DNA of 64,000 nucleotides from Thermosynechococcus vestitus BP-1. GTDB lineage: Bacteria > Cyanobacteriota > Cyanobacteriia > Thermosynechococcales > Thermosynechococcaceae. A model generated the notes under the pieces. That model did no database searches, was not told the DNA's origin, and saw only the letters and a program-made list of their open reading frames with translations. Shown here one piece after another: positions 1 to 64,000 of this stretch; positions within the stretch are counted from its first letter, which is position 1, and each line of letters opens with the position of its first letter. The stretch spans positions 1,426,001-1,490,000 of the forward strand of contig NC_004113.1 of assembly GCF_000011345.1 (NCBI RefSeq), given 5' to 3'. Made by a program: the position numbers and the translations under genes.

Positions 1-2552
1 TCCGATGTGGGCGATCGCAGGCCAACAATAGTTTGTGCCTTTTCCTCCTCTAGCGATCGCGGATCTCCAAGGTCAATTGGCACCTCGAAGTAGAAGTGGC
101 TGCCTTTGCCCTTGGTGCTACGCACCTGAATATCGCCCCCCATCAATTGCACGAACTGGCGACTAATAGCCAACCCCAGGCCGGTACCTTCGCTGACTTT
201 TTTACTGCTATCGGTTTGGACAAAGGGCTGAAAGAGCATCTTCAACTCCTGCGGGGTCATGCCAATACCCGTATCACTGACTTCAAAGGCCAGGCGAGGG
301 GGCTCTTGGGCTCGATAGCTGACCTTAAGGCAGACGCTCCCCTCCTTGGTGAATTTAATGCCATTCCCCAAGAGGTTGACCAACACTTGGCGGAGCTTCA
401 TTTCATCAGTTGTCACCGCCACAGGCAAATTGGCAGCCAAATCAAAGACTAGGCGTAACCCCTTGGCTTCAGCTCGCACCTTCAGCATCTCTTCGAGATC
501 CCGCAGCATCCGCCGCAGATCAAAGGTGGTTTGCTGAAGTATCATCCGTCCGGCCTCAATTTTGGCCATGTCTAGGACATCGTTAATCAAACCTAGTAGG
601 TGTTCGCCACTGCGATTAATCTTTTCCAGGGTTTGGCGATGCTGGGGTGCAAGGGTGCGATCGCTCAGCAAAATTTGGCTAAAGCCGAGAATGGCATTGA
701 GGGGGGTGCGCAGTTCATGGCTCATATTGGCAAGGAAAATACTTTTGGCTTTATTGGCGGCCTCTGCCGCTTCCTTGGCCTTGAGCAACTCTCGCTCCGC
801 TTGATGGCGTTGATGAGCAGCAAGGGCGATGGTTACAATATCAGCCACATTGGCAACAAACCGACGTTCCTCCAGCAGCCAAACCCGCTGTTTGCCAATA
901 CTCTCAACACAGATCACTCCCAATAGTTGACCATTGAAGATGATCGGGGTGTCAATGCGGGAATACACCCGTTGCACTCTGGCATACTCCCGCAGTTCAT
1001 GGGTGCGCGGATCCGTGAGTAAATCATTGATCACGAGGGGTTCACCGCTGCGCAGCAGTTTTAGGTACTCCGGATAGGGGGAATGGGTGAGGTAGGTGGG
1101 TTGAGTATGGTTATTGGCGGCAGGGTCGTACTGCACCACACATTTGAGGCGATCGCCCTGGAGTTCCCATGCCGAAGCCCGCTGAACGCGCAGCGTGATC
1201 GCAGTTACCTGAATAATCTCCTGCAAAGCCATGCGAAAGTGCCCCTGTTGCACATGGGGAGATTGACTGAGCTGAACAAGGGCAACATTGTGGTCATGGA
1301 GCACCCGTTCTTTTTCGCTCAGTTGTTGGTTGGCGGCCTCAAGGGCAGCAGTACGCTGTTTCACCTTCTCTTCAAGCCGCTGATTAAAGTGGTGGAGTTC
1401 AGCAAAACTCTCCTGGAGTTGTGCCGCCATATCCACAAAGGTGCGACCGAGGTTCCCTAACTCGTCTTGGCTGTGGGTATCTACCTCCCCTGCAATGTCC
1501 AGATTGCCGAGGGCAATTTTGTGAGCGGCGATAGCCAATCTCTGGATTGGACGCACCATATAGCTAGTGACCCCCAAGGTCACCAGACTAATCAAACCAA
1601 AGGAAACGACGAGTATCAGCAGACCTGCCCATGTTTCTTGATGAATAAAATCCAGCAGCGCCTCTTCCCTCACCCGGATGGCCAGGCTCCAACCCACTTC
1701 AGGAATTGGGGTATAAAAAAACCATTGCCGCTCATTGGAGACCCAATCGGTCATCCAAAGATGACCACTGTGGCCACTGATCATCGCTTCGGCCAAAGCC
1801 GCTAAATCACTGCGGTTGTACTCCTTGGCAATGTAAAAGATGGACTGGCCAATGAGCTGAGGATCGCCGTGGAAGATGATCCGTCCCTTGCGATCCAGAA
1901 CAAAAAACTGCGCCTGCTGTAGCCCTTGGATATCGATTTCCTGTTGCAGTGTTGGCAGTGCCACATCCACCGTGGCAACACCGCGAATTTGCCCCTGGCG
2001 GTAAAAGGGAACGGCATAGGTCACCATCCAGACATTACCCGCCCCTTCTTCGAAGTAGGGATCACTCCATTGCGGTTGGCCAGTGCGAACAGCTTCACTG
2101 TACCAGTCCCATCTGACCTGGGTGTAGTCGTAAATGTGCCCAATGTCCTTTGGTACCAGTCTGTTGCGATGGATGTCTCTGTAGACGTAGGGGGCAAACA
2201 AGCGTTTGCGAGGGGAGAAACTGTAGGGGGTGAAAGTGATCGCTGCCCCATAGGCTAAACGGCTGATTTTGAGATTGCGACGCAGAAATGAATACAGCTC
2301 CTCCTCACGGATAGTGGGAAACGCTTCTAAGGCATTGGCACTGGTGGTTGCCAGGCCCGTAATTTCCTGTAGAGCATTGCTAAACTGCTGCGCATAGAGT
2401 GACGCCACGTCCTGCTGCCACGCCTCATAGTCAGCGGTACTGCGGCGGATGACCTGCGAGCGAATGTAGAAAAAGAGGCCAGTGTAGATGACCACAATGG
2501 GGAATAGCGTTCCCAGCAAGAGCTTATGGCGAAAGGATAGCTTGCTGAGCAT
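1..2552 (-). CDS. Membrane sensor histidine kinase, 3' end outside window
   Basis: About 850 codons are visible from the ATG at 2552; the frame is still open at base 1, so the gene is partial. Domains in order: a TM segment at about residues 9-28; a large extracytoplasmic sensor region (dCache-like) to about 305; a second TM to about 328; HAMP; a helical linker; a GAF-like domain at about 410-570; HisKA with phospho-acceptor His near 611 in [11 protein letters not shown]; and HATPase_c with N-box [11 protein letters not shown]1 DTGIG and G2 GTGLGLAI. The reading continues about 30 residues past the kinase core, so a receiver domain could follow outside the window, but none is visible. It should autophosphorylate in response to an extracellular ligand; the ligand and partner regulator cannot be told. 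A HIP1 site lies directly before the start. Confidence 0.9.
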
Positions 2553-2606
2553 GGCGATCGCCCCCCTATCTTTTTTTATTTAGGCTAGCTACAAAAGAGC
2601 AAGTCT

Positions 2607-5600
2607 TTAGGAAAGGGGACTCAGGACTTTACTATCCGTCTGGGGTGCTGCCTCACCTACTACCTCCGGTGTATTGGCTTCCGAGGGCGGCACCACCTGC
2701 CAAAAGAGAGGCAAATACTGCTCCCATCGCTCGAGAATCGTGGCCGCCTTTGCACTGCCCGTACGCTCGTGGTGGGCAATAATGAGTTGCTTGAGTTGAG
2801 CGGCGCCAATGGCAGAGGTGACCCGCTGCAGCTTGACAATTTCAGGGTTGACCTTGGCAGGGAAGTTACCGGCTTCATCCAAAATGTAGGCCAAGCCCCC
2901 CGTCATGCCAGCAGCCACATTGCGACCCGTGGTACCCAAGACCACCACCACCCCACCGGTCATATATTCACAGCAGTGATCCCCTGTGCCCTCCACAACG
3001 GCATAGGCCTTGGAGTTGCGAACAGCAAAGCGCTCACCCGCCCGGCCATTGGCAAAGAGGAACCCACCGGTGGCGCCATAGAGGCAGGTATTGCCAATAA
3101 TGACGTTGTCTGCAGCCGCGTAGGGGGCATTGGCAGGGGGCTGGATAATGATTTCACCCCCATGCATTCCCTTGCCCACATAATCGTTGGCCTCACCGGT
3201 GAGCTTCAGAATCATCCCCGGCAAGTTGAAGGCGCCAAAGCTCTGGCCAGCACTGCCTCGGAAGTTGAGGGTAATCTGACCTTCAAAACCAGTGTTGCCG
3301 TACTTTTTGGCGATGACACCGGCAATACGTGCCCCCACGGTGCGATCGGTGTTGGCAATGGGCAGCTCTAGTTCAACGGTTTGCTGCTTTTCAATGGCGG
3401 CTTGCACCTCTGGGCGTGCCAAAATGGCATCATCGAGAACGGTGCCGTTACTGTGCACTGGTTCGTGCTGTAACCAGCGGCGATCGCTCCGTGTATCGGG
3501 CAGCTTCGTCAGGCAAGCCAAATTCAGCGGACCCGTCTTGGTCAGGGTGACATTCTGCCGCGGCACCAGTAAATCGGCGCGGCCAATGATCTCATTGAGG
3601 GTGCGGTAGCCCAGCTTGGCCAGAATGGAGCGCACCTCTTCCGCAATAAAGAGGAAGAAGTTCACCACATGCTCCGGGAGGCCGGGGAAACGTTTGCGCA
3701 GGTCCTCTTTTTGGGTGGCCACGCCCACGGGGCAGTTATTGGTGTGGCAAATCCGGGCCATGATACAGCCCTCAGCAATCATGGCCACTGAGCCAAAGCC
3801 AAATTCCTCGGCACCCATTAGGGCTCCCATGACCACGTCCCAGCCACACTTGAGGCCACCATCCACCCGCAGAATGACGCGATCGCGCAGTTGGTTCTCC
3901 AGGAGAACACGGTGCACCTCCGTTAGGCCTAGTTCCCAGGGACTGCCGGCATGCTTAATCGAACTCAGGGGTGAGGCGCCAGTGCCACCATCGTGGCCGG
4001 AAATTTGAATCACATCGGCATTGGCTTTTGCTACCCCAGCAGCGATCGTACCGATACCAATTTCGGCCACCAGCTTCACGGAGACTTGCGCTTGGGGGTT
4101 GATCTGGTGGAGATCGAAGATGAGTTGTGCCAAATCTTCAATCGAGTAGATATCGTGGTGAGGGGGCGGTGAAATCAGGGAGACCCCCGGCTTAGAGCGC
4201 CGCAGCATGGCAATGTAGGGGCTTACTTTGCTGCCCGGCAGTTGCCCCCCTTCCCCCGGTTTTGCCCCCTGGGCAATCTTAATTTCAATTTGCTGGGCAT
4301 TGATCAAATACTCGGGAGTGACACCAAAGCGACCGGAAGCGACCTGTTTAATGGCTGAGCTAGCGGTATCGCCATTGCGCAGGCCCCGCAGATGGGGAAA
4401 TTGGGGAGAGTGCCCCTCGGCATCGACATCCGTGAGCACTTGAAAACGAATGGGATCTTCACCGCCCTCGCCGGAGTTGGATTTGGCACCGAGGCGGTTC
4501 ATGGCGATCGCGAGCACCTCATGGGCTTCCCGCGAGAGGGCCCCCAAGGACATCCCCCCCGTACAGAAGCGTTTGACAATTTCACTGGCGGGTTCAACCG
4601 CCTCTAGGGGAATACTGGGGCGATCGCTTTGGAAGTCTAGGAGATCCCGCAGTGCCGTGGGTACCCGACCGGTGAGTTGGCGACGATAGATCTCGTAATG
4701 GTCATAGCTATTACTGCTCACGGCCTTGTGGAGTGCCTTGGCCATCTCCGGATTGTTCATGTGGTACTCGCCACCCGGACGGAATTGAACAAAGCCAAAG
4801 TTCTCCAGTTTTTTGGCGGTGAGTTCGGGGAAGGCCTTGTGGTGAAAGGCAATGGTTTCTTGAGCCAAGTCTTGGAGGGTGAGACCTCCCACCCGCGACG
4901 TGGTGCCAATGAAAGCCTTGTTGAGCAGGTCATCGCCAATGCCAATGGCCTCAAAAATTTGGGCACCGCGGTAACTTGCAATCAAAGAGATGCCCATCTT
5001 GGAGAGGATTTTCAGGAGTCCCTCCTCGACCGCTTTGCGATAGTTGGCCTGCACCTGTTGCAGCGTCAGTTGCGGTAGTTTGCCTTTAGCCATCAAGCTT
5101 TGGGTGCGATCGCTATGCCACCACTGGCGAATGGTTTCCCAGGTCAGGTAGGGACACACTGCCCCAGCCCCATAGCCAATCAGACAGGCAAAGTGATGGG
5201 TACTCCAGCATTGGGCTGTTTCCACCACAAGGGAGGCACGACGGCGAATGCCCTGGGCAATCAAGTGGTGGTGCACTGCACCGACGGCCAATAGGGGCGG
5301 AATGTAGGAGGTCTCCGCATCCAAAAGATGGGGTTCACCAGCAAGGTTGTGGCGATCGCTCAGCACCAGGATTTCGGCGCCTCCTTTAACTGCGGCGGCA
5401 GCCTGTTCGCAGAGGCGATCCACAGCGGCCTCAAGACCTGCAGGCCCTTGGGCGATCGCAAATTGGGTTGAAAGGCGTGTGGCGCCAAAGGGGGCCTTGA
5501 GAATTTCCTCTAGCTCCGCCTCGTTAATCAGGGGTGAATTGAGTTGCAGCAGGCGAGCATGTTCCGGGCTTTCAACGAGCAGATTCCCCCGCTTGCCAAG

Positions 5601-7232
5601 GCGAGTCACCAGCGACATCACCAATTTTTCCCGCAGCGGATCAATGGCGGGATTCGTCACTTGGGCAAAGCGCTGCTTGAAGTAGTCGTAGAGCAAGTGG
5701 GGTTGCTGAGACAGCACCGCCAAGGGAATGTCGTCCCCCATGCAGAAGGTGGGTTCCTTGCCCTCCTTCGCCATGGCCTCAATGATCATTTCCACATCTT
5801 CGGCACTGAAGCCAAAGGCCATTTGCTGTTGCAGGCAGGTTTGCGGATCAAGGGTGGGGGCTTCACCGTAGGGTTGGGGGGCAAGTTCTTGGCGATAGGC
5901 TTTCAGCCATTCACCGTAGGGCTGCTGCTGTGCCACCCGCTGTTTGATTTCCCAGTTGGTGAGCAGTTCTTGGTGCTCCAAGTCAACGGCAATCATCTGC
6001 CCGGGGCCGAGGCGGCCCTTTGCAATCACCCTTGCCTCGTCAATTTGGATCGTGCCCGCCTCCGAAGCCACAATCACTAGGTCATCACTGGTGAGGATGT
6101 AGCGGGCGGGTCGTAGGCCATTGCGATCGAGGGTGGCGCCGACAATTTTGCCATCGGAAAAGGCCACCAGAGCAGGACCATCCCAAGCTTCTTGAAGGCC
6201 GCTGTAGTATTCATAAAAGTCCACCACCTCTGGGTGATCTGCCAAATCGGGCTGATTTTGATAGGCCTCGGGAACCAACATCATCATTGCCTGCAAGGGC
6301 TGCCGTCCCGATTGCACCAGCAGTTCAAGGACGTTGTCGAGGTTTGCCGAGTCGCTGTTTTCGGCGTTAACAATGGGCAGCAGGTCGGTAAAGGCCTCTC
6401 CCCAGTAGGGATGGCTCAATTGAGCAGAGCGCGCCCGCATCCAGTTAATATTTCCTAGGAGGGTATTGATTTCGCCATTGTGCCCCAGCATCCGCATCGG
6501 TTGAGCCAAGGGCCACTTGGGCATTGTGTTGGTACTAAAGCGACGGTGATACAGAGCAAAGGGGGTAATGTACTTCGGGTTGCGTAGATCGTCGTAAAAC
6601 TGAGCCAGCACCACCGATCGCACCATGCCTTTATAGACAATCGTGCGGGTCGAGAAGGAGCAAATATAAAAGTCCCGTTGCCAGTCGGCTTTCGTGTGGG
6701 CGATCGCCCGCTCAATACGCTTGCGCGTCAAATAGAGTTGCCGCTCCAGTTCATCGCCACTGGCTTTGCTCGAAGCCACAAAAAGCTGCTCAATCTGAGG
6801 CTGATTTTGTTTTGCTTGTACCCCCAACACACTGGGGTTCACGGGCACAGGTCGCCAGCCCAACAGGCGCAGCTCATTTTCACTGAGGACTTTTTCAACA
6901 ATGGCTTTGGCTGCTGCGGTGGCCGCCCCTTGGGGTAAAAAGATCATCCCTACCCCAATCCGTTGCCGCGGAATGCCAAACTCTGGCAACAATTCCCACG
7001 GAATCGCCGTCATGATGCCTGCACCATCCCCCGAGTCGCGATCCGCACTACAGCCCCCGCGATGTTCAAGGCAGGTCAATCCCTCAAGGGCTTGGGTCAA
7101 GATGCGGTGACTGGCCACCCCCTTGCGATGGGCAACAAAACCCACACCACAGGCATCTCGCTCGGCCACAAGCCAAGGCTGTCCATGGTAACCAACTGGA
7201 TGCACGGGGGAAGAAACGGTGGATTGTTGCAT
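2607..7232 (-). CDS. glsF: Ferredoxin-dependent glutamate synthase (Fd-GOGAT)
   Basis: This enzyme makes two glutamates from glutamine and 2-oxoglutarate using photosynthetic ferredoxin, the second step of the GS-GOGAT nitrogen assimilation cycle. The N-terminal class II glutaminase carries the nucleophile Cys in ERDACGVGF (Cys28 from the ATG) and [18 protein letters not shown], typical of the Fd type rather than the NADH type. The FMN/[3Fe-4S] synthase region has the cluster cysteines in [15 protein letters not shown], followed by the C-terminal GXGXG beta-helix. Length of 1541 aa fits the family. I start at the ATG at 7232; the frame stays open to a TTG at 7289 that would add 19 residues. 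No separate small GOGAT subunit lies nearby, as expected for the Fd enzyme. Confidence 0.93.
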
Positions 7233-7394
7233 GGGTCTGAAAGCGTTCAATCGACTGAGGGATTCCAAACGTTGTCTCGGCAACAGCAACCTGCTCTAGG
7301 GACTCAAAAAGGCCACGACTCCAACGGGTGAGCCAAGGCGACAGTTGGGGATGAGAGAGTGCTGGCAGTGGAGCAACGCATAGGGTCTTTCGCT

Positions 7395-7400
7395 ATTATA
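7395..7400 (-). promoter_or_regulatory. Possible -10 box for glsF
   Basis: The minus strand reads TATAAT here, about 160 nt before the glsF ATG. I see no convincing -35 hexamer and no clear NtcA palindrome (GTA-N8-TAC) at the expected spacing, so this is a weak call from one hexamer. Confidence 0.35.
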
Positions 7401-7599
7401 GGGGTTTCTTTTGGATCCAGAAACGCCAAAGCAAGAGATTGTTAAGGTTTGGCCATCGGGACAGCAAAACCCGCGATCGCCGAGGCGGCCTTGAGGGCTA
7501 GAATGCCACTGCCGAGAGGGGTTGAGGTTGGCGGCAGGCTAGCGTGATATGGTTAAATGTTCCACCTGAACAACAAGGCTGCCCGATTCATCCTATTCC

Positions 7600-7885
7600 G
7601 CGCTGGAGACCTCTACCTTCAGGCAGGGGAGGAAAGCCCGGCCTCCATTGAGTTATTGCATGTGACAAACTCCTTTAGTAAAATGTAAGGGATAAAGTTG
7701 CGATGACTGTGACTTTAACACGGCTATCAACAATTTTGGCGGCCGGGCAGGCCGTGACCGCACGTGGAGACGGTGCTAGACCTGTTCAAGTTTCGGCTTG
7801 TTCGGGCGACTGTCTGTGAAGCGTGGACGATCCTGATGCCTCTGGTGTCAGAAATCCCCTGTCTTCAGGCGGGGGAAGATATCAA
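7600..7885 (+). mobile_element. Decayed IS200/IS605-family remnant upstream of gyrA
   Basis: The left edge carries a hairpin (7605-7633) closely matching the left-end hairpin of the tnpB-only element at 14988-16304 (shared pattern GAGACC..CT.CCTT.AGG.AGGGGAGG). The right edge has a stem-loop at 7854-7878 ending in TCAA (7882-7885), again as in that element. Between them lies only the C-terminal coding end of a tnpB. The remnant ends 19 nt before the gyrA start codon, so it forms the gyrA 5' region. The exact left boundary is uncertain. Bases 7233-7599 hold no gene I can support. Confidence 0.7.
7699..7819 (+). pseudogene. tnpB: tnpB C-terminal fragment, frameshifted
   Basis: The first frame reads CDDCDFNTAIN, resembling the RuvC-III HDRD.NAA.NI motif of TnpB. 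After one extra A in the run near 7731-7733 the homology continues in another frame as ILAAGQAVTARGDGARP and stops at 7817-7819. This parallels ILAVGHTVTVCGAGVRP in the intact TnpB at 15028-16200. Only about 40 codons remain, the catalytic Asp region has changed, and no start exists, so it cannot make an active nuclease. Confidence 0.7.
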
Positions 7886-7904
7886 TGCTTGGTAGAACAC
7901 GCCC

Positions 7905-10466
7905 ATGAGCTTTGCTGCTGATTCTTCTCGGATCATTCCCACTGAGTTGCGGGAGGAAATTTCGCGCTCTTACCTTGAATATGCCATGAGCGTCATTGTT
8001 GGGCGTGCCCTTCCCGATGCCCGCGATGGTCTCAAACCCGTACACCGCCGTATTCTCTATGCAATGTACGAGTTGGGGCTGACCAGCGATCGCCCCTTCC
8101 GCAAATGTGCCCGTGTGGTGGGGGAAGTACTAGGGAAATATCACCCCCACGGCGATTCGGCGGTCTATGATGCCCTGGTGCGGATGGCCCAGGACTTCTC
8201 CATGCGTCACCCCCTGATTGAGGGCCATGGCAACTTTGGCTCCATTGACAACGATCCACCGGCGGCGATGCGGTACACCGAGTGTCGGCTGCAAGCCCTG
8301 GCCACGGAAGCCCTGTTGCAGGACATTGAGCAGGAAACCGTTGACTTTGTGGATAACTTTGATGGCTCACAGCAGGAGCCCCTGGTGTTACCGGCACGAA
8401 TTCCCCAGTTGCTGCTCAATGGGGCCTCCGGCATTGCCGTGGGTATGGCCACCAATATCCCGCCCCATAACTTGGGAGAACTGGTGGATGGGCTGGTGGC
8501 CCTCATCCATCATCCTCAGATGAGCGATCGCGAGCTAATGCGCTACATTCCGGGGCCTGATTTCCCGACCGGCGGGCATATCCTCGGCCAAGGGGGGATT
8601 GAAGAGGCCTACACCACCGGTCGCGGTTCGATGACGCTGCGGGCAGTGGCCACCATTGAAACCCTTGAAGCGCCGGGGCGCCAACCCCGCGAGGCTATTA
8701 TCATTACGGAGTTACCCTACCAAACCAACAAGGCAGCACTCATGGAAAAAATTGCCGAGTTGGTCAACGAGAAAAAAATTGAGGGCATTGCCGATCTGCG
8801 TGACGAGAGCGATCGCGATGGGATTCGGGTGGTGATTGAGCTAAAGCGGGATGCCCACCCCCGCGTGGTGCTGAACAATCTTTACAAGCAAACGCCGCTA
8901 CAGGTGAATTTTGGCGCCAATATGCTGGCGATCGTCAACGGCGAGCCGCAACTGCTGACCCTCAAGCGCAGTTTAGAGGTGTTCCTGCGTTTCCGCGAAG
9001 AGGCGATCGCCCGCCGTACCCGCTATGCCCTGCGCAAGGCCGAAGAACGGGATCACCTGCTCCAAGGATTGCTGGTGGCGCTGGCTAATCTCGATGCCGT
9101 GATTCAACTCATTCGCAGCGCCAGTGACACTGCCCTTGCTCGCCAGCAATTGATGCAAACCTATGCCCTCAGTGAGGCCCAAGCCGATGCCATTTTACAG
9201 ATGCAACTGCGGCGCCTCACCGCCCTAGAGGCGGAAAAAATTGAGCGAGAGCATGCCGAGCTGCAGCGGCAAATTGCCGATTACCGCGATATTTTGGCCC
9301 ATCGGCAGCGGGTACTGGAGATCATTGAAAAAGAAGTCACCGAACTCAAGGCCAAGTTTGCCACGCCGCGGCGATCGCGAATTGTGCAAGCGGATGGGGA
9401 GATTAGCGACATCGATTTAATTGCCAACGATAAATCCGTCATTCTCGTTACCCAGCAGGGCTACATCAAGCGGATGCCGGTGGATACCTTTGAAGCCCAA
9501 AGTCGCGATGGCCGGGGACGCAAAGGGGCAGAGATTAAGGAAGATGATGCCGTTGAGCACTTCTTTAGCTGTAATGATCACGATCGCATTCTTTTCTTTA
9601 GCGATCGCGGTTTAGTCTATGCCTTGGCTGCCTACCAAATTCCCAGTGGCTCCCGCCAAGCCCGCGGCACCCCCATTGTCCAACTACTGCCCATTCCCCG
9701 CGAGGAAAAAATTACCTCCGTCATTGCTGTTCAAGAGTTTAGTGAAGATGAGTATCTCGTGATGCTCACCCGTAAGGGCTTCATTAAGAAAACACCACTG
9801 GCGGCCTTTAGTCATATCCGCAGCAATGGCCTAATTGCTATTTCCCTTGAGGAGGGAGATCAACTGCGGTGGGTGCGGCGTACCCGCGAACAGGACACCA
9901 TTATCATCGGCTCGCGGCAGGGTATGGCGATTCATTTTCGCGCCAGTCACGATCAACTGCGCCCCCTTGGCCGTGCCACCCGCGGGGTCAAATCCATGAA
10001 CCTGCGGCCGGGGGATGAACTGGTGGGGATGGATATTCTACCGGCGGCGATCGCCAACCGTTTTGCCACCCCCTCTGAGGATGACAGTGGCGAGATTGAA
10101 GATTCTGAGGAAACAGTCGCCCACAGTGAGGGCCCTTGGGTACTAGTGATCACCACCAATGGTTACGGCAAGCGGGTACCGGTGCAACAGTTCCGGCTGC
10201 AAAACCGCGCTGGCATGGGCATTACCGCCACCAAGTTCAAAGCCAAAAGTAATGAGGATCAACTGGCGGCATTGCGGATTGTCAATGCTGGGGATGAACT
10301 AATGATTGTCACCAGTCGCGGCATCATTATTCGCCAAAAGGTGATGGACATTTCCTCCCAGTCGCGATCGGCCACGGGTGTCCGTCTGCAACGGCTAGAT
10401 GAGGATGATGCAATTGTCACAGCAGCCGTCTTGCCCCCCGGTAGCATGGAGGCAGCGGCAGATTGA
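7905..10466 (+). CDS. gyrA: DNA gyrase subunit A
   Basis: Type IIA topoisomerase breakage-reunion subunit; with GyrB it introduces negative supercoils using ATP. Length is 853 aa. The winged-helix region contains the active-site Tyr124 in [10 protein letters not shown]. The quinolone-resistance segment is GDSAVYD, with Ser85 and Asp89 at the positions of E. coli S83 and D87, i.e. wild type. The C-terminal beta-pinwheel repeats begin near residue 500. The GyrA box near residue 530 reads QSRDGRG instead of canonical QRRGGRG. An acidic insert rich in E/D/S lies near residues 720-742. The start is ATG at 7905, 19 nt after a decayed IS end. The stop overlaps the TTG of the next gene by 4 nt. ParC is the alternative, but the C-terminal repeats favour GyrA. 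Confidence 0.9.
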
Positions 10467-11452
10467 GTACCACCGCCTTTCTCACGGGTGCCAGTGGCTT
10501 TGTCGGTACCCATGTGGCTCAGGTGCTCACAGAGAGGGGGTATTGCGTCCGTGCCCTGGTGCGGCAACCGCAGCGGGCGGATCATCTCAAGGCATGGGAT
10601 GTGGAGCTGGTGCAAGGGGATTTAAGGACGAGTGACCTCGTCACCTTGATGCGGGGGTGCCAAGTGCTCTTCCATGCTGCAGCCCACTACAGTCTGTGGC
10701 GGCGCGATCGCTCCCTTCTCTATGCCGTTAATGTGGCCGGCACCCGTCGCATCTTGGCCGCTGCCCGTGAGGCTGGTATTGAGCGCACGGTTTACACCAG
10801 TTCTGTCGCCGCCATTGGGGTTGATCCCAGGGGCCAACCCACCACCGAAGCCTACCAAAGCCCCCCCGAAAAACTGATCAGCGAGTACAAGCGCTCCAAG
10901 TACTGGGCAGAGCAAGTGGCTCACGAGGCAATCTCCCAGGGCCAAGATATTGTGATTGTCAACCCCAGTACCCCCATTGGTGCCTGGGATGCAAAGCCCA
11001 CCCCTACGGGTGAAATCATCCTGCGCTTTTTACGGCGACAGATGCCCTTTTACGTCAACACGGGACTGAACCTGATCCATGTGCGGGACGTGGCGATCGG
11101 TCATCTTTTGGCCTTAGAAAAAGGCAAAACCGGTGAACGCTACATCCTCGGTCACCAAAACCTAACGCTGGCGGACATTCTAGGACGATTAGCTGCGATG
11201 ACTGGGCTGCCCCGCCCCCTTGGCGAAATTCCCATTGTGATTCCCTTAGGGGTGGCTTGGTTGGATGAAGTAGTGTTGGGGGCTTTGGGCAAACCACCCG
11301 CGATTCCCTTGGATGGGGTGCGGATGGCACAGCAAAAAATGTTTTACGATGCCCGCAAAGCTGTGGCTGAATTGGGCTTGCCCCAGACGCCGATTGATCA
11401 GGCACTGCGGGACGCCGTGACTTGGTACCGCGAACGGGGCTACTGCCCCTAG
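10463..11452 (+). CDS. hpnA: HpnA-type NAD-dependent sugar epimerase/dehydratase
   Basis: Extended short-chain dehydrogenase of 329 aa. The NAD-binding Rossmann motif TGASGFVG is at residues 8-15, and the family YxxxK catalytic pair is in the segment YKRSKYWAE. Stretches such as VYTSSVA, NPSTPIG, TPTG and GLNLIHV are characteristic of the hopanoid-associated epimerase HpnA. The start is a TTG at 10463 whose codon overlaps the gyrA stop; no ATG or GTG is available in frame before the Rossmann motif, so translational coupling to gyrA is likely. The family is associated with hopanoid biosynthesis or side-chain modification, but its exact substrate is not settled, and no other hopanoid gene lies in the window. 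Confidence 0.82.
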
Positions 11453-11501
11453 GGTTTACGATATAGTGAGGAGTGGAAATTATGAAGTTTAGTTAAGAGC
11501 T

Positions 11502-12584
11502 ATGTTGGTTGCGCCCTTTGCCTCTCAGTTGCCCTTTGTGGAAGAGACGCTGCACAGTAGCTATCAAGCCCTGCAATGGGGTAAAAACATTTTTGCGATC
11601 GCCCACAAAACCCTGAGTGCGCGGCTGTTGAATACGGTCTTTCCCACGGAAGAACGGACGCAACCCCTCAGCCCCGAGTTGCAAGCCTGGCTCAAGGAAC
11701 GCTACGAAGCTCTCCTGCAGCAAGATTGGCAGGACGCCGCCGCCGGTTTCTATCCTGCTACTTTGCTCTTTGATGCCCCTTGGGAAGAGTTCCTCCGCTT
11801 TTATCCCCTGCTGTTGCTAGACTTGCCGCAGATGTGGCAGCGGGCGCGATCGCGCCAATTTCAGGAGTTTGCTCACAACGTGCGCCTTGAGGACTATCCG
11901 CAGTACTATCGGCAGAACTTCCACTACCAAACCGATGGCTACCTCAGTGACACGTCCGCCAACCTCTACGATATCCAAGTGGAACTGCTCTTTGGGGGCA
12001 CGGCAGATGCCATGCGGCGGCGCGTGATTGCCCCCATTGCCCAACAAGTTGTTGCTCATCCTCCCACGCCACCCCTGCGCATTCTCGATGTTGCCTGTGG
12101 CACCGGTCGCACCCTCAAACAATTGCGCTACGCTTTCCCAGGGGCAGTGCTATTTGGCCTTGATTTGTCCCCCGCCTACCTGCGCAAAGCCAACGCCCTA
12201 CTAGCGACCCAGACGGGTGCGCTGCCGCAACTGATTCAGGGCAATGCTGAAAGCCTCCCCTACGTAGATAGCTATTTCAGTGCCATCACCTGTGTGTTTC
12301 TCTTCCATGAACTGCCCGCCCCCGTGCGCCAAAACGTCATCCATGAATGCGCCCGCGTTCTCCAGCCGGGGGGCATCTTTGTCATCTGTGACTCGATTCA
12401 ATCCTTGGATTCCCCAGAGCAGCGGCCGATGATGGAAAACTTTGCCAACCTTTTCCACGAGCCCTTTTACCGCAACTATATCGAGGATGATCTCAACCTC
12501 CGCTTAGAAAAGGCGGGTCTAGTGGTTAAAGAGGTGCAGCACCACTTTATGAGTAAGTATTGGGTAGCGGTTAAGCCTTCTTAG
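11502..12584 (+). CDS. Class I SAM-dependent methyltransferase
   Basis: 360-aa protein with a cyanobacteria-type N-terminal extension of about 170 residues rich in aromatic residues (YPQYYRQNFHYQTDGYLS), followed by a Rossmann-like methyltransferase domain. Motif I is ILDVACGTGRTL near residue 196, with the acidic ribose-binding residue in LFGLDLSPAYL and a downstream ITCVFLFHELP motif. It follows hpnA by about 50 nt on the same strand. The substrate cannot be told; the fold resembles UbiE/COQ5-like enzymes but the N-terminal extension is distinct. Confidence 0.85.
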   Translation: MLVAPFASQLPFVEETLHSSYQALQWGKNIFAIAHKTLSARLLNTVFPTEERTQPLSPELQAWLKERYEALLQQDWQDAAAGFYPATLLFDAPWEEFLRFYPLLLLDLPQMWQRARSRQFQEFAHNVRLEDYPQYYRQNFHYQTDGYLSDTSANLYDIQVELLFGGTADAMRRRVIAPIAQQVVAHPPTPPLRILDVACGTGRTLKQLRYAFPGAVLFGLDLSPAYLRKANALLATQTGALPQLIQGNAESLPYVDSYFSAITCVFLFHELPAPVRQNVIHECARVLQPGGIFVICDSIQSLDSPEQRPMMENFANLFHEPFYRNYIEDDLNLRLEKAGLVVKEVQHHFMSKYWVAVKPS

Positions 12585-12705
12585 CCAAAAAGACCTAGTC
12601 CGCTACGCTTTGTAACAGTGCCTACCGGCTGCGATGGGGTACGGGCTAGGCTGAAGGTAGGAGGTCAACAGACCTTTTCCCCGTTGCAGTCTGGAGGATT
12701 CACTC

Positions 12706-13155
12706 ATGGATGGGCTGGCATGGCAGGCGGCGTTTGTCTCTGGCTTGGCGGAAGTCGATGAGGAGCATCAGGCACTCTTGGAGATGTTACAGCAGCTACG
12801 CTCAGCGATCGCCGCCGGGGCAACCTTTTCCCAGGTAAAACCGCAGTTACTAGCGTGTGCCAGGGAAACGGAACGCCACTTGCAGCACGAAGAAACCCTG
12901 ATGGCTACTGCCAACCATCCCCTCTATCTCTCCCACCGTGCCGCTCACCAAAATCTGCTGCGAGATTTGAGTGGCCTGCTTGAGGAGGTGCACGGGCATC
13001 CTGAAAACCTAACGCCGGAAACAATAGAGGCCATTGGTACGCTGGTGGTGCGCCATATTTGCGAAGAAGATTTACCGATGCTTTACCTGCTCACCCATCC
13101 CGAGGCGCTAGCGCAGCACCAAGGGGCTGAATTAACGGCTGAAAATGCCTTCTAA
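12706..13155 (+). CDS. Bacteriohemerythrin
   Basis: 149-aa four-helix-bundle protein that binds O2 at a non-heme di-iron site. The ligand pattern is complete: His in DEEHQALLEML, His and Glu in RHLQHEETLM, HxxxH in SHRAAHQNL, and HxxxxD in RHICEEDLPM. It could store or deliver O2, or sense it. It lies tail-to-tail with the flavodiiron gene, 9 nt apart, suggesting a shared oxygen-related context although the two cannot be co-transcribed. Confidence 0.88.
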   Translation: MDGLAWQAAFVSGLAEVDEEHQALLEMLQQLRSAIAAGATFSQVKPQLLACARETERHLQHEETLMATANHPLYLSHRAAHQNLLRDLSGLLEEVHGHPENLTPETIEAIGTLVVRHICEEDLPMLYLLTHPEALAQHQGAELTAENAF

Positions 13156-13164
13156 ATGCCTGGG

Positions 13165-14901
13165 CTAACTGCTGGTTTTGCGATGTTGGATGGCCGTTAA
13201 GCCACTGGTTTGCAGCAACTCGCCACTCTCGACCACGGCATAGATGAGCCAGTGGTTGCCACAGTTCATGCGGGACTCTACGGTGCACTCCAAATAGGCA
13301 AGGGCATCGAGCAAAATGGGGGCACCACTCTCAGCGCTTTTGAGGCCAAGGGTAGCTAGCTGTTGCTCACCCAAGCGTTGTGCCTGCTGAAATTGACGTA
13401 CGAGGGGACTGCCTTCCTTGAGGATATTCAAGACAAAGCGATCGCCCACTAGGCAGAGGCTTTCTGCCCATTCCTGAGGCAAGGAGACGGTGATGCCGGG
13501 GGGATTAAAGGAGGCTTGGGAGACCGACGACACCAAAATAGCCGCCGCTTGGGTAAGGTGAAAACACCCTTCGGGTAGGGTGGTCAGAACACACAGGGAA
13601 CCGACCACCCGATTCACCGCCTGTTCGGTGCGATCCACTTGTGCCTCCGCTAGGCTGGAAGGGCGGACAGTGCGGCTCTTGCGCAGTTTCTTCAGGGCTT
13701 GGGCAAACTCGTTGGCGGCAATTTGACATTTTTCCAAGTCCGTGGCTGTGGGGGTAAATTTCACCCGCAGGGTTTCAAAGCCAAGGGTATAGCCAGCATC
13801 GAGGAGCTTTTGCTCAATGTCATCAATGGCCTCACCACTCCAGCCGTAGGAGCCAAAGACTCCCGCCAGCTTTGTTTGGCTGCCCTCCGCCAAGATAAAC
13901 CCCAAGGCGGTCTGGACTTGGGTGGGCATGTGTCCCCCTAGGGTGGGGGAGCCAATGATAAAGCCGTCGCTACTGTGGATCAAGGCTTGCATTTCCGCAG
14001 GGGGTGTGGTTTCACAGTTAACGGCTTCCACTTGCACACCGGCGGCGGTTAGGCCTTGGGCGATCGCATTGGCCAGAATTGCCGTATTGCCATAGGCAGA
14101 GGCATAGAACAATGCCACTTTGGTTTCCTGTTCCGCTTGGGCTTGGCACCAGTCGCGATAGTCCTGGAAGAGGCGGCTACGGCTAAACTTGACAATCGGG
14201 CCGTGGGCCGGGGCATAGAGGCGCGGTGGCGGTGTCAGTTCTGCCAAGCGATCCAAAATACTTTCCACTTGGCGGGTTTGTGCCGCATGCAAACATTCAA
14301 AATAGTAGGCACGATCCTCATCCAGTTTTTTCCACTGCTCATCGTAGAGACTGTCGCCACAGACATGGGCGCCAAAGAGCTTGTCGCTGAAGACAATTTG
14401 ATTTTGGGGATCAACGGTAATGAGACCATCGGGCCAGCGGGGCGTAGCAGCGGCAATAAACATGAGTTGGCGATCGCCCCCCAACTCCAAGGGGGTGTCC
14501 GCCCGCGCAATCCAGAGATGCAACTGCTCGCCAATAGCAGAGCGCAATGTCACTGCCCCGGCCTTAGAGCAGACAAGAGTGATCTGGGGTGCTTTTTCCA
14601 GCAGGACCTTGACGGTGGCAAGGCGATTGGAGTTGACATGACTGAGGATCAGGTACCGCAGTTGATTGAGATCAATGTGGCGCTGCAGTTCCTGTAAATA
14701 AATCTGGGTAAAGGATTCACCCGGTGGATCCAGGAGCGCCGGCTGAGGAGCTTGAATGAGGTAGGAGTTGGAGGTGGTTCCCTGCTGGCGGCCGTACTCC
14801 ACTTCAAACTTCAGCCGATCCCAAGTGCGCGATCGCAAGACCAAAACCCCCGGTGCAATTTCCGCCACTTGGACGTCCCGCGGACGCGTTTCCGTTAGCA
14901 T
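13165..14901 (-). CDS. flv1: Cyanobacterial flavodiiron protein, Flv1-type
   Basis: 578-aa A-type flavodiiron protein with the extra flavin reductase domain seen in cyanobacteria: metallo-beta-lactamase-like domain (about 30-250), flavodoxin domain (about 258-400, FYASAYGNTA and SPTLGGHMP) and NAD(P)H:flavin reductase-like domain (about 430-575). The expected HxExDH iron ligands read HVNSNR, and the later ligand position reads TPRWPD where His is usual. The conserved FGAH and PAHGP remain. Loss of several ligands is characteristic of Flv1/Flv2 subunits, which pair with a canonical partner (Flv3/Flv4) to reduce O2 to water downstream of photosystem I. Flv1 versus Flv2 is inferred. The partner gene is not in the window. 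Start ATG at 14901. Confidence 0.85.
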   Translation of the reverse strand: MLTETRPRDVQVAEIAPGVLVLRSRTWDRLKFEVEYGRQQGTTSNSYLIQAPQPALLDPPGESFTQIYLQELQRHIDLNQLRYLILSHVNSNRLATVKVLLEKAPQITLVCSKAGAVTLRSAIGEQLHLWIARADTPLELGGDRQLMFIAAATPRWPDGLITVDPQNQIVFSDKLFGAHVCGDSLYDEQWKKLDEDRAYYFECLHAAQTRQVESILDRLAELTPPPRLYAPAHGPIVKFSRSRLFQDYRDWCQAQAEQETKVALFYASAYGNTAILANAIAQGLTAAGVQVEAVNCETTPPAEMQALIHSSDGFIIGSPTLGGHMPTQVQTALGFILAEGSQTKLAGVFGSYGWSGEAIDDIEQKLLDAGYTLGFETLRVKFTPTATDLEKCQIAANEFAQALKKLRKSRTVRPSSLAEAQVDRTEQAVNRVVGSLCVLTTLPEGCFHLTQAAAILVSSVSQASFNPPGITVSLPQEWAESLCLVGDRFVLNILKEGSPLVRQFQQAQRLGEQQLATLGLKSAESGAPILLDALAYLECTVESRMNCGNHWLIYAVVESGELLQTSGLTAIQHRKTSS

Positions 14902-14987
14902 TGGATACCTCCTAACAATCTACGCCGCCGATTGCCGACAGCCTGAGCGCTGCTCGCCAAAATTCGGCACCCCTTTTTGACAACACT

Positions 14988-16304
14988 TTGACATCCTCCC
15001 CCCGCTAAAGCAGGGGGATTCCCAAAATCACTTTTGAGACTTTCTGCTTCTTCGCAGTTGCCCTCCAGACGTATGTCTATCAGGTCTTACACCCGCTCCA
15101 CAGACTGTAACCGTGTGTCCCACGGCCAAAATATTCCCAGCGGCATTTATATCCCGGTCATGGTGCGCCCCACACTTAGGACAGTCCCATTCTCGGACGC
15201 TCAATGGCAACCGCTCAACAATGTGACCACACTGTCCACAGCGTTTAGAACTGGGAAACCATCGGTCAATCTTCACCAGTGTCCGACCATACCACTGGGC
15301 CTTGTATTCCAATTGCCGTACCAGTTCACCCCATCCAGCATCACTGATGGATCGGGCAAGCTGACGGTTCTTGACCATATTCTTCACAGCCAACGACTCG
15401 ATTATGATCGTTTGGTTTTCACGTATCAATCGAGTCGTCAACTGGTGCAAATGGTCTTTTCTGGAATCAGAGATTTTCTGGTGAATCTTGGCAACTTTCA
15501 ACCGCGCCTTATCCCAATTGCGAGAGCCTTTTTGTTTGCGACTCAAAGACCGCTGCGCCTTACGGAGTCGTTTGTAGTAGCGGTTAAAGTGCTTGGGGTT
15601 GGCAATCTTTTCCCCTGTACTCAGGGTAATGAGACTGCTCATCCCTACGTCCAAACCAACCGACGGGTCGACGGGCTGCAGTGTCAACTCTCTGGGGTCA
15701 TCAAACCTCAGACTGATGTACCACTGTCCAGCAGGGTTAAGCCTGATGGTCACCGTGGATGGTTCAACACCATCTGGAAGCCGTCTCGACCAGAGAATAT
15801 TCGGCGGTTCGTTGCACTTTGCCAAGAATACTTTTCCGTCTTTCCACCTAAAAGCAGACTTGGTGAATTCTGCGCTACCGCCATTGCGTTTCTTTTTGAA
15901 GTTGGGATATTTCGCCCGACCTGCAAAGAAGTTACTGAAAGCAGATTGCAGATGTCTCAATGCCTGCTGCAAGGGAACACAGCTAACCTCATTCAAAAAC
16001 TGAAGGTCATCTTGCTTCTTCCACTGAGTAAGCAAGGCAGAGGTTTGAATGTAGTCAAGTCTCTCTTTTCGTTCATACCAGGCTTCTGTTCTCGCTGCCA
16101 GTGCTCGATTATAAACCAACCGAACACAGCCCAATGTTCTCCGAAGCAGGGATTCCTGCTCGGTCGTTGGGTAGAAGCGGTAACTGAAAGCCTTTTGCAT
16201 ACTTTAAATTATACTCGTTATTCTGTAAATAGCGCAACTGTACTTAGAAGTTACATACTGCCGCTCCTATCCCTCCCCTCCCTAAAGGAAGGGGTCTCTC
16301 GGAG
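14988..16304 (-). mobile_element. IS200/IS605-family element, tnpB only (IS1341 type)
   Basis: On the minus strand the element starts after TTTAC with a hairpin-forming left end (stem-loop at 16275-16294) and ends after tnpB with a strong stem-loop (about 14997-15019, CCCCCCGC TAAAG GCGGGG-like) followed by TCAA (complement of 14988-14991). There are no terminal inverted repeats and no target duplication, as expected for single-strand Y1 transposons. No tnpA is present, so movement would need a TnpA in trans. It sits between flv1 and the dacB-type gene without interrupting either. The left boundary is inferred from the hairpin and the TTAC-like flank. Confidence 0.75.
15028..16200 (-). CDS. 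tnpB: TnpB RNA-guided nuclease of IS200/IS605
   Basis: 390-aa TnpB, an ancestor-like relative of Cas12 that, in characterised members, uses an omegaRNA from the element's right end to cut DNA next to a TAM. The RuvC residues look complete: Asp in GLDVGMSSLI, Glu in IIIESLAVKN, and Asp in HHDRDINAAGN. The zinc ribbon CGQCG...CPKCG lies between the second and third. The N-terminus has the typical FYPTTEQESLLRRTLGCVR segment. The frame is intact and begins with ATG at 16200. This copy is a clear relative of the decayed fragment upstream of gyrA and is more distant from the TnpB at 21751-22929. Confidence 0.93.
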   Translation of the reverse strand: MQKAFSYRFYPTTEQESLLRRTLGCVRLVYNRALAARTEAWYERKERLDYIQTSALLTQWKKQDDLQFLNEVSCVPLQQALRHLQSAFSNFFAGRAKYPNFKKKRNGGSAEFTKSAFRWKDGKVFLAKCNEPPNILWSRRLPDGVEPSTVTIRLNPAGQWYISLRFDDPRELTLQPVDPSVGLDVGMSSLITLSTGEKIANPKHFNRYYKRLRKAQRSLSRKQKGSRNWDKARLKVAKIHQKISDSRKDHLHQLTTRLIRENQTIIIESLAVKNMVKNRQLARSISDAGWGELVRQLEYKAQWYGRTLVKIDRWFPSSKRCGQCGHIVERLPLSVREWDCPKCGAHHDRDINAAGNILAVGHTVTVCGAGVRPDRHTSGGQLRRSRKSQK

Positions 16305-16331
16305 GTAAAGATGACGGTGGACTCCTAGCCC

Positions 16332-17729
16332 TCAGCGATCGCCCGCCGCCTCTGACCTGCGATCGCAAGCCTGCAATTGTGCAAGCAGAACGCCGATCCG
16401 ATCCAACCCCGCCCGCAGGTGGGCCGTTGTTTCCCCTGCTTGATTGACAACCATGCTAAAGACCAGGGGGCGATCCTCAAGGGGCTCCACATAGCCTGCT
16501 AGGGCAGCCACCCCTCGCAAAGTCCCTGTTTTGGCCCAGAGGCGATCCTGAGCTGCCGTATCCCGCAAACGCTGGCGCAGGGTTCCGGATCGCCCCGCAA
16601 GGGGGAGCGATCGCCGCCACAACGAGGCATGATCCGAGCGCGCCATTTGTTGCAACAGCGTCACTAAACCCTTGGGGGTCAGCCAATTCTGCCGCGACAG
16701 TCCGGAACCATCCACTAACACCGCCCCTGGCACTCCCATCTGCTCCAAGTAACGTTGGCGATAACCGGGTTGCGCCGCCTCCAGAGCTGCAAAGAGCATT
16801 TCCGCATAGAAATTGTCACTCTCCTGGAGAATTGGCAAGATTAACCTGCTCAGGGGGGGCGAAGCATGGCGCACCAATACATCCGGTAACGGCTCTGCTG
16901 TTTCCATCGGGCGAATCTGCTGTACCTGAATGCCCGCTTGGGCAAAGGCACGCTGCACCTGCTGCTGAAGATAGGGGATTGGCTCCCTCAGGGGAATGGG
17001 CATTTCTGCTGGCTCACTGCCCCTATGGAGTTGACCGCGGACAATGATCTGCTGGCCGCGCACCTCACTTTCTAGGAATTCTGGTGCATCGGTTGGCACA
17101 GTACGGGTTTCATTCACCACTGGCCAAGGAAGATCGCCCTCTGGCGGCTGGAGAATCAAGGGTTGAGCCAACCCTTGGGGCGTTGCTATGAGCTTGAGGG
17201 CATTTTGATTGATACTTAAGCGAGTCACGACCGCTACATTGCCCATCGTCAGGTCTTCGATTGCCCATGTGGGTTCAATCCTCACGGGTGTGACGCCGCC
17301 CAGCTCCAGGACTTGAATCTGGCGAATCCCCTGCTGAACAAGGCGAGTGGCCATTTGTTGCAGGTCTTGGCTGCTGAAACTGGGATCAAAACTGCCCTGA
17401 AGACGCAGGGTTGTTCGGTCGGGCGATCGCGCACTCAAGGTGGTGACAAACCGATGACTCGCTCCCCAGTAGTCAAGGGCGGCAGCGACCGTGGTGAGCT
17501 TCACATTCGAAGCCACCAAAAAGAGCTTTTCCCCTTGGTGGTTGTAGAGCACCTCGCCACTCCTCAAATCCTCGACCACAATGCCCCACTGTCCCCGTTG
17601 CCATTGGGGGTTTTGGATTTCCTGGGCAATCGCGCGGGCCAAGTCTTGGCGGCACAGACCAAAGGCGGCAGGTGAAACCAGCAGGAGAAGAAGACTAGCA
17701 GGGGGCAGAAGCCATCGAAGCCATACCAT
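16332..17729 (-). CDS. dacB: D-alanyl-D-alanine carboxypeptidase/endopeptidase, PBP4 family (S13)
   Basis: Periplasmic peptidoglycan DD-peptidase of class C low-molecular-weight PBPs. From the ATG at 17729 a signal peptide runs MVWLRWLLPPASLLLLLV... with cleavage probable after the AFG region. The nucleophile motif SxxK is in VASNVKLT, the second motif is in DGSGLSRQN, and the third is KTG in WAKTGTLRG. The frame is open to a GTG at 17780 and another ATG at 17750, but these begin deep inside the upstream acetyltransferase gene and would bury the signal peptide. Even from 17729 it overlaps that gene by 35 nt. Likely role: trimming crosslinks during wall growth. Confidence 0.88.
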   Translation of the reverse strand: MVWLRWLLPPASLLLLLVSPAAFGLCRQDLARAIAQEIQNPQWQRGQWGIVVEDLRSGEVLYNHQGEKLFLVASNVKLTTVAAALDYWGASHRFVTTLSARSPDRTTLRLQGSFDPSFSSQDLQQMATRLVQQGIRQIQVLELGGVTPVRIEPTWAIEDLTMGNVAVVTRLSINQNALKLIATPQGLAQPLILQPPEGDLPWPVVNETRTVPTDAPEFLESEVRGQQIIVRGQLHRGSEPAEMPIPLREPIPYLQQQVQRAFAQAGIQVQQIRPMETAEPLPDVLVRHASPPLSRLILPILQESDNFYAEMLFAALEAAQPGYRQRYLEQMGVPGAVLVDGSGLSRQNWLTPKGLVTLLQQMARSDHASLWRRSLPLAGRSGTLRQRLRDTAAQDRLWAKTGTLRGVAALAGYVEPLEDRPLVFSMVVNQAGETTAHLRAGLDRIGVLLAQLQACDRRSEAAGDR

Positions 17730-18186
17730 GAGGCACGACGTCCTTGACATAGACGCGATCGCAGCGCTGCGTTTCCACACCCGTGGCTGGGCGATAGCCC
17801 GCCTTCTCGTACAAATGCACAGCCGCCCTCATCACTGAGGCGGTTTCAATCCAGATTTTGCGGTAGCCCGCCCCTTGAATGGCTGCCTCGAGATGGTGCA
17901 GGAGAAATGTCCCTAGGCCTTGGCCACGCACCCGCGGATGAAGGTACATTTTGCGAATTTCCACAGCCGCTTCACCCCGCTGAATGGGATAGAAAGCAAT
18001 TGTGCCAACGACTTCCGCCCCTTGCTCCACCACCCAAAATTGTCCACCCCGGCGATGGTAGTACTCTTCCACGTGAACCACATCGGCATCGGCACCCTCG
18101 GGTTGCCAAGCAAGGCCAAACTCACTGAGGACATTGGCAATGAGGTGTATGACCGCTAGCCGATCGCGATCGCACCAATGGCGCAC
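17695..18186 (-). CDS. GNAT-family N-acetyltransferase
   Basis: Acetyl-CoA-dependent acetyltransferase with the GNAT core EIRKMYLHPRVRGQGLGTFL, containing the acetyl-CoA pyrophosphate-binding R/Q-x-x-G-x-G/A loop, and the C-terminal ETAS.......LYEKAGY motif. The frame is open to a TTG at 18303, but the N-terminal 39 residues look non-family. The GTG at 18186 (RHWCDRDRLAVIHLI) fits the family start best; a TTG at 18222 is possible. Its 3' end overlaps the dacB-type gene. The substrate is unknown. Confidence 0.78.
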   Translation of the reverse strand: MRHWCDRDRLAVIHLIANVLSEFGLAWQPEGADADVVHVEEYYHRRGGQFWVVEQGAEVVGTIAFYPIQRGEAAVEIRKMYLHPRVRGQGLGTFLLHHLEAAIQGAGYRKIWIETASVMRAAVHLYEKAGYRPATGVETQRCDRVYVKDVVPHGMASMASAPC

Positions 18187-18471
18187 CCCACAATCCCCAT
18201 AGTGAAGAAAAAACGCACTCAAGGACGGCTGCCTCCAGTAGAATGACAGTCCTTTTCCCAGAAAGAGAACCCAGGCAAAAGCATCAAAACCGGTGTGTCT
18301 CAACCGTCGTCGTGAAGACCGGCCTTTGTGCCGCCCACTGCAAAAAGAACTGTACTGCCACTCTAACGATTCAGGGAGAGGCTCGCAAGATCATTTGGCT
18401 ACTGTTTTTATCTTGGTTTTACCTTTGCTGCCGCCGTCACTCCCCTAATCGCCAATCTAGTATAGGAAAAG

Positions 18472-20217
18472 ATGCTGAACAAACGGACGATGCAAGACTT
18501 TGGCGTTGTGATTGTCGGCGGTGGTCTAGCAGGCTGTCGGGCTGCTTTGGAAATTTGCCGCCTGGCCCCGGAAACCCCCATTGCCCTTGTGAGCAAAACC
18601 CATCCCATTCGTTCCCACTCCGTTGCCGCCCAAGGGGGCATTGCCGCTACCCTCAAAAATGTGGACACCGAAGACTCTTGGGAAAGCCATGCCTTTGATA
18701 CAGTCAAGGGGTCAGACTTTCTGGCAGATCAGGATGCTGTAGCCATTCTTGCCCAAGAAGCCCCCAGTGTGGTGATTGACCTTGAGCACTTGGGGGTACT
18801 CTTTTCGCGTCTGCCCGATGGCCGCATTGCCCAACGTCCCTTTGGCGGTCACACTCACCCGCGCACCTGCTATGCAGCCGACAAAACGGGGCATGCCATT
18901 CTCCACGAACTCTACTGCAATCTCCTGAAGTACAATGTCACCTTTTTCAGCGAGTGGTATGTGCTGCGGCTGATTGTCGAGGACCAGCAGGCCAAGGGGG
19001 TCGTTGCCTACCACATTGAAACAGGTCAACTGGACATTCTACGGGCACCCGCCATTCTTTTTGCCACAGGGGGCTATGGTCGGGTCTTTAATACCACGTC
19101 GAATGATTTTGCCTCCACTGGGGATGGCCTAGGGATGACGGCCCGGGCAGGCTTACCCCTTGAGGATATGGAGTTTGTTCAATTTCACCCGACGGGGTTG
19201 TATCCAGCGGGGGTCTTGATTTCTGAGGCGGTGCGCGGCGAAGGGGCTTATCTACTCAATGCCGAGGGGGAACGCTTTATGGCACGCTATGCTCCCAGTC
19301 GTATGGAACTGGCTCCCCGTGACATTACCTCGCGGGCGATCGCCATCGAAATTCGCGAAGGGCGGGGCATTCACAGTGACGGTTCTGCGGGTGGGCCCTT
19401 TGTCTATCTCGATGTCCGCCACTTGGGTCGGGAAAAAATCATGAATCGCATTCCCTTCTGTTGGGAGGAAGCCCATCGCTTGGCGGGGGTGGATGCGGTG
19501 GTAGAGCCGATTCCTGTCCGTCCGACGGTGCACTACTCAATGGGGGGTATTCCTGTCAATCTCAATGGGCAGGTGCGGGCCAATGCCACGGAGATGGTGA
19601 CCGGCTTCTATGCTGCTGGCGAATGTGCCTGTGTCTCGGTGCATGGTGCCAATCGCTTGGGCAGTAATTCTCTCTTAGAATGTGTCGTCTATGGCCGGCG
19701 CACCGGTGCCGCGATCGCTAAGGATTTACCGAGCCTGCCCCGCCCCCAATTGGACCCCCAGTTCTACCTGCAGGCGGCGGCGCGGGAGATACAACACCTC
19801 TTTGACCAAGGAGGGGACTTGCGCATTGCCCAACTGCGGCGGCAGGTACAGGATTGTATGACCCAATACTGTGGCGTCTTTCGCACGGCTGACTTCATGG
19901 AGAGGGGCTTAGCGGAATTGCAGCGGCTCAAGGCTGCCTATGGCCGAGTTCGCCTTGACGATCGCCAGCGCTATTGGAATACCGAACTGATTGAAGCCTT
20001 TGAACTAGCCAACCTACTGATTGTTGCTGAGGTAATCCTCAGGAGTGCCCTTAGCCGCCAAGAAAGTCGTGGTGCCCACTTCCGTGAGGACTATCCCCAG
20101 CGGGATGATGTCAACTACCTACGCCATACCCTAGCCACCTATGACAGCGACGGCATCAGAATTGACTATCTGCCCGTCACCATTACCCTGTTTCCCCCCC
20201 AAGAGCGCAACTATTAA
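18472..20217 (+). CDS. sdhA: Succinate dehydrogenase/fumarate reductase flavoprotein subunit
   Basis: 581-aa FAD subunit that oxidises succinate to fumarate and, in cyanobacteria, feeds electrons to the thylakoid plastoquinone pool. It has an N-terminal dinucleotide fold [10 protein letters not shown], the covalent FAD-binding His in [11 protein letters not shown], the [10 protein letters not shown] strand, and active-site residues in [19 protein letters not shown] and HGANRLGSN. The ATG at 18472 is preceded by AGGA; an in-frame ATG at 18490 is the alternative. L-aspartate oxidase (NadB) is a relative, but length and C-terminal domain fit SdhA. Three nt separate its stop from the channel gene. 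Confidence 0.88.
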
Positions 20218-20220
20218 GCC

Positions 20221-21270
20221 ATGCGACGGTTCCCTGCGACCCCTGCCCTCAACCGTTTTATTATTGGCATCACCCTCTTTGTGCTCATCATGTTGGTGGC
20301 GGTGGTGGGCTACACCAGCTTTGGCTGGAACTGGCTCGATGCCCTCTATATGTACGTGATCACGGTCTTTGGCATTGGCTACAGTGAAGTGCGACCCCTG
20401 ATGACGCCGGCGCAGCGCTTCTTCAACATGATGATCATTGTCGCTGGCAGTGCCGCAACCGTTTATACCATCGGTGCGGTGGTGCAACTGTTTACCGAAG
20501 GGGAGATTAAACAGCTCCTAGAGATGCAGCGGGCCAGCCGCGACATTAACAAACTCAACCGCCACGTGATTGTCTGTGGTTTTGGCCGCATTGGCCAGGT
20601 GGTGGCTCAGGAATTAACCGCCAGCAAAACCCCCTTTGTGATTTTGGATGTCAATGAACAGCGCATTGATTTAGCCCTACAGTTGGGCTATTTGGCCTAT
20701 TTGGGAAGTGCGGTGGAGCAGGAAACGCTACAAGTGGTGGGCATTGATCGGGCGATCGCCCTCGCCACGGTGCTGCCCAATGACACGATGAATGTCTTTA
20801 TTACCCTGACGGCCCGCTCCATGAATCCGAGTTTGCTAATTGTGGCCCGGGCGAATTTAGCCACCACAGAATCGAAGCTACGTATGGCAGGGGCAGATCA
20901 CATTGTCTTGCCGACAAAAATTGGCGCCAGTCAAATGACAAACCTCATTCGGCGGCCGCGCATTGATTTCCTCGAACAAACGGGCGATCGCGAGACCCTC
21001 AACGACCTCTTGAGCCATATTGATGCCCGCCTTGAGGAACTGGAAATTACCCCCGATTACCCTTATGTGGGCACCCGCTTGACGGGACTGGAGGTACGCG
21101 GCGAAGGGGCCTTTATCATTGTTGGTTTACGCAAGAGTGATGGCCAATTATTCCCGGCCCGCGCCAATCCCCTTGTGGAAGTGGGGGATACATTGATTTT
21201 ATTGGGTCATGCCCAAGATGCCCCCAAGGTAATTCGTAAATATACCTACCGCGCCCGCCACCCCCAATGA
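20221..21270 (+). CDS. Potassium channel with RCK domain, 5' part of an IS-split gene
   Basis: 349 codons encode a two-TM pore module and one complete RCK (TrkA-N + TrkA-C) domain. TM1 is about residues 13-36, the pore loop follows with filter-like ITVFGIGYSEV (not canonical TVGYGD), and TM2 is about 62-84. The Rossmann motif is VIVCGFGRIGQ, followed by TrkA-C to the stop. The stop TGA falls inside the TGAC flank of the IS605 copy that begins at 21272. The second RCK domain lies beyond the IS at 22947-23709. If the C5 run at 21261-21265 had one more C, the uninterrupted allele would read straight through (HPPMTPPSYLADLKDHVIICGYG). The truncated product could still be a MthK-like one-RCK channel. 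Confidence 0.85.
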   Translation: MRRFPATPALNRFIIGITLFVLIMLVAVVGYTSFGWNWLDALYMYVITVFGIGYSEVRPLMTPAQRFFNMMIIVAGSAATVYTIGAVVQLFTEGEIKQLLEMQRASRDINKLNRHVIVCGFGRIGQVVAQELTASKTPFVILDVNEQRIDLALQLGYLAYLGSAVEQETLQVVGIDRAIALATVLPNDTMNVFITLTARSMNPSLLIVARANLATTESKLRMAGADHIVLPTKIGASQMTNLIRRPRIDFLEQTGDRETLNDLLSHIDARLEELEITPDYPYVGTRLTGLEVRGEGAFIIVGLRKSDGQLFPARANPLVEVGDTLILLGHAQDAPKVIRKYTYRARHPQ

Positions 21271-21300
21271 CCAATGAAATGGGATACAAGCTCCATCCTT

Positions 21301-21699
21301 TTAGGACGGCTTTTTTTGATTTCTAATATATTCCTTAAGCACCTCTAACGGTGCTCCTCCAACAGATGCCGCAAAATAACTAGGGCTCCAAAGTGATTCT
21401 TCATGGGGTTTTGGTAGTGCAGCTTTTCCATATCGACGACTAGATACACCTTTAAGCGCATTTACAATCTGCGAAACAGAAAGTTTAGGAGGGTACTCAA
21501 TTAGCGCATGGACATGGTCTTCTTCGCCGTTAAATTCAAGAATCTGGAAATCCATCTTCTTAGCGACTTCTCGAAACGATTTCTCGATCAGCTCTAATCC
21601 CTCAGCGCTAAGGACTGGCCGGCGATACTTAGTCACGCATACCAAATGAATCTTTAGGTCCGTAACACTGTGTCTCCCTTTACGAAGATGACTTGACAT
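21301..21699 (-). CDS. tnpA: IS200/IS605 Y1 transposase TnpA
   Basis: 132-aa HUH single-strand transposase. The HUH motif is HVH in EEDHVHALIEYPP, and the catalytic tyrosine is in LKEYIRNQ near the C-terminus. Both are present and the frame is intact, so it should be able to excise and insert the element as single-stranded DNA. The last codons lie inside the left-end hairpin. It is divergent from tnpB with 51 nt between the start codons, which must carry both promoters. It is the only intact tnpA in the window and could also mobilise the 190-bp derivative. Confidence 0.95.
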   Translation of the reverse strand: MSSHLRKGRHSVTDLKIHLVCVTKYRRPVLSAEGLELIEKSFREVAKKMDFQILEFNGEEDHVHALIEYPPKLSVSQIVNALKGVSSRRYGKAALPKPHEESLWSPSYFAASVGGAPLEVLKEYIRNQKKPS

Positions 21700-21750
21700 T
21701 GCCTGTAGACCAACCTATAATCTAGCTACAGACCAATTATAGCACAACCA

Positions 21751-22929
21751 ATGAAAGCTAGATATAGATATCGTTTCTATCCCACAGACCAACAACGACA
21801 ACGCCTAGCTCAGTTGTTTGGCTGTGTCCGTGTGGTATGGAACGACGCACTGGCAATTTGTAAACAATCTGATTCATTGCCAAAAACTAGTGAATTGCAA
21901 AAGCTAGTAATTACCCAAGGGAAGAAAACACCAGAGCGGCAATGGTTGTCTGATGTTTCTAATGTCCCGTTACAGCAGTCCGTTGCCGATTTAGGAGTTG
22001 CCTATAAAAACTTCTTCGATTCAATTAAAGGTCGGCGAAAAGGCAAGAAGATCAACCCTCCTAGATTTAAAAAGAAGACAGAAAGACAATCCGCCAGATT
22101 TACTACCTATGGTTTTTCAATTAAAGGCGAAGAAGTTTATCTAGCGAAGATTGGTAATGTCAGACCAATTTGGTCAAGAAAGCTTCCTTCTAAACCAAGC
22201 TCAGTTACGGTGATTAAAGATGCTGCAAATCGATATTTTCTCAGTTTTGTCGTCGAGATCGACCCAGTTCATCAACCTGCAAGTAATCCTTCTATCGGCA
22301 TTGATTTGGGAATTAAAGCGTTTGCTACTTTAAGTACGGGCGAAAAGATTGATGGCCCTGATTATTCCAAGTTAGACAAAAAGATCAGGCGAAAACAACG
22401 CAAACTGGCCCGTCAAGTTAAAGGAAGCCAACGGCGGGAGAAAACAAGACTGCAAATCGCTAAGCTTCATAGTCGGATTTCAGACATTCGCAGGGATTTC
22501 TTGCATAAAGTGTCTACCCGCGTGGTTATCGAGAACCAAGTGATCACACTGGAAGACTTGAATGTCTCTGGAATGGTGAAGAACCGCAAACTCGCTAGAG
22601 CAATTAGCTTGCAAGGTTGGCGAGAATTCAGGGTTTTAGTTGAGGCTAAGTGCACGAAACTAAACCGTGAGTTCATTGTTATCGACCGATGGGAGCCAAC
22701 CAGTCGGACTTGCTCAACATGCGGTTTTAAATGGGGCAAAATCGATCTATCTGTCCGCTCTGTTGTATGTCTAAATTGTGGTACAGAGCACGATAGAGAC
22801 GAAAATGCCGCAAGAAACATAGAGAAAGTCGGGATAGGGCATTGCCACGACTATAAATGGACGCAGAGGGGGAGTAAGACTACTTCGGTAGCATCACCCA
22901 GTGAAGCGTCAAGAATCATCGCACTTTAG
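21751..22929 (+). CDS. tnpB: TnpB RNA-guided nuclease of IS605
   Basis: 392-aa TnpB with RuvC Asp in SIGIDLGIKAF, Glu in ITLEDLNVSG and Asp in EHDRDENAARN, plus a zinc ribbon CSTCG...CLNCG. The N-terminal FYPTDQQRQRLAQLFGCVR segment is typical. All catalytic residues are present, so it is probably active. The stop codon lies inside the right-end structure, as usual where the omegaRNA overlaps the gene's 3' end. Base composition is lower in GC than the neighbouring cyanobacterial genes, and GCGATCGC is absent from the gene, fitting recent acquisition. Confidence 0.95.
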   Translation: MKARYRYRFYPTDQQRQRLAQLFGCVRVVWNDALAICKQSDSLPKTSELQKLVITQGKKTPERQWLSDVSNVPLQQSVADLGVAYKNFFDSIKGRRKGKKINPPRFKKKTERQSARFTTYGFSIKGEEVYLAKIGNVRPIWSRKLPSKPSSVTVIKDAANRYFLSFVVEIDPVHQPASNPSIGIDLGIKAFATLSTGEKIDGPDYSKLDKKIRRKQRKLARQVKGSQRREKTRLQIAKLHSRISDIRRDFLHKVSTRVVIENQVITLEDLNVSGMVKNRKLARAISLQGWREFRVLVEAKCTKLNREFIVIDRWEPTSRTCSTCGFKWGKIDLSVRSVVCLNCGTEHDRDENAARNIEKVGIGHCHDYKWTQRGSKTTSVASPSEASRIIAL

Positions 22930-22966
22930 GGCGGTGAGTATGTCAAACCCCCCTCTTATCTTGCTG
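22810..22966 (+). ncRNA. Putative omegaRNA (reRNA) of the IS605 copy with flank-derived guide
   Basis: By analogy with characterised TnpB systems, the RNA would start inside the 3' end of tnpB, include the right-end stem-loop, and run past TCAA (22943-22946) into about 16-20 nt of flanking DNA (22947 onward). The matching segment is conserved in the 190-bp element (TGGACG..GAG..., GTAAGACTAC.TCGGTAGCA, GTGAAGCGTCAA), though there it codes for no protein, which suggests RNA-level selection or recent origin. The 5' end is a guess. Confidence 0.4.
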
Positions 22967-23709
22967 ACCTCAAGGATCACGTCATCATTTGCGGCTATGG
23001 TTCGCTGGGGCGCACCTTAGCGAGGAACTTGGCCGCCGCCCAAATTCCCTTTGTGGTGATTGACAACCAGCGGCAGCGACGACGGCTTGCCCAGCAGTCA
23101 GGGCACCCTTTTTATCGCGGTGACGATCTGATGGATGAAAATGAGCTCTTGGCCGTGGGGGCCGATCGCGCTCGCACCCTGGTGGCCGTTTTGGACGATG
23201 ATGCCAGCAACGTCTTTATTACGCTGATTGCCCGTCGCCTCAATCCCAAATTGCAAATCTTGGCCTATGGTGAATTGCCCACCACAGAGTCGAAGCTGCG
23301 TTTTGCCGGAGCAGATCATGTGGTCTTGCCCTCCAGTATCAGCGCCCAGCGCATGGTGCAGCTCATTACGCGCCCCACAGTATTGGATTTTCTGGAGGAA
23401 AAAGAGGAGCGCAGTCACCTCATTGAGCTCCTCAGCCAACTTGATCTCCAGATTGAGGAGTTTACGCTGCCCCTAGAGTCGCCCCTAGCAGGGCTAGCGA
23501 TCGCCGATGTGGAAGCAAAAGGCCGCGGGCGCTTTATTATTGTCGCTGTTCGCCATCAGAACGGTGCCCTGGTGACCCATCCCCCCTTAACCCTGCCCCT
23601 AGCGGCGGGGGATACCCTGATTGCCCTTGGCCAAGCAGCGGAAATTCAAACCTTCTTCCGCCAATATGCCCACCGCCAAAGGATTCGCTATCGCGGCCTA
23701 AGACGTTAG
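22947..23709 (+). pseudogene. Second RCK domain of the split potassium channel
   Basis: The frame beginning at the IS right border encodes PSYLADLKDHVIICGYGSLG, then a full TrkA-N and TrkA-C domain ending at 23709. No ATG, GTG or TTG occurs in frame before the Rossmann glycines; the first is a TTG at 23029, inside the nucleotide-binding fold. It is therefore the orphaned 3' part of the gene at 20221, not an independent gene. It is homologous to the first RCK (both have TTESKLR.AGADH.VLP). The stop overlaps the convergent ABC permease gene by 4 nt. Confidence 0.82.
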
Positions 23710-24524
23710 CCCTTCAGGCCAGCACCAGTTTCTGAGGGAATAATGTATCGCTGCAAGCAAATAAACACAATGAACACGGGCACAATTGAAATCACTGAAC
23801 CAGCGGCAATCAGTCGCCAATCTAAGGAAAACGTCCCCGCCAAGGTTACCACACCAATGGGGAGGGTATACAGTTCTGGCTGATCCAAGACCAGCAATGG
23901 CCAGAGAAAATCACTCCAAGCGCCAATAAAAACAAAAATCCCAAGGGTAACGAGGGCAGGGCGAATGGCAGGCAGCATCACAAACCACCACAACCCCACT
24001 TCTGAGCAACCATCGAGACGAGCCGCCTCCTCTAGTTCTTTGGGCACCGCCATAAAGGCCTGTCGCAATAGAAAGATGCCAAAGGCAGAAGCCAAACTCG
24101 GCAGAATCATTCCCAGATAGGTATTGCGCAGACCCAAGTGCACCGCCAAAATAAAGAGGGGAATCATGATGATTTGAAAGGGGATCATGATCGTGGCCAA
24201 AATGGCGGTAAAAATCACCTCACGCCCGCGAAAGGAAAGACGAGCCAAGGGATAGGCGGCCAAAGCCGAAGTTAGAAGATTACAGCCCACCGTTAAAACC
24301 GCCACCAGCGTACTGTTGAACAGGTACTGGCCAAAGGGATTCGTTTGCCACACCGTTACAAAATTTGCCAATGTGGGTTCGGCGGGAAACCAGCGGGGCG
24401 GAAAGGCAAAAATATCTTCATTGGCAGACTTAAAGGCGGTACTGGTGAGCCATACCAAGGGCAGGAGCATAGCAATCGCGATCGCCCCCAACAGGAGGTA
24501 GGTCAAGGCTCGCCGCAGGGTCAT
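23706..24524 (-). CDS. ABC transporter permease, carbohydrate type (MalG/UgpE-like)
   Basis: 272-aa inner-membrane permease with about six TM segments and the EAA loop EEAARLDGCSEVGLWWFVMLP, which contacts the ATPase. Typical N-terminal features of the CUT1 second permease are present (PLVWLTSTAFKS, then PPRWFPAEPTLANF). Its ATG overlaps the stop of a 33-codon ORF (ATGA). The substrate is unknown; the partner permease, binding protein and ATPase are not in the window. Confidence 0.88.
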   Translation of the reverse strand: MTLRRALTYLLLGAIAIAMLLPLVWLTSTAFKSANEDIFAFPPRWFPAEPTLANFVTVWQTNPFGQYLFNSTLVAVLTVGCNLLTSALAAYPLARLSFRGREVIFTAILATIMIPFQIIMIPLFILAVHLGLRNTYLGMILPSLASAFGIFLLRQAFMAVPKELEEAARLDGCSEVGLWWFVMLPAIRPALVTLGIFVFIGAWSDFLWPLLVLDQPELYTLPIGVVTLAGTFSLDWRLIAAGSVISIVPVFIVFICLQRYIIPSETGAGLKG

Positions 24525-24622
24525 CGCCGTGTCCAGAGATTGGTAAACATCATCAACAGACCACCAATGACAATGGCGATCGCCAGACCACCCGTTATCC
24601 AGTCGAGGGTTGTCGTTTCCAT
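24521..24622 (-). CDS. Possible 33-aa single-TM protein
   Basis: ATG at 24622 to TGA at 24521 encodes a short N-terminal tail (METTTLDW), one hydrophobic helix of about 20 residues and a basic end (LWTRR), a topology with the C-terminus in the cytoplasm. The stop overlaps the permease ATG by 4 nt and the start lies 32 nt after the upstream ABC permease, so it fits an operon. I do not recognise it as a known photosystem, cytochrome b6f or NDH-1 small subunit, though its size and shape resemble those. Confidence 0.5.
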   Translation of the reverse strand: METTTLDWITGGLAIAIVIGGLLMMFTNLWTRR

Positions 24623-24654
24623 CTGCAATTTCCCAAGGGTACGCTTAAACACTG

Positions 24655-25872
24655 CTAAACACTGCGCAGGGCAACAATCGGATCCAGCCGCGCTGCCCGC
24701 TGAGCCGGAACCACTCCAAAGAAAAGGCCAATACTGCCCGAAACACCGACAGCGAGAGCCACAGCAACGGGGGCAACGCCAGCCTCTAGGGGGGTCAGGA
24801 TCGCCACCAGCATGACACCGCCTACCCCCAGCCCGGTACCAATTAGGCCACCGAGGGCAGAGAGGATCATTGCCTCAATCATAAACTGTGCCAGTATATC
24901 CCGCTGAGTCGCACCAATGGCCTTGCGCAGGCCAATTTCTTGGGTACGCTCTGTCACGGACACCAGCATAATGTTCATAATGCCAATACCCCCCACCAGC
25001 AGTGAAATGCCGGCGATCGCCGCCAACATCAAGGTCAGGGCATTGCTGATATTGCCGATAATTTGCAGGGCTTCCTTTTGGGTTTGAATCGTAAAATCAT
25101 CCTCATCCACAATTTGATGCCGTAGCCGCAGTAGGTTGGTTATTTGAAACTTAGCGGCATCAATGCTTTGCTCATCGCGGGCAGACACCGAGATAAAGGT
25201 TAAGGAAATCCCATAGGGCGATCGCTGCCCAACAATGCGGGAAGACATGGTCGTAATGGGAATATAGGCCGCCTCATCCTGATTATTGCCAAGGAAGGCA
25301 CCCTTTTCAGCCATGACGCCAATCACCTCAAAGGAAAGATTCTTAATCCGCACCTGCTGACCCACAGGATTTTCGTTGATAAAGAGCTTCTTGGCCAAAT
25401 CCGAGCCTAAAATCACAACGCGGCGATGCCGTTGCACATCCTCATCGGAGATAAAGCGCCCCTGCGCCACTGTAAAACTGCGCACTGAGGGAAATGTCGG
25501 GGTGGTACCCACAATCAGCACATTGGTGTTGCGTCCTCGATAGGTTACCCGTTGTTGCAGTTGGATTTGCGGGGCGACTTCCTGAACCGTGGGCACTTGG
25601 GTGGCGATCGCCTTGGCATCCTCAAGCACAAGGGTTTGGGGCACATTAGACGTGCGGTTACGGGCTTGGGGGGTCCCCGGCACAATAAAAAGCGTATTGG
25701 GTCCCAAGGATTCAAACTGGCTGGCGGCATAACGCTGTGCCCCCTGACCGACGCCGACCATGGCAATCACTGCTGCATTGCCAATGATAATGCCCAACAT
25801 CGTTAGGCCACTGCGGAGCCGATTGGCCTTGAGGGTGGCGATCGCCATGCGCACGCTTTCGCCAATATCCAT
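24655..25872 (-). CDS. MacB/FtsX-type ABC transporter permease
   Basis: 405-aa permease of the macrolide-exporter/lipoprotein type: N-terminal TM (about 20-42), a large periplasmic MacB_PCD domain (about 45-270) and three C-terminal TMs in the FtsX domain (GGIGIMNIMLVSVTERTQEIGLRKAIGA). It needs a separate LolD-like ATPase, which is not adjacent. Members export peptides, lipoproteins or drugs, or act as mechanotransmitters. The substrate is unknown. Confidence 0.88.
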   Translation of the reverse strand: MDIGESVRMAIATLKANRLRSGLTMLGIIIGNAAVIAMVGVGQGAQRYAASQFESLGPNTLFIVPGTPQARNRTSNVPQTLVLEDAKAIATQVPTVQEVAPQIQLQQRVTYRGRNTNVLIVGTTPTFPSVRSFTVAQGRFISDEDVQRHRRVVILGSDLAKKLFINENPVGQQVRIKNLSFEVIGVMAEKGAFLGNNQDEAAYIPITTMSSRIVGQRSPYGISLTFISVSARDEQSIDAAKFQITNLLRLRHQIVDEDDFTIQTQKEALQIIGNISNALTLMLAAIAGISLLVGGIGIMNIMLVSVTERTQEIGLRKAIGATQRDILAQFMIEAMILSALGGLIGTGLGVGGVMLVAILTPLEAGVAPVAVALAVGVSGSIGLFFGVVPAQRAARLDPIVALRSV

Positions 25873-25945
25873 AACTTGGCACCGAAAACACCTATTTTTA
25901 ATCTAACTTGAGATTTTCTTTGCCCTCAGACCGCCCGTCGTGGGG

Positions 25946-26563
25946 TCAGGCTTGCGGTAGGGGAATACTTTTGCCGTTGTAGCGATTCATGGCCACCTCA
26001 ACCCCAGACTGAATACTCAACTCAATGGCATCCACAGCCAGGTCAAGCACAGCGGGTAAAATGGCCAGTTCAGTGGCTGAAAAATGCCCCAAAACAAAGG
26101 GCACCGCGTTGCGAGGTCCCGTCTGCTGCTGCAGGCGATCGCCAAAGGCAATGCCCACCTTAAGGCGAGGAAACTGTTGGGAATGACAATGCTGAATAAT
26201 GGATTTAATCCCGTTGTGTCCCCCCGTTGAGCCACTCAGGCGCAAGCGCAGTCGCCCCAGGGGCAAATCGGCATCATCATGGACCACAAGGGTTCGCTCG
26301 AGGGGCAGCTTATAAAAATTCAACAGGGCATGGAGAGATTGCCCCGAGCTATTCATGTAGGTGGTGGGCTTGAGGAGCCGCACCTTTTGACCCTGAATCA
26401 GTACCTCTGCCACCTCTCCCAAGAAGCGCCGCTGCTGAGTCAGCTGCACCCTATACCGCTGCGCAAGAGTGTCGAGGACACGAAAACCAACATTGTGGCG
26501 AGTTGTGGCGTACTCTATTCCCGGATTTCCAAGACCAACAATGACACAGGGCTGGAGTGCCAT
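25946..26563 (-). CDS. pth: Peptidyl-tRNA hydrolase
   Basis: 205-aa enzyme that frees tRNA from prematurely released peptidyl-tRNA. Diagnostic motifs: GLGNPG.EYA..RHNVGF with catalytic His, TYMNSSGQS, HDDADLPLGRLRLR with the catalytic Asp, and GGHNGIKSI. It begins with ATG 5 nt after the tatA stop, so it is most likely co-transcribed with tatA and psbH. Confidence 0.96.
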   Translation of the reverse strand: MALQPCVIVGLGNPGIEYATTRHNVGFRVLDTLAQRYRVQLTQQRRFLGEVAEVLIQGQKVRLLKPTTYMNSSGQSLHALLNFYKLPLERTLVVHDDADLPLGRLRLRLSGSTGGHNGIKSIIQHCHSQQFPRLKVGIAFGDRLQQQTGPRNAVPFVLGHFSATELAILPAVLDLAVDAIELSIQSGVEVAMNRYNGKSIPLPQA

Positions 26564-26568
26564 GCCAC

Positions 26569-26802
26569 CTAAGGGGAGATTTCCCGAGGCGATTCAGCCT
26601 CTGCCTTGGCCTGTTGTTCCTCCTCAAGGGCAGCGGTCTGCCGCTTGATTTCATCTTGGAATTCGCGGGAGGCTTCCTCAAAGGCGCGCTTCGTTTTGCC
26701 AAGACTGCGGCCAATTTCCGGTAGCTTCTTTGGACCAAAGATGAGCAGTGCCACCACCAAAATGACGATGAGTTCCGGCAGACCGATCCCAAAAACGTTC
26801 AT
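26569..26802 (-). CDS. tatA: Twin-arginine translocase subunit TatA/E
   Basis: 77-aa protein with an N-terminal membrane helix (LPELIVILVVALLIFG), the FGPKKLPEIGRSLG hinge typical of TatA, and an amphipathic, charged C-terminal tail. TatA assembles the pore for folded proteins crossing the thylakoid or plasma membrane. It starts 3 nt after the psbH stop and precedes pth. Confidence 0.95.
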   Translation of the reverse strand: MNVFGIGLPELIVILVVALLIFGPKKLPEIGRSLGKTKRAFEEASREFQDEIKRQTAALEEEQQAKAEAESPREISP

Positions 26803-26805
26803 GGA

Positions 26806-27006
26806 TTATCCCAGTGCCTTCCAACTCACGTTAACACCATCGAGGATCAGTGTCGAGTTGTAGATCTCCAGAATGATGAGCAAAAAGACCAAAAATAGCC
26901 CCATAAAGACCGCCATCAAGGGAGTGGTCCCCCAACCGGGGGCGACTTTACCGTATTCAGAGTTCAAGGGGCGCAGAATATCCCCAAGCCAAGTCCGTCG
27001 TGCCAT
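26806..27006 (-). CDS. psbH: Photosystem II protein PsbH
   Basis: 66-aa single-TM PSII subunit that helps stabilise the CP47/D1 region and the QA-QB electron transfer side. The sequence ([20 protein letters not shown]...) matches the PsbH family throughout, with the TM at about residues 28-48. It leads the psbH-tatA-pth cluster and is divergent from psbN. Confidence 0.98.
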
Positions 27007-27053
27007 AAATTCCTTTTTTGAACGAAATGAACAGCGTTTTAATGTTTCGTAAT

Positions 27054-27059
27054 ATTATA
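27054..27059 (-). promoter_or_regulatory. Likely -10 box of psbH
   Basis: The minus strand reads TATAAT about 48 nt before the psbH start codon. The AT-rich stretch 27040-27065 is the only space between the divergent psbH and psbN and probably serves both. Confidence 0.45.
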
Positions 27060-27092
27060 GAAGCATATCTTGCTCCCATTTAGTAGGCTTCT

Positions 27093-27224
27093 ATGGAACC
27101 TGCAACAGTTCTTAGCATTGCTCTTGCTGCCGTCTGCATTGGTGTGACTGGCTACTCGATTTACCTTTCCTTTGGCCCCCCCTCGAAGGAGCTAGCGGAT
27201 CCCTTCGATGATCACGAGGACTAA
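27093..27224 (+). CDS. psbN: PsbN
   Basis: 43-aa protein with one TM (LSIALAAVCIGVTGYSIYLS) and the family tail FGPPSKELADPF. PsbN is needed for photosystem II assembly and repair rather than being a stable subunit. It is divergent from psbH, the classical arrangement in cyanobacteria and plastids, and its stop is 2 nt from the convergent ycf4 stop. Confidence 0.96.
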   Translation: MEPATVLSIALAAVCIGVTGYSIYLSFGPPSKELADPFDDHED

Positions 27225-27226
27225 AA

Positions 27227-27805
27227 TTACAATCCTTCAACGGGAACCCCCAAAAAGCTGGCGATCGTTGCTCCCTGGGTTTCCAATTCGGCCAAGGGTA
27301 GCGGCGCCCCCACACGAGTCAAGGGGACTTCACCCCGGCCTTTAATCTTCAGGTAGAGAGACCGCTTTGGGTTGAGTCCCTCTTTAATGACAATTTTCAC
27401 AGCTTGGACATCGCTAATGGGGCAGCTGACCTCAATTTGGCGGTTTTTACCGGGGAAGCCCCAGCGAAAAATGCGCACAAAGCCCGTTTCTTTGTTGAAC
27501 TCATTAAAGCCACCGCCCACATCCCAGGCGATCGCTAGCCACAAATAGGTTGCCAACAGGAGCGCCGCCACGCCATAAAAGCCAATGGCAATCCCTTGGG
27601 GAATAAAGACCAAATCAATTGGGTTGCCGATGGGCAAGAGGTTGCGGTGCAAGTAGCTAGAGAGGCCAGCGAGAAAGAAACCGAGGCCCCCAATGGAGAC
27701 CGCCGTTGCCCAAAAGTAGTTACTAGGGCGACGGGATCCCAGCACCGGATAGCGCAGAACCGACTCTTGACGGGGGGATGGCTCAGTGATAGGAGAATTC
27801 GTCAT
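27227..27805 (-). CDS. ycf4: Photosystem I assembly protein Ycf4
   Basis: 192-aa thylakoid protein assisting PSI assembly. It has two TM helices (about 33-53 and 72-95) after a short N-terminal region ending in VLRYPVLGSRRP, then a stromal domain with SLYLKIKGRGEVPLTRVG. I use the ATG at 27805; an in-frame TTG at 27820 would only add five residues. Confidence 0.95.
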   Translation of the reverse strand: MTNSPITEPSPRQESVLRYPVLGSRRPSNYFWATAVSIGGLGFFLAGLSSYLHRNLLPIGNPIDLVFIPQGIAIGFYGVAALLLATYLWLAIAWDVGGGFNEFNKETGFVRIFRWGFPGKNRQIEVSCPISDVQAVKIVIKEGLNPKRSLYLKIKGRGEVPLTRVGAPLPLAELETQGATIASFLGVPVEGL

Positions 27806-28031
27806 AGCTCGCGTTGCCAAAGTTAAAGCACCTTACATATTAAGAGAAATTGGGGGTATTCCCAAAGGAAGCATCCCTGTGCTCCACAATGCTCTACATA
27901 AAAGCTAGGCTAGAACTACTCCTGGGTGGCTAATTCTACCTGTGGAGTAGGGAAGTCCGAAAAAGGGTTTTTCTTGCAATCCATACAATACAAATAGTTA
28001 GAAACTATAAACAGGGGTCAAAGGGTCAGCT

Positions 28032-30647
28032 ATGCAACCATCTAATCCAAATCAATTTACCGAAAAAGCATGGGCAGCGATCGCCCGCACGCCGGATCTG
28101 GCCAAGCAGGCACAGCATCAGAATCTGGAAAGTGAACACCTGATGAAATCGCTGCTAGAGCAAGAGGGACTGGCGACACAAATTTTCCAAAAGGCTGGCT
28201 GTTCGGTGCAGCGAATTCGGGATCTGACCGACGAGTTTATTAGCCGTCAGCCCAAAATCAGTCATCCCAGCGGCGTTTACCTTGGACAGAGCCTCGACAA
28301 ACTTCTCGATCGCGCCGAAGAGGCCCGCAAACAGTTTGGCGATGAGTTTATCTCAATTGAGCACTTGGTGTTGGCCTTTGCCCAAGACGATCGCTTTGGC
28401 AAGAAACTCTTTCAGGACATTGGCCTTAGCGAAAAAGTGCTGCGGGAAGCAATTCAGCAAATTCGTGGCTCCCAAAAAGTGACGGATCAAAACCCAGAGG
28501 GTAAATACGCGGCACTGGAAAAATATGGCCGTGATCTGACACTCTTGGCTCGCCAGGGGAAACTGGATCCGGTGATTGGCCGCGATGATGAAATCCGCCG
28601 CGTGATTCAGATTCTCTCCCGCCGCACCAAAAATAACCCAGTACTGATTGGGGAGCCGGGGGTGGGGAAAACCGCGATTGCTGAAGGCCTGGCACAGCGG
28701 ATTGTGGCCAGGGATGTGCCCGATTCCCTGCGCGATCGCCAGTTGATTGCCCTGGACATGGGCGCCTTAATTGCCGGTGCCAAGTATCGTGGTGAATTTG
28801 AAGAGCGCCTGAAAGCTGTTCTTAAGGAAGTCACAGATTCCAACGGTCAAATCATTCTCTTTATTGATGAGATTCACACCGTTGTTGGCGCAGGGGCAAC
28901 CCAAGGAGCGATGGATGCCGGCAATCTCCTCAAACCCATGCTGGCACGGGGGGAACTGCGCTGCATTGGCGCCACCACCCTAGATGAGTACCGCAAATAC
29001 ATTGAGAAGGATGCGGCCCTTGAACGGCGCTTCCAGCAGGTCTATGTGGATCAACCCAGTGTGGAGGACACCATCTCCATTTTGCGGGGCCTCAAGGAAC
29101 GCTATGAGATCCACCATGGTGTCAAAATTTCCGATACGGCCTTGGTGGCAGCAGCGACACTCTCGGCCCGCTACATTAGCGATCGCTTCTTACCCGACAA
29201 AGCCATTGACTTGGTGGATGAAGCGGCGGCCAAATTAAAAATGGAAATCACCTCGAAACCTGAGGAACTCGATGAAATTGACCGCAAAATCCTGCAATTG
29301 GAGATGGAGCGGCTCTCGCTGCAAAAAGAAACCTCGGCGGCTTCCCGCGATCGCCTTGAGAAACTCGAAAGAGAGCTAGCCGACCTCAAGGAGGAGCAAA
29401 GCCGCCTCAATGCCCAGTGGCAAGCGGAAAAAGAAGTGATTGACCGTCTCCAATCCATCAAAGAGGAGATCGAAAAAGTCAACATCGAGATCCAACAAGC
29501 GGAACGCAACTACGACCTTAACCGTGCCGCCGAACTCAAATACGGTAAACTCACAGAACTCCACAAAAAACTGGCGGAAGCCGAAGCCAAACTGCGGGAG
29601 ATTCAAGTGGGGGGTCGCTCCCTATTGCGGGATGAGGTGACCGAGGCCGACATTGCTGAAATCATCTCCAAATGGACCGGCATCCCCGTGAGCAAACTGG
29701 TGGAGTCGGAAGCCCAAAAACTGCTGCACCTTGAAGAAGAGCTGCACAAACGGGTGGTTGGTCAGGATGAGGCGGTCTCCGCCGTCGCCGAGGCCATTCA
29801 GCGCTCCCGTGCTGGGCTAGCGGATCCCAATCGTCCCATTGCCAGCTTCATCTTCCTGGGGCCAACGGGGGTCGGTAAAACGGAATTGGCTAAAGCCTTG
29901 GCCGCCTTTATGTTTGATACTGAAGAGGCGCTGGTGCGCATTGATATGTCCGAGTACATGGAAAAACATGCCGTGTCTCGGTTGATTGGGGCACCCCCTG
30001 GTTATGTGGGCTATGACGAAGGCGGTCAACTCACGGAAGCGATTCGCCGCCGTCCCTATGCCGTCGTTCTCTTCGACGAGATCGAAAAAGCCCATCCTGA
30101 TGTCTTCAACGTGTTCCTGCAAATTCTTGATGATGGCCGCGTCACTGATTCCCAAGGGCGCACCGTGGACTTTAAGAACACGATCATCATCATGACCAGC
30201 AATATTGGTTCCCAGTACATTCTCGATGTGGCCGGCGATGACAGTCGCTACTCAGAAATGTACAACCGCGTTATGGAGGCGATGCGGGCCCACTTCCGAC
30301 CCGAATTCCTTAACCGCGTGGATGAATTTATCATCTTCCACAGCCTGCGCAAGGATCAATTGCGGCAAATTGTTCAATTGCAGGTGCAGCGGTTGCAGCA
30401 ACGCCTGAGCGATCGCCACATTACCTTGTCCCTCACTGAGAAGGCGATCGACTTCTTGGCCGAAGTGGGTTACGACCCTGTCTATGGTGCCCGTCCGCTG
30501 AAACGGGCCATCCAGAAACAACTGGAAACCCCCATTGCCAAAGCCATCCTGCGGGGCGACTTCTTCGATGGCGATACGATTCTGGTGGATGTGGGCGAGG
30601 ACGAACGCCTCAGCTTCCGGCGCCAAGTGGAACTCGCCACCGTCTAG
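28032..30647 (+). CDS. clpB: ClpB disaggregase
   Basis: 871-aa Hsp100 ATPase that works with DnaK to resolubilise aggregates. The N-terminal Clp repeat domain (1-145) is followed by AAA+ 1 (Walker A GEPGVGKT, Walker B LFIDEIH), a long coiled-coil middle domain (about 400-530) that distinguishes ClpB from ClpC/ClpA, and AAA+ 2 ([19 protein letters not shown]). The C-terminal domain lacks a ClpP-binding loop. Start ATG at 28032. No CIRCE-like repeat is seen in 27830-28031. Confidence 0.97.
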
Positions 30648-30668
30648 GCGCAACTGAAGCTCAGACGG

Positions 30669-30700
30669 GAGGACTGAGTGGGGCTATCCCTTCAGTCCTC
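30669..30700 (+). terminator. clpB downstream hairpin
   Basis: A perfect 9-bp stem GAGGACTGA/TCAGTCCTC with an inner GGGG/TCCC pairing lies 22 nt after the clpB stop. The following sequence has only a weak T tract (CTCTTTT at 30710-30715), so it may be an inefficient intrinsic terminator. Confidence 0.6.
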
Positions 30701-31289
30701 TGTTGATCCTCTTTTGATGGGTGGTACTGTCCAGTTCCTTCGCCGGCCTAGCCGATGCCGCCGGTGTTCAGCATAGCTATGCCAATAACGAGAGATTAGG
30801 CGGCACAGGAATCGCCTCATCAATAAAACCCTTTGACCCTGCATAGATCCGGGCTCGCTTCGGTGCACTGATTAAAGGAGCATGGGAATGGGCAGCAACG
30901 TCTTTCCAATCCAGTGTCCAAGGACGACGGGGGACCACCGTGGGCGCTCAGTTATCTTGCTTTAGCCAGCAATGGATGGGGGCGCGACTCACCTGAAAGA
31001 CTGGAGTAGTCTGGTCGCTCCCTTTCGAAATAGTTATAGTTGCCACTCCCAATCGTCAGAGCACTGCCAGATCAAAGAAACCGGCTGCTAGACAGTCTGG
31101 GGGTTATCCATACCAGCAAGGATGGCACCTATCCCATGGCGTGTGACTCCCCTTGTGGGTGTTAGAAGGCCAACAAGGAGGGAGAAAAAGAGCGTAGATC
31201 CTAGGCTGTGACGGTATATTGGATTCAGGCTGCCCGCCCCAATCTTTGGTGATGAGGAAACTTGTGTTCATAGTCGGTGAGCAACAGCA
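30701..31289. other. Gene-poor gap between clpB and the MFS gene
   Basis: About 590 nt without a gene I can support. A minus-strand frame at 30777-30938 (GTG start, 53 codons, containing WTLDWKDVAAHSH and GSKGFIDEAIPVPP) is the only protein-like stretch. It could be a small gene or the remnant of a larger one, but I recognise no family. The rest may hold leader sequence for the MFS gene or an unrecognised RNA. Confidence 0.3.
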
Positions 31290-32540
31290 ATGGTAAGTTC
31301 TGGTCCCCAGCCCCGTCCAGAAGGGTTTGCTGCTCTGATGCGGAACAGGAATTTCCTCAAGTTATGGGGCGGTCAAATTATCTCCCAAGTGGCGGACAAA
31401 ATTTTTCTGGTCCTCCTAATTACACTGGCGGTTTCCTACGATGCCAGCTATGAGCTGCCGGGCTCTAAGGCCTCAGCCGTCATGATTGCCAATACGCTAC
31501 CAGCAGTTTTCTTTGGTTCAACGGCGGGCACCTTTGTGGATCGCTACCCAAAGCGGGAGCTAATGAGCATTACCAATATTTTGCGGGGGCTACTGGTCTT
31601 TGCCCTGATCTTGATTCCAAAGCGGTTTACACTGCTACTCCTGATTGCCTTTTCTGAGTCCATCCTGACGCAATTCTTTGCCCCAGCAGAACAGGCGGCA
31701 ATTCCCCTGCTGGTGAAGGAGGAAAATCTCCTCTCGGCAAATGCCCTCTTTATCACAACAATGATGGGGTCACTGGTGGTGGGATTTGCCATTGGCGAGC
31801 CATTGCTCAGTGGTGCTGTGTCCATTGGCGGTGTCTATGCCCGTGAAGTTGTTGTCGGTACGCTGTATGTCATGGCGGGGTTGGTTTTAGCCTCGATTCG
31901 CTACCGAGAAGCAGTTGATGAGCGCGATCGCCCCCTGAATGTTTGGCAGGACTTGCGGGAGGGGTTTGACTACGTGCGCAAAAATCGCCTCTTGGGCAAT
32001 GCGATGCTCCAGTTAACCATCCTCTATTGTGTCTTTGCCGCCTTGACAGTGTTGGCAGTCAGTATCGCCCAAGAAATTGGCTTGCGGCCCAACCAGTTTG
32101 GCTTTCTCTTGGCTGCCGCAGGGTTGGGGTTGATTTTAGGGGCGGGGGTTTTGGGTCAATGGGGGGAGAAATTACATCATCGGCCCCTGCCCTTGATTGG
32201 CTTTCTGGTGATGGCAGCCGTCTTGCTGGTCTTTGCCTTTGTGCATCATCTGTGGGTGGGTCTGGCCTTGAGTATTTTGCTGGGAATGGGAGCCTCTTTA
32301 ATTGGTATTCCCATGCAGACACTGATCCAGATTCGGACGCCTGCGACGATGCGGGGTAAGGTCTTTGGCTTCCAAAATAACATTGTCAATATCGCCCTCA
32401 GTGTGCCCTTGGCGATCGCCGGCATTCTTTCCGACTTCCTTGGCCTCACGGTGGTCATGGTGGGGCTGGCGGCTATCGTGGCGATCGCTGGGATTTGGGC
32501 GTGGCAGAATACACGAGTGGTTCTTGAGGATGCGATTTAG
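31290..32540 (+). CDS. MFS transporter, 12-TM MFS_3-like
   Basis: 416-aa major facilitator with the N-terminal segment LMRNRNFLKLWGGQIIS, motif A-like GTFVDRYPKRELM after TM2, and a cytoplasmic loop around residue 210 (FDYVRKNRLLGNAMLQL). The subfamily resembles enterobactin/macrolide exporters. The substrate is unknown. It is followed at 9 nt by the creatininase-like gene and then an alpha/beta hydrolase, forming a three-gene run. Confidence 0.88.
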   Translation: MVSSGPQPRPEGFAALMRNRNFLKLWGGQIISQVADKIFLVLLITLAVSYDASYELPGSKASAVMIANTLPAVFFGSTAGTFVDRYPKRELMSITNILRGLLVFALILIPKRFTLLLLIAFSESILTQFFAPAEQAAIPLLVKEENLLSANALFITTMMGSLVVGFAIGEPLLSGAVSIGGVYAREVVVGTLYVMAGLVLASIRYREAVDERDRPLNVWQDLREGFDYVRKNRLLGNAMLQLTILYCVFAALTVLAVSIAQEIGLRPNQFGFLLAAAGLGLILGAGVLGQWGEKLHHRPLPLIGFLVMAAVLLVFAFVHHLWVGLALSILLGMGASLIGIPMQTLIQIRTPATMRGKVFGFQNNIVNIALSVPLAIAGILSDFLGLTVVMVGLAAIVAIAGIWAWQNTRVVLEDAI

Positions 32541-32549
32541 GAGAGAGGG

Positions 32550-33299
32550 ATGCCCCTACTACATTTGAGCACTTGGCCAGAGGTGGAAGCCTATCTCAAC
32601 ACTTCCAAGGGGATGATTATTCCCATAGGCTCTACGGAGCAGCACGGCCCTATGGGGCTAATGGGTACTGATGCCCTCTGTGCTGAGGCGATCGCCAAAG
32701 GGGTCGGAGAAATCACCCAAGCTCTTGTTGGCCCCACCATTTCCGTGGGCATGGCTCTACACCATACGGCTTTCCCCGGCACCATTAGTTTGCGCCCTAG
32801 TACCTTGATGCTGGTGATTCGCGACTATTTAGTGAGTTTGGTACGCGCAGGCTTTCAACGCTTCTTTTTCATCAATGGTCATGGTGGCAATATTGCTACA
32901 CTAAAGGCAGCCTTTGCTGAAACCTATGCCATCTTGACAGATTTACAAATTCCAGAGGCCGATCAAGTGCGCTGTGAATTGGCCAACTGGTTTATGTGTC
33001 CTTCCGTGGTGCAGCTGGCGCGAGAATTGTATGGCGATCGCGAGGGTTCCCATGCCACCCCCAGTGAAGTTGCCGTGACCCAATTTCTCTATCCAGAGGC
33101 TATTAAGCGGGTTCCCCTCAATCCCGAAGTCAATAGCAGTCATGCTATCTACAGTGCGGCAGATTTTCGCCGCCGCTATCCGGATGGTCGGATGGGATCA
33201 GATTCCAGTTTGGCCACCCCTGAGCATGGACAGCAATTTTATCAGCGGGCTGTTCAGGAGTTGAGCGATCGCTACCGTCAATTTCTTCAGGCCGACTAA
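32550..33299 (+). CDS. Creatininase-family amidohydrolase
   Basis: 249-aa metal-dependent hydrolase with the family motifs GSTEQHGPMG (metal-binding His and Glu), HH in MALHHTAFPGTISL, and FFINGHGGN. The fold is shared by creatininase, the FAPy deformylase ArfB and the mycofactocin maturase MftE; creatinine itself is an unlikely substrate here. The stop TAA is directly followed by the next ATG. Confidence 0.87.
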   Translation: MPLLHLSTWPEVEAYLNTSKGMIIPIGSTEQHGPMGLMGTDALCAEAIAKGVGEITQALVGPTISVGMALHHTAFPGTISLRPSTLMLVIRDYLVSLVRAGFQRFFFINGHGGNIATLKAAFAETYAILTDLQIPEADQVRCELANWFMCPSVVQLARELYGDREGSHATPSEVAVTQFLYPEAIKRVPLNPEVNSSHAIYSAADFRRRYPDGRMGSDSSLATPEHGQQFYQRAVQELSDRYRQFLQAD

Positions 33300-34184
33300 A
33301 TGACTGTCTCTCTCCCATCGCAAACATGGCAGTGGCAAGGATACCCAATTCTCTATCGCCATCAAGGTAGCCAAGGTCCCCCCCTGCTTCTGATTCACGG
33401 CTTTGGTGCCTCTAGTTTGCATTGGCGCAAAAATATTCCTGCCCTTGCCGCTGACCATCGAGTCTACGCCATTGATTTGTTGGGCTTTGGGGGCTCCGCT
33501 AAACCCGCTCCCTCCGCGATTCCCTACACCTTTGAGACGTGGGCAACCTTGGTTTTGGCCTTTTGCCGTGAGGTGATTGGCCAGCCTACCGTTTTTATTG
33601 GTAACTCTATTGGCTGCGTGGTCGCTTTACAGGCAGCTGTTTTCCAGCCAGCGTGGGTCAGTCAATTGATCCTGCTCAACTGCTCTCTGCGGCAGCTTCA
33701 CGATCGCAAACAACAGCAACTCCCTTGGTACCGCCGCTGGGGAACCCGCCTACTCCAGCGACTTTTAGCCAATCGCACCCTTGGCACCTACTTTTTCCGC
33801 CAAATTGCTCAACCCCGTGTTGTGCGCCGCATTCTCCACCAAGCCTATGCCAACGCTGCTGCGGTCACCGATGAACTAGTGGAGATATTACTCACCCCTG
33901 CCCAAGACGCTGGGGCTGCCGATGTCTTCCTAGCCTTTGTTCGTTATTCCCAGGGCCCCTTACCCGAAGACCTGCTACCGCAGATCACCTGCCCCACCTA
34001 TTTCCTTTGGGGCGCTGCCGATCCTTGGGAACCGATGGATGAAGGTCAAAAGTTAGCTGAGTTTCCCTGTGTGCGGGAGTTTGTTGCCTTACCAGAGATT
34101 GGCCATTGCCCCCAAGATGAAGCACCTGAGCAGGTGAATGCCCACATTCTGAAATGGTTGGGCAAAATTTCCGTCAGCACCTAG
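33300..34184 (+). CDS. Alpha/beta-fold hydrolase
   Basis: 294-aa serine hydrolase of the epoxide hydrolase/haloperoxidase-like group. The oxyanion motif is HGFGASSLHW, the nucleophile elbow is GNSIGC with Ser, the acid is Asp in WGAADPWEP, and the catalytic His is in EIGHCPQDEAP. It abuts the creatininase-like gene (TAAATG), so the two are probably translated together. Cyanobacterial relatives are annotated generically; the substrate is unknown. Confidence 0.86.
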   Translation: MTVSLPSQTWQWQGYPILYRHQGSQGPPLLLIHGFGASSLHWRKNIPALAADHRVYAIDLLGFGGSAKPAPSAIPYTFETWATLVLAFCREVIGQPTVFIGNSIGCVVALQAAVFQPAWVSQLILLNCSLRQLHDRKQQQLPWYRRWGTRLLQRLLANRTLGTYFFRQIAQPRVVRRILHQAYANAAAVTDELVEILLTPAQDAGAADVFLAFVRYSQGPLPEDLLPQITCPTYFLWGAADPWEPMDEGQKLAEFPCVREFVALPEIGHCPQDEAPEQVNAHILKWLGKISVST

Positions 34185-34219
34185 GATGTGCGCTGAACTC
34201 ATGGTATACTAGTGAAGCT

Positions 34220-34296
<77 letters not shown>

Positions 34297-34526
34297 TCTT
34301 GAAAGTAACTGAAAACTTGGTTAGGGCGATCGCTCTGTTTCTGCACTTTGACGGTGCACTGTATTATTCCTATCGAGCGATCGCTCCTCTAGGGTGAACC
34401 CGTTGACCCCGCAGCTGATCAAGACCGTCTCGCCACTTGGGCGCAGGGGGTTGTCATGGATAAGCAGCAATAATCAGCAAATCGTCATCGCTCCCACTTT
34501 AGAGGAGAGTCTTGAGGGCAACCCGC

Positions 34527-35315
34527 TTAATTAAAGCAGATGCTGAGAGAATCCCAGTGGCCTGAGGGGGCGATTTCTTTCAACTCATCAACGGAACAAA
34601 ATTTTCTACCCCCTTGGTGCTTTCTATACCTTTCGAGGCGCCCAATAACAACCTGAGCCTCGTCAATGGTCAATCCCGGAACACGCTTCTTAAGACTCTC
34701 CGCATCTCTATAGCTGTTGATGCGAATAGTGCGCCGGTTTTGTGATCCGGTTGGGGAGGACCCTAGGATGTTGCTAAGGGTTTTAACCTGTGCTGAGAGA
34801 TGCATCACCTGCTGAGATTGCTTCGCCATTTCTTGATGGATGCTTTCTATCTGTTTTTTGAGCGGTTGCAGATGGCGATCGAGGATGTTTGTGAATCCTG
34901 AGACTGACAAAGGTGACTGTAAGTAGGACCCTTCCTGTTGAGAGGGATGCCCTTGGGCATGGATTTGCATCAGCCTTTTGATCCGCTCTTGGAAATCTGA
35001 GACTTCTTGGTCATCCGCCAGTTCAACTCTGGTGGCCCACAACTGCTTAATCCCCAATTCCCGAGCAAAGTCGACAACTTCCTTGCCAAAGACAACTTCG
35101 TACTCTACATCTCTTGCCGGCGTGGTGACTGAGCGAATAATTAGGGGAATCAGGTTGGTTTGGTACTTTTCTAGATCTTCACGGATCAAGGTTGGTGAAA
35201 CATACAGTAGCTCTTGGGGATAGTCATCGGGAACTTTCAGGAGATCAATGTGCACCTGACCCTGATGCACATCGGATAGACCAAGGTACCTTGAGAGTCT
35301 GTTGGATTTACTCAT
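34527..35315 (-). CDS. ParB-like protein with coiled coil and C-terminal HhH
   Basis: 262 aa. Residues about 15-130 resemble a ParB/Srx-type domain (NLIPLIIRSVTT, YEVVFGKEVVDFARELGI, LWATRVELADDQE). A helical, coiled-coil-like region follows (about 145-185, LQPLKKQIESIHQEMAKQSQ). The end (about 198-250) has a ComEA-like helix-hairpin-helix pattern: IRINSYRDAESLKKRVPGLT...AQVVIGRLERY, then SVDELKEI. No classical ParB helix-turn-helix is seen. Its start overlaps the end of the nuclease-ParA fusion by 8 nt, so the two are translationally coupled and presumably partners. Whether the HhH replaces the HTH for DNA binding is inference. Confidence 0.7.
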   Translation of the reverse strand: MSKSNRLSRYLGLSDVHQGQVHIDLLKVPDDYPQELLYVSPTLIREDLEKYQTNLIPLIIRSVTTPARDVEYEVVFGKEVVDFARELGIKQLWATRVELADDQEVSDFQERIKRLMQIHAQGHPSQQEGSYLQSPLSVSGFTNILDRHLQPLKKQIESIHQEMAKQSQQVMHLSAQVKTLSNILGSSPTGSQNRRTIRINSYRDAESLKKRVPGLTIDEAQVVIGRLERYRKHQGGRKFCSVDELKEIAPSGHWDSLSICFN

Positions 35316-36675
35316 GCTGTGCGAAGGTCTCAGTGGAAAGATGGCGCGCTAAATTTTCAAATGTTGTGGCTAGCTCATCAATTGATTCTTGATCTGCTCT
35401 TGGCAATTCCCTATAAAGATTTCTACTAAATATGGGCTGCTGTAGATCTGTTGCTCTTTCTATAGCAGCACGCTTAGGAATCCACGTGTTCTCAGGCAAG
35501 AGATGACAAACGACAGCATACTCGCGAGCGACCTTCTCAAGGATACCCTGGAGCCTCTGTTGCATCTGCGCATTGACAGCGGAGTTCCTCTGATCGTACA
35601 TATTAACGGCAATACCCAGAAGCCGCGGCGGGTTATCCATGACAGGCCTGAAGGCTTCTAGGCGCGCCAAGACATACTCAATCGCCCGTATGGGGTAAGG
35701 GGCGAATTGTATCGGAACCAGAACGCCATGGGAAGCCATCAAAGCAATGGCGTTGACTTTACCGAAGGCGGGGGGTGGATCAATTAGAATGACATCGTAG
35801 GGGTGGTTTTTTAGCTTTCTTTGCAGGACGCGATCGATATCTATTGTCCTGATCAGGTCCGCTTCTTGGTCTGCGAGGCGAATGTGGGAGGGAACAACGT
35901 CTAAGCAGAGATTGTCCCAACGCTTTTGATAGACGACTTCTTCGAGGGTGACCTTTGGTTCTAGGAGGAGGTGAGCGATGTCTTTCCTGCCTTGATCCTC
36001 AATATCCTTCAAGGGATCAATGCCTAAACCAATGGTCAGATTCGACTGCGGATCAATATCAATGAGTAGCACACGCTTGCCCGTAGCAGCAAAGGCAGCA
36101 CCTAGGTTCAGGGTAAGGGTTGTTTTTCCCACTCCCCCTTTATGATTAAAGACAGTAATAATCATGGAAGTCCGCTGCGGATGTGTTAAGGGAAAAGCAT
36201 AATTTTTTTGCAGTACTTTTTCAAGGTGATGATAAATCTTGAGTTGCCCTTGGGTTAAGCGGCTCACGAGCATTTCAGCGGCATTGCGGTGCAATACCTT
36301 GGTCAGTGTTTGAATGCTTTTTCGATCCAACTGGCCGGCGGCACACTTGAGTTGGCACAGGGGCTTTTTTAGGGGATTTTGATAAAAGAGTTGGTAATCT
36401 TTACCATTGATGAGGAGGCCAAAAACCGCCTGAGCTGCTCTCATGTATCCCCGCAGTTGCTGCTGACCCCTGAGCCTTGACTCATTTGAGGATTTCACCT
36501 CAATCACAAGGTAGTTGAAGGAGCGATCGCCCGCCAGCGGCAAGCAAATTAGAAAATCGGGATAGCCATTCCCTAGCTTTGGCTTGCTCCAATAGTCTGA
36601 AGAGGCATAGCCCCATACCTTTAACAAAGGTAGGATGATCTTCTGTTCAATCTCGGCTTCGTTACCCCTAGGCAT
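35308..36675 (-). CDS. PD-(D/E)XK nuclease-like domain fused to ParA ATPase
   Basis: 455 aa. Residues 1-100 match the HsdR_N/type I restriction fold: Glu in EAEIEQKIILPLLKVWGY, Asp40 in GYPDFLI, Glu59 and Lys61 in LVIEVKSS, then GQQQLRGYMRAAQ and GLLINGKDYQLFY. The full E/D/ExK/Q signature is present, so the site may be active. Residues 171-455 are a ParA/Soj ATPase with deviant Walker A KGGVGKTT (179-186), A' in LLIDIDPQSN, and Walker B in VILIDPPP. Met171 looks like an ordinary ParA start, so an internal initiation at 36165 could yield ParA alone. It overlaps the ParB-like gene downstream and lies 18 nt after a zinc-ribbon membrane protein gene. Plain plasmid/chromosome partition is the conservative reading. 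Confidence 0.85.
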   Translation of the reverse strand: MPRGNEAEIEQKIILPLLKVWGYASSDYWSKPKLGNGYPDFLICLPLAGDRSFNYLVIEVKSSNESRLRGQQQLRGYMRAAQAVFGLLINGKDYQLFYQNPLKKPLCQLKCAAGQLDRKSIQTLTKVLHRNAAEMLVSRLTQGQLKIYHHLEKVLQKNYAFPLTHPQRTSMIITVFNHKGGVGKTTLTLNLGAAFAATGKRVLLIDIDPQSNLTIGLGIDPLKDIEDQGRKDIAHLLLEPKVTLEEVVYQKRWDNLCLDVVPSHIRLADQEADLIRTIDIDRVLQRKLKNHPYDVILIDPPPAFGKVNAIALMASHGVLVPIQFAPYPIRAIEYVLARLEAFRPVMDNPPRLLGIAVNMYDQRNSAVNAQMQQRLQGILEKVAREYAVVCHLLPENTWIPKRAAIERATDLQQPIFSRNLYRELPRADQESIDELATTFENLARHLSTETFAQHE

Positions 36676-36693
36676 CCCTCAGTGTCCTTGCCC

Positions 36694-37188
36694 TTACCTT
36701 CTGAGTAAGTACCAGTGGCTAAAATTAAAGGGAACGCTGGGCCACCAAAAAGGTGTGGGCAACAGCCCAGCAAAGACGCGCAGAACAATGAGTGTGTGGG
36801 CAAAAAAGGTCAGAGCCACCCAAAAGAGGGGAAACCAATAGGCACGTGGGTCGCTACTCAGGGGGGGAAACAGTTGATAGCCCAACCAAATTAAGGCGGG
36901 AGGCAAGGTTACCAATAAAATTGCCAGGATAATCGCCGTATAGGTGAGGCGAAGGGGGGGAGTGTTGAGCGATCGCCAGTTGGTACCCGTCCACTGCCAG
37001 CGAAATACCATGGCGCTGTCTTCGATCCGTGCTGTTTGATGGACAAAATCCAAGCTGAGAATATGGCGGCAAAAGTTACAGGCATAGGTATCCATCAGTA
37101 CCATCGGCGCAATTTGCCCGTGACGGCAGACGGGGCATAAATAGACGCCATTGGCTTCCAAGGGCTTAGCAGTGGTGGACTCTGGCAT
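36694..37188 (-). CDS. Membrane protein with zinc-ribbon-like N-terminus
   Basis: 164 aa. Residues 18-42 hold CPVC...CNFC, a rubredoxin/zinc-ribbon-like pair of knuckles. Two or three TM helices follow: about 84-105, 118-140, with a hydrophobic C-terminal stretch. The family appears cyanobacterial and uncharacterised as far as I can tell. The start is 3 nt before the leuA stop region and the stop is 18 nt from the nuclease-ParA gene, so all are probably one transcript. Confidence 0.75.
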   Translation of the reverse strand: MPESTTAKPLEANGVYLCPVCRHGQIAPMVLMDTYACNFCRHILSLDFVHQTARIEDSAMVFRWQWTGTNWRSLNTPPLRLTYTAIILAILLVTLPPALIWLGYQLFPPLSSDPRAYWFPLFWVALTFFAHTLIVLRVFAGLLPTPFWWPSVPFNFSHWYLLRR

Positions 37189-37191
37189 AAG

Positions 37192-38799
37192 CTACGCTTG
37201 GGGATGTAGCGCCCGTTGTTCAAGACCGCGGTAGAGGCGGTTCAGGGCATTCATATAGGCTTGGGCAGAGGCGACAATAATATCCGTGTTGGCGGCATGG
37301 CCAGAGTAGATGCGATCCTGGTGCTGTAGCCGAATCGTCACCTCACCGATAGCATCAATGCCGGCGGTAACCGATTGTACTGAGTATTCAATGAGGCGAT
37401 TGGGAATTTGCACCACACGGTTAATGGCGCGATAGACTGCGTCCACAGGGCCAGTGCCGATGGCGGCATCGGTCAACTCTTCCCCACTGGGGGTACGTAC
37501 GGTAACCGTTGCGGTTGGGCGGGCATGATCACCACAGGAAACTTGGACAAATTCCAGTTGATAGCCCTGTAGATCAATCCCTTGGGTTTCATCCTTGGCG
37601 ATCGCCTCCAGATCCCAGTCAGTGATTTCTTTTTTCTTGTCGGCGAGATCCTTAAAGCGCAAAAAGGCCTTATTGAGTTCCGTTTCACTGAGTTCAAAGC
37701 CCAATTCCCGCAGGCGAGTGGCAAAGGCATTACGGCCAGAGAGCTTGCCCAAGACAATTTGGTTATCGGCAAGGCCAATGAGTTGGGCATCCATGATTTC
37801 ATAGGTTTGCTTGTGCTTGAGGACGCCATCTTGGTGAATCCCCGATTGATGGGCAAAGGCATTGGCACCCACGATCGCCTTGTTGGGTTGAATCAGCATC
37901 CCCGTTAGATTTGAGACCAAGCGGGAGGTTTTATAAATTTCACGGGTGTTGATATTTGTTAGGGGTGCCTCTGATTCGGGTGGGCGACCTAGGAAGGGAT
38001 TGAAGTACTGCCGCCGCACATAGAGTGCCATCACCAATTCCTCAAGGGCGGCATTTCCCGCACGCTCACCAATGCCATTAATCGTACACTCCAGTTGCCG
38101 GGCGCCATTTTTCACCGCTTCCAGGAAGTTAGCAACTGCCAAACCCAAGTCATTGTGACCATGAACCGAGATGACGGCGCGATCGATATTGGGCACATTT
38201 TCCTTAATGCCTTTGATCAGGGCACCAAATTCGGCGGGGGTGGTGTACCCCACAGTGTCAGGAATGTTGACCGTCGTTGCACCGGCGTCAATGACCCGCT
38301 CTAGGACTTCATAGAGAAACTCAGGATCTGATCGCCCAGCATCCTCTGGGGAAAACTCGACATCATCCACAAAAGACTTGGCATAGGCCACCATTTCTTG
38401 GGCAATTTCCAGTACTTCAGCGCGGGTTTTCCTGAGCTTGTACTCTAGGTGAATATCGGAGGTGGCAATAAACGTGTGAATGCGAGGATAGTAGGCGGGT
38501 TTGAGGGCTTTGGCAGCGGCTTCAATATCTTGGCGGGTGGCACGAGCCAAACCACAAATGACAGGCCCGGTTTCGGTGCCGACAGTTTCGGCAATCCGCT
38601 GTACGGCTTCAAAATCGCCGGGGCTGGCAAAGGGAAAACCCGCCTCAATAATATCCACCCCCAGTCGAGCCAGTTGACGGGCGATCGTCAGTTTTTCATC
38701 CACATTCAGTGAGGCACCTGGAGACTGCTCACCGTCCCGCAATGTGGTATCGAAAATTAACACCCGATCAACGGTCTGGGGAGGATATTTAATGCGCAT
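37192..38799 (-). CDS. leuA: 2-isopropylmalate synthase
   Basis: 535-aa enzyme condensing acetyl-CoA with 2-oxoisovalerate, the committed step to leucine. The DRE-TIM barrel begins [16 protein letters not shown] and carries the metal-binding HGHND motif; the C-terminal LeuA dimer/allosteric domain (about 390-520) mediates leucine feedback. I use the ATG at 38799; the frame extends to a TTG at 38835 that would add an unlikely hydrophobic leader. It heads a minus-strand run continuing into the membrane protein and ParA/ParB-like genes. Confidence 0.95.
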
Positions 38800-38926
38800 A
38801 GACAAGCCCCATCCAAGCTTGAGAAAGAGTATCAATTATTTTAACTCTAACATTTTCGCTGGCGAGCAATCATTAGCTTTTTCGGCGGGAAGCTGTGGGT
38901 CTTATTGGATGGATGGCGGGAGTCGG

Positions 38927-39949
38927 TCACGGCACCTGCCAAATGCGTTGGTGATAACTGGGTAAGTGATCTAAATCCACGCTTGATCCATGGGGATGGT
39001 GGTGAGCCCCGTGATCATGGCTGTGGGAGTGGTGCTCATGATCATGGGGATGGTGGTGATGATGACCATGGCCTGCCACCAAGCGGAATTTGCAGGTTTC
39101 ACAGTTCATGGCCACCTGTCCCGTATGGGTTTCAATTTCCCGCTGCCGCGTTAGATAAAACAGCTGCGGATGCAAGCCAATTTCCGGCAAGTTCACAAAT
39201 TCAACATCGGGATAGGCCGCCTGCGCTGCCGCCGTGAGCCGATAGATTTTCTTGACGAGTGCCCCGGTAAACATGAAATGGGGCAAGACAATGATGCGGC
39301 GGGGTTGGTAAAAGTTAGCGCGTGTAAAGCCTACTGGTAAGCGCGGATGGGTAATGCCAATGAAGCACACCTCAACCGTTTTGTAGCCACTGCCCTCCCA
39401 GAGCATGCGGGCCAGCTTAAAGACATCGCCATTGGCATCTGGATCACTGGAGCCTCGACCGACCACTAGAAGTACGGTGTCTTCCCGGCCGATGCCCTGG
39501 GGATTAAATTCCGGTGCATCCAATTGTTCGAGGCGCGATCGCCAGAGGGTTAAAATTTCTGGGGCAATGCCATAGTGGCGACCATAGTGATAGCGCAATT
39601 GCGGAAAAGCCCGCCGTGCTCGATCCAACTCATTTGTGACATCAAACTTATTGTGGCGAGCGGCAAAGAGCAACACCGGCAGCACGGACAACTCCCTGTA
39701 GCCTGCGGCAGCACATTGGCTGAGAACCTCAAAAATTGAGGGTTCGGTTAACTCCAGAAAACAGGGAAAAATAGGCCGACAGGCATCCAGTTGATAATAG
39801 GCTTGGGCAAAGTCTAAAAATGCTTGGCGACCTTCCGGATCGCGCGTACCATGACCCACCAGTAAGAGGGGTCGCGGCTGGGGAAGAGGGGGTAAATCGA
39901 GACTAAAACCAAGGGGATTGAGAATTGAATCGTTGAGGGTAACCACCAC
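38927..39949 (-). CDS. cbiX: CbiX-type sirohydrochlorin cobaltochelatase with His-rich tail
   Basis: About 340 aa. Inserts Co2+ (or possibly Fe2+) into sirohydrochlorin for cobalamin or siroheme. The long form has two CbiX half-domains: [16 protein letters not shown] with catalytic His in the first and [16 protein letters not shown] in the second. The C-terminal 40 residues are extremely His-rich ([22 protein letters not shown]), a metal-binding tail. CETCKF may bind metal or an Fe-S cluster, as in some CbiX. The GTG at 39949 (or 39946) is the likely start; the longer frame to 40000 runs into a cobalamin riboswitch. Confidence 0.9.
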
Positions 39950-39969
39950 GTTGAAGCTCCATGCCCGTG

Positions 39970-40105
39970 CGACGCAGGCAAATAGAGTGAACCACAGCAA
40001 GTAGGCATTCTGGCTGAGGGAAGATTCCCATCACAGCTGCGGCACAGCACCAGACTTGCACTGGATTTTCCCTACAGGCTGCTTCTCACAGTGAACGTCG
40101 CCAAT
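39970..40105 (-). promoter_or_regulatory. Cobalamin riboswitch in the cbiX leader
   Basis: The minus strand carries the aptamer core: AGGGAA (complement of 40068-40073), then CCAGTGCAAGTCTGG, GCTGTGCCGCAGCTGTGATG (B12-box-like) and CAGCCAGAATGCC (P2/P3 side). It ends shortly before the cbiX start, fitting control of translation or transcription by adenosylcobalamin. Only the core was matched by eye; outer stem P1 is not resolved. Confidence 0.85.
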
Positions 40106-40158
40106 TCTAACGAGATTCTCAGACCCCTGTCTATGCTGGGGGTGGGCACATGAGGTAC

Positions 40159-41685
40159 TTATAGCGCCGCCGCATCGAGAACGCCAATCGTCTGGTTGTA
40201 GATGGCTTGGGCTTCTTCGGGGGTGTTCCCAATACTGACGAGTCCGAGCTTACCAAACTCCGAAAGGGCCCCCATGAGGTGAAAGACGGTGCCCGTTTCG
40301 GTACTGGAGTCAAAGTGGAGATGGTAGCGAGCAATCATATCCAGGAGATCATTGGGCAGGAGGCCGCGATAGTGGGGCTGGCAAAGGTTATCGGAGGCAA
40401 TGTAATACTTCGGCCGGCGGTGCTTGCTGTAAAAGCGTCCAGATGCTAGCTCATAGTGGCCATCGGTGAGGAATTTTAGGGTCATAAAGGGGTGCGTGGT
40501 ACCGCCCTTGCGCAGATTAATTTCAATGGCGTAAAGCTCCCACCCTTCTGTTGTCTGGGTTGCAACAACGTCCACACTAAAACAGCCGATCACTCCCTGC
40601 TGTGCCAAGTATGTCCCTACTTTTTGCCCCAGTTCTTGCAGTTGCTGGCGATAGTCGGCATGGGCGGGAAATTCACAGCCAATAAAAATTTGACCTGTGG
40701 GGGCGTTGAGTAACTGTTCATGGGTCGAAACAATTTCAACACTGCCTTTGGGGGTAATACACCCTTGGACACTGGGCGATCGCTTGACTGTCCCTTCAAC
40801 AAAGGCTTCGACAATTCCCCCCAGATCGGTAAACCGCTGCCGATAGGAGGCCCAAGTTTCATTGGGAGCTTGAAAGACCATGTCCTCTAGGCTATTTTCA
40901 ATCCGCTGGAGATGATCGGGGGTATGGGGGCTGCCCAAGGGACGCAGTGGCCGGAGGTCGAGAAGCGCATTCCCTTCTCCAGAAAAGGCTTCATTGAGTT
41001 TCACCACCAGCTGTTGCAATTCAGGGCATTTTTCCTGTAGATGAGCGATCGCCCGCACCAGTTCTGGCACCCCCTGCAAAAAGCCACTGCCAATCGGGTG
41101 GCGGATTCCCGCTGCTGCAAACAGTTCTCGGCTGCCAGCCTTGGTTCCCCAGTAAAGAAGATCAGGATCCGTAGAGTAGAGGGGAACGCCTAAGCGTACC
41201 GCCAGTTCCCGCTCCAAAGGGGTGGAGTTAAAACACACCATGTAGGCTTGGTTGGGACGCAGGGCTTGACGAATACGCTCCAAGAGGCGAGGTCGCTCTA
41301 AAATTTTTGCGGTGAGAGGTTTATCGGAGCGATCGTAGGTGGCCAGCAAGAGCAGGCGATCGCGGGCATGGCAACTGGGCACCCCCGGCAGTAAGTCTAA
41401 GTAGTAATCGACAATACTGGGATGCAGGGGCTGTGATGTGACATAGATCATGCGGGTACGCGGATTGCGCAACTGGATCAGCGTATAAAGCTGCCGCTCC
41501 TCATAATGGGTGTAGCCTGTGATCTTGCCTAACTCCGGTTGGGGAAAACTTAGGGAAGGGACTACCAGAATATCGCGCTCAATGCCGCCGGGGCCTCTGG
41601 GCAGTTCCGGAATAAAGGTTTCTGTCCCCTCCCAGCACTCCAAGAGCCGCGTTTGCAGTTGGCGGAACTCGTCGGCGATCGCCAT
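40159..41685 (-). CDS. ATP-grasp carboxylate-amine ligase, PGM1-like
   Basis: 508-aa protein whose C-terminal half has ATP-grasp features: KLNEAFSGEGNALL (ATP-contacting Lys and glycine-rich loop), GCFSVDVVATQ, and the metal-binding YAIEINLRKGGTTHP. The N-terminal half (about 1-200) is a cyanobacterial/actinobacterial pre-domain with PSLSFPQPELGKITGY. Its relatives include the peptide ligase PGM1 of pheganomycin biosynthesis, which couples amino acid or peptide carboxylates to amines. The substrate here is unknown. Confidence 0.78.
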   Translation of the reverse strand: MAIADEFRQLQTRLLECWEGTETFIPELPRGPGGIERDILVVPSLSFPQPELGKITGYTHYEERQLYTLIQLRNPRTRMIYVTSQPLHPSIVDYYLDLLPGVPSCHARDRLLLLATYDRSDKPLTAKILERPRLLERIRQALRPNQAYMVCFNSTPLERELAVRLGVPLYSTDPDLLYWGTKAGSRELFAAAGIRHPIGSGFLQGVPELVRAIAHLQEKCPELQQLVVKLNEAFSGEGNALLDLRPLRPLGSPHTPDHLQRIENSLEDMVFQAPNETWASYRQRFTDLGGIVEAFVEGTVKRSPSVQGCITPKGSVEIVSTHEQLLNAPTGQIFIGCEFPAHADYRQQLQELGQKVGTYLAQQGVIGCFSVDVVATQTTEGWELYAIEINLRKGGTTHPFMTLKFLTDGHYELASGRFYSKHRRPKYYIASDNLCQPHYRGLLPNDLLDMIARYHLHFDSSTETGTVFHLMGALSEFGKLGLVSIGNTPEEAQAIYNQTIGVLDAAAL

Positions 41686-41768
41686 CTTTACCTTCCCAGC
41701 CTATGTTTTCTAGTGTAGAAAGTTGGGGGTATCTCCCGGATCATTTGACCCGCCTGTTCAAACTTTCT

Positions 41769-42893
41769 TTACTGAGAAATCAAATTTTCTTGGTGAACAT
41801 AGCGTGCTCCGGCAAACACCTCACGGGTGCTGCGGCTATACCAATTGCGAAATGAGGGCCGCTTGAGAAGGGGGCGCGTCCAGTGGCTACCCCCCTTGAG
41901 GACAAAATGCTCACCATCAAAGTAGGGGGCAGAATAACCACGGTAGGGATAGCTCTGGAAGCCCGGATAGGGGGCAAAGGGACTTTGGGTCCACTCCCAA
42001 ACGTAGCCCCTATTCAAGAGTCCCTGCTGGGCAGCAATTTCCCATTCCCGTTCACTGGGTAACCGTTTGCCTTGGGAATGGCCGTAGGCTTCTGCTTCGT
42101 AGAAACTGAGTCCCCACATGGGGAGATCCAAGTTCTCAGGGATGGGGTAAAACGGTGAGGTAATTTCCTCGGCTTCTCGCCATTCCCAGCCGCTGCTGGA
42201 CCACCATTCCCGCCGCTGATAACCGCCCGCTTCAACAAAGGCAAGAAATTCCCGCCACGTCACCGGTGCTGCATCAATCCTAAAGGGGAGTGTGTCGACA
42301 CACTGGCTGGGCTGTTCGTTATCCAGCGCCAAAAGGTCTTCACTGCCAATGGCATACCTGCCAGCGGGAATCCGTTGGTGGTCCTGGGGCAGCGATAGGC
42401 TAGGGGGTAATGTGGTGAAGATCCCCTGCATCGCCAGGACCATTTGCATTGTTTCACTGTGCTGGGCTTCATGCTGCAAAATCCACCACCAGAGACGGGC
42501 TTCCTGTTGCCATTGCCTGTCGCTCAGGCCGTGGAGGCGATCGCCCGTGCGTTGGCGAATCTCTGCAAGGTACTCCAGTAATTGGTGCCGTGGTGGCAAG
42601 TGCTGTCGCTCCACCTTAGGCCGGCCATCGGCGGCATACCAATAGCGATCGCGCTCCCTAAAAGCGGCATCCTCAGGTAATAGCCAAAAGGCCTCAGTAT
42701 AACCAATGTGTCCCAAATGCCACCCCACAGGACTATAGAGGGGATGGGGCTGAGCACAAAGAATGACCTCGCTCAAGGGGGCAACGAGTTGAAGCGTAAA
42801 TTGCCGCTGCTGCTGAAAGGCTTGCCACAGGGCTTCGCGGTCAAAGGGCTTCCAGGAGGTTGAAGTCTCAGAAGGCGTAAATTTCTGGTTCAC
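41769..42893 (-). CDS. egtB: EgtB-like sulfoxide synthase
   Basis: 374-aa non-heme iron enzyme joining Cys (or gamma-Glu-Cys) to hercynine with O2. The N-terminal DinB-like domain supplies the metal triad: His in GWHLGHIGY and HxxxHxE in HEAQHSETM. The C-terminal FGE-sulfatase domain has GKRLPSEREWEIAA, YVWEWTQSPF and FVLKGGSHWTR. Its start overlaps the egtC end by 26 nt, so the pair is co-translated. The histidine methyltransferase EgtD, needed for ergothioneine, is not in the window. Confidence 0.85.
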   Translation of the reverse strand: MNQKFTPSETSTSWKPFDREALWQAFQQQRQFTLQLVAPLSEVILCAQPHPLYSPVGWHLGHIGYTEAFWLLPEDAAFRERDRYWYAADGRPKVERQHLPPRHQLLEYLAEIRQRTGDRLHGLSDRQWQQEARLWWWILQHEAQHSETMQMVLAMQGIFTTLPPSLSLPQDHQRIPAGRYAIGSEDLLALDNEQPSQCVDTLPFRIDAAPVTWREFLAFVEAGGYQRREWWSSSGWEWREAEEITSPFYPIPENLDLPMWGLSFYEAEAYGHSQGKRLPSEREWEIAAQQGLLNRGYVWEWTQSPFAPYPGFQSYPYRGYSAPYFDGEHFVLKGGSHWTRPLLKRPSFRNWYSRSTREVFAGARYVHQENLISQ

Positions 42894-43650
42894 TCTGCAA
42901 ACTCATCAACAGCAATTTATTTTCCGGTAAAGGATACCACTCTGTTTCAGAATCTATGGGTTCCGAGGTGAGTTGAATTTTTTCGGCATCCTGACTCCAG
43001 TAGAGGGTGGGGGGTGGCGTGCCCCGGGAACAGCGGGTGGCGAGAATATACAGACCATCGGTGAGAATCATAGCCACACTGACCCTGGTCCGCGCTGCCT
43101 GCGCTAGGGAAAAAACGATTTGCAGTGTTTGCCGCAGCACCATTACCGGTGACAATTGTGGATTTAACACCAGTTCATTGCAAAAGAGGGCAAAGAGATG
43201 TTCAGAATCCGTCGAACCTTCAACAATGTTGTAACAAATATCCGACAGGCGATCGCGCATCGGGCGGTAGAGGGTTTGGCGAAAGTTGTCGATAAAGCCA
43301 TTGTGCATCCCCAGCCAGCGTCCCCAGCGAAAGGGTTGGGTATTCGTCATCTGCACCGCTTGCCCTGGTGTGGCACTGCGGACATTGGCCAAAAAACAGG
43401 CAGATTCAATGTAGCGGCTTAAATGCTCAGTAAAGTTGATATCCTGCCACATGGGGATCGTTTGCCGATACAGAAAGGGAAGCACATCTTGGCGGGCAGC
43501 ATACCAGCCCACCCCAAAGCCATCCGCATTCAAGAGTCCCGCCGTCATTTCGCGGGGTTGATAACTTTGCACCAACAGGGAATGGGGAGCGTCCACTAGG
43601 GCATGGGCAAGGGACGTTTTGCGCCCCATATAGGCGTAAAGACGACACAT
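42868..43650 (-). CDS. egtC: EgtC-like class II glutamine amidotransferase
   Basis: 260-aa Ntn hydrolase. The ATG at 43650 puts the nucleophile at Cys2 (MCRLYAYMGR), exposed after Met removal; the longer frame to 43704 would bury it and is rejected. Other family features: GFGVGWY, FLANVRSATPG and NTQPFRWGRWLGMHNG. In ergothioneine synthesis EgtC removes the gamma-glutamyl group from the EgtB product. Pairing with EgtB supports this role. Confidence 0.85.
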   Translation of the reverse strand: MCRLYAYMGRKTSLAHALVDAPHSLLVQSYQPREMTAGLLNADGFGVGWYAARQDVLPFLYRQTIPMWQDINFTEHLSRYIESACFLANVRSATPGQAVQMTNTQPFRWGRWLGMHNGFIDNFRQTLYRPMRDRLSDICYNIVEGSTDSEHLFALFCNELVLNPQLSPVMVLRQTLQIVFSLAQAARTRVSVAMILTDGLYILATRCSRGTPPPTLYWSQDAEKIQLTSEPIDSETEWYPLPENKLLLMSLQSEPEIYAF

Positions 43651-43788
43651 CGGAACATGCAAATTGGATAAAAATACCCTACCCACGATTCTAACTTTCA
43701 GCAAAGGATTTTTCGGGGAGCGATATCCAGTTTGAGGGCTAGCAGTAAAGCTTGCTAAAGTGTAGAGAAAAAAGGTTATCTGCCATCA

Positions 43789-44499
43789 ATGAACCCGACC
43801 GATTCCCTAGAGGATGATTTTCCTGACGTTGAAGCCCTTGTGCCCCCCGAGGAGAGCCAAAGCTGGGGGCGATCGCAAATTCAGCGCACCCTCGTCATTA
43901 CGGAAACGGCCTTCCTGGCCAGTACCGCTGCCCTGCTCTGGGTGGTTAACTTTTATTTACCCGTTGGCCCAGTCCTGCGCCTGTTTTTTCCGATTCCCAT
44001 TGCCTTGGTTTACTTACGCTGGAACCGCCGCGCCGCTTGGATGGCCGCCATTGTGAGTGCGTTGCTCCTTTCCGTTTTGATGGGGCCACCCCGCAGTCTG
44101 CAATTTCTCTTGCCCCACGGCATTATGGGGGTCATTTTTGGCGGCTGCTGGGCAAAAAAAGAGAGCTGGGGACGCTCCATCCTCAGTGGGGCAGTGATTG
44201 GCACCGCAGGATTTTTCTTTCAGATTAGTCTTGTGTCTATTCTCCTGGGGGAAAACCTCTGGATTTACTTCAATCAACAGGTCACAAATTTTATTGATTG
44301 GGTACTGGTCAATCTAAATTTGCTGCTGGAGCCAACGGTGACCTTAATCCAAGTCGTGGCACTACTGCTCGTCTTTTTCCAGTCCACGGTTTATGCCTTA
44401 GTCGTGCATATTTTAGCATGGACACTGTTGGAGCGATTGGGCAATCCAATTCCGGATCCGCCGCCGTGGCTGCGCACCATCCTTGAAGAGCCTCGCTAG
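43789..44499 (+). CDS. DUF2232-type multi-TM membrane protein
   Basis: 236 aa with an acidic N-terminal tail (about 1-35) and about six TM helices with the pattern [16 protein letters not shown] and [15 protein letters not shown], seen in YybS/DUF2232 proteins conserved in cyanobacteria. It resembles S components of ECF-type transporters, but no transport role is shown. The 3' end overlaps the convergent fni gene by 4 nt. Confidence 0.75.
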
Positions 44500-45524
44500 A
44501 TCCTTTCGAGACAGCGGCGCTGATAGAGAGCTTGGGGAGTGGCACTGCCGGTACAAAATAGCACGGTTTTCAATTCCTCAAGGAGCAAGTCAATGCGTTG
44601 AGCCAGGGCTTCCTCTGATTGATGGGCAGCCTGCAAAAAAGGTCGAGCCAAGCCGGCAAGACCTGCCCCAAGGGCCAGGGCTTTGGCCACATCAATCCCA
44701 TCTTTAAGACCGCCGGAGGCAATGAGGGGCGTATCTGGTAGGGCAGTATGAACTTGCTCAAGGCAGTGAGCCGTAGGAATCCCCCATTCGGCAAAGGCGT
44801 CTCCGAGGTATCGTTGACTGGCATCTTGGGCACGGGCTGCTTCCACTTTTGCCCAAGAGGTGCCCCCTGCCCCCGCTACATCAATGGCTGCCACACCCAC
44901 ATCCACCAATTGTTTGGCTACCTCGGCACTGATACCATTGCCCACTTCCTTGACAATTACAGGTACCGGTAGGGCGCGGCAAAGTACACCAATTTTCGTC
45001 AAGAGTCCCTTGAAGTTGCGATCGCCCCCCGTTTGCACGGCCTCTTGCAGCGGATTCAAGTGCAAAATCAGGGCATTTGCCTCTAAGAGGTCAACAATTT
45101 TTTGGCATTCACTAACGCCACAGCCATAGTTCAACTGCACCGCGCCAAGATTAGCCAACAGAGGAATGGTGGGGGCCTCCCTGCGAATGGCAAACGTGGT
45201 TGCCACCTCTGGATGCTCCAGCAGCACCCGTTGGGAGCCCACACCCATGACAATTCCCTTTTGCTGCGCCACCCGTGCTAAACGGCGGTTAATTTCTCCT
45301 GCTTGGGGTGTGCCACCGGTCATGGAGGAAATCAGCAGGGGCGCTGCCAGCCGCCAGCCAAGAAACTCAACCCTTAGATCAATCTCGGCAAAGTCCAGTT
45401 CGGGCAAAGCACAATGGCGAAAGCGATACTTCTCGAAACCCGTGGTGATTTCTTGATGATTGACATCACCTTGAAGACAAAGCTTGAGGTGCTCCGCCTT
45501 GCGCTGCTCAATGGGACTGTTCAC
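44496..45524 (-). CDS. fni: Isopentenyl-diphosphate delta-isomerase, type 2
   Basis: FMN- and NAD(P)H-dependent enzyme interconverting IPP and DMAPP in the MEP pathway supply line. TIM-barrel motifs: RKAEHLKLC at the N-terminus, [57 protein letters not shown] and [20 protein letters not shown] choose the GTG at 45524 ([11 protein letters not shown]) by family N-terminus; a TTG at 45554 gives ten more residues. Confidence 0.92.
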
Positions 45525-45615
45525 CAGTAATGTTCCTAAGTTGGACTGCACCAAACATTATAGGGGTCAAGGTCTCCAATGCTTTTTGAGCAGCGACTCA
45601 CCGACATGACCAACC

Positions 45616-46752
45616 TTAGCGCCGAACCCCAGGCAGCCTGAAGCCCGATGCCAACAATTTTAGGCCATTGGCTGCCACATCGCGGTAGCGTAATTGGCCA
45701 CAGAAAATTTGCCCCATCCGCTGTCGAGCACTTAAACGCTTGACGGCGAGTTCATAGGCAGTGCGGGGCATGCGATAAAAAAGGGTGGAGAGCCGCTTTG
45801 CCCAGATCATATCGGCACCCCATTCCTGCTGTACTTGCTGTGAGTAATTGGTCAGGGCTTCTGGATCGCCACTGAGGGCGCGATCAATGGCCTGGGCAGC
45901 CAACATCCCGGTCAACAGGGAGGGGCGAATGCCCTCGGCAGTAAACGGATCAACAACACAGGCAGCTTCGCCAGCCAGAAGGGCATTTTGGGTATGCAGG
46001 CGTTGGTGCTGCTGCCAACAGTAGAGAGGGTGGCCATAGACCTTGACTTGATTGAAATCAACTCCAAAAGTTTTGGCATACTCTGCCCCGATCGCCCGCA
46101 GGTTTTGCTTGCGCCCCAAGGCCACTGTGCCCACCCCAATGGAGTAGCCATCACGTTTGGGAAAGTTCCAAATGTAGCCATTGTGGAGGCGACCAAAGTC
46201 AAAATGCGCGGCAGTGAGGGAATGATCAGGCATCGCTGCTTCAATCTCGATCGCTGCCCCCACCCGCTGCTGACGATCCTTAAATCCCAGCCACTTGGCC
46301 ATCGAACCTTTGGCACCGTCACAGCCAATCAGGTACTGGGCTGTAAAATCCCCTGAGGGGGTGTGTACCTGCCAGCGATCGCCCCCCCATGTCAGACCCG
46401 TTACGGGGGTTTGAGGGCGCAACTCTGCTCCCTGTCGCTGGGCCTGTTGAATTAAGAAGTAGTCAAAAACATCGCGACGCACCATCCACATTGGCTGCTC
46501 TGGGGGAAACTCCAGAAGTTGAGCCTCTTCCCCCTGCCACGTACAGACCATTTGCGTCACCTTCAAAGAGATGGCCGGACTAAAGTCAAAGTCAAACCAG
46601 GATTGCACTTGGGGTGACACACCACCCCCACAGGGCTTATAGCGCGGCAGCGCCTCCTTTTCCAGCACCAAAACCCGCCGCCCCCGCTTTGCCAAGTGAT
46701 AGGCAGCCGCACCCCCTGCCGGCCCTGAACCAACAACAATGCAATCGTACAC
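45616..46752 (-). CDS. Geranylgeranyl reductase-family FAD protein
   Basis: 378-aa flavoprotein of the ChlP/GGR superfamily. Dinucleotide motif VVGSGPAGGAAAYHLAKRG at residues 7-25, the PCGGGVSPQV substrate-side motif, and GEAACVVDPFTAEGIRPSLLTG for FAD binding. Family members reduce geranylgeranyl chains of chlorophyll, tocopherol or archaeal lipids; ChlP itself is usually about 405 aa and this copy is a paralogue whose substrate is unclear. GTG start at 46752. Confidence 0.83.
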   Translation of the reverse strand: MYDCIVVGSGPAGGAAAYHLAKRGRRVLVLEKEALPRYKPCGGGVSPQVQSWFDFDFSPAISLKVTQMVCTWQGEEAQLLEFPPEQPMWMVRRDVFDYFLIQQAQRQGAELRPQTPVTGLTWGGDRWQVHTPSGDFTAQYLIGCDGAKGSMAKWLGFKDRQQRVGAAIEIEAAMPDHSLTAAHFDFGRLHNGYIWNFPKRDGYSIGVGTVALGRKQNLRAIGAEYAKTFGVDFNQVKVYGHPLYCWQQHQRLHTQNALLAGEAACVVDPFTAEGIRPSLLTGMLAAQAIDRALSGDPEALTNYSQQVQQEWGADMIWAKRLSTLFYRMPRTAYELAVKRLSARQRMGQIFCGQLRYRDVAANGLKLLASGFRLPGVRR

Positions 46753-46809
46753 CTGCGATAGCTTCCTCTAGTGATCCTGGTTTCAAGCCGATTTTAATCG
46801 AAAAAGTTC

Positions 46810-47706
46810 TTAGGAAACGCTGATCTGACTGGATTGGTAGCCCGGGGGTTCAACGTGGATGACGATGCGAGCAGGCCCGTAGCGCTCCTGTAGCAGGGCT
46901 TCAACTTGCTCAGTAATGTCATGGGCCGTGGGAATATCTTCTGCCTCCACGATTAAGTGCATCTCGATAAATACTTGCCGCCCCACCATCCCCCGTGAGC
47001 TAATGTCGTGGCAATTAACGACACCGGGCACGCTCATCACCAGTTCATGAATGGCTTCTGGGGCGATCGCCACCGCATCCACCAGCCAAGGAATGTTACT
47101 TTTGAGGACTTCCCAGGCACTCCAAAAGACAAGAGCAGCCACGGGAAATGCCAGCACCACATCCAACCAAGCCCAGTTGAAACTCCACACTCCAATCAGC
47201 CCTAAAAGGACAATGATGGTTGTCCAAACATCGCTGAGGGTATGCTTGGCGTCGGCAATTAGAACAGAATTTTTAAGCCTGTGCCCCATATGGTGCTCAT
47301 AGAGGGTAAGGCCAATATTGAGGCCGAGAACCAAGATTAGAATCCAGAGTTCTGCCCCTGTAATTGTTACAGCATGGGTTTGATGTAAAAGGCGTTCAAC
47401 GGCACTTTGTAAAATCTCAAAGCAGACCATGCCCAAAAAGGCGGCAATGCCCAATGCACCAAGGGCTTCAAACTTTTGGTGACCGTAGGGGTGCTCGCGA
47501 TCGGGGTAGGGGTTAGCCCACTGCATAGCTACTAAGCCCAAGATGCTGCTACCGGCATCGGTCAGACTATGGAGGGCATCGGCTTGTAAACTCAGGGACT
47601 GACTGAGAACACCGACAATTGCTTTAATTGCCGTTAGGGCCACATTTACCCCCAGCGCTAAGAACAATACCCGCTGGGCTTGCTGGCGGTAGTCGGCCAC
47701 AGCCAT
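46810..47706 (-). CDS. Cation diffusion facilitator (CDF) transporter
   Basis: 298 aa with six TMs and a C-terminal cytoplasmic domain (about 210-290). The metal sites are HxxxD in TM2 (ADALHSLTD) and HxxxD in TM5 (DAKHTLSD), the pattern of Zn2+-type CDF exporters rather than the DxxxD pattern of Mn2+ types. It should exchange the metal against protons across the plasma membrane. ATG at 47706. The 3' neighbour on the same strand is the GGR-like gene. Confidence 0.9.
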   Translation of the reverse strand: MAVADYRQQAQRVLFLALGVNVALTAIKAIVGVLSQSLSLQADALHSLTDAGSSILGLVAMQWANPYPDREHPYGHQKFEALGALGIAAFLGMVCFEILQSAVERLLHQTHAVTITGAELWILILVLGLNIGLTLYEHHMGHRLKNSVLIADAKHTLSDVWTTIIVLLGLIGVWSFNWAWLDVVLAFPVAALVFWSAWEVLKSNIPWLVDAVAIAPEAIHELVMSVPGVVNCHDISSRGMVGRQVFIEMHLIVEAEDIPTAHDITEQVEALLQERYGPARIVIHVEPPGYQSSQISVS

Positions 47707-47722
47707 AGAGCATCACTGAACT

Positions 47723-49024
47723 TTAGGGATTAGGGCCCTGGGTCGGTCGCGCGGATTGAGGATTCCGTCGCTGGGCTAGGATGCGTTCATTGAGAACCGC
47801 TAGCGCCCGCATAAATTGGGGATCGCGATCGGTAGCAATGTCATCGCGAGTCAGTTGCTCCCGCTGCTGCTCCGTGAGCGTGACTTCAACATCGGGTTCA
47901 ATGCCCTTCTTATTAATATCGCGACCACTGGGGGTAAAGTATTTTGCGATCGTCACCGCAATCCCTGCCCCCTCTCCCACCGGTTGTACGGATTGGACTA
48001 AGCCTTTGCCAAAGCTCTTTGTACCCACCAAGATCGCTCGGTTATTGTCCTGCAAGGCACCGGCTAGAATCTCACTGGCACTGGCGGAACCGCCATCAAT
48101 CAGCACCACAAGGGGTTTATCGGTCAGAAAACCGCGACCTGCTCGCAGCCGTTCTGCTTCCCCTTGGCGATTGACCGTAGAGACAATATCCCCCTGCTTT
48201 AGAAACATGCGGGCAATTTCAGCACTGGCAAAGAGGAGGCCACCCGGATTCGAGCGTAAATCTAGAACATAGCCTTCAACCCCTTGCTTCTCTAACTCAC
48301 GAATGGCTGCCCGCATTTCCCCTGCTGCATTGGAGCTAAAAGTGACAAGGCGAATATAGCCCACCGGTCCTTGGGGAGTTTGGCGCAGGCTGTAGCGCAC
48401 AGGATGAATTTCAATACGGGCACGAGTAATCTCATAGTTCAAGATTTGATTGCCCCGCCGGATCGTCAGGCGCACTTTTGTATTCACCGGGCCACGGATC
48501 ATGCTGACTGCTTGGTTGAGATCCATGCCCTTGGTGGATTTGCCGTCAATTTTTAGGATCACATCCTTAGCCATTAAGCCCATCTCGGCGGCTGGGCTCC
48601 CTTCAATGGGAGAAACAACCGTGATCTCTTTTGTCTTTTCGTCCTGTGTAATCGTGATACCTACCCCCGTGAGTTCACCAGAGGTTTCAATTTGCATGGA
48701 TCGAAATTGCTCGGGATCCATAAAGCGGGTATAGGGATCATTGAGCTTTTCTAGCATTTCCCGCGCCGCTTTGTAGGCCTCTTCGGGCTTGGTATAGTTG
48801 CGGGAGAGAAATTCTCGCCGCACCGCACGCCAATCATTGCCATTAAAGGTGGCATCAACGTATTCACGGTCAATGACCTGCCACACTTCATCCACCAGTT
48901 CCTTCGGACTTTGGCGAAAACCCGCTAGGCTGCGGGACCAGTGAAGACCCGCACCCGTGACAGCAACCAATGCCGTCATGACCACTGTTGTACTGACAAC
49001 GAGCGTGCGGTGTGTGATTCCCAT
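47723..49024 (-). CDS. Carboxyl-terminal processing protease (S41, CtpB/CtpC type)
   Basis: 433-aa periplasmic/lumenal protease. A signal/anchor segment (about residues 8-28, LVVSTTVVMTALVAVTGAGL) is followed by a PDZ domain (about 105-185, GELTGVGITI...) and the S41 core with catalytic Ser in DGGSASASEIL and Lys in TKSFGKGLVQS. Cyanobacteria have CtpA, which matures D1, and CtpB/CtpC; assignment among them needs alignment. ATG at 49024 is preferred; the frame runs to a TTG at 49066. Confidence 0.9.
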   Translation of the reverse strand: MGITHRTLVVSTTVVMTALVAVTGAGLHWSRSLAGFRQSPKELVDEVWQVIDREYVDATFNGNDWRAVRREFLSRNYTKPEEAYKAAREMLEKLNDPYTRFMDPEQFRSMQIETSGELTGVGITITQDEKTKEITVVSPIEGSPAAEMGLMAKDVILKIDGKSTKGMDLNQAVSMIRGPVNTKVRLTIRRGNQILNYEITRARIEIHPVRYSLRQTPQGPVGYIRLVTFSSNAAGEMRAAIRELEKQGVEGYVLDLRSNPGGLLFASAEIARMFLKQGDIVSTVNRQGEAERLRAGRGFLTDKPLVVLIDGGSASASEILAGALQDNNRAILVGTKSFGKGLVQSVQPVGEGAGIAVTIAKYFTPSGRDINKKGIEPDVEVTLTEQQREQLTRDDIATDRDPQFMRALAVLNERILAQRRNPQSARPTQGPNP

Positions 49025-49143
49025 ATGATTTCGTCCTAAATTTTCAACCCTTGAGCCTACGCCCAATCTAGCACAAAGCCTGTCCTTGGCTGTGGGCGAT
49101 CGCTCGCTGAATTGGAAGGACGTTACTTCCTGTCAAAAAGTGC

Positions 49144-49497
49144 CTAGCCGCCAAATTGCCGCCGCACACAATGGTTCACACTGTCATCTAAGACACGTTG
49201 TGCCCGCTGCTGGCGACGGGACTGGGGTTGACCACCATTGGGATCAAGGGCTTGAAAATCGGCGTAGTCCAACCGCTCCTGAATATAGTTGATGGAGCAC
49301 CGACAAATATTACTCATCACTGCGCGAGGTACAATGGGCGCCGATCGCCGGCCACGCTCAATGCAGGCATCCATAAAACTATCCACAGCCACTTGGGGGT
49401 AGGGTTGGGGAATAGCGCGTGCTAGCAGTGTCAGGCTAGGAGCCAAGCCGCTACTCATTAAAATTAAAGACAATACTTTTAAAGACAATACTTTCAT
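49144..49497 (-). CDS. Small exported protein, unknown function
   Basis: 117 aa from ATG 49497. It has a hydrophobic leader with an internal repeat (KVLSLKVLSLILM) and cleavage probable near LLARA. The mature part has four Cys, including CRC in NICRCSINYIQERL, and a Q/R-rich C-terminus. I recognise no named family; similar small exported proteins occur in cyanobacteria. A longer ATG start at 49524 adds nine residues. Confidence 0.65.
   Translation of the reverse strand: MKVLSLKVLSLILMSSGLAPSLTLLARAIPQPYPQVAVDSFMDACIERGRRSAPIVPRAVMSNICRCSINYIQERLDYADFQALDPNGGQPQSRRQQRAQRVLDDSVNHCVRRQFGG
49466..49494. repeat. 15-nt tandem duplication
   Basis: AAAGACAATACTTT occurs twice with a 15-nt period (49466-49479 and 49481-49494), duplicating the five-residue unit KVLSL in the leader peptide of the gene at 49144-49497. 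The reading frame is kept. Confidence 0.85.
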
Positions 49498-49565
49498 CAG
49501 TAATAGACGCTTAGCCTCAAACATCCTCGGTATACCTTAGGACGCCCTTTTTCATGCAAAAAGTT

Positions 49566-50453
49566 TCAACCACTGAAGGCGCTATCATAGGCTGCATTCG
49601 AGCCCACTAGCATCGAGCCAATCCCTGAATCGGTAAAAATTTCCAGCAGCAGGGCGTGGGGCACTCGGCCATCAATAATGTGGGCTGCTTTCACGCCTTG
49701 GGCGAGCGATCGCACGCAACAGGTGACTTTAGGAATCATCCCCCCCGAGACAACCCCATCTTTAATCAGTTGCCGTGCTTCAGCAATGTCAAGGCGATAA
49801 ATAAGGGTACTGGGGTCACGATAATCCCGTAAAATACCGGCGGTGTCCGTCAGTAAAATCAGCTTTTCAGCCCCCAAGGCCGCTGCAATCTCGCCAGCAA
49901 CCGTATCGGCATTAATATTGTAGGCTTGCCCAGTATCATCGGCAGCCACACTGGAGATGACAGGAATATACCCTTTTTCCACCAGCGCTGTAATCACACG
50001 GGTATCCACCCCCTGCACTTCCCCCACAAAGCCAATGCTCTCTTCCCCTTTGGCACGGGCACGAATCAGGTTGCCATCTTTGCCACACAGCCCCACCGCT
50101 TGCCCGCCCGCCTGATTGATCAGGGTGACAATTTCTTTGTTGACACGGCCCACCAAGACCATCTCCACCACATCCATCGTCGCGGCATCGGTGACGCGCA
50201 GCCCATTTTTGAATTGCGGTTCAATGTTGAGCTTGGCGAGCCAAGTATTGATCTCTGGGCCACCCCCATGAACCACCACAGGGCGAATCCCCACATAGGA
50301 GAGAAAAACAATATCGCGAATCACGGAATCTTTGAGCTGCTCTTCCTTCATAGCGGCGCCGCCGTATTTGACAACAAAGGTGCGCCCGGCAAAGGCTTGG
50401 AGGTAAGGAAGGGCTTCACTGAGAACACGAACGCGATCGCTATCGCTGAGCAT
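49566..50453 (-). CDS. argB: N-acetylglutamate kinase
   Basis: 295-aa amino acid kinase catalysing the second step of arginine synthesis and, in cyanobacteria, the target of PII control. Motifs: VVKYGGAAM (ATP-binding Lys), [22 protein letters not shown] and [10 protein letters not shown]. The N-terminal helix ([18 protein letters not shown]) is the extension found in arginine-inhibited hexameric NAGKs. ATG at 50453. Confidence 0.96.
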
Positions 50454-50470
50454 AAAATTCTCTCATCATT

Positions 50471-50941
50471 CTAAAAATCTAAACAGGGACCAATGGGGGG
50501 CTTGGCAGAGGGGGAATCCTTCTCAGCGGCAATCGCCAAACGGGCGGCCAACACTGCCGCATAGTCGCGAATCAGCGACCAAATCAGGGGAGCCAGCCAG
50601 CCGCGCAACATCACTGAGCAGGAAATCTGACTGCCACAGACTGTCGATTCCAAACGATAGGTCACCCGTTCCTCTACTCCCGGTAAGACCAAAATGCGAA
50701 TACTCAAGAGTTTCCCTGGTGAGACCCGTTCGACAAAAATCTGAATCGGCCAGGGAATCCAACGGGTCATTGCTTGGAAAATAAACCCCGGCTTGGGTAC
50801 AAGTCCGTAGGGCACATTCGTGCGCAAAATCAAGGGATGCCATGACACATCGGCCAAATTCATCACTTTGCGCCAGATCAAATCCACCGATGCAGAGCTA
50901 AGGGCCTGATAGGTGCCTGCTAATGGCCAACTATAGGTCAT
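50471..50941 (-). CDS. SRPBCC-like protein
   Basis: 156 aa from ATG 50941. The pattern (SSASVDLIWRKVMNLADVSWHPLI; VSPGKLLSIRILVLPGVEERVTYRLEST) resembles the helix-grip SRPBCC/START-like fold, which binds hydrophobic ligands. No catalytic motif is evident. It lies 17 nt upstream of argB on the same strand. Confidence in the gene is good, in the fold moderate. Confidence 0.68.
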   Translation of the reverse strand: MTYSWPLAGTYQALSSASVDLIWRKVMNLADVSWHPLILRTNVPYGLVPKPGFIFQAMTRWIPWPIQIFVERVSPGKLLSIRILVLPGVEERVTYRLESTVCGSQISCSVMLRGWLAPLIWSLIRDYAAVLAARLAIAAEKDSPSAKPPIGPCLDF

Positions 50942-51120
50942 TGGTTGTTTTTTCTTTGGTTGACGACAGCGATCGGCCACAGTCTTGTTACCCTGATATT
51001 CCTGAGGACTTGGACACCAAGAAAGAATAAATAATCGTCTGAACCCTTGATTGAGCTAAGAACCTTACCTATATTAGAACAGAATTTTCCGAGCAGGAGT
51101 TTCGTAACCCTGTGTAACAA

Positions 51121-51366
51121 TTATTTTTCTAAACGCACGGCATACCACTGCAGGTAGCCACCATTGGCCAATTGCAGTTCACAAGCCGTTGTCATCAGGT
51201 ACTGGGCACGACTTTCCACATCGGGCAAGGCCAGCAGATCTGGTGAGAGGGAAACCTCTGTTCCTGTTAAGTACTCCATCAGTTTGGCCTGTAGCTCCAT
51301 GGGCGTGAGAAAGGTCTCAGCGCGGGTAGTGGATTCAAGGACAACGTACATCTCTTCCGTGAACAT
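51121..51366 (-). CDS. crr7: CRR7-like NDH-1 assembly factor
   Basis: 81 aa from ATG 51366 (MFTEEMYVVLE). The C-terminal block AQYLMTTACELQLANGGYLQWYAVRLEK is characteristic of the chlororespiratory reduction 7 family, involved in NDH-1 (cyclic electron flow) complex assembly. A 190-bp IS605-derived element ends 12 nt upstream of the start, so its native leader has been replaced. The frame stays open through part of that element to an ATG at 51462, which could add 32 non-family residues. Confidence 0.82.
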   Translation of the reverse strand: MFTEEMYVVLESTTRAETFLTPMELQAKLMEYLTGTEVSLSPDLLALPDVESRAQYLMTTACELQLANGGYLQWYAVRLEK

Positions 51367-51378
51367 CGCTCCTGTGAC

Positions 51379-51568
51379 CAATGAAATGGGATACAAGCCC
51401 CGTCCTTGTAGGACGGCTTTTGTGATATTTGTGCTAGAATGTGGGAAGTCGCCATAGGACATTGGGAGACTTTAAATGGACGTGGAGAGGCCGTAAGACT
51501 ACCTCGGTAGCAGGTTTCTGTGAAGCGTCAAGGAATCCTCGCTCCTTTGGGACGAGGAGGTATGTCAA
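51379..51568 (+). mobile_element. 190-bp IS605-derived MITE
   Basis: Left end (after TGAC at 51375-51378) starts CAATGAAATGGGATACAAGC, exactly as in the 1675-bp element, with hairpin at about 51394-51417. The right end keeps the TGGACG.../GTAAGACTACCTCGGTAGCA/GTGAAGCGTCAA segment, a stem-loop (51537-51558, CCTCG/CGAGG) and TCAA at 51565-51568. The interior is a fusion of the first and last codons of tnpA; tnpB coding is lost. It can move only with TnpA in trans, and the intact tnpA at 21301-21699 is an obvious source. It is inserted between the CAP gene and crr7. Confidence 0.88.
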
Positions 51569-51588
51569 CAAGTTTTGCCCCTCTTACT
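51475..51588 (+). ncRNA. Putative omegaRNA-like RNA of the MITE
   Basis: The retained segment matches the right end of the autonomous IS605 copy although it no longer codes for TnpB. If transcribed, it would carry about 20 nt of flank (51569-51588) as guide and could in principle be used by the TnpB encoded at 21751-22929. No promoter is proven; a TAGAAT hexamer at 51435-51440 is a possible -10. Confidence 0.3.
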
Positions 51589-52183
51589 GGGGTTGCAGCG
51601 CAAACATTTGTACAGCATAAACCTCCCTCCGTGCTGAATTCAAAGCAATACCAAAACCAAAACGGGTAAATTCAGGCCGAAGGATATTTTGGCGGTGCCC
51701 TTCACTATCCATCCAGCCTTTTTGGCAACGCTCAATCAGCTGATAGTTGAGCACCAATCCGAGGGTGCCCTTCTGTTGCATGATATTTTCACCGACGCCA
51801 CCGCGACCCCCTAGGGCGATAAAGCGATCCATTGGCGATTGTCCCTCGAGATTGATATGGCTAAAGTATTGGCGTTTGAGCATATCTTCGGCATGGCGCT
51901 GGGCTGCCTCGCTAAGTACCTCATCGGCGACAAGGGGCGGCAGTCCATTGAGCTGGCGATCGCGATTCACCAATTGTAGGGCAAAGGCTCGCACTTCCCC
52001 AAGGGAACGCTGCCACTGAGCAGTCATCACATCTACCTGGGGCGCACCAATTTGCCAGTCTTGTCCCCCTTGGCCGTTGCTGAGGTGAAAATACTCCTTG
52101 GCCGCTGCAAGGGCAATGCCAAGGGTTAAGGTGATGTACAAAAAGACCTGCAGCCGTTTTTGATTGAGCCGACGGTTACTCAT
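51584..52183 (-). CDS. CAP (SCP/PR1)-domain protein, membrane-anchored
   Basis: 199 aa from ATG 52183 with an N-terminal TM (about 12-30) and a CAP domain (about 65-199): LVNRDRQLNGLPPLVADEVLSEAAQRHAEDM, YFSHINLEGQSPMDR, GENI and GHRQNILRPEFTRFGFGI. The His/Glu pair of the CAP cavity is present. Bacterial CAP proteins are extracytoplasmic with poorly known roles. A longer start at 52225 is possible. Confidence 0.85.
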   Translation of the reverse strand: MSNRRLNQKRLQVFLYITLTLGIALAAAKEYFHLSNGQGGQDWQIGAPQVDVMTAQWQRSLGEVRAFALQLVNRDRQLNGLPPLVADEVLSEAAQRHAEDMLKRQYFSHINLEGQSPMDRFIALGGRGGVGENIMQQKGTLGLVLNYQLIERCQKGWMDSEGHRQNILRPEFTRFGFGIALNSARREVYAVQMFALQPQ

Positions 52184-52356
52184 GGCTAAGAAGTCTGCTG
52201 ATGTGTTGCCAGGATGGGCGAGCAAGTGCGGAATCCTCTACATCTTCTCGTATTGCCCTAAGACACTGCTCCAGAGTATTGTGAACACTGGCTTGCAGTC
52301 TGCGAAGTTTGCAGTTCCTCAATCCCGATCTCCAAGTTACTATTACTAAAGGATAG

Positions 52357-53994
<1,638 letters not shown>

Positions 53995-54022
53995 GCTGGT
54001 TGCCCTAGTACGTTGCTATTTT

Positions 54023-54053
54023 CTCTCCTCTCTAACTGGGGGGAGAGTTTTTT
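54023..54053 (+). terminator. groEL intrinsic terminator
   Basis: Stem CTCTCC (54023-54028) with GGAGAG (54042-54047), followed directly by TTTTTT, 26 nt after the groEL stop. Confidence 0.85.
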
Positions 54054-54061
54054 ATTCATAG

Positions 54062-56068
54062 CTAAAATTGCAGGGCGTTCTGGGTGACTTGGGCGATCGC
54101 CTGATCGGTGGCCTTAGGTAGATGGTAATACTTACCCCCCGCTTGCTGTGCCAATTCCTTGCCCATCCCTGTGGAGACAAACTTATTCTCAGTATCAATG
54201 ACCAAGAGCTTTAGACCCAGGGCTTGAATCTTGGCGGCAATTTCCAGTACCTCGGCTTTGACATCCGGCTTCGTCTGCGGCGGTAGGGTTTCCCCAAGGG
54301 AACGGCTCAAGGGGACGTTGCCCCGACCATCGGTGATGGCCACAATCATCACTTGACCAATTTCACCGCTTTGGCGGGCATTCAAGCCCACCCGTACCGC
54401 TTGGGTGAGGCCGTGGGCAAGGGGGGAGCCACCCCCACAGGGGAGCGTTTCCAGGCGCCGCCGCGCTGCCTCAATGGAGCGGGTGGGGGGTAGGAGCACC
54501 TCTGCCTGTTCACCGCGAAAGGGAATGAGAGCCACCATATCACGGTTTTGATAGGCTTGGGTCAAAAGGCGTAGGACAGCTCCTTTGGCGGAGTTCATCC
54601 GGTTCAGCGCCATCGACCCAGAGGCATCCACAACAAAGATAATCAAGGCACCCGCTTTGCGCACTAGGCGTTTGATCCGCAGATCACTGTTTTCAACAAT
54701 AACGCGGCGTTGGGGTTGACGTAGGCGACGGGATTTTTGGTAGGGAGCCGCGCTGCGCAGGGTGGCATCCACGGCAATTCGCCCCCCTCGACCACGGGGC
54801 AAAATGGGGCGGATGTAGCGACCGCGATCTTGGGAGTAAATGAGGCTGCGACTCCCCGATTTCCCTTGGCGTTGGGTCAGTTGGGCAAAGTAGAGCACTG
54901 ACTCATCCAAGACCGTGCCATCGGCTTCAAAGACAAATTCTTCAGGAATGGGTGGGGTCTGCTGCTGCTCTTCCGGTGGCGTCTCTGGTTCATCGGGTTC
55001 TGCGTTGGGGTCAGACTGCTGGTTCTCTGGGGGGGGCGGCGGGGGTGGCGGTGGCTGCTCCGGGGGCGGTTCCAGTTGAGTGGCTCGCGGCACAATCACC
55101 AGTTCAACAGCGCGGCGGAGGTCCTCGGCATTGACTTCACTACGACCATTAAGGGCAGCGTGGGCTTTGGCTACCCGCACCGCAAAGAGTTCTGCCCGAT
55201 GACCCTGCACGCCGGCTCGTAGGGCTTCGGTGACGAGATAGGCAATTTGCTGCCGTTGAATTTTCACCTCCTTGAGCCATTCCCGCGCCAGGATAATTTG
55301 GGTGCGCAGATCCTCTAGCTCAGCTTCGTACTGCTGCAAAAAGGCCTGGGGCGAATCCGCAAATTGGGTGGCATGATCCACCGCTGCGACCCGCTCATCC
55401 AAGCCCAGCACCTGATCCGCTGATAGGGCGATCGCAAATCGATCGAGCAGATGGGGTGGGACTTCCCCTTCTTCGGGGTTAAACGTGGCAATTAAAAGGG
55501 GACGACAGGGATGATCTAGACTAATCCCCTCCCGCTCGATTTGGTTGCGCCCAGCACTAAGCACCGCCATCAGGACATTGGCCAGTTGCTCGTCCAAGAG
55601 ATTCATTTCATCCACATAGAGCACCCCCCGGTGGGCTGCCGCCAATAGGCCGGGCTGAAAAACCGCTTCGCCCCGCTGCACTGATTGACTCACATCCACG
55701 GCCCCCAAGAGGCGATCCTCCGTTACCCCTAGGGGAATTTGCACAAAGGGGGCTGGAATGACTTTGGTTTTCAACTCCCCATGGGGATGGCTTTGGCGCC
55801 AAGCCTGCAAGCGGCTATCCCACTCTTGAGGGCATTCAGGGTCGGGGTTGGCAATGATCGGTACTGGAATCTCCCCCTGATCAATGACTTCAATAGGGGG
55901 CAATAGGGCATGAATTCCCCGCGCCAGCACGGATTTGGCAGTACCGCGCCGCCCCGCAATGATCACTCCCCCCAAACCGGGATCAACGGCGGCCAACAGC
56001 AGTGCCAGCTTAATAGCCTCTTGACCAACGATAGCAGTGATGGGAAAGGGGGCGATCGCGAGCGTCAT
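54062..56068 (-). CDS. chlD: Magnesium chelatase subunit ChlD
   Basis: 668-aa regulatory subunit of Mg-chelatase, inserting Mg2+ into protoporphyrin IX at the chlorophyll branch point. The N-terminal AAA+ domain is degenerate at Walker A (GRRGTAKS) and has [10 protein letters not shown]. The linker (about 325-375) is rich in Pro and acidic residues. The C-terminal von Willebrand A domain has the MIDAS motif DASGSM and ends with [17 protein letters not shown]. It is convergent with groEL. Confidence 0.95.
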
Positions 56069-56188
56069 TGCATCCTTTTGGGTAAACAGCAGTGATCATT
56101 CCTATCTTACCGAGGGCGGCAGCGCTTTCCCGCCTCCTTGGCTAGAGTGGAGTGAGAAACCCATAAAAACCCATAAGGAATCCCACTC

Positions 56189-56551
56189 ATGAAATCCTTT
56201 GGGCAGACCACTGCTGCCGTGACCCTCTTGATCCTGACACCTCTGGCGGCGCTGGCACGTCCCCTCTCCTGTCGCTCCTACGAGAGGACGTTTGTAGCCA
56301 CGCAGACCCGTAGCTATTGGGTGACTATCTGTGGGGGCGATCGCCCTGCCTACTATATGGCACGACACAAGCAGGATCCGCGCCTATCGATTCGGCTGCC
56401 GCTGCGGGATTGGAGTCCTCAAGGGTACTATTTTGAAGCAGTTAATGGTGAGTACACGTATCTATTGACTAAAACACCCCAGGGAATCTTCTTGACCGTC
56501 AATCGCGGTACCTATGAATTGCTGCGCGAACCTGTTTTGGAGCCATGGTAA
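56189..56551 (+). CDS. Small exported protein, unknown function
   Basis: 120 aa with a clear signal peptide (TTAAVTLLILTPLAALA, cut after ALA) and a mature domain with two Cys (LSCRSYERT; VTICGGDRP) that could pair. The mature region is rich in aromatic residues and beta-prone. I recognise no named domain; similar small proteins occur in cyanobacteria. Confidence 0.75.
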   Translation: MKSFGQTTAAVTLLILTPLAALARPLSCRSYERTFVATQTRSYWVTICGGDRPAYYMARHKQDPRLSIRLPLRDWSPQGYYFEAVNGEYTYLLTKTPQGIFLTVNRGTYELLREPVLEPW

Positions 56552-56637
56552 GCAAAGGCACCCCCTTCGCTGAACTACCCAGATGGGGAATTTCACGGGA
56601 AATGTTAGAATCAGCTCTTGTTAACTGAGGTCGCTCT

Positions 56638-56739
56638 ATGGCAGAAGAGATTTTCAACACTGCGGTAATTACCTTTACACTGGTTCTGGTGGGTTTAGGT
56701 GCAGGCTACCTGCTGTTGCGCTTGACCCCAGACGATTAA
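56638..56739 (+). CDS. petM: Cytochrome b6f subunit PetM (PetM-like)
   Basis: 33 aa: short acidic N-terminus (MAEEIF), one TM ([20 protein letters not shown]) and tail TPDD. Size, topology and the G-L-G-x-G-x-L-L-L-x-L pattern fit PetM, subunit VII of the b6f complex. Other one-helix photosynthetic subunits cannot be excluded by eye. Confidence 0.7.
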
Positions 56740-56750
56740 GCAAAACGCCC

Positions 56751-57680
56751 CTAGCCGGCAAAGAGCACGAGCCACAGGGGCAACAAAAGAATTAAGACAA
56801 ACAGACTAGTCAAAATTAAGCTAGCGGCAAAGGCGCGGTCTAAGTGATAAACATCTGCTAAGATCAGCGTCATAAAGGCGGGGGGCATCCCTGCTTGGAG
56901 TACCATCCCTAGGCGTGGCGGACCTGTGACCCCAAACAGGGTTAACCCTATTCCCAGCAGCAGTGGCACCAACAACATCTTGATGGTCAAACAGGGAAGA
57001 ATGCGCTGCCATTGCAGCTTGAGGGGGGCTTCCCCAAGGCAGATGCCCATATAGATGAGTCCAGCAATCACCATTAACCACGCCAAGGTCAAGAGGCCCT
57101 GTTGAGCGATCGCCGGTAGGGGATGTTGTCGCAGCAGCAGTCCGACGCCGACACACCAGAGGGTTGGATTACGGCCAATGTGCCACAGCAGTTTTGAGAT
57201 GGAAATTGCGCGATCGCCAAAACTTGCCGCCACCCCAATGCCCGCACTATAGGAAATGAGGAGGGTTCCCATCAGATCAAAAAACAACGCCCAGCTAAAG
57301 TGTTCCTGGCCCAACAGTCGCCAAGTAATCGGAAAGCCAATAAAACCGGTATTGCCCACCATGGTCGCCAAGAGAAAACTGCCCTGCTCCTGCCGAGTGT
57401 GAGCAGGATATTGCTGCAACCACAGCCACGCCAAACCAACGCCGATCCCCATCCCTAGCCACGCCAACAGGGGAGCCAAGGTACTGTGACCTGCAATTTT
57501 GGTTGTGACAATAAAGCTCAATGCCGTTAGGGGCGTCCCCACCCAGAATAGCCCTTGTGCTAGCCAACCCCCCGTCCTTGGGGGTAAAAAGCGACTACTG
57601 CCATAGCCAATGCCCATGCATAGAAAGACCCATCCATACAGTTCAGCGAGGGTTGGCAGTAGGGTAAGGAGAATTTTCAC
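56751..57680 (-). CDS. AEC-family membrane transporter
   Basis: 309 aa from GTG 57680 with about ten TMs in two halves, resembling auxin efflux carrier/malonate-permease-like proteins: GNTGFIGFPITWRLLGQEHFS in the first crossover and QAGMPPAFMTLILADVYHLD in the second. The start overlaps the cbiM end by 38 nt, so it is coupled to the cobalt-type cluster. An upstream frame to 57788 is cbiM shadow. The substrate is unknown. Confidence 0.8.
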   Translation of the reverse strand: MKILLTLLPTLAELYGWVFLCMGIGYGSSRFLPPRTGGWLAQGLFWVGTPLTALSFIVTTKIAGHSTLAPLLAWLGMGIGVGLAWLWLQQYPAHTRQEQGSFLLATMVGNTGFIGFPITWRLLGQEHFSWALFFDLMGTLLISYSAGIGVAASFGDRAISISKLLWHIGRNPTLWCVGVGLLLRQHPLPAIAQQGLLTLAWLMVIAGLIYMGICLGEAPLKLQWQRILPCLTIKMLLVPLLLGIGLTLFGVTGPPRLGMVLQAGMPPAFMTLILADVYHLDRAFAASLILTSLFVLILLLPLWLVLFAG

Positions 57681-58329
57681 CGGAAAACGATAGGCCTTGG
57701 GAGAGGAATTCTGGCTTGACTTTGGCCAAAAAGACCAGCAGTGAAGCCGTAACCACTCCCTCCAAGATAGCAAGGGGCAGATGGGCAATCACGATGGCAG
57801 TAATCGCTAACCACTCCCGCTGTTGATCTAAGGTGGCTGGCAAGCTTAGGATAACAACTGCGCTAAAGAGGAAAACCGCCAACAACACTGCCCCGCTGCC
57901 TAGAAGCAACCCCAGGAGCGATCGCCCCCTGGGTGGCCAGCGATGCCACACCCCCCGAAACACAGCCGCCGCCACCAGTGCTGGTATGCCCATGATCAGA
58001 GCATTGAGGCCAAGGGTGGTCAGGCCCCCATGCCCAAACATGACTGCCTGTAGAAATAACCCAACCACCACGGCGATCATCGCCCCTTCCCCCAAAAGCA
58101 CCCCCAAGCTGCCCAGGAATAGGAGATGGACACTGGCGGGGGGCACCGGAATATAGACAGCGGAAGCAGTGAAAAAAGCACCTGTTAACAAGGCTAAACG
58201 GGGGACGATCGCCAGCGTATCCACCGTCGCCCGCTGTAAACGGCGGCAAGACCACCAGAGGAGGCCACCGCTAGCGGCGTAGCCCAGTCCGCACCACAGA
58301 GGCGGAACTAAACCATCGGGAATGTGCAT
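57643..58329 (-). CDS. cbiM: CbiM-type Co2+/Ni2+ ECF transporter S component
   Basis: 228 aa from ATG 58329 with the diagnostic N-terminus MHIPDGLVPP, whose His2 binds the metal in family structures, and six or seven TMs with FGHGGLTTLGLNALIMG. It should supply cobalt or nickel to the cell; CbiQ and CbiO (energy module) are not in the window. The ATG overlaps the stop of the preceding gene. Functionally it pairs with cbiX elsewhere in the window. Confidence 0.9.
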   Translation of the reverse strand: MHIPDGLVPPLWCGLGYAASGGLLWWSCRRLQRATVDTLAIVPRLALLTGAFFTASAVYIPVPPASVHLLFLGSLGVLLGEGAMIAVVVGLFLQAVMFGHGGLTTLGLNALIMGIPALVAAAVFRGVWHRWPPRGRSLLGLLLGSGAVLLAVFLFSAVVILSLPATLDQQREWLAITAIVIAHLPLAILEGVVTASLLVFLAKVKPEFLSQGLSFSGENSPYPTANPR

Positions 58330-58808
58330 TACTCCACCTCTACTCGCCGTCGTGACCACGCAAAGCAAGCAGTGCCAATGGCACCCCACAGCACCGCCAA
58401 GACCATGACTGTGATTTGAGCAGGGGTGTATTGACTCAGGGAAAGGGTGGTTGGCACCCTTGGAGCAACCGCGATCGCGGCTGCCGTTGTTGTTTGCCCC
58501 TGAGGCGCGACTGGAATAGTCAGCCATCCCCCGTGCCCGGCTTGGCGTACCTGTACCTGCCACTGACCGGGGCGATCGGGGACAAACTGAAATTCCCCTT
58601 GGGCATTGGTGGTACCACTAATAACGGCTGCTTGGGGGCGATCGGGAGCAAAGACCTGCACCCTAGCATCTGCCAGCGGTTGACCACTGTCGTACTTCGC
58701 TGTAATGCGAATAACTTGTTGGGGCTCGTAGCGCAAATCCACCCCATGGGCAAGGGCTTTAGGAACCATCCATCCGAGGACCGCACCACTCACTAAAACC
58801 ATCTTCAT
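58329..58808 (-). CDS. Exported Ig-like/TM protein, NikN-like
   Basis: 159 aa with a signal peptide (LVSGAVLGWMVPKALAHG), an extracytoplasmic Ig-like fold (about 25-105; ITAKYDSGQPLADARVQVFAPD, TNAQGEFQFVPDRPGQWQV) and a C-terminal TM (about 130-150) ending in SRRRVEVE. The order and position before cbiM resemble the NikN/CbiN-like accessory protein of nickel/cobalt ECF transporters. The fold is sometimes labelled carboxypeptidase-regulatory or DUF4198-like. Confidence 0.72.
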   Translation of the reverse strand: MKMVLVSGAVLGWMVPKALAHGVDLRYEPQQVIRITAKYDSGQPLADARVQVFAPDRPQAAVISGTTNAQGEFQFVPDRPGQWQVQVRQAGHGGWLTIPVAPQGQTTTAAAIAVAPRVPTTLSLSQYTPAQITVMVLAVLWGAIGTACFAWSRRRVEVE

Positions 58809-59566
58809 AGGGAGACCTCCCGACAGTGACCTTCCCCCACATGCCCCAGGCTGCTAAGAACCTTGCGCAGTCTTTCAAAGTCCTGGGACCTGAGTTTTTG
58901 CTGTAATCCTGTCCAATCAACCGTGACTCCCTCAGGTGTAGCGATCGCGGCAAAGGGGTCAAAACCCACCGCATCTCGATTGATCGCTGCAGTTGGTGGT
59001 TCAGCCCCATCCCCAAAAAGATGATCAAAGTGCAATGTGATCTCTAGATCAGCAGCGCTATTGGCTGCCACAATCCCCTTGCGCTGATCGCCAATGTAGT
59101 CGCCACAAACAAACGCCAAGGGCTGATCCAACGTCAGGTTAAAGGGCACCCTGACACTGCCTCGTTGTGCTGTGCCCACCAGTTGTAAACTAGGCGCAAC
59201 GGTCTGCCACTGCAGGGCATTAAAGTGACCCACTGCCGCCACAGTACTGCCCACCAGGGGACGCTCATCCCTCACCAAATCCACCGTCACTGGATCGCTA
59301 AAGACAACCGTGACCTCACTTTTGGGGCGATCGCCCCCCTCAGGATCAAAGGGAGGATTAGTTTGATAGGCCGTCACCGTTCCCAAGGTTAAATACACAT
59401 GGTCAAACTGGAGCTGCCAGCCATCTTTGCTGGTCCATCCCGTTTGCAAGCGTTCTTCGCCATTGGCATAGAGCTGGAGAGTCCCCTTTTGCGAGGCTGG
59501 CGCACAACTGACTAGGAGTGCTGTACTGAAAATAATGACCATCCCTAAACGTCGGTACAAATTCAT
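58805..59566 (-). CDS. Lipoprotein of a cobalt/nickel cluster, unknown fold
   Basis: 253 aa from ATG 59566 with a lipobox (ALLVSCAP) giving a lipid-anchored Cys near residue 19. The mature domain has LQFDHVYLTLGTV, VTVDLVRDERPLVG, FVCGDYIGD and LEITLHFDHLFGD. The two FDH motifs and a lone Cys could bind metal. I do not recognise the family. The stop overlaps the NikN-like gene by 4 nt (ATGA), making it the first gene of a probable operon: lipoprotein, NikN-like, cbiM, AEC. No riboswitch is seen in 59567-59725. Confidence 0.7.
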   Translation of the reverse strand: MNLYRRLGMVIIFSTALLVSCAPASQKGTLQLYANGEERLQTGWTSKDGWQLQFDHVYLTLGTVTAYQTNPPFDPEGGDRPKSEVTVVFSDPVTVDLVRDERPLVGSTVAAVGHFNALQWQTVAPSLQLVGTAQRGSVRVPFNLTLDQPLAFVCGDYIGDQRKGIVAANSAADLEITLHFDHLFGDGAEPPTAAINRDAVGFDPFAAIATPEGVTVDWTGLQQKLRSQDFERLRKVLSSLGHVGEGHCREVSL

Positions 59567-59725
59567 TCGTTTGCTCACTCCGAACAAGCCCCAGAAGGAG
59601 GACCCCTGTAGCCAGTGGCAAAAGCAGTAAAGACCCTTTTTGTAGCTTAGAAGGTGCGGCATCGGTTCTACAATCCACGGGAGGGGGATGGCGTGACGCT
59701 ATAGTGTCTTTACAGAAGGAATCTC

Positions 59726-60322
59726 ATGGAGCAGAAAATGAAACAGGTTTGGGGCTGGTTAGGACTTGTCCTACTGCTGTGGGGACTGTGGACAACACCG
59801 AGTTGGGCAGGGTTACAAGACGATCGCTACGATGGGAACATCTTTGCTCTTTATGCTGGCAATGGCTCCTTGGTGCCGCCCAAAGTGACCCTTGAGAAAT
59901 CGCGCCAGAGCGATCGCGCCACATTGCTGCTGTTTTATGTGAACGATAGCCGCGACTGCAAGCAGTTTGCCTCAACCATTTCTCGGTTGCAGGGCTCCTA
60001 TGGTCGAGTGACAGATTTTATCGCCATTGATGTGGATGCCTTGCCCTTTGGGGCGCAGTTCGCCTCCAATGAAGCGGGCTACTACTATAAAGGCCGGGTG
60101 CCGCAAACGCTGATTTTCGATCGCCAAGGGCAATTGCGGCAGGAATTTATCGGTACCGTGCCCTTTGAAACCCTCGATGACACCTTTCGCGAAATCTTTG
60201 ACCTGCTGCCGCGATCGCAATCTTTGGAACTGCGGCCGCGCCCTGTGAATGAAATCAATGTGGAACTGGTGCCCCCCACACCTCCTAAAGGGGAGAATCT
60301 GTCCAAGGGAGCGGTACAGTAA
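59726..60322 (+). CDS. Exported thioredoxin-fold protein, PSI accumulation factor-like
   Basis: 198 aa with a signal peptide (WGWLGLVLLLWGLWTTPSWAG) and a thioredoxin-like domain (about 60-165): LLLFYVNDSRDCKQF where CxxC is normally found, then PQTLIFDRQGQL (cis-Pro). Only one Cys is present, so it is not a classical dithiol oxidoreductase. Related cyanobacterial proteins are annotated as thylakoid photosystem I accumulation factors. The tail is Pro/Lys-rich. Confidence 0.72.
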   Translation: MEQKMKQVWGWLGLVLLLWGLWTTPSWAGLQDDRYDGNIFALYAGNGSLVPPKVTLEKSRQSDRATLLLFYVNDSRDCKQFASTISRLQGSYGRVTDFIAIDVDALPFGAQFASNEAGYYYKGRVPQTLIFDRQGQLRQEFIGTVPFETLDDTFREIFDLLPRSQSLELRPRPVNEINVELVPPTPPKGENLSKGAVQ

Positions 60323-60348
60323 AAGTAAACCTTGGAGCGAGGTAAAAC

Positions 60349-60534
60349 ATGGAGTTACCTACCCTACAGGAACGTTTAGCGATTGTCTTGGCGAAGCGGG
60401 AGAGCCTTAAAAAGCTTTTGGACCTCCCCGGCAATGGCACCCTCAGGATTGACATTGAATCCGCCCTCGCGGAACTGGATGAATTGATTAGCGACTTCAA
60501 GCGCACCTTTCCTGACCTCGACATTTCTGCCTAG
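60349..60534 (+). CDS. Small hypothetical protein, helical
   Basis: 61 aa, predicted mostly alpha-helical, acidic toward the C-terminus (ALAELDELISDFKRTFPDLD). It starts with ATG 26 nt after the thioredoxin-fold gene and ends 10 nt before the hydrolase ATG, in the gap where a real gene fits well. No family recognised. Confidence 0.6.
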   Translation: MELPTLQERLAIVLAKRESLKKLLDLPGNGTLRIDIESALAELDELISDFKRTFPDLDISA

Positions 60535-60544
60535 GAGGTTCACG

Positions 60545-61288
60545 ATGGTGGAGATGACCAGTCGTTGGGTTAAAGTCGTCAATGGCGATCTGCTAATTGA
60601 TGCCTACTTGGCAGAGCCAGTGGCTGCCGGCCGTTATCCAGCAGTGATTGTCTTTCAGGAAATTTTTGGCGTCAATGCCCATATCCGCGATGTGACCGAA
60701 CGCATTGCCCGCGAAGGCTACGTGGCGATCGCCCCCGCCCTTTACCAACGCTTCGCCCCCGGCTTTGAAACGGGCTACACTGCGGCTGATATTGATTTGG
60801 GGCGACAGTACAAAAACCAAACCACAGCCGAGGAACTCCTCAGTGACACCCAAGCCACCATTGCCTATCTGCGTGGCCTCGAAAAGGTGGATGGCGACGC
60901 CATTGGTACCATTGGCTTTTGCTTTGGGGGTCATGTGGCCTATCTGGTGGCCCAGTTGCCGGACATTAAGGCCACGGCCTCATTCTATGGTGCTGGGATT
61001 ACAACCATGACCCCCGGCGGTGGCCTACCCACGATTGAAATCACACCAAAAATTCGTGGCACACTCTATGCCTTCTTTGGCGATCGCGACCAAAGTATTC
61101 CCATGGAGCAGGTGAAACAAATTGAAACGGCGCTGCGCCACCATGGCATTCGCCACCACATCTTCATCTATCCTGCGGATCATGGCTTTTTCTGCGATCA
61201 ACGGGACAGCTACGATGCAGCAGCAGCACGGGATGCCTGGGAACAGGTGAAAAACCTCTTCAACACCGTCCTACGGCAGCAACACTGA
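60545..61288 (+). CDS. Dienelactone hydrolase-family protein
   Basis: 247-aa alpha/beta hydrolase. The nucleophile elbow is GFCFGGH with Cys as in dienelactone hydrolases, the acid is Asp in GDRDQSIP, and the His is in PADHGFFCD. The oxyanion region is FQEIFGVN. A strong Shine-Dalgarno AGGAGG precedes the ATG at 60545, unusual among the weak leaders here. The natural substrate is unknown. Confidence 0.9.
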   Translation: MVEMTSRWVKVVNGDLLIDAYLAEPVAAGRYPAVIVFQEIFGVNAHIRDVTERIAREGYVAIAPALYQRFAPGFETGYTAADIDLGRQYKNQTTAEELLSDTQATIAYLRGLEKVDGDAIGTIGFCFGGHVAYLVAQLPDIKATASFYGAGITTMTPGGGLPTIEITPKIRGTLYAFFGDRDQSIPMEQVKQIETALRHHGIRHHIFIYPADHGFFCDQRDSYDAAAARDAWEQVKNLFNTVLRQQH

Positions 61289-61570
61289 CAATGACAGCCC
61301 TTTTTATGGGGATGCAACCTGCCCAACACTGGGGAAGCCACCGTGACAGAGGCTCAAAGTGCCTTGAGGTGCCCTGTGTCTTAGAAGCGGGCTGTATGAC
61401 CTGAATTTTTAAAGAACTTTACTTTGACGCAGTTGCAGCACAATGGCTTCAATGCAAAGGCTATAGTAAAGATAGATTTGTGTTCCCCATGGTCCAAGGA
61501 ACATCCAGGGCAACTGCCAGTAAGCTTAACATCCAACTATTAAAATTCCTCTACCCAAGCTGTTTTAGTG

Positions 61571-62227
61571 ATGAGTACTTCAACCCACAAAGTCCTGCTG
61601 AAGCAGGGAGCGCTTGTTCTCAAGCAGTGCAAAAAAGCCCTTCTTGAACGGGATATGGCTGTACTTCAGCAGCAGGCACGGATTTTACAAGTCGCAGCCT
61701 TGGCATCACGACAAACACTGATTGAGGCAGAAGCTCGACTCTTGGAGCAGGCAGCCCAGCAAAATCAACCCCGCCGGGCAGCCGAAATTCTCATGAACAT
61801 CAAAGCGTGTTTGGTTGCCCTAGCGGGAGATCGGCATGATTTTGAGAGCCTGCCGGGCGTGAGCGCAGAGACTGAGGAACGTCCGAAAAAGTGCTCCGCT
61901 GCTCAGCGTCCCCAGGATGACAGCTACACGAAGCGCTTGGGCAACTATCTCGTCGAGGCAGAATTGGTGACACCGGCGCAAATTGAAGTCGCCTTAGCAG
62001 ATCAGCGAGCAACAGGGGCAAGGCTCGGGGATATTTTGGTGGCACGGGGATGGCTACGCAGGGGCACGATTGAGTTCATCATGGAGCGGGTAATCTTGCC
62101 GGAACGCCGTCGTCAGGAGGCAGGAGCCCCCTCTGTGCCATCCACCTCTTCAGGGGCCCAACCCCCTCAGACCCCCCCCAGTAAGTCAGTGCATGATCGG
62201 GCAACCTTCATTGATAGCAGCTATTGA
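61571..62227 (+). CDS. Protein with C-terminal GspE_N/MshEN-like segment
   Basis: 218 aa from ATG 61571 (a GTG at 61568 is one codon earlier). Residues 1-85 are helical, Gln/Ala-rich and coiled-coil-like. Residues about 115-175 (RLGNYLVEAELVTPAQIEVALADQ, then GARLGDILVARGWL) match the repeat of the GspE/PilB N-terminal (MshEN-like) domain, known to bind cyclic di-GMP in some ATPases. The C-terminus is Pro/Ser-rich. The function is unknown; a role in motility or signalling is a guess. Confidence 0.7.
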   Translation: MSTSTHKVLLKQGALVLKQCKKALLERDMAVLQQQARILQVAALASRQTLIEAEARLLEQAAQQNQPRRAAEILMNIKACLVALAGDRHDFESLPGVSAETEERPKKCSAAQRPQDDSYTKRLGNYLVEAELVTPAQIEVALADQRATGARLGDILVARGWLRRGTIEFIMERVILPERRRQEAGAPSVPSTSSGAQPPQTPPSKSVHDRATFIDSSY

Positions 62228-62251
62228 GGTTTTCTCCTAAGGACGCAGCCT

Positions 62252-62620
62252 GTGGTCATCGCGTATTCTGCCAAGGTCTTGGAACGGGGCGATCGCGCCC
62301 TGCGCTGTAGTCCCTTTTTGCCGCCCTTGTTTCAAACAATGCAGCAGCGGAGTGTAGCCCTTGCAGAAATTGCCGGAGAGGGGGGTCTCAAATCTGGATT
62401 CACGCGATCGCCTTTGCCCGCGCTCCTAGCAGAAGCAGAATTGGACTGGTTGATCCGCGTCGGTTTACTGCGCCGCGAAGTGGATGGCCAAGGTCTCACG
62501 GATCGCTACCGCCTCACGCCCTTAGGGCAACAGTTAATTCAAAACTACAGCCAACCCACATGGTCGGCCTCTTGGGGCGATCGCTGGCGCAATCGACTCA
62601 GCCGCTGGTGGGGAATGTAA
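62252..62620 (+). CDS. Npun_F0494-family protein
   Basis: 122 aa, GTG start at 62252. RGDRALRCSPFLPPLFQTM and LLRREVDGQGLTDRYRLTPLG are typical of this small cyanobacterial family, with a winged-helix-like feel. The function is unknown. It begins 24 nt after the previous gene, likely the same transcript. Confidence 0.78.
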   Translation: MVIAYSAKVLERGDRALRCSPFLPPLFQTMQQRSVALAEIAGEGGLKSGFTRSPLPALLAEAELDWLIRVGLLRREVDGQGLTDRYRLTPLGQQLIQNYSQPTWSASWGDRWRNRLSRWWGM

Positions 62621-62707
62621 CAGTTCTGTAACGAGCTGTAACGCATCGGTGATTTTCGCTACCATGCTCTATGAGTGCCCTTAGCAAAAGCGAGACGCAG
62701 CTTTTTT

Positions 62708-63850
62708 ATGGTCAATACCGTCGCTAAACCAGAGTTTGAAGAACTGCGGCCGGGCATCAAAGCCCCCGCCAAGGAAACCATCCTCACGCCCCGCTTCTAC
62801 ACCACCGACTTTGAAGCGATGGCCAACATGGATATTACTGAAAATAAAGCAGAACTTGAGGCCATCCTTGAGGAATTCCGCTGCGACTACAACCGCCACC
62901 ACTTTGTACGGGACGAAGAATTTGAACAGTCTTGGGATCACATTGATGGCGAAACTCGCCGGTTATTCATTGAATTTTTAGAGCGCTCCTGCACAGCCGA
63001 ATTTTCTGGCTTTCTCCTCTACAAAGAACTCAGCCGCAGGCTCAAGGATCGCAACCCCCTACTGGCGGAGTGCTTTGCCCTTATGTCTCGCGATGAAGCC
63101 CGCCATGCTGGGTTCCTCAACAAAGCCATGGCTGACTTTAACCTGTCTCTGGACTTGGGCTTTTTGACCCAGCACCGCAGCTACACCTACTTTGAACCGG
63201 AATTCATCTTCTACGCCACCTACCTCTCTGAGAAAATTGGCTACTGGCGCTACATTACGATTTACCGCCATCTAGAAAAGCATCCCGAACATCGCATCTA
63301 TCCCATCTTCCGCTTCTTTGAGAACTGGTGCCAAGACGAAAACCGCCACGGTGACTTCTTTGATGCCGTCATGCGTGCCCAACCGCAAATGCTAGATCGT
63401 CCGCGCACCTTCTGGCAAAAAATTAAGGAAATTCCCCTCTCCCTCTCGGGTAAGAAATGGGCACGCTACTTCATGGTTTGCTGGGTACCACCGAAACTGT
63501 GGTGCCGCTTCTTCCTGCTGTCGGTCTTTGCCACAATGTATCTCAACGATTTGCAGCGGGCGAAATTCTATACTGCCCTTGGCTTGGATGCCCGTGAGTA
63601 CGATCGCGAGGTCATTGCAAAAACCAATGAAACCGCAGGCCGTGTTTTCCCGGTGATTCTCGATGTCGATCACCCAGAATTTTATCAGCGGTTAGAGCGA
63701 TGTGTCGAAAATAACGCTAAGCTCACAGAAATTGCCAAGCAAAACGGGGGCTTCCTCAAGAAACTTCCCCTTTATCTCTCGAATGTGTGGCAGATGATCA
63801 AGTTATTCTTGATTCCTGCCAAGGAACCGACACGGGTTGCGGTGCGTTAA
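62708..63850 (+). CDS. acsF: Mg-protoporphyrin IX monomethyl ester (oxidative) cyclase
   Basis: 380-aa di-iron membrane-associated oxygenase that makes the isocyclic ring of chlorophyll using O2. Carboxylate-bridged iron ligands are in [36 protein letters not shown] and [11 protein letters not shown] (two ExxH-type pairs). The ATG at 62708 is chosen because [18 protein letters not shown] fits the family; the frame extends to 62675. Cyanobacteria often have aerobic and micro-oxic paralogues; which one this is cannot be told. Confidence 0.95.
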
Positions 63851-64000
63851 TTTCCGCCGTCCCCAAGAAATATAGTGGTCTTTCCGGGTTGCGTGGCCAA
63901 ACGTAACCCTTTTTTTGTTTTTCCTACGATTGATGTCCGTATTATTACGGAGTATTGCGGGAGTATGAAAAGAATCTAAAAGCAGTTTTGAGCACCGGGG

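What the first reader, a model, noticed from the sequence alone, without database searches (positions are those of the whole stretch)
35308..36675. Restriction-type nuclease domain fused to a ParA ATPase
The protein reads as an HsdR_N-like PD-(D/E)XK domain (Asp40, Glu59, Lys61, downstream Gln) followed by a full ParA/Soj ATPase with deviant Walker A at 179-186. ParA proteins position DNA or cargo and are not normally nucleases. With its coupled ParB-like partner this could be a DNA-surveillance or anti-plasmid/phage module, or a partition system with a DNA-cleaving step. The combination is one I do not know as a described system. Met171 could also produce a nuclease-free ParA.
Basis: partly seen in the sequence, partly recalled or inferred. 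Interest (0 to 1): 0.78.

Follow-up and report, generated by a model that had tools for sequence, protein, structure and literature searches.

The report
Nuclease-armed ParA with ParB-like partner
Many cyanobacteria carry a two-gene module in which a DNA-positioning motor protein is fused to a restriction-enzyme-type DNA-cutting domain and paired with a DNA-clamp-like partner; the cutting residues are conserved, so this is probably a real machine that inspects and cuts DNA, but its job is unknown.

Summary
A diverged subfamily includes a paralogue in this genome. Asp40, Glu59 and Lys61 are present in all 70 distinct fusions aligned (one row by eye); the N-domain is under purifying selection. 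The partner family has a ParB N-domain and HhH/SAP/Rho_N ends but lacks ParB's GERR motif (0 of 33). The pair is patchy and sits in a variable site; some relatives lack the nuclease. Structure prediction was uninformative. Most likely an accessory DNA-surveillance module with a regulated nuclease; a partition-like role is the main rival. Nothing was assayed.

The parts
35308..36675 (-). Gene for the nuclease-ParA fusion (455 aa)
   Evidence: homologues
36301..36669 (-). N-terminal HsdR_N-type PD-(D/E)XK domain (residues 3-125); D40 codon 36556-36558, E59 36499-36501, K61 36493-36495
   Evidence: Pfam HSDR_N_2/HSDR_N over the family; D and ExK conserved
36163..36165 (-). Met171, candidate internal start for a nuclease-free ParA
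   Evidence: Met kept in 46 of 49 clade A/B fusions, Shine-Dalgarno peak in relatives; only a weak one here
35311..36165 (-). ParA ATPase domain (residues 171-455); deviant Walker A 36118-36141
   Evidence: AAA_31 2.2e-41; PDB ParA-type hits, best 1wcv 1.3e-26
34527..35315 (-). Partner gene, ParB-like (262 aa), overlapping the fusion gene by 8 nt
   Evidence: family downstream of the fusion in 61 of 63 strong loci
35016..35258 (-). ParB N-terminal-like region of the partner (about residues 20-100), without the GERR motif
   Evidence: family profile vs Spo0J 6sdk 1.6e-9; ParB_N in 25 of 33 members at E <= 0.1, not listed for this partner itself; 0 of 33 with R at the GERR positions
34767..34904 (-). 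Predicted long helix, probably coiled coil (residues 138-183)
   Evidence: AF2 partner model, helix 138-183
34530..34703 (-). C-terminal helical domain (residues 205-262); relatives have HhH, Rho_N or SAP there
   Evidence: locally confident in AF2 (ten-residue means 73-91); Pfam hits in relatives at E <= 0.1
34300..36951 (.). Stretch holding the pair, missing at this site in congeners
   Evidence: flank alignment stops at 34297 (G245) and 34300 (G385); the other flank was seen only in G245, resuming at 36951 about 22 kb away; G245 has a pair at another site (L043)

Best explanation
An accessory ParA/ParB-like DNA-surveillance module armed with a nuclease. Shown by sequence: an HsdR_N-type nuclease domain with intact D...ExK, a full ParA with signature lysine, a downstream ParB-like partner with variable DNA-binding-type ends, and, in relatives, an internal start that would make a short nuclease-free ParA. 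Inferred: long and short ParA form ATP-bound dimers on DNA, as ParA and IncC1/IncC2 do. The partner binds a class of DNA by structure, topology or foreignness, since it has HhH/SAP/Rho_N modules and no parS-reading part that I could see. It stimulates the ATPase and so brings or licenses the nuclease domains on that DNA, which is nicked or cut. The long:short ratio would limit damage to the host chromosome. The target is most likely foreign or competing DNA (plasmids, incoming DNA); cleavage in the service of partition is the closest rival.
For: Catalytic residues in all 70 distinct fusions across three diverged clades (one row by eye; trees). N-domain dN/dS 0.05-0.23 in six pairs. Partner downstream in 61 of 63, with exchangeable C-terminal modules and higher dN/dS than ParA in four of five pairs (0.16-0.62). 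Patchy: 63 of 386 genomes. The pair is missing at this site in two congeners; clades A and B occupy the same ileS-linked site next to a plain ParA (L050 against L065, genes named by eye). The nuclease profile matches seven HsdR_N-like proteins on IMG/VR contigs. Two Nostoc sp. UHCC 0870 plasmids with a clade C pair also carry ParM and other par genes, so it is not the only partition candidate there. Internal start in relatives.
Against: No defence-island neighbourhood seen: recurring neighbours read by eye as IleRS, desaturase, threonine synthase and glycosyltransferases, with one large ATPase in 4 loci; the variable site in G245 holds what reads as surface-polysaccharide genes. Neighbours were not scanned against a defence library. 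PADLOC: candidate family PDC-M28B matched all 31 fusions, in the P-loop part for the window protein, and mad2/mad8 14 and 11 (regions not shown), none a full match for the window protein. Six ParAs of clade B type beside a partner, plus one with a helicase-like run-on, lack the nuclease domain, so the pair can persist without it. No activity data. A chromosomal nuclease without a methylase needs an unknown self/non-self rule.
Confidence: 0.42

Rival explanations
1. A partition or DNA-positioning system (type I ParABS relative) for chromosome or plasmid in which the nuclease domain does an auxiliary job, such as resolving entangled or damaged DNA.
For: Complete ParA with signature lysine and parA-parB-like gene order. 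Nuclease-free versions keep the partner. The own genome has no ParB_N hit above cut-off (one 96-codon frame at 0.001 below it). Long and short ParA are known in a partition system, RK2 IncC (PMC2666795, passages).
Against: The partner lacks GERR (0 of 33), and no HTH family is among the 25 families shown. Patchy distribution. Clade C plasmids have other partition genes. The own genome also has a 222-aa plain ParA (named by eye).
Confidence: 0.28
2. The nuclease domain is kept for DNA binding or dimer control, in the position of the N-terminal domain of long ParAs such as IncC1, without cleavage.
For: Same N-terminal position as the regulatory domain of IncC1 (PMC2666795, passages); absent in some relatives.
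Against: Asp40, Glu59 and Lys61 have no exception in 70 fusions (one row by eye), which binding alone would hardly require.
Confidence: 0.13
3. A DNA repair, recombination or natural-transformation factor: nuclease plus HhH partner acting on branched DNA or ends in polyploid cyanobacteria.
For: HhH and SAP modules occur in repair proteins (recalled); mostly housekeeping neighbours (by eye).
Against: Patchy presence and cassette replacement; no repair gene recognised among the recurring neighbours.
Confidence: 0.12

Closest known systems
ParABS partition systems (Soj/ParA and Spo0J/ParB)
   Same: ParA ATPase with deviant Walker A; downstream partner with ParB N-domain
   Different: HsdR_N nuclease domain fused to ParA; partner lacks GERR and ends in HhH/SAP/Rho_N; not the only partition candidate on the plasmids seen with clade C
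RK2 IncC1/IncC2 with KorB
   Same: ParA made in long and short forms from alternative starts (PMC2666795, passages); here conserved Met plus Shine-Dalgarno in relatives
   Different: The N-terminal extension here is nuclease-like; the word 'nuclease' does not occur in that paper; translation of a short form is unproved here
Type I restriction HsdR and standalone HSDR_N_2-type proteins
   Same: PD-(D/E)XK domain with the GLLTNG...Y motif
   Different: No helicase motor in the fusion; ParA and ParB-like partner instead; no methylase noticed beside it in the window (by eye)
ParB-fold nuclease/NTPase proteins (GmrS, DdrB-like, Osa)
   Same: ParB fold in conflict settings linked to DNA cleavage (PMC5512222, passages)
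   Different: Here the nuclease is on ParA; that paper says ParA-like association is absent in its polyvalent proteins

Membership tests
ParABS partition system | ParA ATPase with deviant Walker A and signature lysine | tested here: met
   KGGVGKTT; K179 invariant in 31; AAA_31 2.2e-41
ParABS partition system | Adjacent parB with ParB N-terminal fold | tested here: met
   61 of 63; profile vs 6sdk 1.6e-9; ParB_N in 25 of 33 at E <= 0.1 (the window partner itself is not among its listed hits)
ParABS partition system | CTP-binding GERRxRA motif in ParB | tested here: not met
   0 of 33 have Arg at the GERR positions
ParABS partition system | Central HTH that reads parS | tested here: inconclusive
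   No HTH family among the 25 of 108 families shown for the partners
ParABS partition system | parS/centromere site and DNA inheritance function | not tested
   No site search or inheritance assay
Type I restriction HsdR | HsdR_N PD-(D/E)XK motif | tested here: met
   HSDR_N_2 29 of 31, HSDR_N 26 of 31; D, E, K in 70 of 70 (one row by eye)
Type I restriction HsdR | SF2 translocase fused to the nuclease, with HsdM/HsdS | tested here: not met
   ParA follows the nuclease domain; no methylase or specificity gene noticed among ORFs at 27-46 kb (read by eye)
Known anti-phage systems (PADLOC-DB 2.0) | A specific protein model of a defence system | tested here: inconclusive
   P0001: two PDC-M28B models at residues 143-208 and 169-224 only; all 31 fusions match PDC-M28B, 14 mad2, 11 mad8, 4 Cas4 at E <= 0.01, regions not shown. 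P0002: none; relatives at most 3 of 33 for one model
IncC-like dual-start ParA | Alternative translation starts giving long and short ParA | tested here: inconclusive
   Conserved Met and Shine-Dalgarno peak in relatives; weak at the window's own Met171; no protein data
PD-(D/E)XK fold | Predicted or solved fold | tested here: inconclusive
   AF2 pLDDT 42.7; PDB profile hits weak: BpuSI 3s1s 0.012, Cas4 0.38, HsdR 3h1t 0.54; the best, 7ue2 at 3.7e-7, is by its alignment a repeat protein that I take to be false

The most novel reading that the evidence does not exclude
A new class of ParA-driven DNA surveillance: a dual-product gene makes a nuclease-armed and an unarmed ParA that patrol the nucleoid together, and a ParB-like clamp without parS specificity marks foreign or aberrant DNA for cutting. 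It exists in three diverged clades in cyanobacteria and would be a partition machine turned into a weapon.
Probability: 0.3. Interest if true: 0.92.

Novelty: new variant of a known kind. Interest (0 to 1): 0.72.

Why it matters
ParA and ParB are textbook positioning proteins. A family-wide, selected fusion of a restriction-type nuclease to ParA, with a ParB-like partner that lacks the GERR CTP motif, shows that the partition toolkit has been joined to DNA-cleavage machinery. If cleavage is confirmed, it is either an unknown kind of DNA defence or exclusion, or a partition system that cuts DNA. The internal start makes the regulation directly testable.

Tried and rejected
Structure: AF2 of the fusion and of the partner with three sequences each was poor (pLDDT 42.7 and 55.2). 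Foldseek with the partner model had no match at E <= 0.001. The fusion model was not searched.

Spread beyond cyanobacteria: five of the top plasmid matches to P0001 (H1, H3, H4, H13, H18) proved to be ParAs without a detectable N-domain; the other records of that search were not opened. A clade C query found 5 plasmid records at E <= 1e-10, all Nostoc or Leptolyngbya. A clade B query found 33 at E <= 1e-20, none covering 80% of it. Partner P0002: no match in plasmids. N-domain: no match in phages. IMG/VR gave seven loci, all HsdR_N-like proteins without ParA. Genome contigs was scanned once, with the single protein: 2 loci, both Thermosynechococcus. Other phyla were not searched genome by genome, so 'cyanobacteria only' is not claimed.

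Sequencing error: rejected. Loss of the nuclease by frameshift in the nuclease-free relatives: no N-domain relic at E < 0.4 within up to 1,500 bases upstream in six loci, six frames; G298 (L147) is instead a split or frameshifted fusion. I at first took the two nuclease-ParAs to be the only ParAs of the genome; one search shows a plain one (222 aa) and a MinD-like one. Single origin of the fusion: unresolved (A+B 87/73, C apart; the bootstrap had not settled; 73 of 102 rows kept after dropping long, broken and near-identical rows).

Full report
What is there. The window lies in a 2,593,857-base single-contig genome. On the minus strand, after a leuA-like gene and a 164-aa gene, a 455-aa ORF (36675-35308) is followed with an 8-nt overlap by a 262-aa ORF (35315-34527) (gene names by eye). 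The 455-aa protein has a ParA ATPase at about 171-455 (AAA_31 2.2e-41; PDB 1wcv 'segregation protein' 1.3e-26) and a 120-residue N-domain. For this protein alone the nuclease matches are weak and under cut-off (PDDEXK_3 0.0023, HSDR_N 0.015, HSDR_N_2 0.032). Over the family they are clear: 29 of 31 members match HSDR_N_2 and 26 of 31 HSDR_N at E <= 0.01, best 4.7e-9.

How widespread. A single-sequence search with the N-terminal 171 residues rang in 63 of 386 cyanobacterial genomes, a few of them through longer HsdR-like frames. A 19-row N-domain profile rang in 117 of 386 at E <= 1e-5; of these 63 are strong (E <= 1.1e-32; 19 families, 36 genera), then comes a gap to 1.4e-12. A 33-row partner profile rang in 101 of 386 at E <= 1e-3, with 74 strong places (E <= 1.5e-31) in 66 genomes. 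By coordinates, 61 of the 63 strong N-domains have a strong partner hit on the same strand 290-1210 bases downstream. The exceptions are a contig edge (G080) and a real orphan (G011). Thirteen strong partner places have no strong N-domain: some lie beside nuclease-free ParAs (below), others are mostly a longer partner type of about 370 aa. In an earlier set of 43 loci the partner was downstream in 41.

Subfamilies. Weak N-domain hits revealed clade C: all 20 loci examined, including the paralogue of this genome (L077, 28% identity), join the N-domain to ParA, and 17 of 20 have a ParB-like neighbour (loci partly picked for that neighbour). In the tree of ParA domains clades A (with the window), B and C each have 100/100 support; A+B is weak at 87/73, and the bootstrap had not settled (a quick tree of 101 rows gives the same clades). 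One or two origins of the fusion cannot be told apart.

Is the nuclease kept? Among 70 distinct fusions (six of 76 N-domain rows dropped as duplicates, HsdR or split), Asp40 is in 70, Glu59 and Lys61 in 69; the last row (L104) is an alignment slip and reads LVEVKG. Tyr77 is in 66; position 73 is Q, R or K in 68. dN/dS of the N-domain is 0.054-0.228 in six pairs against 0.024-0.208 for the ParA part. Against it: six ParAs of clade B type beside a partner lack the domain (L119, L132, L133, L134, L149, L150), with no relic upstream, and a seventh (L136) runs on from helicase-like sequence instead. Four of the six genomes have a nuclease-ParA elsewhere (G011, G211, G245, G149). Several loci have frame-broken or split fusions (L045, L047, L072, L137, L147).

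The partner. Its profile matches B. subtilis Spo0J (6sdk, 1.6e-9), other ParBs and Noc; ParB_N is found in 25 of 33 members at E <= 0.1 (best 1.3e-10). The window partner itself has no ParB_N hit listed and is reached only through the family. At the place of ParB's GERR the sequences read GHFEYY, GADWC, GKEVV and the like; 0 of 33 have the arginine. A coiled coil follows, then an exchangeable end: HhH in some, Rho_N or SAP/HeH in others. The AF2 partner model is poor overall (55.2), but residues 205-262 are locally confident.

An internal start. At the first residue of the ParA domain a Met is kept in 46 of 49 clade A/B fusions, always ATG, while the linker before it is not conserved; clade C has none in 20. 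Shine-Dalgarno-like sequence lies before it in 21 of 46, against 18 of 278 other internal ATGs in the same ORFs (Fisher 1.8e-10; the sequences are related, so only a guide). Codon by codon the signal peaks at that position or the codon before it in A (9 of 18) and B (14 and 15 of 31) and is absent in C (0 of 20); elsewhere in the 30 codons before it at most 5 of 18 and 7 of 31. A larger peak 11-15 codons downstream is the Walker A region itself. Against it: the window's own Met171 has only a weak match (-3.2 kcal/mol), though three congeners have AAGGAG; and of the six nuclease-free relatives only L149 shows such a sequence before its ParA start (by eye; starts of L134 and L150 uncertain). RK2 IncC is a known ParA with two starts (PMC2666795: passages, abstract among them).

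Setting. The pair occupies window 34300-36951. The flanks align at 86-90% in congeners; on the left, alignment stops at 34297 in G245 and 34300 in G385. The right flank was seen in G245 only, where it resumes at 36951 about 22 kb away, across genes that read as surface-polysaccharide genes (by eye); G245 has a pair at another site (L043). In 12 of 43 loci a plain divergent ParA of 294-333 aa lies upstream of the pair; clades A and B are found at the same ileS-linked site (by eye). Two Nostoc sp. UHCC 0870 plasmids carry a clade C pair: one also has ParM and a plain ParA-type gene (all 35,711 bases seen), the other ParM and two ParA-ParB pairs (50,000 of 55,062 bases seen). The own genome has no ParB_N over cut-off but has a plain 222-aa ParA (by eye).

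Reading. Conserved catalytic residues, purifying selection, a fixed partner and a likely short form argue for a regulated nuclease on a ParA platform. Patchiness and cassette exchange argue for an accessory role. I favour DNA surveillance or exclusion (0.42), then partition with an auxiliary nuclease (0.28). No assay, fold model or defence-island context backs either; the catalytic step is inferred. PADLOC is inconclusive: PDC-M28B matches all 31 fusions, in the P-loop part for the window protein.

Print. Eight searches of the held library (listings) and passages of four papers, PMC12704722, PMC2666795, PMC7159879 and PMC5512222, showed me no description of a nuclease-ParA fusion. No paper was read whole. 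Subscription papers and most preprints are not held, so it may be described elsewhere. The 2025 ParB-fold survey says that of its ParB domain fusions only ParB-DUF3850 was consistently beside parA (PMC12704722, 12 of 43 places shown).

Noticed in passing
L050, L051, L061, L062, L065, L067, L073, L075, L076, L078, L079, L081; also L139, L147, L148: A plain ParA (294-333 aa where complete), forming its own clade, lies divergently upstream of the pair; at an ileS-linked site clade A pairs and clade B pairs replace each other (genes named by eye).
   Followed up: partly
L067, L073, L079, L081: A large P-loop ATPase gene of 658-696 aa recurs downstream of the pair on the opposite strand (cluster 9).
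   Followed up: no
G000:C1:2565662-2565823 (L005): A decayed fragment that reads like a clade B-type ParA (84 codons open) in the window's own genome; congener G245 has an intact nuclease-free pair of that type (L149).
   Followed up: no
G011: L052/L141 and L119: One genome has an orphan nuclease-ParA without partner and, elsewhere, a nuclease-free ParA with a partner, as if the two halves were split.
   Followed up: partly
L045, L047, L072, L137, L147: Fusions broken or split between N-domain and ParA in different frames, at different points; pseudogenes, sequencing errors or splits not told apart.
   Followed up: no
L064:7880-8998, L068:7826-8920, L069:7497-8597: A second partner-family gene of 364-372 aa lies downstream of the pair.
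   Followed up: no
L130:10259-11701, L131:9734-11152: On Leptolyngbya and Nostoc plasmids, a further ParA branch of about 470-480 aa with a long N-terminal extension, followed by a 178-180 aa hypothetical gene; in L130 the P-loop reads KGGVAKTT.
   Followed up: no
L136:3277-4854 (G119): The open frame of a clade B-type ParA runs on from a helicase-like sequence (526 codons), with a partner gene downstream.
   Followed up: no
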